34,248 bases of DNA, from contig CAIVJW010000429.1 in the NCBI GenBank assembly GCA_903906315.1, positions 1 to 34,248 on the forward strand, in the 5' to 3' direction. The position numbers and the translations under genes are program-made. This DNA comes from an uncultured delta proteobacterium (GTDB taxonomy: Bacteria > Myxococcota_A > Polyangia > Polyangiales > Polyangiaceae). Shown piece by piece: positions 1 through 34,248 of this stretch. The notes beneath the pieces were generated by a model. The model was not told where the DNA came from and ran no database searches. It saw nothing but the letters and a program-made list of their open reading frames with translations. Position 1 is the stretch's first letter; each line of letters opens with the position of its first letter.

Positions 1-490
1 CGCGACGACGACCGCGGGCGCTGCCTCGACCGACGCGCCGGCGCCGCGCCCGGGCTCGCCCCATCGCCCCGCCCTCGCGATCGCGGCGGGCGTCGCCGCG
101 CTGCTCGCCGTGGGCGCGGGGGCGATCGCCCTGCGCACACCGATCCCCACGACGACGGCGCCACCGTCGATCGCGACCGCGAGCGAGCCGCGCGCCGCCG
201 GCTCGGCCCTGGTCGCGTCCGTTCCGGCCGTGACGCCGAGCGCGGCCGCCCCCGAGCCGCTCGTCGCCGCGGCGCGCGCCGAGCCCACGCCCTCCGCCGC
301 GCCCTCGGCCACGCCGGCTCGACCCGAGCCACCGAAGCCGCCCGCGATCACGGCGCGCGCCGCGACCGCGTATTCGCCCGCTGCAGCGGCCATCGCACCG
401 CCGACGCCGCCCCCCGCCCCTCTGGCTCCACCGACCCTTTCCCCCACCGCGGAGCCGAAGCGCCGTGATCCCCTCCTCGACCGCAAGTAG
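1..490 (+). CDS. C-terminal part of a membrane protein with a Pro/Ala-rich tail (probable Ser/Thr kinase tail), cut by window edge
   Basis: The frame is open from the left edge (codons from base 2) to a TAG at 488-490; the true start lies outside the window. A short Ala/Pro-rich stretch is followed by one hydrophobic segment (about bases 60-130, running through AALLAVGAGAIAL) and then by about 115 residues rich in Ala, Pro, Thr and Ser, ending in a basic/acidic tip (KRRDPLLDRK). This single-pass segment plus low-complexity tail is typical of the C-terminus of myxobacterial Ser/Thr protein kinases, and the next gene (a TPR/PEGA-like membrane protein) often sits beside such kinases. The kinase domain is not visible, so that part is inference. 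The end overlaps the following gene by 26 bases, which suggests co-transcription. Confidence 0.6.
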   Translation, partial: ATTTAGAASTDAPAPRPGSPHRPALAIAAGVAALLAVGAGAIALRTPIPTTTAPPSIATASEPRAAGSALVASVPAVTPSAAAPEPLVAAARAEPTPSAAPSATPARPEPPKPPAITARAATAYSPAAAAIAPPTPPPAPLAPPTLSPTAEPKRRDPLLDRK

Positions 491-1460
491 CGCCCGCCGC
501 GGCGCGTGCTCGCTCGCCCTCGCGATCGCCGCGATCGCCCCGGCCAGCGCCGCGCGTGCCGAGGCCTCCGCCGCCGATCGCGCCGCCGCCGAGTCGCTCT
601 TCGACCAGGGCCGCACCGCGATGCAGGTCGGCCGCTACGCCGAGGCGTGCCCGCTGCTCGCGAAGAGCCAGGAGCTCGACCCGGGCGGCGGCACGCTCCT
701 GAACCTGGCGATCTGCCACGAGCAGGAGGGCCGCACCGCGACCGCGTGGGTCGAGTTTCGCGAGGCCGCGGCGATGGCCGCGCGCGACCGGCGCGACGAC
801 CGCGAGCAGCTCGCGCGCGCCCACGTCACCTCGCTCGACGCGGTCCTCTCGCGGCTGACGGTCGCCGTGTCCGTCGACACCGCGCCCCCCGGCCTCGAGG
901 TCCTGCGCGACGGCGCGCCCGTCTCGCGCGCGGCCTGGAACGCGCCGATCCCCGTCGATCCGGGCCAGCACACGATCACCGCGCGTGCCCCCGGCCGCGC
1001 CCCGTTCACCCACGTCGTGACGATCGGCCTGCGCTCCGACGCGCAGCGCGTGATCGTCCCCGACCTCGCCGCGTCGGGGCCGACGGCTGCGACCACGCCT
1101 CCGGCGGCCGCCGCGCCCCCCTCGCCGCCCGCCGCGCGCTTCCAGCGCACCGTCGGCTTCGTCCTCGGCGGCGTCGGTCTCGCCACGCTCGGCGTCGCGG
1201 TCGGCGTCGGCGCGTACGCCCTCGCCCGCGACTCCGCCGCGCGCGACCTCTGCGGCGGCGACACGTCGTGCCCGGCCGGCGAAGGCCTCGACACGAGCCG
1301 CGGCGCGCACCGCGCGGCGCAAGCCACCGACCTCCTCCTATGCGTCGGCGCCGCGACGCTCGTCACCGGCGTCGCCGTCGTGCTCACCGCGAAGCCCAGC
1401 GCCAAGGCCGCCACCGTCGGCGTCGGCCCCGGCACGCTCACGCTCGGCGGGCGGTTCTAG
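465..1460 (+). CDS. TPR / PEGA-like domain membrane protein with signal peptide
   Basis: 331 residues from a GTG start at 465, inside the last codons of the upstream gene. Residues 1-33 look like a signal peptide (Arg pair, then Ala/Leu/Ile core, then AARAE). Residues about 37-110 form a TPR-like region (FDQGRTAMQVGRYAEACPLL, then LLNLAICHEQEGRTATAW). About 125-190 resembles a PEGA-type beta domain (RLTVAVSVDTAPPG, PVDPGQHTITARAPGR). A Pro/Ala linker leads to a hydrophobic segment near 230-253 and a second near 287-308, with two Cys (CGGDTSC) between them. Such proteins commonly neighbour Ser/Thr kinases in Polyangiales and are thought to act at the envelope; the exact role is unknown. The coding assignment is firm, the function is not. 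Confidence 0.85.
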   Translation: MIPSSTASSARRGACSLALAIAAIAPASAARAEASAADRAAAESLFDQGRTAMQVGRYAEACPLLAKSQELDPGGGTLLNLAICHEQEGRTATAWVEFREAAAMAARDRRDDREQLARAHVTSLDAVLSRLTVAVSVDTAPPGLEVLRDGAPVSRAAWNAPIPVDPGQHTITARAPGRAPFTHVVTIGLRSDAQRVIVPDLAASGPTAATTPPAAAAPPSPPAARFQRTVGFVLGGVGLATLGVAVGVGAYALARDSAARDLCGGDTSCPAGEGLDTSRGAHRAAQATDLLLCVGAATLVTGVAVVLTAKPSAKAATVGVGPGTLTLGGRF

Positions 1461-1520
1461 TCCCGCGCGGCGGCGACCGGCCCGCGCGCCCTGGACTGCG
1501 GCGCCCGCCAGGCTCCGCCG

Positions 1521-1745
1521 CTACTCGATCTCGCAGAGCCCTCCGAGGAAGAGCGTCGCGTCTCCGACGTCCCACTGCGTCTTGTGGCATTCGCGCGGCT
1601 GCCACGGCCACGCGGTCGAGCCCGTCGCGTGGTTCAGGGCCGCGCAGCGGAGCGCGTCCGGCAGCGGGGGAGCGAGGCTCGTCGTGGGCGCGCCCTGTGG
1701 CCAGTCCTGGTAGCTCGACCCTCGCCGAGAAGGTGCGGTCGCCGT
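1521..1745 (-). pseudogene. C-terminal fragment of a C-type-lectin-like domain (decayed gene)
   Basis: The minus-strand frame ending at 1521 reads, near its end, YQDWPQGAPTT ... LRCAALNHATGSTAWPW ... ECHKTQWDVGD ... LCEIE, then stop. This follows the C-terminal half of bacterial C-type-lectin-like domains: W-x-x-G-x-P, then C-A-x-L, then W...C, ending in LCE. In these bacteria such domains usually sit in lipoproteins. The N-terminal half of the domain (the WIG... part) is not found directly upstream in any frame; the frame instead runs into the palindromic region. A lipobox-bearing N-terminal fragment lies 240 bases further upstream on the same strand. I infer one lectin lipoprotein gene that lost its middle. 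A very small intact protein cannot be excluded. Confidence 0.45.
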
Positions 1746-1754
1746 CCCTTTCGA

Positions 1755-1877
1755 GCACCGGCTTGAAAGCCCGGTGCAAAGCGGCCAAGAAGCCCGGGCC
1801 TCGGCCGGGCTCGGAGCGATCCGAGCCCCGCAGTGCAGGGCTTCTTGGGTGTCCTGCACTGGCATTCATGCCGGTGC
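1755..1877. repeat. 123-nt imperfect hairpin with alternative pairings
   Basis: Nested complementary arms: 1755-1762 with 1870-1877 (8 bp), 1764-1767 with 1865-1868, 1771-1778 with 1855-1862 (8 bp, one G-T), 1785-1795 with 1838-1848 (11 bp, perfect), and a tip stem 1807-1815 with 1820-1828 (9 bp, perfect) closed by a GCGA (GNRA-type) loop. A competing fold of three local hairpins is also possible: 1755-1761/1771-1777, the same tip stem, and 1831-1839/1853-1861 (9 bp, perfect). The octamer CCGGTGCA occurs at 1771 and again exactly 100 bases later at 1871. There is no T-run, so a standard intrinsic terminator is unlikely. It could be a small non-autonomous mobile element, a structured RNA or a recombination site. 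It lies between two pieces of a decayed gene. Confidence 0.7.
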
Positions 1878-1980
1878 ACCCAGGCAGCGCGGCGAGCTCG
1901 AACCGCTGATCAGCCAACATGGACGGGGCGGGGTCAGGCGGCGAGCCTCGCCGGATCCGCGGGACCTTCTCGGCGAGGGG

Positions 1981-2118
1981 CTAGCCGGTGGCTGTCGTGG
2001 TGGTGCCTGTGGTGGTCGTCGCGGCGGAGGTGGTCGTCGCGCCACTACCGCTGTCGAGGCTCGAGCCACACGCGACGAGGAGATCGCCAGTCGCGACGAA
2101 GACCATTCTGGGCAGCAC
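1981..2118 (-). pseudogene. Lipoprotein N-terminal fragment with Thr-rich linker
   Basis: Read on the minus strand from GTG (2118) or ATG (2106), the product begins VLPRMVFVATGDLLVACGSS. LVAC is a good lipobox, although the hydrophobic core carries an Asp and a Gly. It continues into an alternating Thr/Ala/Gly linker (GATTTSAATTTTGTTTT) and stops at TAG 1981-1983 after about 45 residues. Linkers of this kind normally join the lipid anchor to a folded domain, and none follows here. With the lectin-like C-terminus downstream at 1745-1521, the simplest reading is the front end of the same broken gene. Confidence 0.45.
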
Positions 2119-2528
2119 GGAGCCGAGCGTAGCATGTTCATTCCGCGCGGACGGGAGGGCATGCTGGCGAGGAGGTCCGCGGCAGCCTGATCGGCGGGGC
2201 AAAGGCCTTCCTCCGTAGTGTCGGTGAGCGCCGCCGAGTCGGAACCTCCGACGCCCGTGTGCGCGCCCCGAGCAGAGGCGGGTCGTCCGAAAGGGACCTG
2301 ACAGGGGGCGGCTGGGGCGTGGCTCGACGGTAGGTGGCGGGCTGATCATGCGCCCCCGGGACAGGCGCGCCCGGTTCGTCCGAGGAGGCGTGGCCGGGCT
2401 CGGCGGCCGGGGATGGGAGTGTGTTCCCAGCAACATCGGCCCGACCCGTGGGCAGGCCAGGAAGCTCAAGTGGTGTGGTATCGGTCCGTTTCTCCATGGG
2501 TCCGCCCGGAACGTGCGTGGCGGTTCAG

Positions 2529-2536
2529 GGAGGGAG
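2529..2536 (+). promoter_or_regulatory. Ribosome-binding site deciding the start at 2538
   Basis: The purine run AGGGAGGG lies immediately before ATG 2538. No comparable site precedes the in-frame starts further upstream, which supports the shorter 119-aa product. Confidence 0.5.
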
Positions 2537-2537
2537 T

Positions 2538-2897
2538 ATGAACGTACAGGGAACAGTGGGCTTACTTACTGTCGGGGTGGAGTCACACGCAGTCGGCGTC
2601 GTCCACGTCGGCGCGCAGGTGTCGTCCGCAGAGGTCGACGTGGGGCCGGCGGTGACGGTGAGCATCTCGCAGGCGGGCGCGACGCTCGGCGAGCTCGCGT
2701 CGTTGCGCGACCAGGACCCGGCGGCGTTCGAGGTCAAGCTGACCGCGATGTCGAACCGGGCGCGCGAGGCGCCGCTCGGCGCGAGCGGTGACCAGGCCAG
2801 GGCGCTGAACGACCTCGCCGACCGCCTCGCGGCGGCCCAGAGGAGCGGCGACCTCGCGGTGCTCACGAGCCTGACCGGTGCCGCGGCGTCGACGTGA
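2538..2897 (+). CDS. Small conserved-looking protein of unknown function
   Basis: 119 residues from ATG 2538. The start is set by a purine-rich ribosome-binding site (GGGAGGGAG) just upstream; the open frame extends further 5', but its composition there is not protein-like. Residues about 1-45 are Val/Gly/Ser-rich and beta-like (VGVESHAVGVVHVGAQVSS). The second half looks helical (ELASLRDQDPAAFEVKLTAM, then ALNDLADRLAAAQRSGDLAVL). There is no signal peptide, membrane segment or Cys. The helical part faintly recalls small motility-type proteins with an LxxxDPxxF pattern, but that is too weak to assign. It stands alone, with about 430 bases before the next gene. Confidence 0.65.
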   Translation: MNVQGTVGLLTVGVESHAVGVVHVGAQVSSAEVDVGPAVTVSISQAGATLGELASLRDQDPAAFEVKLTAMSNRAREAPLGASGDQARALNDLADRLAAAQRSGDLAVLTSLTGAAAST

Positions 2898-3331
2898 CGA
2901 TGCGGCGAGGGCCGCAACGGTGAGGCGGACGACGTCGTCCTGACCCGGCGTGCCCCGAGCGCGGGCGTCTCTCGACGTCGCGTCGCCGCCGCTCGGCGCG
3001 CGTGCGCGTTCACGGTCCTCTGTTCATGCGTCGTCCGCTGGCTCGCAAGGCCGTGGGCCGGATGGATAGGGGGCGAGAGCCGCGCCAAGGACGCCACGAT
3101 CGCCAAGACAAGATTCGGGGTGCCGCGAGCCTGGACGTCCACGCAGGGCGCATCCGACTGCCGGCTTCCGGCCCCGCAGCGCCCGCCTCCTCCTGCCGCT
3201 GCACCGTGCAGATCGCGAAGGCAGTCTTAGGTTGGTCCGGGACAGCCGGCGACGGACTCGCCCTCTGCCAGCGGGGGCTTGCGACCCCTGCGCGCCGCGC
3301 GTGAAACGTCCGGTTTCATCGTGGAGGGGAC
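2898..3331. other. Intergenic region containing dispersed repeat copy A
   Basis: No gene is supported. Most of it is copy A of a dispersed repeat (3003-3193). Open frames across it translate to Arg/Trp/Pro-rich strings that derive from the repeat rather than from a protein. The last bases before 3332 hold a GGAGGGG ribosome-binding site for the following lipoprotein gene. Confidence 0.6.
3003..3193 (-). repeat. Dispersed intergenic repeat, copy A
   Basis: The reverse complement of this stretch aligns with 15241-15445 over nearly its whole length, with an estimated four of five bases identical by eye and a few short indels. Shared blocks include GGCCGGCAGTCGGA-like, CCCTGCGTGGACG, CAGGCTCGCGGCA, TGGCGTCCTTGGCGC, CACGGCCTTGCGAGCCAG and CCGTGAACGCG. 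Both copies lie between genes and in opposite orientation relative to the window. No transposase is nearby, so this is a non-autonomous or passively spread repeat. Copy A lacks the left inverted arm seen in copy B. Confidence 0.75.
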
Positions 3332-3715
3332 ATGGCGACGAGAACCTTGGTGCTGGGCGCCATTGCGCTCGCTGTGGCGTGCGGCTCGGAGTCGAACCCG
3401 GATTGCGAGGAGGCCCGCCCTCCCGCGAGGACGCAGGCCATCGGCGAGGACTGCCTCGCGTTTCACTACGGGGCCTGCCCGACGCTCTTCACCGATTGCG
3501 CCGAGGGCACGTGCAGCGAGACCGGCAACGGGAACGGCTGGCGTTGCCTGGCCGCCTGCGGCGGCGGGTGTCCGAGCGGCACGTCGTGCAAGAACGACCT
3601 CTGCTGGCCGCGCGCGGTCTGCGCCCCGTTCTGCTCGGGCTCCCTCTGCTGTGACTACGTGCCGTGCTCGGACGATCCGACGACGTGCTGCCGGCTGTCC
3701 GGCTCGTGCCGGTGA
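3332..3715 (+). CDS. Small cysteine-rich lipoprotein
   Basis: 127 residues from ATG 3332, preceded by a strong GGAGGGG site. A short lipoprotein signal (RTLVLGAIALAVAC, Cys17 as lipid anchor) is followed by about 110 residues with 18 further Cys, arranged in pairs (CXXXC, CC at two places near the end, CCRLSGSC tip). The many disulphide candidates and lack of long hydrophobic stretches indicate a compact exported knob or EGF-like fold. Part of it (ACGGGCPSGTSCKNDLCWP) resembles Cys-rich modules common in myxobacterial surface proteins. No enzyme motif is visible and I do not recognise a named family. It is probably anchored at the outer membrane. Confidence 0.8.
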   Translation: MATRTLVLGAIALAVACGSESNPDCEEARPPARTQAIGEDCLAFHYGACPTLFTDCAEGTCSETGNGNGWRCLAACGGGCPSGTSCKNDLCWPRAVCAPFCSGSLCCDYVPCSDDPTTCCRLSGSCR

Positions 3716-3979
3716 GCGCCGCCCCGCCCGCCCCCGCGGAGCGCGCGCGCGCGGCTGGGCCGGCGCGACCTCGGCCGGCTCGTCGAGGGGGCGTCGGCGC
3801 GCCGCGGTCGGGTCGCGGCACGACGGGGCCCGTGGCCTCGCCGTGGTCCGGTGGTACAGGCCTCCCGGCGACCGCCGCGACGATCCGACCGGGAGAGCCC
3901 TGCCAGGGCTCGCGGAGTGGCCGGATGGTCGCCGCCTCGCGCTCCCACGCGGCCCCACCCACGAGAGACGGACGCTCCG

Positions 3980-4411
3980 ATGAGCTTCAAGCCGAACGCC
4001 CCCAAGTCCAAGCCCACCCGCCCCCGGAGCGCCAGCGCGGCCGCCGCGCGCCCCGTCGTCGCCGACGTGCACCGGAAGATCGTCCGCGGCGCCTCGGCCC
4101 AGGTCGCCGAGCTGCTCGCGAGCCTCGCCGACGAGCCGGATTTCTCCTCCGGCGTCGTCCTGGTCATCGCGGTGGGCGGTGACCCGCTCGCCGAGAGCCT
4201 GCTCGGCGGCGCGGGCCAGGCGCTCGCGGCCGGGCAGATCGCGCTCGTGCCGATGACCCGGGACGAGGCGCTCGACGTGCTCGCCCCCGCGGTCGCGCTC
4301 GACGTCCAGGCTCGGCTGCGCGCGGTGGCGGCGGACGGCCCGCCCGTCGTCGTCGTGATCCAAGGGGGGCGCGCGTCGACCTGGTCGGCCCGCGGCGAGG
4401 CGCTCGCGTGA
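3980..4411 (+). CDS. Hypothetical protein coupled to an integrase-arm-like gene
   Basis: 143 residues from ATG 3980. Residues 1-30 are basic and Pro/Ser/Ala-rich (FKPNAPKSKPTRPRSASA). The rest alternates strands and helices (VHRKIVRGASAQVAELLASL, SGVVLVIAVGGDPLAESLL, VVVVIQGGRASTW). There is no signal peptide or membrane span. Its stop codon overlaps the GTG start of the next gene (GTGA, 4408-4411), so the two are very probably translated together. Since the partner resembles the N-terminal arm domain of integrases, this may be an accessory gene of an element now largely lost. Family unknown. Longer upstream starts are possible but would add Arg-rich, non-protein-like sequence. Confidence 0.7.
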   Translation: MSFKPNAPKSKPTRPRSASAAAARPVVADVHRKIVRGASAQVAELLASLADEPDFSSGVVLVIAVGGDPLAESLLGGAGQALAAGQIALVPMTRDEALDVLAPAVALDVQARLRAVAADGPPVVVVIQGGRASTWSARGEALA

Positions 4412-4773
4412 GCGACCCGGCGAGCCGATCGCCCGGTCGGCCTCCGGCGACCGGCGCAGGCTGGGGCGTGGCCGAACCGCTGCCCGAAGGCGTCCGCTGC
4501 GTTCGAGGCAAGTGGATTGCCCGCGTCGCCGTCGACGGCGACGAGCGCGTCTCGTTCGCGCTGCCGACGTGCGACTCGCGCGAGGCGGCCGAGGCTCGGC
4601 TCGCGATCCTGGTCGAGCTGACTGCCGGGCTGCGCCTCGCGGGCAAGCTCCAGGTCGCCGAGAGCGTGCTGCGCCTGGCCGCGTCGCGGGCGAAGGAGGT
4701 CGAGCTCGAGACCGTGCGGCGGATGGTCGCCGACATGGCCCCGGGCGGGCGCCCGCCGAGGCGAGGGGGATAG
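4408..4773 (+). CDS. Integrase N-terminal (arm-binding) domain-like protein, catalytic domain absent
   Basis: 121 residues from GTG 4408, overlapping the previous stop. The pattern GVRCVRGKWIARVAVDGDE, then FALPTCDSREAAEARLAILVELTAGL, then AGKLQVAESVLRLAA, then VRRMVADM matches, from memory, the N-terminal part of large myxobacterial tyrosine recombinases: a small beta-sheet arm DNA-binding unit followed by helices. In full-length relatives a core-binding and catalytic domain with an R...HxxR...Y signature follows. Here the frame stops after a basic Gly/Pro/Arg tip, and only 57 bases separate it from the next, oppositely oriented gene. It is either a truncated integrase remnant or a stand-alone DNA-binding protein derived from one. 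Confidence 0.6.
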   Translation: MSDPASRSPGRPPATGAGWGVAEPLPEGVRCVRGKWIARVAVDGDERVSFALPTCDSREAAEARLAILVELTAGLRLAGKLQVAESVLRLAASRAKEVELETVRRMVADMAPGGRPPRRGG

Positions 4774-4830
4774 TCGCGATCGGGCCGGTCGACTCGGGGC
4801 CCTCGCGCGCGCGGCGCAGGGCAGCGATTC

Positions 4831-6669
4831 TCAGTAGGCGAACGCCGCCACGTCGCATCTGTCCATCGCGACGGCCCCGATCGAGGGCTCCCCGCGACCG
4901 TCGCGGAACTCGCAAGCGAGCCCCTTGTCGGGGCAGCTCGAGCGGAAGCCCACGTGCCAGGTGCCGGAGTCGTCGAGGCGCAGCTCCGTGTAGCCCCCGA
5001 TAGCGAGCTTCGCGCCCTTCGGCAGGTCGAGGAGGCCAGGCTCCGCGACGGCGCGCAGGGCGCCGACGAAATGCGCGCCGCGCTCGGCGTGACATGCCCC
5101 GACGGCGTAGCCGCCCGGGCCGAGCGACGCCTCGGCCCAGACGAGGTGCGAGGGCACGTGAATCACGACCGATCCGCCCGTGGTGGAGCCGTCGCCGGAG
5201 CAGGCCAGACGCCACTCGACGAGCTCGCCGCGCGCCAGGCCCGCGCTCTTCGCCAGCGCGATCGAGCGCGTGTCGAGCGAGCCCCGCCCCTCCACGCCGA
5301 GCGTGACGTCCTTGATCTCGCACTCGAACGGCTGGAAGCCGCCGGCCCTCGCTACGGCCTTGCGGAAGGCCAGCACGCGCGCGCTCTCCGTCTCGGGGAG
5401 GGACGCGCCGATCGCGGGCCCAGGCGCCGCCGGGAAGCTCACGAGGCGTGGGCGCGCCACGCCGCCGGCCACCGTGAACCAGGGCCCGAGGTCGCCGAGC
5501 TCGAGGTCCGACTGGCACGCTGCCAGTTCCCAGCGCGGCTTGCCGTCGCAGCTAGCTCGCGGCGTCGAGGATCGCTCCCGCGAGGATTGGCCCCCGCCGG
5601 ACGACCCGCCCGCGGTGACGCGCGGAGGCGGGGGATCCTCGCCCTTCTGGTCGAGCGTGAGCGGCGGATCTCCGCCCTTCGAAGGGAGCGCGACCGACCA
5701 CAGGTCCCCGCGCGACCAGAGCGCCGAGACCAGCGTCGGGCCGAAGCCTTGCGCGACGAGCGCCTCGAGCGCGCGCGCGGCGTCGCCGTCCGCGCCCGAC
5801 GAGCGAGTCAGCTTGGCGGCCGTCCGGACCGTGAGCTTGGCAGGAGCGGCCGGCCTGCGCGGGATGGAGTCGCGCCCTCCAGGGCCGAGGTCTTTGGCCC
5901 CGATGGCCGCCGCGAGTCCTTCGCGCTCGACGGCGGTCGCGAGCTCCGGCCCGAGCACGGCCGCGCGCGCGTCGACGGGGATCTCGATCAGGACCCAACG
6001 CCCCTTCGCCTCGCAGAGCACGAGGTCCCGCGCGCTGCCCTCGCCCGCGGCGCGCATCACGAACGGCGCCTCGCACGAGAATGCGCCGGTAACCTTGTCG
6101 GCCCTCCACTGGGCCGCGAGCGTCGCGCACGCCCCGCCCGCCGCGTCGGTCGCGCAGCCCGCCGCCACGTCGTCGAGCAGCTCGCGGCGGCGCTGCCAGA
6201 ACGCGCGCTGCAGCGGGGCCCAGCGCGCCTGCTCGGCGGCGTCGGCTTTCTCGAAGGCGGCCTTGGCCTCGTCCTTCTTGCGACTCCACACGTCCGCGAG
6301 TCGCTTCTCGTTCGCTGCGCGGCCGAGCGACGTCGCGCACTCGGGCCAGGGCGCCGGCACCTCGGCGCGCTTCGGCGTGTCGCGCTTCGGCGGGCGGCCG
6401 ACGGCGTGCGCCACTCCGACGCTCCAGCCTGCGGGCCCCGGCTCCGGCGGCTGCTCGGCCTCTGCCTCGGCCGACGCGATCGCCGAGGGCGACGGCGCGG
6501 CGGCCGATCCGGCGCTCGAGGGCGCCGGCGCGGCCGACGAGGCCGACGAGGTCGGCGCCGCGAGGGAGTCCGCGCCGATCGAGGTCGTGGAGGGGGCCCC
6601 GTCGTTCGCCCGCTTGCAGGCCGAGAGGGCCAGCACGAGGCCGCAGGCCGCCACGAGGCGTGCGCGCAT
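4831..6669 (-). CDS. Large lipoprotein of unknown function, third gene of a three-gene operon
   Basis: 612 residues. The ATG at 6669-6667 shares one base with the stop of the upstream gene (TGATG), so translation is probably coupled. A lipoprotein signal (ARLVAACGLVLALSAC) is followed by a Ser/Ala/Pro/Glu-rich linker to about residue 95. A helical, charged region follows (WSRKKDEAKAAFEKADAAEQ), then a globular region with paired Cys, a second Ser/Gly/Pro linker near residue 355, and a C-terminal beta-rich half with about eight Cys (for example SSCPDKGLACEFRDGRG). I do not recognise a family. Its place behind a lysozyme-like lipoprotein and a SUMF1-fold protein suggests an envelope function shared with them. 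Confidence 0.85.
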   Translation of the reverse strand: MRARLVAACGLVLALSACKRANDGAPSTTSIGADSLAAPTSSASSAAPAPSSAGSAAAPSPSAIASAEAEAEQPPEPGPAGWSVGVAHAVGRPPKRDTPKRAEVPAPWPECATSLGRAANEKRLADVWSRKKDEAKAAFEKADAAEQARWAPLQRAFWQRRRELLDDVAAGCATDAAGGACATLAAQWRADKVTGAFSCEAPFVMRAAGEGSARDLVLCEAKGRWVLIEIPVDARAAVLGPELATAVEREGLAAAIGAKDLGPGGRDSIPRRPAAPAKLTVRTAAKLTRSSGADGDAARALEALVAQGFGPTLVSALWSRGDLWSVALPSKGGDPPLTLDQKGEDPPPPRVTAGGSSGGGQSSRERSSTPRASCDGKPRWELAACQSDLELGDLGPWFTVAGGVARPRLVSFPAAPGPAIGASLPETESARVLAFRKAVARAGGFQPFECEIKDVTLGVEGRGSLDTRSIALAKSAGLARGELVEWRLACSGDGSTTGGSVVIHVPSHLVWAEASLGPGGYAVGACHAERGAHFVGALRAVAEPGLLDLPKGAKLAIGGYTELRLDDSGTWHVGFRSSCPDKGLACEFRDGRGEPSIGAVAMDRCDVAAFAY

Positions 6670-7877
6670 CACGTCCCCTCCGTGGCGCAGCGGAAGCCGA
6701 CTCCCTCGATCCGGTGCGTCTTCAGCCAGCGCAGGCGCGTGGTCGTGTCGTGTGAAAGCGAGTCGCCCGCGTCCTGCCCCCAGCCGCCGCCGCGGACGAC
6801 TCCGTAGCCCTCCCGCGGGCCGGGGCCGTCGTCCTCCTTCGGGTCGGCGTAGCGCACCTCGCTGAAGCGGCCGCCGACCCACTCCCAGACGTTGCCGGCG
6901 AGGTCGTGCGCGCCATAGGGCGAGTCGCCCGCGGGGTTTCGGCCGACCTCGGACGTCGTCTGTGCCGAGCAGCCGCGCGTCTTCACCGAATTGCCCGGAT
7001 CCCAGGCGAGGCGCGAGCAACCTCGGTCCCAGATGCCCCACGGGTAGCGCCGGGCGTCGTCGCCGCGCGCCGCCTTCTCCCACTCCGTCTCCGTCGGAAG
7101 GCGCGCGCCGACGAAGCGGCAGTACGCCTTGGCCGCCGCGTAGTCGACGCAGTTGATCGGGTGCTGCGAGCGCCCCGGCACACCCCAGTTGCAGCCGCGC
7201 AGGATTGCCTCGGAGTCGTCGCTGTCCGCTGCGACCGAGCCAGGGTCGCGGTTGCCGTCGACCGCGGGGCCGGGGCACGCGGACGCCGCGAAGCACGCGT
7301 GGTACTGGGCGACCGTGACCTCGTTGCGGTCCACGTAGAACGCGCCGAGGATCACGGGCTCGCGGGCGAGATCGTGGAGCGCCTTGGCCGCTCGCGGGAC
7401 GCCGCGGAAGAAGCGCCCCGCGGGGACCAGGACCATCTCCGCGCCGTCGGCGTCGCGGCGCTTCGTGCCTATCGGCGCGACGGGATCGACCGCCGTCGCG
7501 CTCGCGAGGCAGGCGCGGTAGTCGGCGCAGAGCTCGCGCGGGAAGCAGGCGTCGACGCGCGCGACCTCGGCCGGGCTCGTGCGGGCGCAGTAAGCCGCGC
7601 AGTCGAGCTGCGCGACGCGGGCCTGCTCGCCGATCGCGTCGAGCGACGCGGGGCTCGTGCCGCCGCCGTTGAGATCGCACTCGCCGAGCGCACGGACCGC
7701 GGTCGAGCAGACCTCCGCGCACACCGGGGGCGTGCCGCCCTGCGCCCCCGGGGCGGGGCCGATCGCAGAAGCGGTGGAGGCGGAGCGGGCCGGATCCGGC
7801 TCGGCGTGGAGGGTCGCGGCGAGGGCCAGGGCGAGGGCGATCGAGGCGATGGCGACGGTGAGTCGGCGGCGATTCAT
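6669..7877 (-). CDS. SUMF1/FGE-fold exported protein lacking the formylglycine-enzyme Cys pair
   Basis: 402 residues from ATG 7877; the start overlaps the upstream stop by 4 bases (ATGA). An N-terminal signal (LTVAIASIALALALAATLHA) is followed by a Cys-rich segment (about eight Cys, residues 50-125) and then the C-lectin-like FGE-sulfatase domain. Its hallmarks are EMVLVPAGRFFRGV, YVDRNEVTVAQYHACFAA, HPINCVDYAAAKAYCRFVGA, LPTETEWEKAARG, DLAGNVWEWV, VVRGGGW and the closing GFRCA. True formylglycine-generating enzymes carry two catalytic Cys after the RGGSW motif. Here that stretch (RGGGWGQDAGDSLSHDTTTR) has none, so sulfatase activation is unlikely; a binding or other iron-enzyme role is possible. 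It is the middle gene of a tight operon. Confidence 0.92.
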   Translation of the reverse strand: MNRRRLTVAIASIALALALAATLHAEPDPARSASTASAIGPAPGAQGGTPPVCAEVCSTAVRALGECDLNGGGTSPASLDAIGEQARVAQLDCAAYCARTSPAEVARVDACFPRELCADYRACLASATAVDPVAPIGTKRRDADGAEMVLVPAGRFFRGVPRAAKALHDLAREPVILGAFYVDRNEVTVAQYHACFAASACPGPAVDGNRDPGSVAADSDDSEAILRGCNWGVPGRSQHPINCVDYAAAKAYCRFVGARLPTETEWEKAARGDDARRYPWGIWDRGCSRLAWDPGNSVKTRGCSAQTTSEVGRNPAGDSPYGAHDLAGNVWEWVGGRFSEVRYADPKEDDGPGPREGYGVVRGGGWGQDAGDSLSHDTTTRLRWLKTHRIEGVGFRCATEGT

Positions 7878-8617
7878 GGCGACCCATCCGCGAGCAGCAC
7901 GGGCATGCTCTTCGTGACGGTGATGGTGAGGGGCAGCTCCGAGAACGCGACGTGCCGCGCCGCGCGAGCCGCGCGGAGCTTCGGCAGGAGCGTGGCGATC
8001 GCGCCGTCGGCGAGGCTCGGCAGCGCGCGGCGATAGCGCACCGGGTCCGCGCGGAAGAAGCGCCGGTGCTCGAGATCCTGCGCGAAAGCTGCCCAGTCGC
8101 CGCGATCGAGGTGATCGAAGACGGGGCCGTCGGGCGCGCCGAGCGCGGCCCAGAGCGCGGAGGCGCCTTCGGTCGGCGACGAGGACGCTCGCAGGCGCAC
8201 CGGGCCGCCCTCCTTCTCCGTCGCGGCGGGGTGATCGCAGGCGCGCGCGCCGGCCGCCGGGACGAGGTTGCCGAAGCTCCACCCGTAGAGGCGCTCGCCG
8301 TGCTGGTTCTCGAGCGCCGCGAGCGCCCACACGCCCATCCAGCGGAGCTCCTCCGGCTCGCGGCCGAACCGATCGACGTGCCCGCGCGCGAGCGCGACGG
8401 CGAGGTCGAACCCCGCGAGCGCCGTGCGCGGGCAGGTCGTGCGCTCGGCGTCCGCCGCCACGGGCGCTCCCACGCGACGTGCGGCCTGCGCCGGGAGAGG
8501 CGGCGCGACGGATGCTGCGGTCGAAGCCGGGGGAGCGCTCGTCGCGACGTCGTGATCGGTCGATGGTGCGCACGACGCGGCGAGCAGCGCGAACACGAGG
8601 GCCGTGGCGGTACGCAT
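7874..8617 (-). CDS. Lysozyme-like (glucosaminidase-type) lipoprotein, first gene of the operon
   Basis: 247 residues from ATG 8617; a start 11 codons upstream is possible, but the signal sequence fits the shorter form. Lipoprotein signal ATALVFALLAASC. After a Pro/Ala/Val linker, residues about 80-215 follow the layout of lysozyme-superfamily peptidoglycan hydrolases: a helix with a Glu in ALENQHGERLYGWSFGNLVP (compare AxxESGxG...NxGN), then VRLRASSSPTEGASALWAAL (compare FRxYxSxxEGxxAyxxxL), then DWAAFAQDLEHRRFFRADP and RYRRAL (compare the YATDPxYAxxL end). The Glu would be the catalytic acid. The similarity is at motif level, so substrate is unproven. It overlaps the SUMF1-like gene by 4 bases. 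Confidence 0.7.
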   Translation of the reverse strand: MRTATALVFALLAASCAPSTDHDVATSAPPASTAASVAPPLPAQAARRVGAPVAADAERTTCPRTALAGFDLAVALARGHVDRFGREPEELRWMGVWALAALENQHGERLYGWSFGNLVPAAGARACDHPAATEKEGGPVRLRASSSPTEGASALWAALGAPDGPVFDHLDRGDWAAFAQDLEHRRFFRADPVRYRRALPSLADGAIATLLPKLRAARAARHVAFSELPLTITVTKSMPVLLADGSP

Positions 8618-8926
8618 GCGATCGGCCCGGACGATAGCACCAGTTCTCAACAGTTTCGCCGAGGAGGCGCACGGCGGTGGAGCGGCGATGATCCACCCCG
8701 AGGGCGCCGACGCCGACTGGCATGGTGACTACCGCGACCGGCACGGCGACGCGCTGCTGGTCGCGCCCGTGCTCGGCGCCACGGGCAAGCGGGACGCGGC
8801 TTTCCCGCGGGGTCGCGCTGGACGGGCGGGTGGGCTCTTGCGGCCCCTTCAAACGAGGGCGGGACCAAGCCGACTGGCCTCCACGCTTCCGGCGGCCGCG
8901 TCGCGCGCCGCCCTCGACGCAGCCCC
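8618..8926. other. Intergenic region, no supported gene
   Basis: This separates the start of the three-gene operon from the end of the IgGFc-type lipoprotein gene, both on the minus strand, so it should hold the operon promoter. One plus-strand frame contains a fairly protein-like stretch (IHPEGADADWHGDYRDRHG, then LLVAPVLGATGKRD), but it has no convincing start or ribosome-binding site and degenerates into Arg/Ala-rich sequence. I cannot call it a gene. Confidence 0.45.
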
Positions 8927-10639
8927 TCAGTTTGGCACGGGCGGGGCCGCGATCACCTTGAGATCGAGCCCGCCCGGGTACTGGTAGCTCGTGTACGCGC
9001 CGTAGCCGACGACCTGAATGCCGACCGGCTTCGACGCGACGAGCACGTGCGTGCCGGACTCCGGCGCCATCAGCGCGATGCGCCGCACGCCGTAGCCGGA
9101 TCCGATGACCCTCACGGGGCTGCACCAGATCGCGCCGTCGAGGTCGAGGAGCGCGTCGAGAGGCTGCACGATGTCGACGTAGTTGATCTCGTAGTCGGTC
9201 GGCGCGAGGAACACGTACTTCGTGCGGTACTGCTCGACGGCGATCGCGTTGCTCTGCGCCGGATCGCCGCGCTCGCCGCCGGTCTGGCCCGGGTCGACGA
9301 TCGACGCGCCGAGCATGAACGTCACGACGGCGAGCTCGTGGTCGGCGGTGAGCTCGAAGTCCTCGATCACGATGCCGAGGTCGATGACCTGCCCGGCGTC
9401 GATCGACGCGGGCGCGTTCGCCGGCTGATGCCCGGACGGGTACGCGAGGGTCGTGCCGTCGACGTTGCCGACGATCCGCACGATGTGCCCGACGGGCTCG
9501 CCGCGGGGCGCGGTCGGCACGGTGACGAAGTAGTGCTGTCCGAGCGTCTCCGCGGGCAGCACCGTCTCCTCGATGTGGTCGCACGCGGGCATGCTCGCGT
9601 CGAAGGGCTGGTAGACGCACGGCATGCCCGCGATGACCTGCACCGGCGCCGACGCCTGCACGAGCGAACCGGCGAGGTCGGCCTTGCCGTCGCTGACGAG
9701 CTCGACGACGTCGCCCGCGTCCAGCGTGAGCTTCGCCGTGCCGCCCATCGGCACCGCCGCCACCCCCGCGCCGGCGACGATGGTCGCCCCCTTCGCGAGG
9801 TGGACGGTGACCTCCGTCGCGGCCCGTATGCCCGTGATCGCGAGGTACGCCGCGGTCCCTCCCATCTCCCAGTCCGCCTGGCCGGTGACGCGGTAGTTCC
9901 CCGTCAGCGCCGTCGACGGCAGCAGCAGGGATGCGTCGTTCGTGAACGAGAAGCAGCCGATGGCGGTGCCGGAGGACGCGCACTTCTTCTTCCCGGGGCA
10001 AGCCGACCAGTCCTTGTCCTTCGGGCCGCCGACGCCGCGGTACTCGAGGGCGTTGAACTGGTAGACGGTCACCGGCGCGGTCGACACGAGGTGGTAGGCG
10101 CCGCCCTGCGATCGCATGCTCGGCAGCAGCCCGACGACCCCGCCGCACTCGTCGCCGTCGGGGCCCTTCAGCTCGGGCACCCACGGCAGATAGAGGGTCG
10201 CGAGCGTGTTCGGCGCGACCTCGGCGGAGGCGATCGTCTTGCCGCGCTGGGTGACGGTGACGTTCGCCTTGGTCGTGCCCGCGTTGGCGACGACGGCTGC
10301 GAAGTCGAAGACCGACCAGACGGGGTTCGCGACCGGCGTCGGCCAGAAGTCGCAGCCGACGTAGGCCTTGTTCGCGGCCGCCTCGGCGCACGTCTTCGGA
10401 TCGTCGGACCCGACGGGGACGATGAGGTCGTCGCCTCCGCCGCCCGCGCCGCCCGTGCCGGCGCACGCACCGCTGACGGTGCTGCCTCCCCCTCCGACGC
10501 CGCCTGCGCCCGAGGGGGTCGGCGGCCTCGCGCGCGCGGAGGTCTTCACCTCGTGATCGGCGCCGCACGCGCCGCTGGCCGACGCAGCGATCCAGAGGGC
10601 GAAGGGGGCCAGGGGCGCGAGGCGGCGGAAGGGCGACAC
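8927..10639 (-). CDS. IgGFc-binding-protein-like secreted lipoprotein
   Basis: 570 residues from ATG 10639. Signal peptide with candidate lipobox (ASASGAC), then a Gly/Thr/Ser-rich linker to about residue 70. The main domain (about 85-565) matches the myxobacterial family named after the IgGFc-binding N-terminal domain: CAEAAANKAYVGCDFWPT at its start, APNTLATLYLP, then SAPVTVYQFNALEY, CFSFTNDASLLLPSTALTGNYRV, VQVIAGMPCVYQP, CDHIEETVLPAETLGQHYFV and, at the end, SKPVGIQVVGYG and SYQYPGGLDLKVI. The fold is repeated beta-sheets; the role in bacteria is unknown, perhaps adhesion or display. It is probably transcribed alone; the Uma2-like gene starts about 100 bases upstream on the same strand. 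Confidence 0.92.
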   Translation of the reverse strand: MSPFRRLAPLAPFALWIAASASGACGADHEVKTSARARPPTPSGAGGVGGGGSTVSGACAGTGGAGGGGDDLIVPVGSDDPKTCAEAAANKAYVGCDFWPTPVANPVWSVFDFAAVVANAGTTKANVTVTQRGKTIASAEVAPNTLATLYLPWVPELKGPDGDECGGVVGLLPSMRSQGGAYHLVSTAPVTVYQFNALEYRGVGGPKDKDWSACPGKKKCASSGTAIGCFSFTNDASLLLPSTALTGNYRVTGQADWEMGGTAAYLAITGIRAATEVTVHLAKGATIVAGAGVAAVPMGGTAKLTLDAGDVVELVSDGKADLAGSLVQASAPVQVIAGMPCVYQPFDASMPACDHIEETVLPAETLGQHYFVTVPTAPRGEPVGHIVRIVGNVDGTTLAYPSGHQPANAPASIDAGQVIDLGIVIEDFELTADHELAVVTFMLGASIVDPGQTGGERGDPAQSNAIAVEQYRTKYVFLAPTDYEINYVDIVQPLDALLDLDGAIWCSPVRVIGSGYGVRRIALMAPESGTHVLVASKPVGIQVVGYGAYTSYQYPGGLDLKVIAAPPVPN

Positions 10640-10745
10640 GGCCCCCGAGTATACGCGCGGGCGCGAACCCCCGCGCTCTCGCCTTGCGCGATCGTGGCCT
10701 TGCCGAGGCCGCGTCCGGCGGCCGGGGGCGGCACGCGGGGGCCGC

Positions 10746-11345
10746 TCAGCCCGGGACCGGGGCGTCCTCGCGGCCGAAGAGCTCGGCCACGTCGAGCTCG
10801 ATCGCGTCGAAGGGCTCGGCGCGCACGCGCTGGCCGCTGCCCGCCGCGAGGGCGAGCAGGTAGCCGTCCGGCGTGTGCCGGTAGATTGCGAGCGTCTCCT
10901 CGGCGGGGTCGAGGAGCCAGTCGTGGGGTACGCCGGCGGCGCAGTAGTGGTTGAGCTTCTTCACGCGGTCGCGGCCCGCGCTCGCCGGCGAGAGGACCTC
11001 GCAGATCCAGTCGGGCCGCACCTCGACGGGCGTGCCGGTCGGACAGGCCGGGACGCGGTCGCGCCGCCAGCCGACGACGTCCGGTCGGAAGATGTGCCCG
11101 ACGAGCGAGATCTCGACCTCGGTCATGACCCACCAGCCGCCGGGCGGGCGCCCGCCGGGTGGTTGGTCGAACGGATCGACGGCCGCGCCGAGCTTCCGTT
11201 GTGCCCTCCCGTGCTCGGCGGCAGGGCTGGACTTGCGTTCGAGCTCACCGTTGATGAGCTCGTGAAAGCGCTCGTCCTCGGGGATCGCCAAGAAGTCGGC
11301 GAGGGTCGCGCGGGTGGCGGGGCGGCCGCGATCGGCGTTCGACAT
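10746..11345 (-). CDS. Uma2 family (DUF820) PD-(D/E)XK-type putative endonuclease
   Basis: 199 residues from ATG 11345; the frame stays open upstream, but ATRATLADFLAIPEDERFHELINGE is the normal family N-terminus. The family's nuclease-like core is visible: Glu in FHELINGE, HIFRPDVVGWRRDR (the Asp), PDWICEVLSPASAGRDRVKKLNHYCAAGV (Glu and Lys of the E-x-K-like part) and HDWLLDPAEETLAIYR. These proteins are abundant in cyanobacteria, actinobacteria and myxobacteria, usually as scattered single genes; most have no known function despite the nuclease fold. Here it lies between a histidine kinase gene and an IgGFc-type gene, with no obvious partner. Confidence 0.93.
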   Translation of the reverse strand: MSNADRGRPATRATLADFLAIPEDERFHELINGELERKSSPAAEHGRAQRKLGAAVDPFDQPPGGRPPGGWWVMTEVEISLVGHIFRPDVVGWRRDRVPACPTGTPVEVRPDWICEVLSPASAGRDRVKKLNHYCAAGVPHDWLLDPAEETLAIYRHTPDGYLLALAAGSGQRVRAEPFDAIELDVAELFGREDAPVPG

Positions 11346-11377
11346 GGGGTGGATCCTACCACTCTGCCCTGGGCTCC

Positions 11378-11403
11378 GCGGCCCCGCGCCCGCGAGGGGC
11401 CGC
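11378..11403. repeat. Inverted repeat between the kinase and Uma2 genes
   Basis: A perfect 8-bp stem (GCGGCCCC at 11378-11385 with GGGGCCGC at 11396-11403, loop of 10). It lies just beyond the stop of the histidine kinase gene. No T-run follows on the minus strand, so it may be a weak or factor-assisted terminator, or simply GC-rich chance. Confidence 0.3.
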
Positions 11404-11433
11404 CGTCGTGCCGGGCCGAGGCGGCGACCGGCG

Positions 11434-14922
<3,489 letters not shown>

Positions 14923-15523
14923 GCGAACGCAGCCACCATACCGCGCCCGGGTCACGGCGTCCGGACCTCGCGCCGGGCTGTCCGTGCAGGCCGATCCCGA
15001 TCGGAGAGAGAATCGAGCGTCGCGTGGTCAACGCACCCGATCCCGGGCCGCCGCGCCCGGCCTCGGGAGCGAGCTCCAGGGCGCCTGCTCCGCGAGCCGT
15101 GTGGCGGGCGCAGGGGGCCTCGGGCCGCCGCCGGGCAGGCGTCGGCGTTCCTGCCCAGCGATGCCGGGTACGCATTCACGGGCGCCGCGCCGCGGACCGA
15201 GGAAAGCGCCAAGGACGGGCGAGGACGCCAAGCGAGAGGTAGGAGAGGCGGGCCCTGCGGGGCCGGAGGCCGGCAGTCGGAGGCGCCCTGCGTGGACGCG
15301 CAGGCTCGCGGCAGCCCGCATCTTCCCGTGGCGCTCTTGGCGTCCTTGGCGTCCTTGGCGCCCCTTTCGGTCCCCATCCATCCGCTCCACGGCCTTGCGA
15401 GCCAGGCAGCCGACGACGCGCGAACCGGGGGCCGTGAACGCGTACGACGCCGGACGGCGTCCGCGGCTCGGGCCGGCCGCGCGACAACCCGGTCGCGACG
15501 GGTGCTAGCCTCGCGCCCGGACC
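14923..15523. other. Intergenic region containing dispersed repeat copy B
   Basis: About 600 bases between the histidine kinase and carboxypeptidase starts, which are divergently transcribed. The right half is repeat copy B with its inverted arms. Several open frames cross it, but their products (WRSWRPWRPWR-type strings) come from the 9-base tandem unit and are not credible proteins. Promoters for both flanking genes should lie here; I could not pick out convincing -35/-10 pairs. Confidence 0.6.
15201..15445 (+). repeat. Dispersed intergenic repeat, copy B, with inverted arms and 9-bp tandem units
   Basis: The core 15241-15445 matches copy A (3003-3193, reverse orientation). Here the core is preceded by GCGCCAAGGAC (15206-15216) and GACGCCAAG (15224-15232), which are exact reverse complements of GTCCTTGGCGC (15351-15361) and of the tandem unit CTTGGCGTC. 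That unit occurs nearly three times in a row (15336-15362). A hairpin bringing 15201-15232 against 15336-15369 would therefore loop out about 100 bases of core. The layout resembles a miniature inverted-repeat element, though no target-site duplication is evident. Confidence 0.75.
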
Positions 15524-16744
15524 ATGATGAACATCGACGCCGCGTTCGACGGGGGAAGCATCGAGGTGGTCGCCGATCGAGGCGATGGGGCGTTCGAGCT
15601 CGCGCTGCGGCCCGATACGAACGCCGAGGACTTCCGCCAGTGGTTCTGCTTCACGCTGCGCGGGGCCCGCGGTCAGGCGTGCACGCTCACGATCGGCAAC
15701 GCCGGCCAGGCCACCTACCCCGACGCCTTCGAGGGCTACCGCGCCACCGCGTCATACGACGGGCGGCGCTGGTTCCGTGTGCCCACGAGCTTCGACGGCG
15801 AGCGCCTCGTCGTCTCGCACACGCCGCGCGCCGATCGCGTCACGTACGCCTACTTCGCGCCGTATCCGTGGGATCGCCACGAGAAGCTCCTGCGCCGGGC
15901 GAGCCGCGCGCCCTGGGTCACGGTGCGCACGATCGGCGCGAGCGTCGAGGGGCGGGCGATGGGGCTCGTCGTCGTCGGCGAGCCGGGCGACGGCAAGCTG
16001 CGCATCTGGGTGACGGCGCGCCAGCACCCGGGCGAGACGATGGCCGAGTGGTTCCTGGAGGGCCTGATCACGCGGCTTGCCGACGAGGACGACGAACACG
16101 CGCAGGCGCTGCTCGGTCGCGCGGTCTTCTACCTGGTGCCGAACATGAACCCCGACGGCGGCGTGCACGGGAACCTGCGCGCCAACGCGGCGGGGAGGAA
16201 CCTGAACCGCGCCTGGCTCGATCCGTCCGCGGAGACCTCGCCCGAGGTGCTCTGCGTGCGCGAGGAGATGGAGCGCACCGGCGTCGACCTCTTTCTCGAC
16301 GTGCACGGCGACGAGCGCAACCCGTACTGCTTTCTCGCCGGCTGCGAGGGCAACCCGGGCTATTCACCGCGCCTGCGCTTCCTCGAGAACGTCTTCGAGC
16401 AGAGCCTCTGCGCCCACAACTCCGACTTTCAGGACGAGTACGGCTACGACCGCGACGAGCCCGGCGGCGGCGATCTGCGCACGGCCGGCAACTGGGTGGG
16501 TGAGCGCTTCGATTGCCTGTCGTACACGGTCGAAATGCCATTCAAGGACAACGCCATTGCGCCCGATGAAGAGAGCGGCTGGTCGCCCGAGCGATCGATG
16601 CACCTCGGCGCGTGCGCCCTCGATGCGGTCGCGGACACGCTCGATCGGCTCCGCGGCGAGATCCCGTTCGAGACTGACAGCGAGGGCGACGACGAGGGCG
16701 ACGGCGAGGGCGAGGGCGAGGGCGACGACGACGACGAGGGCTGA
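15524..16744 (+). CDS. M14 metallocarboxypeptidase, cytosolic carboxypeptidase (Nna1/AGBL-like) type, with acidic tail
   Basis: 406 residues from ATG 15524; a second ATG directly follows and could also serve. Residues 1-115 form the beta-sandwich N-domain typical of this subfamily (FRQWFCFTLRGARG, then YAYFAPYPWDRHEKLL). The catalytic domain shows zinc ligands His168 and Glu171 (RQHPGETMAEW), the NMNPDG and GRNLNRAW substrate-binding motifs, zinc ligand His261 (DVHGDE) and catalytic Glu337 (YTVEMPFKDN). There is no signal peptide, so it should be cytosolic. Eukaryotic relatives remove C-terminal glutamates; bacterial substrates are mostly unknown. Residues 382-406 are an acidic tail ending DEGDGEGEGEGDDDDEG, encoded by tandem GAGGGC/GACGAC units; this is unusual for the family. 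Confidence 0.95.
   Translation: MMNIDAAFDGGSIEVVADRGDGAFELALRPDTNAEDFRQWFCFTLRGARGQACTLTIGNAGQATYPDAFEGYRATASYDGRRWFRVPTSFDGERLVVSHTPRADRVTYAYFAPYPWDRHEKLLRRASRAPWVTVRTIGASVEGRAMGLVVVGEPGDGKLRIWVTARQHPGETMAEWFLEGLITRLADEDDEHAQALLGRAVFYLVPNMNPDGGVHGNLRANAAGRNLNRAWLDPSAETSPEVLCVREEMERTGVDLFLDVHGDERNPYCFLAGCEGNPGYSPRLRFLENVFEQSLCAHNSDFQDEYGYDRDEPGGGDLRTAGNWVGERFDCLSYTVEMPFKDNAIAPDEESGWSPERSMHLGACALDAVADTLDRLRGEIPFETDSEGDDEGDGEGEGEGDDDDEG
16682..16741 (+). repeat. GA(G/C)GGC-type tandem repeat encoding an acidic tail
   Basis: Irregular 6-base units (GAGGGC, GACGAC, GACGGC) run to the stop codon and encode the Asp/Glu/Gly tail of the carboxypeptidase. Such arrays can change length by slippage, so the tail length may vary between strains. 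Confidence 0.7.
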
Positions 16745-16892
16745 CCTCTCGGCGTCGACCGCGCAGCGGGCCCTGGATCCGCCTCGGCTCACCTGGATCG
16801 CGCGCCCGCGCGGGCGTGCGGCGGACCGGCGGCGGATCGCCGACTCTCGTCCGGCCGCGCGGGGGTACGGCGCTTGCTCCGCGCCGCGCCCC

Positions 16893-18083
16893 ATGACGCC
16901 CCACGCGACGATCCGCCCTGCGACCACGCTGCTGCTCCTCTCGGCCCTCGCGCTCGCGGCGGGGTGCGGATCGAGCGTCGAGGAGGCCGGCGCCGGGACG
17001 ACGCAGGCGACGACCTCGGGGCTCGGTGGGGCAGGCGGCACGGGCGGTGCGGGCGGGGCGACGGGCGGCGGCGGAGCGTCCGTGGGCGGTCAGGGGCAGG
17101 GAGGCGCAGGCGGCGCGGGCACCGGTGGCGGTGGCGCAGGCGGCGCGGCGACGTCCGCGGGCGGCTCGGGCGGCTCGGGCGGCTCGGGAGGCGCGGGAGG
17201 CGCGGGAGGCAGCCCATTGCCGCCGCCGTTCGCGATTGGCCACGTCTTCCTCGCCGGCTCGCGCAACGCCGAGGTCTTCGAGTACGACGCCGACCTCCAG
17301 CTCGTCACGCACTGGACCGACCCGCACTTCGGCACCGTGCTCCCGTTCCCGGGGCAGAACCTCTCCATCGGCCCGGCCGGCATGGTCTTCGACGTGAACG
17401 GGCACCTCGTCGTCGCGTCGCACGACAGCTTCTGCGTGTTCTCGGCGCCCGGGCAGCTCCTCGCCTGCCACGCGAAATTCGCCCCGGAGGCGACGGAGAA
17501 CGTGATCTTCGACGCGAAAGGGCGCCTCTACACGACGACGGCGACCGGCGGCACGAACGTGATTCGCGTCTACGACGCCGACTACAACTACCTCGACTCG
17601 CACACGCTCCCGACCGACAACCTCACGGGCGTCACCTGTGATCCGAAGGGCGACCTCTACATCGCGAGCCAGACCGGCGGGACGAGCCTCGTCTACAAGG
17701 TCGACCGCGACACGTTCACGGTGCTCGACACCCTCCCGATCCAGGGCGTCGCCGAGGGCTTGCAGTTCGCGTCCGACGGCAACCTGCTCGTCGCGCTCGA
17801 TGGCGGGCTCGGCGTGCAGCGCGTGCACCCGTCGTCGCCGACCGTCGTCGTGAGCACGATCTCGGACCCCGAGCTCACCTGGGCCGTGCCGATCACGACC
17901 GACGAGGGCGACCGCGTGTACACGGCCGACTACGAGAACGGCTCCGGCACCGCGCCCGCCGACCTGTTCGTGTTCGACGCGAAGGGCGTCCTCGTCGCCT
18001 CGCACCCGAAGTCGGAGGTGTGGGGGCCGTTCGGGATGGTCGTCGCCGGCGCGGTGCTGCCGTGCGGCGCCTACCACCACTGA
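16893..18083 (+). CDS. Beta-propeller (NHL/SMP-30-like) lipoprotein with long Gly-rich linker
   Basis: 396 residues from ATG 16893. Lipoprotein signal LLLLSALALAAGC. About 85 residues of Gly/Ala/Thr/Ser linker follow, with many GGAGG units. Residues about 115-390 form repeating blades: GHVFLAGSRNAEVFEYDADL, GMVFDVNGHLVVASHDSFCVF, NVIFDAKGRLYTTTATGGTNVIRVYDAD, GVTCDPKGDLYIASQ, GLQFASDGNLLVALD and VYTADYEN. The recurrent F-D-x-x-G-x-L-x-V/Y pattern marks an NHL/SMP-30-type propeller. There is no obvious catalytic motif, so a binding role is likely. It is separated by about 150 bases from the carboxypeptidase. The facing esterase gene ends 48 bases away. Confidence 0.9.
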   Translation: MTPHATIRPATTLLLLSALALAAGCGSSVEEAGAGTTQATTSGLGGAGGTGGAGGATGGGGASVGGQGQGGAGGAGTGGGGAGGAATSAGGSGGSGGSGGAGGAGGSPLPPPFAIGHVFLAGSRNAEVFEYDADLQLVTHWTDPHFGTVLPFPGQNLSIGPAGMVFDVNGHLVVASHDSFCVFSAPGQLLACHAKFAPEATENVIFDAKGRLYTTTATGGTNVIRVYDADYNYLDSHTLPTDNLTGVTCDPKGDLYIASQTGGTSLVYKVDRDTFTVLDTLPIQGVAEGLQFASDGNLLVALDGGLGVQRVHPSSPTVVVSTISDPELTWAVPITTDEGDRVYTADYENGSGTAPADLFVFDAKGVLVASHPKSEVWGPFGMVVAGAVLPCGAYHH

Positions 18084-18100
18084 TCGGGCGCCGTCCGATC
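18082..18100. terminator. Possible weak terminator hairpin between convergent genes
   Basis: GATCGG (18082-18087) pairs with CCGATC (18095-18100) across a 7-base loop, overlapping the propeller gene's stop and lying between two convergent genes. The stem is short and no T-run follows, so this is only a candidate. Confidence 0.25.
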
Positions 18101-18131
18101 GGAACGCGCGGGTCGTCCGCCTCGAGGCCGA

Positions 18132-18902
18132 TCAGCCGAACAGGAACGCGATCGCCTTCGGCAGCCGCCGGCGCCAGTGCTTCTCGGCGTGGGTGCCCTT
18201 GGCGTCGGGGCGCCACAGGACGTGATCGGCCGGGAAGCCGCGGCGCAGCAGCAGCTCGTGCATGCGCTGGGCGTGAGCGGCGATGACGCCCTTCGCCTCG
18301 CGTCCGCCGGCGTCGAGGTAGACGCGCGTCCTCCAGGGGACGGGCGTGGCCTCGGCGAGCGAGAAGATCGCGCCGTCGCCGACGAAGAGCGACGGGGACA
18401 TGGCCATCGCTCCGCCGAAGACCGCGGGGCGCGTGAGGTGCGCGTAGAGCGCGGCGAGGCCGCCGAGCGACGACCCGCCGATGACGTTCGCCTCCGGCTC
18501 GGTGCGCAGGGCGACGCGACCGCGCACCGCGGGGATCACGACGTCGACGATCGCCGTGAGGAACGCCTCCGCCCCGCCGCCTCGATCTCCGAGGCGGTAG
18601 GGAGTGAGCTCGTCGAGGCGGCGATCGCCGCCGTGGTCGATGGCGAGGATCACCGGCGCGACGGTCTTCTTGCGCGCGGCGTAGCGATCGACCGCCTCGT
18701 GGGCGTGCCAGCCGCCGGCGTAGGACCCCTCGTCGCCGAGGACGTTCTGGCCGTCGAAGAGCCAGAGCGCCGGGCGAGGGCGATCGGGCGCGTAGAGGGC
18801 GGGGAGGAACGCGCGGACGCGGCGCGCGGGGTGGGCGCCGGGCAGGCGGAACACCCCGAGATCGAGCAGGGTGCCGCGGGGGACGGGGAGCAGGCGCGGC
18901 AT
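18132..18902 (-). CDS. Esterase (alpha/beta hydrolase, enterochelin-esterase / esterase-D type)
   Basis: 256 residues from ATG 18902. The chain follows the Esterase_D family (PF00756): an N-terminal strand pair with RRVRAFLPALYAPDRPRPALWLFDGQNVL, AHEAVDRYAA, APVILAIDHGGDRRLDELTPYR, the nucleophile elbow GGSSLGG (Ser145), FGGAMAMSPSLFVGDG, RVYLDAGGREAKG, and the catalytic His in GTHAEKHW near the end; the acid would be the Asp of YLDAGG. No signal peptide is seen, so it is probably cytoplasmic. The family hydrolyses ester bonds, including siderophore and acyl esters; no siderophore genes are nearby, so the substrate is open. Confidence 0.93.
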   Translation of the reverse strand: MPRLLPVPRGTLLDLGVFRLPGAHPARRVRAFLPALYAPDRPRPALWLFDGQNVLGDEGSYAGGWHAHEAVDRYAARKKTVAPVILAIDHGGDRRLDELTPYRLGDRGGGAEAFLTAIVDVVIPAVRGRVALRTEPEANVIGGSSLGGLAALYAHLTRPAVFGGAMAMSPSLFVGDGAIFSLAEATPVPWRTRVYLDAGGREAKGVIAAHAQRMHELLLRRGFPADHVLWRPDAKGTHAEKHWRRRLPKAIAFLFG

Positions 18903-19079
18903 GGCGGCGGCGGAGTGTGGCGCAGCTCGCCGCGGAGGCCAGCCATTGCGTGGCCGTCGGCGGGCCGCTTCGGGACGCCCGGCGCCGAGCTCGCGCGACC
19001 GGCGGGCCGAACCGGCGTCCGGGCCTGGGCGACCCCGATCGCCCTGTCACCGCGTACGACGGGCCACGCCCACAACGCG

Positions 19080-19109
19080 CTGCCACCGTAAGCGCGATCA
19101 CCGTGGCAG
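19080..19109. promoter_or_regulatory. Inverted repeat upstream of the TIM-barrel-like lipoprotein gene (candidate operator)
   Basis: CTGCCAC (19080-19086) and GTGGCAG (19103-19109) are perfectly complementary and flank 16 bases, about 50 bases before the next gene's ATG. Spacing and symmetry fit a regulator-binding site, but no regulator gene is adjacent. Confidence 0.25.
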
Positions 19110-19158
19110 TCGCTCGGCCGTACGTCCGCGCGGTGGCGGGCGTACCCTCGGGATCGCC

Positions 19159-20508
19159 ATGCGCACCCTCGCCCTCTCCGCCCTGATCCCGGTCCTCGGC
19201 CTCCTCGCTTGCGGCTCGGACACCGCCGCGACCTCCGCCACCGCGGGCGGAGGATCGACGTCGACGGCGGGGGCCGGCGGCGCGACCGGGTCGGGCGGCG
19301 CGACGACGTCCTCGAGCGGCCACGGCGGCGCGGGCGGCGCGGGCGGCGCGACGACCACGACGCCGATCGGGTCGGGCGGCGGGGGAGGCGCGACGACCGG
19401 CGGATCGGGCGGATCAGGAGGAACGGGCGGATCGAAGTCGAGCGCCGCCGTGGCGATCGCGGCCAAGCTCGGGCGTCCGCCGCGCTTTCTCGTCGGGATG
19501 GGCAACGACCTCGTCGGCGCGGAGGGCAACTGGGATCAATCGAAGTGCCCGATCTACGGCCTCGGGCCGACGCTCGACCTCCACTATGCGTACCTCGTGG
19601 GCCTCCCGGGGCAGGGCGGCTGGCCCGACTGGAACCAGGGGGGCGCGTTCGTGAACCTCATCACCGACACCTCGGACGCGAAGGGCGTGGTGCCGATGTT
19701 CACGCTCTACGCGATGGCGGCGTGGGGGGACGGCAACCTCGTCGGGCTCGGCGACGACGGCTTCATGGGCGCTTACTGGCAGGGAGCCAAGCTGCTCTTT
19801 CAGCGATTGGCCATCTTCGGCAAGCCGGCCGTCGTGCACTTCGAGCCGGATTTCTGGGCGTACGCGCAGCAGCAGTCGGGCGGCGATCCGACGAAGACGA
19901 AGGTGCGGATCGCGGGCCTCGTCCCCGAGTGCGCCGGGCTGCCCGACGACCTGACGGGCTTCGGCCGCTGCCTCGTCACGCTCGCGCGCGCCGGCGCCCC
20001 GAAGGCCGTCGTCGGCATGCACGCCTCGCGGTGGGCGGGCCCGGCGGCGGACACGGCGGCGTTCCTCGCTGCCATCGGCGCGGGCGAGGCCGACGTGATC
20101 TTCGCCGACCTGCTCGATCGCGACGCCGGTTGCTTCGAGGCGCACGTCGACCCGAGCTGCCAGCGCAACGACGGCCCCTGGTACTGGGACGAGACCAACC
20201 AGGCGAGCCCGAGCTTCCACGAGTACTTCGCGTGGTCGAAGGCCATCTCCGACGGCCTCGCGAAGCCCACGATCTGGTGGCAGATCCCGTTCGGCGTCCC
20301 GAGCTCGCAGCCCGGCGGCACGCCCGGCCACTACCGCGACAACCGCGTGAAGTACCTCTTCGACCACGTGGACGAGCTGGTCGCGGCCGGCGGCGTCGGC
20401 GCCGCGTTCGGGACGGGCGCGGGCAACCAGACCTTCGTGACGACCGATGGAGGCCAGTTTCAGAAGGCGGTGACAGGGTATTTCGCGGCGCCCGTGCCGC
20501 TGCCGTGA
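19159..20508 (+). CDS. Lipoprotein with a probable TIM-barrel, glycoside-hydrolase-like domain
   Basis: 449 residues from ATG 19159. Lipoprotein signal (ALIPVLGLLAC), then about 75 residues of Gly/Thr/Ser linker. The domain from about residue 95 begins KLGRPPRFLVGMGNDL and continues through alternating strands and helices: GVVPMFTLYAMAAWGDGN, FGKPAVVHFEPDFWAY, KAVVGMHASRWAGP, ADVIFADLLDRDAG, KPTIWWQIPFGVPSS and GGVGAAFGTGAG. Conserved-looking acids at strand ends (Glu in HFEPDFW, Asp in IFADLLDRD) and the W-Q-x-P-F-G motif suggest a (beta/alpha)8 glycosidase-type fold. I cannot place it in a numbered family, and the activity is inference. Confidence 0.85.
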   Translation: MRTLALSALIPVLGLLACGSDTAATSATAGGGSTSTAGAGGATGSGGATTSSSGHGGAGGAGGATTTTPIGSGGGGGATTGGSGGSGGTGGSKSSAAVAIAAKLGRPPRFLVGMGNDLVGAEGNWDQSKCPIYGLGPTLDLHYAYLVGLPGQGGWPDWNQGGAFVNLITDTSDAKGVVPMFTLYAMAAWGDGNLVGLGDDGFMGAYWQGAKLLFQRLAIFGKPAVVHFEPDFWAYAQQQSGGDPTKTKVRIAGLVPECAGLPDDLTGFGRCLVTLARAGAPKAVVGMHASRWAGPAADTAAFLAAIGAGEADVIFADLLDRDAGCFEAHVDPSCQRNDGPWYWDETNQASPSFHEYFAWSKAISDGLAKPTIWWQIPFGVPSSQPGGTPGHYRDNRVKYLFDHVDELVAAGGVGAAFGTGAGNQTFVTTDGGQFQKAVTGYFAAPVPLP

Positions 20509-20881
20509 GGGGCGCGCGGCGCGCAGCAAGGCGCTGCCCTCCGTGCCCTCGCGCGACCGGCCCCCGCTTCCGCAGCGAACACCCGTGGGGACGGAATCAC
20601 CGCCGAGCGTCCGGCGGCAGCTCCGGGACGGCCGGCTCGAAGCCCGTCTATTCTCCCTTTGCAGTGAGCCTCCGCCCCGGCCGGAGGCCATTTCAGCCCA
20701 CGTTGTGCCTGGTTAAATGGCGTCGCTCCTGGCAGATTGGTCTCCGTGAGCCGCGAGCCGTCGAGGACTACCCACCACCCCCGGGGGCGATCGGCGCCGA
20801 GCCCGGGGACCTCGTCGGGGTCGAGCGGCGAAGCCGGTCGCCGCGCGGCGATCGCGGGCGCGGGTTGATGGGACCCGCTCG
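20509..20881. other. Intergenic region before the diguanylate cyclase gene
   Basis: No gene is supported. The segment 20640-20760 is noticeably less GC-rich than its surroundings (for example TCTATTCTCCCTTTGC and GGTTAAATGG), which fits a promoter region for the cyclase. An inverted repeat GCCTCCG ... CGGAGGC lies near 20670. I saw neither a convincing sigma-54 site nor a c-di-GMP (GEMM) riboswitch core. Confidence 0.45.
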
Positions 20882-22942
20882 ATGAGGCTCGACCTCCGCA
20901 CGCTCGGCGTCGTCCTCATCCTGAGCGTCTCGCTGCAGACGTTCGCGCTCGCCATGCAGTGGCGCGTGAGCCGGGACCGGCCCGGTCCGGGGTGGTGGGC
21001 GCTCGGGAGCGGAGGCGTCGCGCTCGGCCTCGCGCTGCTCTATCTCCGGGAGCCGCTGCACCTCGGGCCCTTTCTGTTCGTCGTGAGCGCGATCGTGTGG
21101 ATGGGCAGCCTCGCGTGCCTCCACGCCGGGGTGCTGCGTTTCCTGGGCCAGCCGGCCCCCGCGGGCAGGGTGCTCGGGCTCGTCGCCGGGGCGGCCGCGC
21201 TGACCGCCGGCTTCATTTTCCTCGGCGACCACCTGGCGTACCGGCGCGGCGTCCTCAGCCTGTTCGGGACGGCCTTCTCGCTGCTGATCGCGCGAACCCT
21301 GCACGTCCACCGGGCAACTCCGCCGTCACGCCCGGCGCGCGCGCTCCTGGCCACCTTTCTCGGGTGCGGAGCGTTTCTCGTCCTGCGAAGCGTCGCCAAC
21401 TTCACGGCCGACGTCGAGGGGGACGCGCTGACAGGCGGCCTGCTCCCCTGGCTCCTCCCCCAGACGGTGCCGGCCCTGGCCATTCTCGTCGTGTCGACGC
21501 TGTGGACCTTCGGCTTTCTCCTCATGGTCAGTCAGCGAGTGACCCTCGAGCAGCGGGAGGCGAAGGAGAACCTCGAGCAGATCTTCCACACCAGCCCCGA
21601 CATGGTCCTCCTGTCTCGGCTGACCGACGGCTGCGTCGTCGAGGTCAACGAGCCGTTCCTCGCCGGCCTCGGCTTCGTCCGCGACGAGGTGATCGGCAAG
21701 ACGACCGCCAGCCTCGGCCTCTGGCACGACCTCGAAGCCCGCCGGCAGATGGCGGCGCGGCTCCGCGATGGGGAGTCGTGCGCCGACGAGGAGGCCGTCT
21801 GGCAGCGGAAGGACGGCCACCGGTTCGTGGCTCGGATATACGCCAAGACGCTGCATTTGCAGGGCGTCCCGCACATCATCAGCCTCACTCGAGACGTCTC
21901 CGATCAGAAGCGCAGCGAGCAGGAGATCCGCAATCTCGTCCACGAGCTCGAGGTCGAGCGCGACCACGCGCAGGCGAGCGCTCGGTCCGACAGCCTGACG
22001 CAGATCGCGAATCGCCGGGCGTTCGACGAGGCGCTTCGGGTCGAGTTCTATCGACTCAAGCGCTCCGGGGCGCACAAGCTGTCGCTCCTCCTGCTGGATG
22101 TCGACCATTTCAAGGCGTACAACGACCTCTACGGTCACCCCGCGGGCGACGCTTGCCTGCGACGCGTCGCGGCCGCGCTCCGGACCGTGGTCAAGCGCGC
22201 TCCGGACGTGCTCGCCCGCTATGGCGGCGAGGAGTTCGCCGTCATTCTCCCCGACACCGACGGCCCGGGCATGCTCGCCGTGGCGGAGTGCATCCGAGCC
22301 GTCATCGAGGGGCTCGCCATCGCGCACCAGGGATCCGCGACGGCGAAGGTCGTGACGGTCAGCGTGGGCGCGGTGAGCCTCACGGCGCGCGACGTCGCCG
22401 ACCCGGAGAGCGTCCTGGCCCTCGCGGACAAGGCCCTCTATCGGGCCAAGGACCTCGGGCGAAACCGAGTCGAGGCCGACGTCGCGACCGCGCCGGCGAC
22501 GGATCCGAGAGCCGCGCCGGAGGGCCTGGTGCGGCTCGTGTGGCGCTCGGGGGCCGAGTCCGGGCACGCCACCATCGACGCCCAGCACAAGGCCCTGTTC
22601 GAGGCGTCGAACGACCTCCTGTCCGGGCTGGTCGAGGGCTGCAGCAAGAGCGAGTGCTCGGCGCTTCTCGAGGCGCTTCGGGTGGGCCTCGAGGTCCACG
22701 TCCGCGACGAGAACGCCATCCTGCGAGCCGTCGGCTATCCGTCCGCCGACTCGCACGCGCGAGCCCACGAGGCGATCCTCGTCAAGGTCGGCGAGATCCT
22801 GGCGCAGCACGCGAAGGGCGAGCTCCCGATCGGCGAGGTGTTCGGCTTCCTCGCCCACGACGTCGTGGCCCAGCACATGTTCCAGGAGGACGCGAAGTTC
22901 TTTCCCTACCTCCGCGATCACAGGTCGAGCGTGAGCTCGTAG
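20882..22942 (+). CDS. Membrane diguanylate cyclase: TM region, PAS, GGEEF, C-terminal hemerythrin
   Basis: 686 residues from ATG 20882. Residues 1-215 hold about seven hydrophobic helices. A PAS domain follows (about 235-345, IFHTSPDMVLLSRLTDGCVVEVNEPF). A coiled linker (about 345-370) leads to the GGDEF domain (about 370-525) with LTQIANRRAFDEAL, DVDHFKAYNDLYGH, active-site GGEEF at 448-452 and an inhibitory-site RxxD at 439-442, spaced five residues before it. So it should make c-di-GMP and be product-inhibited. Residues about 550-680 are a hemerythrin domain with all di-iron ligands: His569, His606 and Glu610 (HVRDE), His625 and His629 (HARAH), His665 and Asp670 (HMFQED). This points to control by oxygen or redox state. 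It overlaps the facing protease gene by 25 bases. Confidence 0.96.
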   Translation: MRLDLRTLGVVLILSVSLQTFALAMQWRVSRDRPGPGWWALGSGGVALGLALLYLREPLHLGPFLFVVSAIVWMGSLACLHAGVLRFLGQPAPAGRVLGLVAGAAALTAGFIFLGDHLAYRRGVLSLFGTAFSLLIARTLHVHRATPPSRPARALLATFLGCGAFLVLRSVANFTADVEGDALTGGLLPWLLPQTVPALAILVVSTLWTFGFLLMVSQRVTLEQREAKENLEQIFHTSPDMVLLSRLTDGCVVEVNEPFLAGLGFVRDEVIGKTTASLGLWHDLEARRQMAARLRDGESCADEEAVWQRKDGHRFVARIYAKTLHLQGVPHIISLTRDVSDQKRSEQEIRNLVHELEVERDHAQASARSDSLTQIANRRAFDEALRVEFYRLKRSGAHKLSLLLLDVDHFKAYNDLYGHPAGDACLRRVAAALRTVVKRAPDVLARYGGEEFAVILPDTDGPGMLAVAECIRAVIEGLAIAHQGSATAKVVTVSVGAVSLTARDVADPESVLALADKALYRAKDLGRNRVEADVATAPATDPRAAPEGLVRLVWRSGAESGHATIDAQHKALFEASNDLLSGLVEGCSKSECSALLEALRVGLEVHVRDENAILRAVGYPSADSHARAHEAILVKVGEILAQHAKGELPIGEVFGFLAHDVVAQHMFQEDAKFFPYLRDHRSSVSS

Positions 22943-24231
22943 GGCTGCGAGGCGCTGTAGCCGCCGTTCGCGCCCCAGACGGCGACCCAGTACGTGCCGG
23001 CGTCGACCGAGAGGTCCGCGCCGCCCAGGTACGATCCGACCTCGTAGGCGCCGCCGCTGCCGTCCTCGGCGTAGAACGAGAACGCGGCGTCGTAGGGTGC
23101 CGAGAGCGAGATCGAGATCGTCGTCGAGGTCGGCGCCTCGACGCGGAACCAGTCGTGATCCCAGGACTTCGTCACGTGGCCCGACGTCGTGCCGAGGCAG
23201 AGGTCGTTCGACTGCGCGCGCGTGTCGTTCGGCTCGGCCTCGCTGCCGCAGCCGATCGGCGGTGCGGGCGGCTCGACGCACTGCCCGCCTTCGCAGCTCT
23301 CGCCCGCGCCGCACGTCCCGCAGACGTCGCCGCAGCCGTCGTCGCCGCACGACCTGCCGTCGCACGTCGGCGTGCACGTGCCGGGGTCCGCGCCGCCAGC
23401 GCCGCCGCCGCCCACTCCGCCCGGGTCGGCGCCACCGACCCCACCCGGGTCGGCGCCGCCCTCGCCACCGTCGTGCGACAGATAGGAATCGATCCACGGC
23501 GCCGAGAGGTCGACGCGCGTCGAGCTGCCGTAGCTCACGCAGCCCTGCTCGCCGTAGCTCGTGATGCCGATGACGACGTCCTTGCCGTTCACCCTCAGGA
23601 ACGTGGGTCCGCCGGAGTCGCCCTGGCACGTCGTCTGTCCCGCTTTGCCGATGTTCACGACGCCCTGCTCGAGCCCGGCGAGGGTCGTGTCGATCGCGCG
23701 CTTCAGGCCCGATCCGGTGCCGGCCCAGCCGTCGTCGTTGCCGAAGCCGACGACGTGCACAGGCTTGCCGACGTCGCCCTTCGTGAGCGGCGCGCGGTTG
23801 ATCTCGATTGGCGCGGTCGGCGCGTCCTCGGCGAGGAGGAGCACGGCGGCGTCGTGGCCCGCTGCGATGTTGTCGGTCCTCATGTAGTCCGGGTCGTGGT
23901 GCCACGAGGCGACCTGGACGTAGTCGCTCGCGCTCGCTTTGCTCTGGTCCTCGCCGAACATCACGCGGATCGTGGTGCCGTTCGTCGCGTCCTCGACGCA
24001 GTGGGCGGCCGTGAGCACCACGCGCTTCGCGATGACGGTGCCGGTGCACCACCAGCCCAGGTTGCCCTGCTCGGCCTTCATCAGCACGACCGACGGGTCG
24101 CCGTGGTCGACCTTGCCGCCGATGATCGGAGCGGTGCGCGGGGTCGTGTCCTCGGAGGACGTGGGCTCTGCGGCGGGGGCGCAGGCGGCGAGGATGAGGG
24201 AGGCGAGGGCGAGCGGGTTGCGAAGGTTCAT
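22918..24231 (-). CDS. Secreted trypsin-fold serine protease with Cys-rich module and PPC-type C-terminal domain
   Basis: 437 residues from ATG 24231. Lipoprotein-type signal (LALASLILAAC), short propeptide, then mature-type start IIGG (36-39). Catalytic triad: His77 (LTAAHC), Asp127 (GHDAAVLLL), Ser206 (CQGDSGGP), with the oxyanion Asp205 that pairs with the new N-terminus. The residue six before the Ser, which sets specificity in trypsin (Asp189), is Thr200 here, so Lys/Arg preference is not expected. A Gly/Asp/Pro linker (GGADPGGVGG repeated) leads to a Cys module (CTPTCDGRSCGDDGCG, then CGTCGAGESC) like the repeats of the gene at 24877. The end (about 335-437; EAEPNDT, DWFRVEAPT, SVDAGTYWVAVWG) is a bacterial pre-peptidase C-terminal domain. 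Confidence 0.95.
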   Translation of the reverse strand: MNLRNPLALASLILAACAPAAEPTSSEDTTPRTAPIIGGKVDHGDPSVVLMKAEQGNLGWWCTGTVIAKRVVLTAAHCVEDATNGTTIRVMFGEDQSKASASDYVQVASWHHDPDYMRTDNIAAGHDAAVLLLAEDAPTAPIEINRAPLTKGDVGKPVHVVGFGNDDGWAGTGSGLKRAIDTTLAGLEQGVVNIGKAGQTTCQGDSGGPTFLRVNGKDVVIGITSYGEQGCVSYGSSTRVDLSAPWIDSYLSHDGGEGGADPGGVGGADPGGVGGGGAGGADPGTCTPTCDGRSCGDDGCGDVCGTCGAGESCEGGQCVEPPAPPIGCGSEAEPNDTRAQSNDLCLGTTSGHVTKSWDHDWFRVEAPTSTTISISLSAPYDAAFSFYAEDGSGGAYEVGSYLGGADLSVDAGTYWVAVWGANGGYSASQPYELTLDL

Positions 24232-24307
24232 CGAGGGCTCCGTGGGAAGGGGGTGACCTCGCCCATCGCAGGCGCCGTGCCAGCGCCGCCGTCGGGCACA
24301 AATCGCG

Positions 24308-24336
24308 AGTATTTGCCGCGTTTCGCCCGTTCGCAA
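24308..24336 (-). promoter_or_regulatory. Candidate sigma-70-type promoter for the serine protease
   Basis: On the minus strand TTGCGA (24336-24331) and AATACT (24313-24308) are separated by exactly 17 bases; each matches four of six consensus positions. The segment is AT-rich compared with its surroundings and lies about 75 bases before the protease ATG. Confidence 0.3.
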
Positions 24337-24863
24337 CACGCCGGGCGCCCGCGCGCGGCGCCCGGGTGCCGACTCGAGTCGCCACCTGCCCAATCGAGTG
24401 GTCACGCGCCGCGATCGGGTGACGGCCCGCGGCGTGGGCGGTCCTTCCGGATCGTACGCAATCGAGGCCGGGAGGACCGCACGAGTCTTGGGCTTCGACA
24501 ATGACACCGTGATTCGGCCGGCCGTGCGGGTCGTCGAGGTCATGGACGAGCTCGCCAACGACCGTTCACCCGGACGGGGATCGACGGCCGCGCGCGTCAC
24601 CGTCCGACCGGTGGAGGCCGTCCTCGCGACCCCGTGCGTGAAGCTCGACCCCGCGTCGCCGTCGAGACCGGCCGACGACCACGCGGCGTCGCGAACGAGG
24701 CGACCGCGCCGGCTCCCCGCCCGGCGGCGGGGATTCTCCGCGGAAGGGGCGTGCCGGCAGGATCGAGGCGGATCCGGACGATCGACGAGGCCCGGGGCGC
24801 GCCGGCGTGGGAAATCGCCCCGACCGCTCGACGACGCGAAGGTTTCCCGGTCGGCCGGGCGAT

Positions 24864-24870
24864 AAGGAGG
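24864..24870 (+). promoter_or_regulatory. Ribosome-binding site deciding the start at 24877
   Basis: AAGGAGG is the best Shine-Dalgarno match in the window. It abuts ATG 24871 but lies six bases before ATG 24877, so the second ATG is the likely start. Confidence 0.6.
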
Positions 24871-24876
24871 ATGCCC

Positions 24877-25989
24877 ATGCGCGCCCCGGCCCCTCTCCAC
24901 CTCGCCCGCCTCGGCGCCGCCGCCCTGGTGGTCGCCCTCTTCACGCTCGCGGCGAGCTGCTCGCGCACCTCGCTCGGCCCCGAGGACCTCTCGCTCGACG
25001 CCGGGCCCGGGACGTGCGCCGCCGTCACGTGCGCCTCGCTCCACGCGAGCTGCGGCACGGTCGAGGGCGCCTGCGGGCCCGTGTTCTGCGGCAAGTGCGA
25101 CGCGCCCCGGACCTGCGGCGGCGGCGCCGATCCGCACGCGTGCGACTGCCCGAGGACGACCTGCGCCGAGGCCGGCGCCGAGTGCGGCCAGATCCTCGAC
25201 GGCTGCGACGGCGTGATCGAGTGCGGCGCGTGCCGGCCCGGAGAGATCTGCGGGGGCGGCGGCCCCAACCGCTGCGGCCCGAGCCCGTGCACGCCGACCT
25301 CGTGCGCGGCGCAGGGCGCGGGCTGCGGCAAGGTGTCGGACCGCTGCAGCAAGGTCGTCGAGTGCGGCGGCTGCGCGGCGCCTGACACCTGCGGCGGTGC
25401 GGGGGTCGTCAACCAGTGCGGCTGCACGCCGATCGGCTGCTCCGAGCTCGGCGCGGACTGCGGCGCCGTGGGCGACACCTGCGGCGGCACGCTGCACTGC
25501 GGCACTTGCGCGCTGCCGCAGTCGTGCGGCGGGGGCGGCCTCGCCAACCGGTGCGGGTGCTCCCCGACCTCGTGCGCCGCGGAGGGCGCGCGTTGCGGGC
25601 AGATCCTCGATCGGTGCGGCGGGGTCCTGAGCTGCGGCGGCTGCGACGAGCACGGCCACGGCAAGCCGAAGTCGGTGTGCGTGGGCGTCGGGCCGACCGT
25701 GTGCTCCGAGGAGGACGAGACCTGCATGCCCTCGACGTGCGCCAAGATGGGCGCCGAGTGCGGCCCGACGAATGACGGCTGCGCGCACATCATGCCGTGT
25801 GGCGACTGCCAGGCTCCGGCGACCTGCGGCGGCGGCGGCGTGCAGAATCACTGCGGCTGCACGCCGATCACGTGCGGCGACGTCGGCGCGACCTGCGGCC
25901 AGCTCCCCGACGGCTGCGGCGGAGCCCTCGAGTGCGGCGCGTGCCTCTCGGGCGAGGTGTGCGGCCCGAAGCACGTTTGCACCAAGTGA
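24877..25989 (+). CDS. Secreted/lipoprotein with seven cysteine-rich tandem repeats
   Basis: 370 residues from ATG 24877 (chosen from Shine-Dalgarno spacing). Signal with lipobox (VVALFTLAASC). Then about seven units of roughly 42-48 residues: a C-x-P-x-x-C start, C-G around ten residues on, D-x-C-G-G, C-G-x-C, x-C-G-G-G-G and a closing C-G. Units begin near CAAVTC, CPRTTC, CTPTSC, CTPIGC, CSPTSC, CMPSTC and CTPITC. The fifth is longer, carrying an EHGHGKPKS insert. Each unit has about eight Cys, presumably disulphide-bonded outside the cell. A shorter related unit is found in the neighbouring protease. No catalytic motif is seen; a surface scaffold or adhesin role is plausible but unproven. 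Confidence 0.88.
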   Translation: MRAPAPLHLARLGAAALVVALFTLAASCSRTSLGPEDLSLDAGPGTCAAVTCASLHASCGTVEGACGPVFCGKCDAPRTCGGGADPHACDCPRTTCAEAGAECGQILDGCDGVIECGACRPGEICGGGGPNRCGPSPCTPTSCAAQGAGCGKVSDRCSKVVECGGCAAPDTCGGAGVVNQCGCTPIGCSELGADCGAVGDTCGGTLHCGTCALPQSCGGGGLANRCGCSPTSCAAEGARCGQILDRCGGVLSCGGCDEHGHGKPKSVCVGVGPTVCSEEDETCMPSTCAKMGAECGPTNDGCAHIMPCGDCQAPATCGGGGVQNHCGCTPITCGDVGATCGQLPDGCGGALECGACLSGEVCGPKHVCTK

Positions 25990-26169
25990 GTCGCGGCGGG
26001 GCGCCGGGGCCGACCTGCGACCGATCCCCGCCGTCGTCCGGCACGGCGACCCGAGGCGCGCGCGCCTCGAGGTGACCGGGCGCCCGGCTCGGGCTGCGAC
26101 CAGGGGACCGTTCGCCGCACCGCGCGGCGCTGGCGTCGCCGTCGAGGTTGGTGCGACTATCCACCGGTC

Positions 26170-27018
26170 ATGCCGAACGACCTCGCGGGCAAGCTCCTCG
26201 TCATCACCGGCGCGAATACCGGCATCGGCCAGGCCACGGCGGAGATCCTCGCCGCCCGCGGCGCCCGCGTGGTGCTCGCCTGCCGGTCCGAGGACAAGAC
26301 CCGGCCGGTGATCGACAACCTCCGCGCGCGCGGCGGCGACGCCGAGTTCCTCTCGCTCGACCTCGCCTCGCTCGCCTCGGTGCGATCCGCCGCCGAGGCG
26401 CTGCTCGCGGCGGGCCGCCCCATCGACGTGCTGATCAACAACGCGGGCCTCGCGGGCCTGCGCGGCGTGACGAAGGACGGCTTCGAGCTCACCTTCGGGA
26501 CGAACCACCTCGGCCACTTCCTCTTCACCGTGCTGCTCGCGCCGCTGCTCTGCGCCGCGCCGGGCGCGCGCATCGTCAACGTGTCGAGCACGTCGCACTA
26601 CCAGGCGAAGGGCATCGACTTCGACGCGCTCCGCGCCCCGACGCCCTCGGTCACCGCGCTGCCGGAGTACGCCGTCTCCAAGCTCGCCAACGTGCTCTTC
26701 ACCGCCGAGCTCGCGCGGCGCCTCGGCCCGCGCGGCGTCCACAGCTACGCCCTGCACCCGGGCGTCGTCGCCTCCGACGCCTGGAGGCAGATCCCCTGGC
26801 CCTTCCGCTCGATCATCAAGCTGTTCATGATCACGAACGAGCAAGGCGCGGCGACGAGCGTCCACTGCGCGACCTCGCCCGAGGTGAAGGACCACGACGG
26901 CCGCTACTACGACGACTGCCGCGAGAAGAAGCCGAGCCGCCTCGCGCGCGACCCGGACCTCGCGCGCGCGCTGTGGGAAAAGAGCGTCGAGTGGACGGGA
27001 TCCGACCTCGGCGATTGA
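26170..27018 (+). CDS. Short-chain dehydrogenase/reductase (retinol-dehydrogenase-like SDR)
   Basis: 282 residues from ATG 26170. Classical SDR features: coenzyme-binding TGANTGIG (13-20), acidic/structural DLASLASV, NNAG, active-site Ser in NVSSTSHY, and Tyr167/Lys171 in YAVSK, then HPGVV. The CRSEDK after the second strand has an Arg, which favours NADP(H). The order LINNAG, FGTNHLGHFLFT, IVNVSSTSHY and YAVSKLANVLFT is typical of the retinol-dehydrogenase/WWOX-like group, which act on lipid-type alcohols or ketones; bacterial substrates are generally unknown. It is cytoplasmic, and the facing gene ends 17 bases downstream of its stop. No pathway partners are adjacent. Confidence 0.95.
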   Translation: MPNDLAGKLLVITGANTGIGQATAEILAARGARVVLACRSEDKTRPVIDNLRARGGDAEFLSLDLASLASVRSAAEALLAAGRPIDVLINNAGLAGLRGVTKDGFELTFGTNHLGHFLFTVLLAPLLCAAPGARIVNVSSTSHYQAKGIDFDALRAPTPSVTALPEYAVSKLANVLFTAELARRLGPRGVHSYALHPGVVASDAWRQIPWPFRSIIKLFMITNEQGAATSVHCATSPEVKDHDGRYYDDCREKKPSRLARDPDLARALWEKSVEWTGSDLGD

Positions 27019-27034
27019 GGCCCGGCGGGGCCCT

Positions 27035-28117
27035 TCAGGGCGTCAGTGGCCCCGGATCGGTGCAGTACCCCGAGAGCTCCACGTACGCGCGCCCCTTCGC
27101 GTCGCCCTCGACCGAGCAGGTGCCCTCCCAGTAGATCGGCGTCGAGCTCCAGACCTCCTGGTCGGCGACGAGCGGCGTCAAGGTCAGGTGCTGGTCGAGG
27201 ACGCGCACCTTCCACCCCGCCGGGTAGGTGCAACCCGTGTGCGGGCTCTTCCAGCTGCCGAGCGAGGTCGCCTCGAACTGCGAGGCGTCGAGCGCAGTCG
27301 TCACGCAGTCGGCGTCCGTCAGCGTCGCGCCCACGACCACCGGTCCGCTCGCGTCGCGCACCGTGAAGAGCATGACCTCCCGGTTGTCGTCGAGCTCGAG
27401 CGCGAACCAGTCCCAGCCGCGGTCGACGGCCACGCGGATGTCGCCGTACTGGTGGTCGAACCACGCGCTGCCGGTGACGGCCAGCGTCTCGTCGCCGACC
27501 GTGAGCGTGCCGGCGGCGGCCATGCGCTCGCGGGAGTAGTAGTACGTGTAGCCACCGAACGAGTAGTCCGTGTAGCCGTCGACGTCCTGGAGCGTGGGGC
27601 GCTTGGTCGCCTCGAGGGCCAGATCGAAGGAGTAGCCGGCGCCCTCGCCGTGCAGCGCGTCGCGCCCGCCGCCGCCCTTCGCGGTCTGCTCGTCGAGCGC
27701 GTAGTCATAGCCATTCGGCCGGAGCGGCATGTCCCACGTCGCGACGCGCGCGAGGTGGTGGAACGCCCCGCCCGCGACGTCGGTCACCGCCGAGTGGACC
27801 ATCGTCGCGCGAATGCCATTGATGCGCGCGCGGAAGAACACCTCCTCGAAGCCGAACCAGCGCCCGTCCGAGGCCTGGAGGTGCCCAGTCCAGTACCACC
27901 ACTCCATGTTCTCGTCGTGCGCGCCGTCGTCCTTCGGCAGCGACACGCGCGGGCTCGCGAGCGGCGCCGGGCACGAGCCGTTCGTCTGCACGCCCGCGTC
28001 GACCCTCGGCGGGCCGCTCGCGCCCCCGGCGTCGGTGACGTCGGCCGTCGTGCCGGCGTCCGGTGAGCACGCGGCGAGCGTGAGGGTGATCGTCGCGAGT
28101 CCGGCGGTTCGAAGCAC
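27035..28117 (-). CDS. CrtC/AttH-type lipocalin-like lipoprotein
   Basis: 360 residues from ATG 28117. Lipoprotein signal (AGLATITLTLAAC) and a short linker. The domain from about residue 55 carries the signature EWWYWTGHLQASDGRWFGFEE (family: EWWYxTGHL...G..fGfe), then VHSAVTDVAGGAFHHLAR, GYDYAL, YYYSRERMAAAGTLTVG, GSAWFDHQYGDI, WDWFALELDDNREVMLFTVRD and TYPAGWKVRV. This two-lobed beta-barrel family includes carotenoid 1,2-hydratase (CrtC) and AttH/secreted hydrolase-like proteins. The GSAWFDHQYG acid/His pair corresponds to conserved residues of the family. No carotenoid genes are near, so a hydrophobic-ligand or other hydrolase role at the outer membrane is more likely than carotenoid synthesis. 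Confidence 0.92.
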   Translation of the reverse strand: MLRTAGLATITLTLAACSPDAGTTADVTDAGGASGPPRVDAGVQTNGSCPAPLASPRVSLPKDDGAHDENMEWWYWTGHLQASDGRWFGFEEVFFRARINGIRATMVHSAVTDVAGGAFHHLARVATWDMPLRPNGYDYALDEQTAKGGGGRDALHGEGAGYSFDLALEATKRPTLQDVDGYTDYSFGGYTYYYSRERMAAAGTLTVGDETLAVTGSAWFDHQYGDIRVAVDRGWDWFALELDDNREVMLFTVRDASGPVVVGATLTDADCVTTALDASQFEATSLGSWKSPHTGCTYPAGWKVRVLDQHLTLTPLVADQEVWSSTPIYWEGTCSVEGDAKGRAYVELSGYCTDPGPLTP

Positions 28118-28343
28118 GTGGCACCTCGGGGGCTGGTCCCGGCGCGGGTATCACGGGCGGTATCGGCGCACAATCCGCCGTCGCCCCCCGCAGGGTCCGA
28201 CTCCCGAGGTGCTCGTCGCCGTGCCCCTCGCGTCCGCGGCGCCTGCCGGCTCGCGAGGCCGCGAAAGCTCGCGTGGACGGTCGCCGGCGCGGGCGTGGCC
28301 GGGTGGTTGGCCGCGCGCCGCCGGAGGGAATAACCTGCCGCCG

Positions 28344-29420
28344 ATGGCCTTTCTGGGATGGATCCGTTCGCTGCTCGCGCGCCTCGGGCTGGGCGGAGAC
28401 GAGCGGCCGGCCGCCGCGATCGTCGCCTCGCCGAAGTCGACCCCGCCCGCGCGGCGGGCCGCCAAGCGACGGAAGGCGACGCCGCTCGCCGAGGAGCTGC
28501 TCCGGGTCGACCTCTTCGAGGGGAGCGATTTCGCGGCGACGGCGCGGGTGCCGCTCGGCGACGCGGATCGCGACCAGGTCGAGCGCGTCTGCGTCGCCCT
28601 CCGCGCGCGCTTCGACGGGTCGAAGATCGAGGCGCAGCCGTTCCCCTCGCGCGCTTCGCGCATCTTCGCGTTGCTCGAGGACCCGGACTTCGACGTCGAG
28701 CGCCTCGTCCAGCTCACGCAGCGCGACCCCGCCCTGTCGGCGAGCATCCTGCGCGTCGCGAACTCGGCGGCGTCGGCGAGCCGGGTCGAGGTCGAGAGCC
28801 TGCGCGAGGCGATCGTCCGCGTCGGCGCCGAGACGGTCGCCGGCGTCGCGGCGGCCCTCTCGACGCGCGCGGTGTTCGACGCGGGGGCCAAGGGCGCGCG
28901 CGGCGTGCTGCGCGACGCCTGGGCGCAGGCCTGGCTGCACTCGGTCGCGAGCGGGTTCGCGGCCGGCACGACGTGCATCGCCCTGCGCCGCGGGGATCTC
29001 GAGCGGTGCTTCCTCGGGGGGATGCTCCACGACATCGGCAAGACCTTCGCGCTGCGGGACCTGTCCGCCGTGTGGCGCGAGCTCGGCCTGCCGGGCACGC
29101 CGAGCCTCGCGGTCGTCTCCGCCGCGCTCGAGGACGTGCACGTCGAGTTCGGCGGCGCCGCCGCCCGCGCCTGGAAGCTCCCGCCCTTTCTGGTCGAGGC
29201 CTGCGAGAAGCACCACCAGGTCACGAAGGAGAGCGACGGCGAGCTGGCCATGATCACCCTGGCCTCCGGGCTCGTCGACCTCCACCTGTCGCCGTACTAC
29301 CGCGACGGCGCGGAGGACGAGGTGCGCGCCGCCGCCGAGAAGCTCGGCGTGGATCCGTTCGCCCTGCGGGCATTTCGGGCCGAGGTTCGAACCAACGTCG
29401 AGAAGGCGCGATCGCTCTGA
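28344..29420 (+). CDS. HDOD domain protein
   Basis: 358 residues from ATG 28344. A basic Pro/Ala/Arg N-terminus (residues 1-50, including ARRAAKRRK) may be unstructured. Residues about 95-310 form the HDOD domain: PFPSRASRIFALLEDPDFDVERLVQLTQRDPALSASILRVANSA, LREAIVRVGAETVAGVAAALS, the helix with LHSVASGFAA, GGMLHDIGKTFAL (His229-Asp230) and FGGAAARAWKLPPFLVEACEKHH. HDOD proteins are non-enzymatic relatives of HD phosphohydrolases used as signalling adaptors, though this copy keeps an HD pair and a Lys. No output domain is fused. It probably works with histidine-kinase or c-di-GMP signalling; no dedicated partner is adjacent. Confidence 0.93.
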   Translation: MAFLGWIRSLLARLGLGGDERPAAAIVASPKSTPPARRAAKRRKATPLAEELLRVDLFEGSDFAATARVPLGDADRDQVERVCVALRARFDGSKIEAQPFPSRASRIFALLEDPDFDVERLVQLTQRDPALSASILRVANSAASASRVEVESLREAIVRVGAETVAGVAAALSTRAVFDAGAKGARGVLRDAWAQAWLHSVASGFAAGTTCIALRRGDLERCFLGGMLHDIGKTFALRDLSAVWRELGLPGTPSLAVVSAALEDVHVEFGGAAARAWKLPPFLVEACEKHHQVTKESDGELAMITLASGLVDLHLSPYYRDGAEDEVRAAAEKLGVDPFALRAFRAEVRTNVEKARSL

Positions 29421-29460
29421 GCCGCGCGGCCTCGGGCGCGTCGCTCGGAGGCCGGCACGG

Positions 29461-31074
29461 TCACCCTGCGGACCGCGCGCCCTGCCCGCGGCGGGCGCGA
29501 CGCCGCCGCAACCCGATCAAGACCCCGAAAGCGACCGCGGCCGGTGGCGCCCCGCCGCCGCTCGATCGCGCGCGCCCGTACGCGCAGGCCGATCCGGCGA
29601 TGGCGCCATCGTCGCCGCCGGCGCCGCCGCGCGCGGGGATGCCGCCACCGTGGCCCCACGCCGCCGATCCGCCCGCGGGACCGCCCCACGCGCCGCCCGC
29701 GCCGCTTCCGGCCTGTCCCGCTGCGCCGCCCGCCCCCGCGGGCGCGTCCGGGGCGTCGTCGAGCACGAAGACGGCGGCGCCGCCGCCCCGGAACAGGAAG
29801 GGAGCAGGGCGCCAGTCCTTGCCCTTCGGACGTGCGTAGACGTCGGCGGCCGCCATGGCCTCGATTGCGCCGCCGAGCTTCCACGCGGCGAGCGACCCCG
29901 GGTCGGTCACGTGGCGGCGGACGTCGCCGTCCACCACCCACACCTCCGGGGTGCCGTCGTCCGCCTGGACGACCCTGGGAGCGTCGGTGAGCGCGGGGCC
30001 GTCGGCGTAGGCGATCACCGTCGCGTCGGTCAGCGGGGCCACGTCGAGCAGGTCGAACCTCCAGGCGTCGAACGAGGCGGCGCTCGCCACCCAGCGCTTC
30101 ACGCCACCCGGAGGGTCGAGCGGCAGCGTCGCGCGAGGGCAGGTGACCGTCCTCGGGCTGTTTGGCAGCATCGAGTTGTCGCCTCCGCTCGAGTCGATGC
30201 CGTAGGCCCACACGGGGTGCGGCTGCTCGTCGAGGAAGGCCGCGGGGAGGGGGATCCCGTAGCCGTGGTCGCACGACCCGATCGCGCCGCAGAGGTCGGG
30301 GCGGGGGAGGCTCGCGTGCGTCGCGCGCGCCTTGGCGCCGGGCTGCCCCGGCTGCGCGTCGAAATAGACATGCACGTCGATGCCTTGATCCGGCGTGTCG
30401 GGATCCTGCGACCAGCCCTGCACGAGGTCGCACCGGGCCTCGTCGAGCGCGCCAATCGGCGGCGCGTTGCACGGCGTGATGTCGACGAAGCGAATCGGGT
30501 GGAACGTCTGGATGTAGCCGTCTCCGACCCCGAAATCGCTCCGATGGGCGGTCGTGGTGCCCACGTCGGCGTAGCAGGTGCTCTCCTGATAGACGAAGAA
30601 CGTGTCGGCGCCGGTCCACCCGCCGAAGAGCATGATGTGCCCGTCGCTGTTGAGGGCGTCGCCGGGGAGCAGGTCGTAATGGGACCCGAGCTCGTACGAG
30701 ACGGAGGTGTCGAAGGGCGCGTATCCGAGCGTCGTTCGCCCCGAGTACTGGTTGGCCGTCGAGACGTTCCACGTCGCCGAAACGAAGCCCGAGCAGTCCG
30801 ATCGCCAGCAGGCGGCCGCCGGTCGCAGCGGGTCGGAATAGCAGTAGTTCGAGGAGCAGTAAGAGCCGTAGATCCCCTGCGAGTACGGCACGCCGGCGGC
30901 GACCCACGACTCGGCGTCCTTCAGGACCTCGCAGCGCGTGAGCGCGATCGCCGGCGCGGCGTGCGCGAGGACCCCGCCGATCGCGGCGCAGGCCGCGAGG
31001 CGACGGAGCGCGCGGACCCGGCGGGGAGGCGCGGGGGCGACCGCGGGCGTCGGGAGCAGCGGCCGAGTCGTCAT
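29461..31074 (-). CDS. Secreted NlpC/P60-like hydrolase with MYXO-CTERM-like tail
   Basis: 537 residues from ATG 31074. N-terminal signal (RRLAACAAIGGVLAHAAPAIA). The first domain (about 45-195) has papain-like NlpC/P60 or CHAP features: WRSDCSGFVSATWN (Cys94) and DLLPGDALNSDGHIMLFGGW (His146), fitting peptidoglycan or other amide hydrolysis outside the cell; further Cys (CSSNYC) are likely disulphides. The middle region (about 205-315; ARCDLVQGWSQDPDTPDQGIDVHVYFD) resembles a beta module found repeatedly in myxobacterial secreted proteins. A Gly/Ala linker leads to a C-terminal Cys (GSACAYG), a hydrophobic segment (PPAAVAFGVLIGL) and a run of Arg, which is the MYXO-CTERM layout, though it has a single Cys. 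Confidence 0.88.
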   Translation of the reverse strand: MTTRPLLPTPAVAPAPPRRVRALRRLAACAAIGGVLAHAAPAIALTRCEVLKDAESWVAAGVPYSQGIYGSYCSSNYCYSDPLRPAAACWRSDCSGFVSATWNVSTANQYSGRTTLGYAPFDTSVSYELGSHYDLLPGDALNSDGHIMLFGGWTGADTFFVYQESTCYADVGTTTAHRSDFGVGDGYIQTFHPIRFVDITPCNAPPIGALDEARCDLVQGWSQDPDTPDQGIDVHVYFDAQPGQPGAKARATHASLPRPDLCGAIGSCDHGYGIPLPAAFLDEQPHPVWAYGIDSSGGDNSMLPNSPRTVTCPRATLPLDPPGGVKRWVASAASFDAWRFDLLDVAPLTDATVIAYADGPALTDAPRVVQADDGTPEVWVVDGDVRRHVTDPGSLAAWKLGGAIEAMAAADVYARPKGKDWRPAPFLFRGGGAAVFVLDDAPDAPAGAGGAAGQAGSGAGGAWGGPAGGSAAWGHGGGIPARGGAGGDDGAIAGSACAYGRARSSGGGAPPAAVAFGVLIGLRRRRARRGQGARSAG

Positions 31075-31209
31075 CGTGGGGCCACGGTATCACGCACGGT
31101 CGCCGCCGCCTCGCCCGGCGTGCGCCACGCGCCGTCGCCGGGTGCGGGGCGCAACGGGGGGAACGTCGGTGGACCCGGACCGCTGCGCCCCCGCCTTGCG
31201 GCGACGGCC

Positions 31210-31542
31210 TCAGTCCGCGGTCGGCGGCGCCTCGCTCACCTGGTGGATCGTCCAGCTCTCCGTGCCGGAGCTCACGACGCTGCCGAGCATCCGGACGTAC
31301 TCCTTGTGGGTCGGGTTGCGCTGCATGTCGTGCCAGGCGGCCTCGAACTCGCCCAGCCCGTCGCAGCGCACCTCGAGCTCGACGGTCGCGAGCGAGGCGC
31401 CGAGGAAGCCGGACAGGATGCGGACCGATCCGGGCCGCCACCCGATGCGTTGCCCGACCTCGATCTCCCATCGCCGCAGCAGGGCGATGGCTTCTTCCGT
31501 CTTGCCGAACTTCGCGGTCAGGTTCCAGCGCGCGACGTACAT
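31210..31542 (-). CDS. Small dimeric alpha/beta-barrel (ABM/NIPSNAP-like) protein
   Basis: 110 residues from ATG 31542; a GGAGGG site eight bases upstream fixes the start. Pattern: YVARWNLTAKFGKTEEAIALLRRWEIEVGQR, then RILSGFLGASLATVELEVRCDGLGEFEAAWHDMQ, then KEYVRMLGSVVSSGTESWTIHQV. This beta-alpha-beta-beta-alpha-beta layout is the ferredoxin-like fold of ABM, NIPSNAP and related small proteins that form dimers. Some are monooxygenases; here I see no cofactor residue, so function is unassigned. Cytoplasmic, no signal. The next gene starts divergently about 200 bases away. Confidence 0.85.
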   Translation of the reverse strand: MYVARWNLTAKFGKTEEAIALLRRWEIEVGQRIGWRPGSVRILSGFLGASLATVELEVRCDGLGEFEAAWHDMQRNPTHKEYVRMLGSVVSSGTESWTIHQVSEAPPTAD

Positions 31543-31739
31543 GGCAGTCCCTCCGTGGTGGCGCCGCCCTCGGGCGGCGTGGGGCGCGTCGGCGCGAGCG
31601 CGTGCCGGCGCGCAGGCGGGGGGGATGGCCCCTGCCTGCTGGGCCCCAGGAGACTCGTGCGGCTGCCGCGGGAAAATGCAAGGCGTAATCCTCCAGGCGC
31701 GGCGCGCCTTGCCCCCCGTCCGCGTCCGGAGCAAACCCC

Positions 31740-32225
31740 ATGGCCATGACGCGCCTCCCCGCCGCCGACGTCGGCGCCGCGCTCTGCGCGCGCTGCGGCG
31801 CCTGCTGCGACGGGACGCTCTTCGACGTCGTCCCCGTCGCGCCCGAGGAGGCCGCCCCGCTGCGCGCTCGCGGGCTCGATCCGTTCCCACGCGATCACGA
31901 GGCCGATCTCGTCGTGGCCGCGCCCTGCACGGCGCACACGGGCGCCGGGTGCGCGATCTACGCCGAGCGACCCGGCGCCTGCGCCTCGTACCGCTGCCGC
32001 CTGCTGCGCGAGGTCGCCGACGGCGCGGTCTCCGTGGGCCAGGCTCGCGAGGTGATCGGGCGCGCGCGCGCGCTCGCCGACGATCTGCGCTGCCGCGTGG
32101 GGGCCGCGCACCTCGGGCTGCGCCGCGCCGTCGAGCTTCGCCGCCTCGAGGGCGCGGTCGACGCGGAGCTCTTCGCCGACGCGGCGGAGCTCGGCGCCCT
32201 GCTCGACCGCATCGCGGGCGACTGA
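31740..32225 (+). CDS. YkgJ family cysteine-cluster protein
   Basis: 161 residues from ATG 31740 (ATG again two codons later; either could serve). Cys pattern: ALCARCGACCDGTLFDVV at the N-terminus (C-x-x-C-x-x-CC), then CTAHTGAGCAIYAERPGACASYRCRLL. The spacing C...C...RPxxCxxYxC is the hallmark of the YkgJ/UPF0153 zinc- or iron-sulphur-type cysteine-cluster family (PF03692). The rest is helical (VGQAREVIGRARALADDL and similar). Cytoplasmic. The family is common in proteobacteria and its molecular role is still unclear. It is divergent from the ABM-like gene and convergent with the next lipoprotein gene. Confidence 0.92.
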   Translation: MAMTRLPAADVGAALCARCGACCDGTLFDVVPVAPEEAAPLRARGLDPFPRDHEADLVVAAPCTAHTGAGCAIYAERPGACASYRCRLLREVADGAVSVGQAREVIGRARALADDLRCRVGAAHLGLRRAVELRRLEGAVDAELFADAAELGALLDRIAGD

Positions 32226-32279
32226 CTTCCCTGCGCCCGCCGGTCGCCCGGAAGCTCCCGGCGCGCCGCCGCGAGGGGC

Positions 32280-33179
32280 CTACTTCGGCGTGACGAGCGG
32301 CGCCGCGGTGGTCGACCCGGCGCCCCAGAAGCTGAGGCCGTCGGGGGCGCCCGGCATCGCGATGCCCTGGGTCGCGCCCGTCGCGAGGTCGATCTGAAAG
32401 AGCGTGCCGGCGTCGTCGAAGCCGTAGGCGACGCCGCCCCAGAAGGCCAGACCGAACACGCTCGAGTGGTCGAGGTGGCCAATCATCGACTCCATGGCTC
32501 CGGACTTCGGGTCGACCCGGACGATGCAGTCGGCGCAGTCGCCGCCCTTCACGGTCAGGTACGTGCCGCCGCCGATGACGGACACGAGGTCGCCGCTCGA
32601 CTGGTAGTCGCCCCCGCCGAGCGACCCCACCGTGGTCACGCTGCCGCTCACCTCGTCGATGCGGACGTAGTCGCTGCCGACGTAGCCGACGAGGGCCTCC
32701 TTGGCCGCGTCGAGCGTCCCCTTCGGGACGAACGAGAGCGAGTTCGGGTACGCGCCCGTGGCGACCTGGGTGCACGCGGCGGTCTTCGGATCGATCCGCC
32801 ACAGGACGTCGAACGTCGTCCCGAACATCACGCCGTCCTTGTCGATGGCGAGATCGATGACGCTCGAGCAACCCTGGAACTCCGCGACGCGCGCCGCCGC
32901 CTTCGTGTCCGGGTCGAGCCGGTAGAGCGTGTCCTTGCTGTGGGCGAAGACCTGCGCGACGAGCGGCTTCGGGGCGTCGCCGTCCGACCCGGCGTCGACC
33001 GCGATCCCCCCGGGGTCGCCGCCGGTGCCGCCCTGCGCGCCGCCGGATCCCGCGCCCGTCCCGCCGGCGCCGCCCTGGCCGCTCGCGCCTTCGTCGAACG
33101 TGCTGGTGGCCGAGGTGGCGGAGCAGCCGCACGCGGTCGCGAGGCCGAAGAGGGCAGTCAGGAGCGCCGTGGGTCGCAT
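32280..33179 (-). CDS. Beta-propeller-like lipoprotein with Gly-rich linker
   Basis: 299 residues from ATG 33179. Lipoprotein signal (ALLTALFGLATAC), then a Gly/Thr/Ala linker (about 35 residues) and an Asp-rich segment (VDAGSDGDAP). The domain from about residue 75 has repeating blades: VFAHSKDTLYRLDPDTKAA, VIDLAIDKDGVMFGTTFDVLWRIDPKTA, PNSLSFVPKG, YVRIDEVSGSVTTVGSLGGGDYQSSGDLVS, YLTVKGGDCADCIVRVDPKSG, GLAFWGGVAYGFDDAGTLFQIDLATG and GLSFWGAG. The LYRLDP / WRIDP / VRVDP repeats are characteristic of propellers that annotate bacterial surface proteins; no catalytic motif. The overall plan copies that of the lipoprotein at 16893. Confidence 0.88.
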   Translation of the reverse strand: MRPTALLTALFGLATACGCSATSATSTFDEGASGQGGAGGTGAGSGGAQGGTGGDPGGIAVDAGSDGDAPKPLVAQVFAHSKDTLYRLDPDTKAAARVAEFQGCSSVIDLAIDKDGVMFGTTFDVLWRIDPKTAACTQVATGAYPNSLSFVPKGTLDAAKEALVGYVGSDYVRIDEVSGSVTTVGSLGGGDYQSSGDLVSVIGGGTYLTVKGGDCADCIVRVDPKSGAMESMIGHLDHSSVFGLAFWGGVAYGFDDAGTLFQIDLATGATQGIAMPGAPDGLSFWGAGSTTAAPLVTPK

Positions 33180-33267
33180 GGTGGGGCCTGTTCTCGGTCG
33201 GGTGCGTTCGCTTCGGCGTCCGCGGCACCGCGCCGCGGGCCGTCCAGCCCTGCTGCGGCCAATCCTG

Positions 33268-34248
33268 TCACGGACAGAGGCTCGGCAGCGCGTCGAGCTC
33301 CGCGAAGAGCGAGGCGTAGTCCTCGATCCGGCGCCCGCCGTGGGCGGCGTCGTCGTACTGGTAGAAGACGCGGTGATCGAGGGGCTGCACGCCCGCCGCC
33401 TCGTAGGCATCGGAGTCCGAGGCCGTGTTGCCGAACGCCCACGCGGGCACCATGCCCTTGCCCGCGACGATCGCGAGCTCGTCGGTCTTGAACGTCACCG
33501 CCGCCGCGCCCTTCGCGCCCGTGAGGCCGAGCGTCGTGTGCACGATGCCGGGCGGGAAGCCGTTCACGTCGAGCAGCTCGCGCGTGCGCGGGACGAGCCA
33601 CTCGGGGCGCGCGGTCAGGTACATCGCGTGATAGCCCTTCTTCGCGAGCTTGGCGAAGGCGGTCGTGGCGCCGGGGTGGACGCCGGGCAGCTCCCCCTTG
33701 AGCAGGGCGGTGAACTCGGCGTTCTCCGAGTCGGAGAGCGTGCCATCGACGTCGCTCACGAACACCGGAGTGCCCTTCGGGACGACCTCGACGAACGCCT
33801 CCGTGGTGGTCAGATCGCCCTTCATCACGAAGTGCGCGCGGTGGCGGCCGAGCCCGAGCTCCTTGCCTTTCGGTACCTCGAAGAAGACGCGCCCGCCCGA
33901 GTCCTCGACGCCCTCGACGGTCGCGTGGGCGTTGTCGCTCGTCGTCGTCGCCGTGCCGAGCAGCTCCCAGCTCGCGCCGCAGTCGCGCAGCACGTAGACG
34001 TCGACGTCCTCGTCCTTCAGGTCCTTGTCGGCGAGCCCGTAGGCGAACTTGGCGATGAGCCACTGCGTGTCGCCGGGGTTCAGGAAGAGGTCGCGGCCGC
34101 GGTGGTTTGCGCTGCCGGTCGCGACGATGATCGGCGACTGGATGTCGTGCTTCCACGGCGCCGCGGCGCCCGGGTCGGGCGGCGCCGCGTCGCACGCGGG
34201 GATCGGCTGGCACCACGCGCCGGGCACCCCGCCCGCGCCGCCGGCGCC
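33268..34248 (-). CDS. Lipoprotein with LNS2/HAD-type phosphatase domain, 5' end outside the window
   Basis: The frame runs off the right edge; the edge itself encodes a Gly/Ala linker (GAGGAGG) as in neighbouring lipoproteins, so the signal lies outside. About 320 residues are visible. After a Cys-containing segment (WCQPIPACDAAPP) comes a beta domain (about 30-165) and then an LNS2-type HAD domain: VFVSDVDGTLSDSENAEF (D-x-D-G-T nucleophile motif), HPGATTAFAKLAKKGYHAMYLTARPEWL and VPAWAFGNTASDSDAYEAAGV. The D-x-D-G-T, TARP and downstream GNTxSD pattern matches the LNS2 domain of lipins and PITP/Nir proteins. Lipins dephosphorylate phosphatidate, so a lipid-phosphate role on the cell surface is possible. 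Eukaryotic-like in style but widespread in myxobacteria. Confidence 0.9.
   Translation of the reverse strand, partial: GAGGAGGVPGAWCQPIPACDAAPPDPGAAAPWKHDIQSPIIVATGSANHRGRDLFLNPGDTQWLIAKFAYGLADKDLKDEDVDVYVLRDCGASWELLGTATTTSDNAHATVEGVEDSGGRVFFEVPKGKELGLGRHRAHFVMKGDLTTTEAFVEVVPKGTPVFVSDVDGTLSDSENAEFTALLKGELPGVHPGATTAFAKLAKKGYHAMYLTARPEWLVPRTRELLDVNGFPPGIVHTTLGLTGAKGAAAVTFKTDELAIVAGKGMVPAWAFGNTASDSDAYEAAGVQPLDHRVFYQYDDAAHGGRRIEDYASLFAELDALPSLCP

Follow-up and report, generated by a model that had tools for sequence, protein, structure and literature searches.

The window analysed here is one contig of 34,248 nucleotides (C429) from a genome of 8.79 Mb in 455 contigs. Between two minus-strand open reading frames it carries a 123-nt palindrome, the centre of a longer repeated element whose parts are listed in Table 1. 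The nested arms of the palindrome (8 bp, 4 bp, about 9 bp with a bulge, a 3-bp stem, 11 bp and 9 bp) are essentially those that the initial annotation had drawn. Folded as RNA, the palindrome reaches -87.9 kcal/mol on the plus strand (z -8.56) and -82.7 kcal/mol on the minus strand (z -8.37). The same annotation held that the arms exceed what a GC-rich background would give, and none of 200 dinucleotide shuffles was as stable on either strand. Because the palindrome is present as described and folds better than every shuffle, the observation stands.

Table 1. Features of the locus in window coordinates (a dot marks features given without strand)
Feature	Positions	Strand	Basis or detail
Whole MITE, 265 bp	1717..1981	+	Edges from full-length copies and exact end pattern
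Left terminal inverted repeat GACCCTCGCCGAGAAG	1717..1732	+	Pattern search of genome, 92 exact ends
Right terminal inverted repeat GCCCCTCGCCGAGAAG	1966..1981	-	End-pattern search of genome
Left target-site duplication TAGCTC	1711..1716	.	4/6 bases match right one
Right target-site duplication TAGCCG	1982..1987	.	4/6 bases identical to left one
Internal palindrome, 123 nt	1755..1877	.	Single long hairpin; self-complementary block of about 22 nt at either end
11-bp arm, left, CCAAGAAGCCC	1785..1795	.	Pairs with 1838-1848
11-bp arm, right, GGGCTTCTTGG	1838..1848	.	Pairs with 1785-1795
Tip stem, 9 bp (1807-1815/1820-1828)	1807..1828	.	GCGA loop at 1816-1819
Putative downstream piece of interrupted ORF (YQDWPQGAP...LGGLCEIE, stop)	1521..1716	-	ORF list
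Putative upstream piece, lipobox-like LLVACGSS in ORF	1982..2469	-	ORF 1981..2469, stop 1981-1983 at element edge

A search for second copies of the 123 bases, as the initial annotation had proposed, placed the core at no fewer than 36 sites in the same genome, the window copy counted. This number was obtained by merging 65 listed matches by hand, with the two strands of the palindrome joined, and is a lower bound from the 40 of 112 first-look candidates that were scored. Several copies are truncated by contig ends; identity to the window copy is 82-94% among those that align over most of the 123 nt. When the better copies were displayed with their flanks, similarity extended beyond 1755-1877. 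With 1690-2010 as query, the long copies run from query position 20-28 (for the one on C340 this is where the contig begins or ends) to about 290-297, and copies uncut by contig ends mostly share the same stopping bases on both sides. An outer inverted repeat of 22 nt that is 91% complementary lies at 1713-1734/1964-1985. The end pattern GNCCCTCGCCGARAAG has 92 exact occurrences in the genome (43 forward, 49 reverse), and the reversed pattern, used as a control, has none. The limits of the long copies, the inverted repeat at the edges and the 92 exact ends against a control of zero thus define an element at 1717-1981 with terminal inverted repeats GACCCTCGCCGARAAG. The palindrome described in the initial annotation is therefore real, but the unit that is repeated is the larger one. 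No open reading frame of 80 or more amino acids lies wholly within 1717-1981, as for a miniature inverted-repeat element (MITE) that lacks a transposase of its own.

The flanks of the copies point to a transposition product. Ends with at most two mismatches were collected from 83 merged segments (273,019 bases) and plus ends were matched to minus ends, which gave 45 pairs; five were dropped (four longer than 1 kb and one 323-bp decoy), each with a two-mismatch end, and the 40 that were kept span 113-266 bp. An exact 6-bp flanking repeat is found in 20 of these 40 copies, compared with a mean of 2.04 and a maximum of 8 when the right flanks were permuted, and exact repeats of 3, 4, 5, 7, 8, 9 or 10 bp are found in none. 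The consensus of the left 6-mer is the palindromic TAGCTA; its third base, G, and its fourth base, C, are each present in 38/40 copies. Two points tell against this reading: exact duplications are found in only 5/11 elements with the palindrome, compared with 15/29 paired copies of other types, and the duplication of the window copy agrees at just four of six bases. The latter has either decayed or belongs to a copy that was rearranged.

A population of copies with common ends and 6-bp duplications identifies a transposon without a gene of its own, and of the options offered in the initial annotation it is the miniature mobile element that accords with these data. The palindrome very probably forms the inner part of a non-autonomous DNA transposon of 265 bp that exists in many copies and most likely spread with an ISNCY-type enzyme. 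Mobility of the family is read from its copies, ends and duplications. At three places (C148:7830/7837, C35:29845/29852 and C116:5409/5416) two elements abut back to back, their ends exactly 6 bp apart, which would fit an insertion of one into the target duplication of the other.

A variant of this reading treats the 123-nt palindrome as an element in its own right, which inserted into a MITE that was already there. It would account for core matches that have other flanks, at C271:26044, C199:10478 and C264:35805, and for the existence of elements that are bounded by the same inverted repeats and contain other interiors. However, the best-matching copies have a span of 263/265 bp in common with fixed ends, and the diverged copies at C76, C219 and C264:17558 retain a related end; divergence and truncation can account for the remainder. 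Nested insertion is accordingly a distinctly unlikely account of the palindrome, which we continue to treat as an original part of the 265-bp MITE.

The initial annotation placed the palindrome between the pieces of a broken gene encoding a lectin-like lipoprotein. Part of this description fits: the stop codon of the upstream piece lies on the right edge of the element, and the element plus one duplication amounts to 271 bp, which is 1 modulo 3 and matches the shift in frame from one ORF to the other, so that they would be in register without the element (an agreement with one chance in three of arising anyway). Against it, the duplication is preserved at only four of six bases, neither piece matched a Pfam family above cut-off (the one listed match was New_glue, E 0.31), and a search of 39 genomes at E 0.01 returned six with a match, namely the genome itself and five others, whose matches (E 6e-4 to 6e-3) lacked a context that would support homology. 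A gene split by the MITE is plausible. The lectin identity finds no backing in the Pfam comparison or among the matches in the 39 genomes.

The initial annotation further proposed that the same bases form two mutually exclusive folds, and offered a switch as one interpretation. Local hairpins can indeed be drawn. When pairs in the window copy are confined to a 30-nt span, the best RNA fold reaches -66.4 kcal/mol compared with -87.9 kcal/mol for the long hairpin (a gap of 21.5), and the best DNA fold -35.9 compared with -49.8 kcal/mol (a gap of 13.9); for the consensus of the copies, the long fold is ahead of the 30-nt-span folds by 23.9 (RNA) and 13.0 (DNA) kcal/mol. Because the long hairpin outcompetes the short-span folds in this way, the sequence is not bistable at equilibrium. 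A search for copies with covarying arms had also been proposed. In an alignment of 22 of the 36 core copies, from which 14 short or diverged ones were omitted, covariation was absent for the long hairpin (its score was reached by 422/500 shuffles) and for the set of local hairpins (132/500). RNAalifold retained 10 pairs on the same 22 copies, none of them changed on both sides, with a covariation term of -0.01. The tip, described as a GNRA-type GCGA loop, is as stated in the window copy; GCGA occurs in 2/22 aligned copies and TCGA in 18/22.

These results bear on the possibility that the locus encodes a structured, riboswitch-like RNA that controls adjacent genes through two alternative folds. 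Such an RNA would be consistent with a fold that is very stable on both strands, with the local hairpins, and with a test in which random substitutions were placed on the consensus: for 13/17 copies, fewer than half of the simulations folded as well or better (the fraction was lowest in C73, 0.01, and C199, 0.02, and highest in C76, 0.935). This outcome leans towards kept pairing, but shared ancestry may explain it and the null model spreads changes evenly, and we do not count it as selection. Set against a regulatory RNA are the missing covariation, the energy gap in favour of the long hairpin, zero Rfam matches at the gathering threshold in the window, the lack of terminator-like or sigma-70-like sites in 1450-2600 by simple consensus, and the fact that the copies lie within 6-bp duplications at differing places. 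We regard a switch as very unlikely, and return to the palindrome as the interior of a MITE.

Elements with the same end do not all contain this palindrome. The palindrome type measures 253-266 bp in seven whole pairs. A sister type with identical ends is mostly 172-204 bp long, has an inner hairpin made of CACGGAGG-like 8-bp repeats (examples are C203:33060-33239, C249:41754-41957 and C447:6072-6267), and varies in length mostly in 8-bp steps: 22 of the 29 non-palindrome elements differ from 172 bp by a multiple of 8. The length of the element on C249 (204 bp) stems from another duplication and that of the one on C169 (116 bp) from a deletion, and the non-palindrome element on C123 has a different interior.

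Long palindromes are prone to internal deletion. Three copies of the palindrome type (C53:1978-2198, C249:48758-48914 and C131:3800-3963) are internal deletion derivatives in which much of the palindrome is gone, and in the last of these the two terminal palindromic blocks seem to have collapsed to one. The consensus of the aligned copies folds at -98.2 kcal/mol, which is better than the -87.9 kcal/mol of the window copy; this difference in modelled energy suggests that the founding copy was probably a more perfect palindrome than the one in the window. One could go further and suppose that a strong interior hairpin is needed for the success of a lineage-private MITE family in which unrelated interiors, the nested palindrome and the minisatellite hairpin with 8-bp steps, share one ISNCY-type end, for example if the folded single strand helps the transposase to pair the ends or aids excision, with self-complementarity selected in master copies while daughters decay freely. 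We think this unlikely.

A clue to the mobilising enzyme is provided by a third kind of end (GGCCCCGATCTGCG...), which was found at five places (C92:8659, C183:37376, C339:100, C381:201 and C121:12348), three of which run into contig ends. It probably represents the 3' terminus of the autonomous element. The copy at C381:1-207 overlaps C33:11373-11513 over 141 nt at 100% identity, both being contig ends in repeated DNA, and beyond the overlap C33 contains a 93-amino-acid stretch that reads as a transposase C-terminus. This remnant matches the C-terminal 60 positions of NCBIfam NF033593 (ISNCY_1) with E 3.4e-6 and 26 bits, where the cut-off is 325, a low score as would be expected of a short fragment, and its match to Pfam DDE_Tnp_1 (E 0.059) is below cut-off. 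A homologous fragment from genome G012, 56% identical to the remnant over 66 residues, is assigned more firmly (NF033593, E 6.4e-26; DDE_Tnp_1, E 8.6e-7). At E 0.001, NF033593 has no match in the genome of the window other than the remnant on C33. Another candidate on C381 (position 10698) with a weak protein match (E 0.017) was rejected, its large ORFs not being transposase-like as judged by eye.

Through a contig overlap, the MITE and the element with the transposase remnant appear to have an end in common, and it is most likely that an ISNCY_1-type transposase mobilised the MITEs; from sequence comparison the case for this is good but not proven. We infer the enzyme from the shared end, since neither an intact transposase nor a full autonomous copy with the MITE end was found in this genome. 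A scan of viral contigs for the transposase confirmed nothing. Searching plasmids with the transposase (tblastn) gave matches in 51 records, all below 60% identity; the hit that was inspected is of the ISRm17 family. On the Sinorhizobium meliloti plasmid pHRC017, the locus 356-5031 holds three tandem ISNCY transposase genes, two of them annotated as ISRm17 family, and inverted ends with a TAGTCTA/TAGACTA spacer between them. ISRm17 is listed in a REP sequence in an excerpt of PMC1525189 (1 of 1).

Related transposases in the order offer a comparison of target sites. Of 183 genomes from the order, 56 have an NF033593 match, which is above cut-off in nine, and matches below cut-off occur also in 3 of 14 control genomes. 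At nine inspected ISNCY_1 loci (L153-L161), with boundaries set by eye, TAGCTA-like flanks are present on both sides in five. TAGCTA adjoins both ends in L154, L157, L160 and L161; this 6-mer is self-complementary and could belong to the inverted repeat. In L159 both ends adjoin TACCTA, which is the sole 6-mer of the five that is not self-complementary and so distinguishes a direct from an inverted repeat. The 6-bp flanks of L155 are ambiguous, L156 and L158 have no exact 6-bp repeat, and the ends of L153 were not found. The ends read TAGCTA-CATCGCGGTGCAAAAGT in L160, TAGCTA-CACGGCGGTGCAGAATT in L161 and TAGCTA-GTTGGCGGTCCGAAA in L154. The L160 end has its target in common with the MITE, and 8/16 positions are alike by eye.

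These ends also bear on mechanisms that move single strands. Being palindromic, dispersed and multi-copy, the family resembles REP/BIME-type palindromes, which a RAYT (Y1) transposase mobilises, or elements of the IS200/IS605 type. Single-strand transposition by Y1 enzymes is not known to make target-site duplications or terminal inverted repeats. The presence of both here, on ends that lead to the remnant of a DDE transposase, leaves such an origin with a very slight probability, and the folded single-strand recombination site suggested in the initial annotation becomes superfluous, since a DDE transposon accounts for both the ends and the 6-bp duplications. Least probable of all is that the hairpins are stationary transcription terminators or insulators without a mobile origin. 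The strong GC hairpin with arms AAGAAGCCC/GGGCTTCTT could speak for this view, but it is at odds with a region that has no T-run terminator-like site and with the identity between copies and their 6-bp duplications.

The MITE family appears confined to its host as far as the surveyed genomes extend. Among 183 genomes of the order, a set that includes no other member of the host genus and in which four candidates per genome were scored, the 265-bp element was found at E 1e-6 in one, its own, and the 180-bp sister type likewise in its own genome only; the copies elsewhere in Polyangiales for which the initial annotation had proposed to search did not appear in this set. Core matches of 30-41 nt in 4 of 58 other genomes were set aside, being short, rich in GC and unaccompanied by other parts of the element. 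A search for the extended end pattern across species genomes returned 38 stretches from scattered taxa, each with a single match, which we attribute to chance; no title among them names the order, two are vague ('uncultured bacterium' and 'uncultured proteobacterium'), and near records were possibly omitted. The plasmid set contained no copy of the element. In the excerpts of open-licence literature that were retrieved, no palindromic MITE was found for myxobacteria, nor such elements for Myxococcus or Sorangium. The MITE family is new and of a known kind, a fairly ordinary type of element.

Excerpts of published accounts provide several parallels. Correia/NEMIS, RUP, RPE and YPAL/RU-2 (PMC2229807) and QMITE (PMC10969869) are, like the window MITE, short and non-coding, with a target duplication and a stable stem-loop. 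RUP has ends in common with an insertion sequence, IS630-Spn1 (PMC2229807). YPAL/RU-2 resembles the window MITE further in not being A+T-rich and in having targets with dyad symmetry, whereas the target rule differs: most MITEs in the excerpts of PMC2229807 have a TA motif and YPAL duplicates 3-26 bp, compared with 6 bp at TAGCTA-like sites for the window MITE. The window MITE matched no Rfam family; at the level of sequence, the comparison with these elements covered Rfam and the plasmid search. BrickBuilt of Porphyromonas gingivalis, a MITE that bears a minisatellite (PMC4596501, in excerpt), is similar to the sister elements of 172-204 bp with their 8-bp repeat, although its repeat measures 23 bp compared with the 8-bp steps of the sister type, and the palindrome subtype in the window has no tandem repeat.

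With ISNCY_1 (NF033593) the likeness lies in the family match of the C33 remnant, far below cut-off, and in the TAGCTA or TACCTA that adjoins the ends at five of the nine relatives' loci; the difference is that the MITE codes for nothing and that its end is only partly like theirs. The IS1202/ISAjo2 family belongs to the same catch-all ISFinder category, ISNCY, according to excerpts of PMC10132070, which give a transposase of 441-457 amino acids for its Acinetobacter members. Ends of the ISAjo2 type begin with TGT, and the ISAjo2 group targets dif-like sites, in contrast to the TAGCTA-like sites of the window MITE; duplications in that family are of 3-5 bp, 16-28 bp or none (PMC10132070, same excerpts), compared with 6 bp here.

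We propose that MITEs with two or more different interiors may have been moved by an ISNCY_1-type transposase that bound their GACCCTCGCCGARAAG ends in trans. The internal palindrome would have been present already in the founding copy, as the better fold of the consensus suggests, and the copies would have decayed since through substitutions and internal deletions, with no detectable covariation in either fold. One of them would have landed in or beside a small minus-strand ORF that resembles a lipoprotein gene.

An odd hairpin can in this way be assigned to a transposon family whose ends are exact and whose targets follow a rule, and a link is suggested between ISNCY_1 transposases and MITEs, with TAGCTA-like sites duplicated over 6 bp. 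As a caution, an extremely low folding energy in a genome of this sort may come from the interior of a mobile element and not from a regulatory RNA. The remaining puzzle is why two unrelated self-complementary interiors lie behind one end. Two such strongly self-complementary interiors with one end in one genome could offer a test bed for the self-complementarity of bacterial MITEs.
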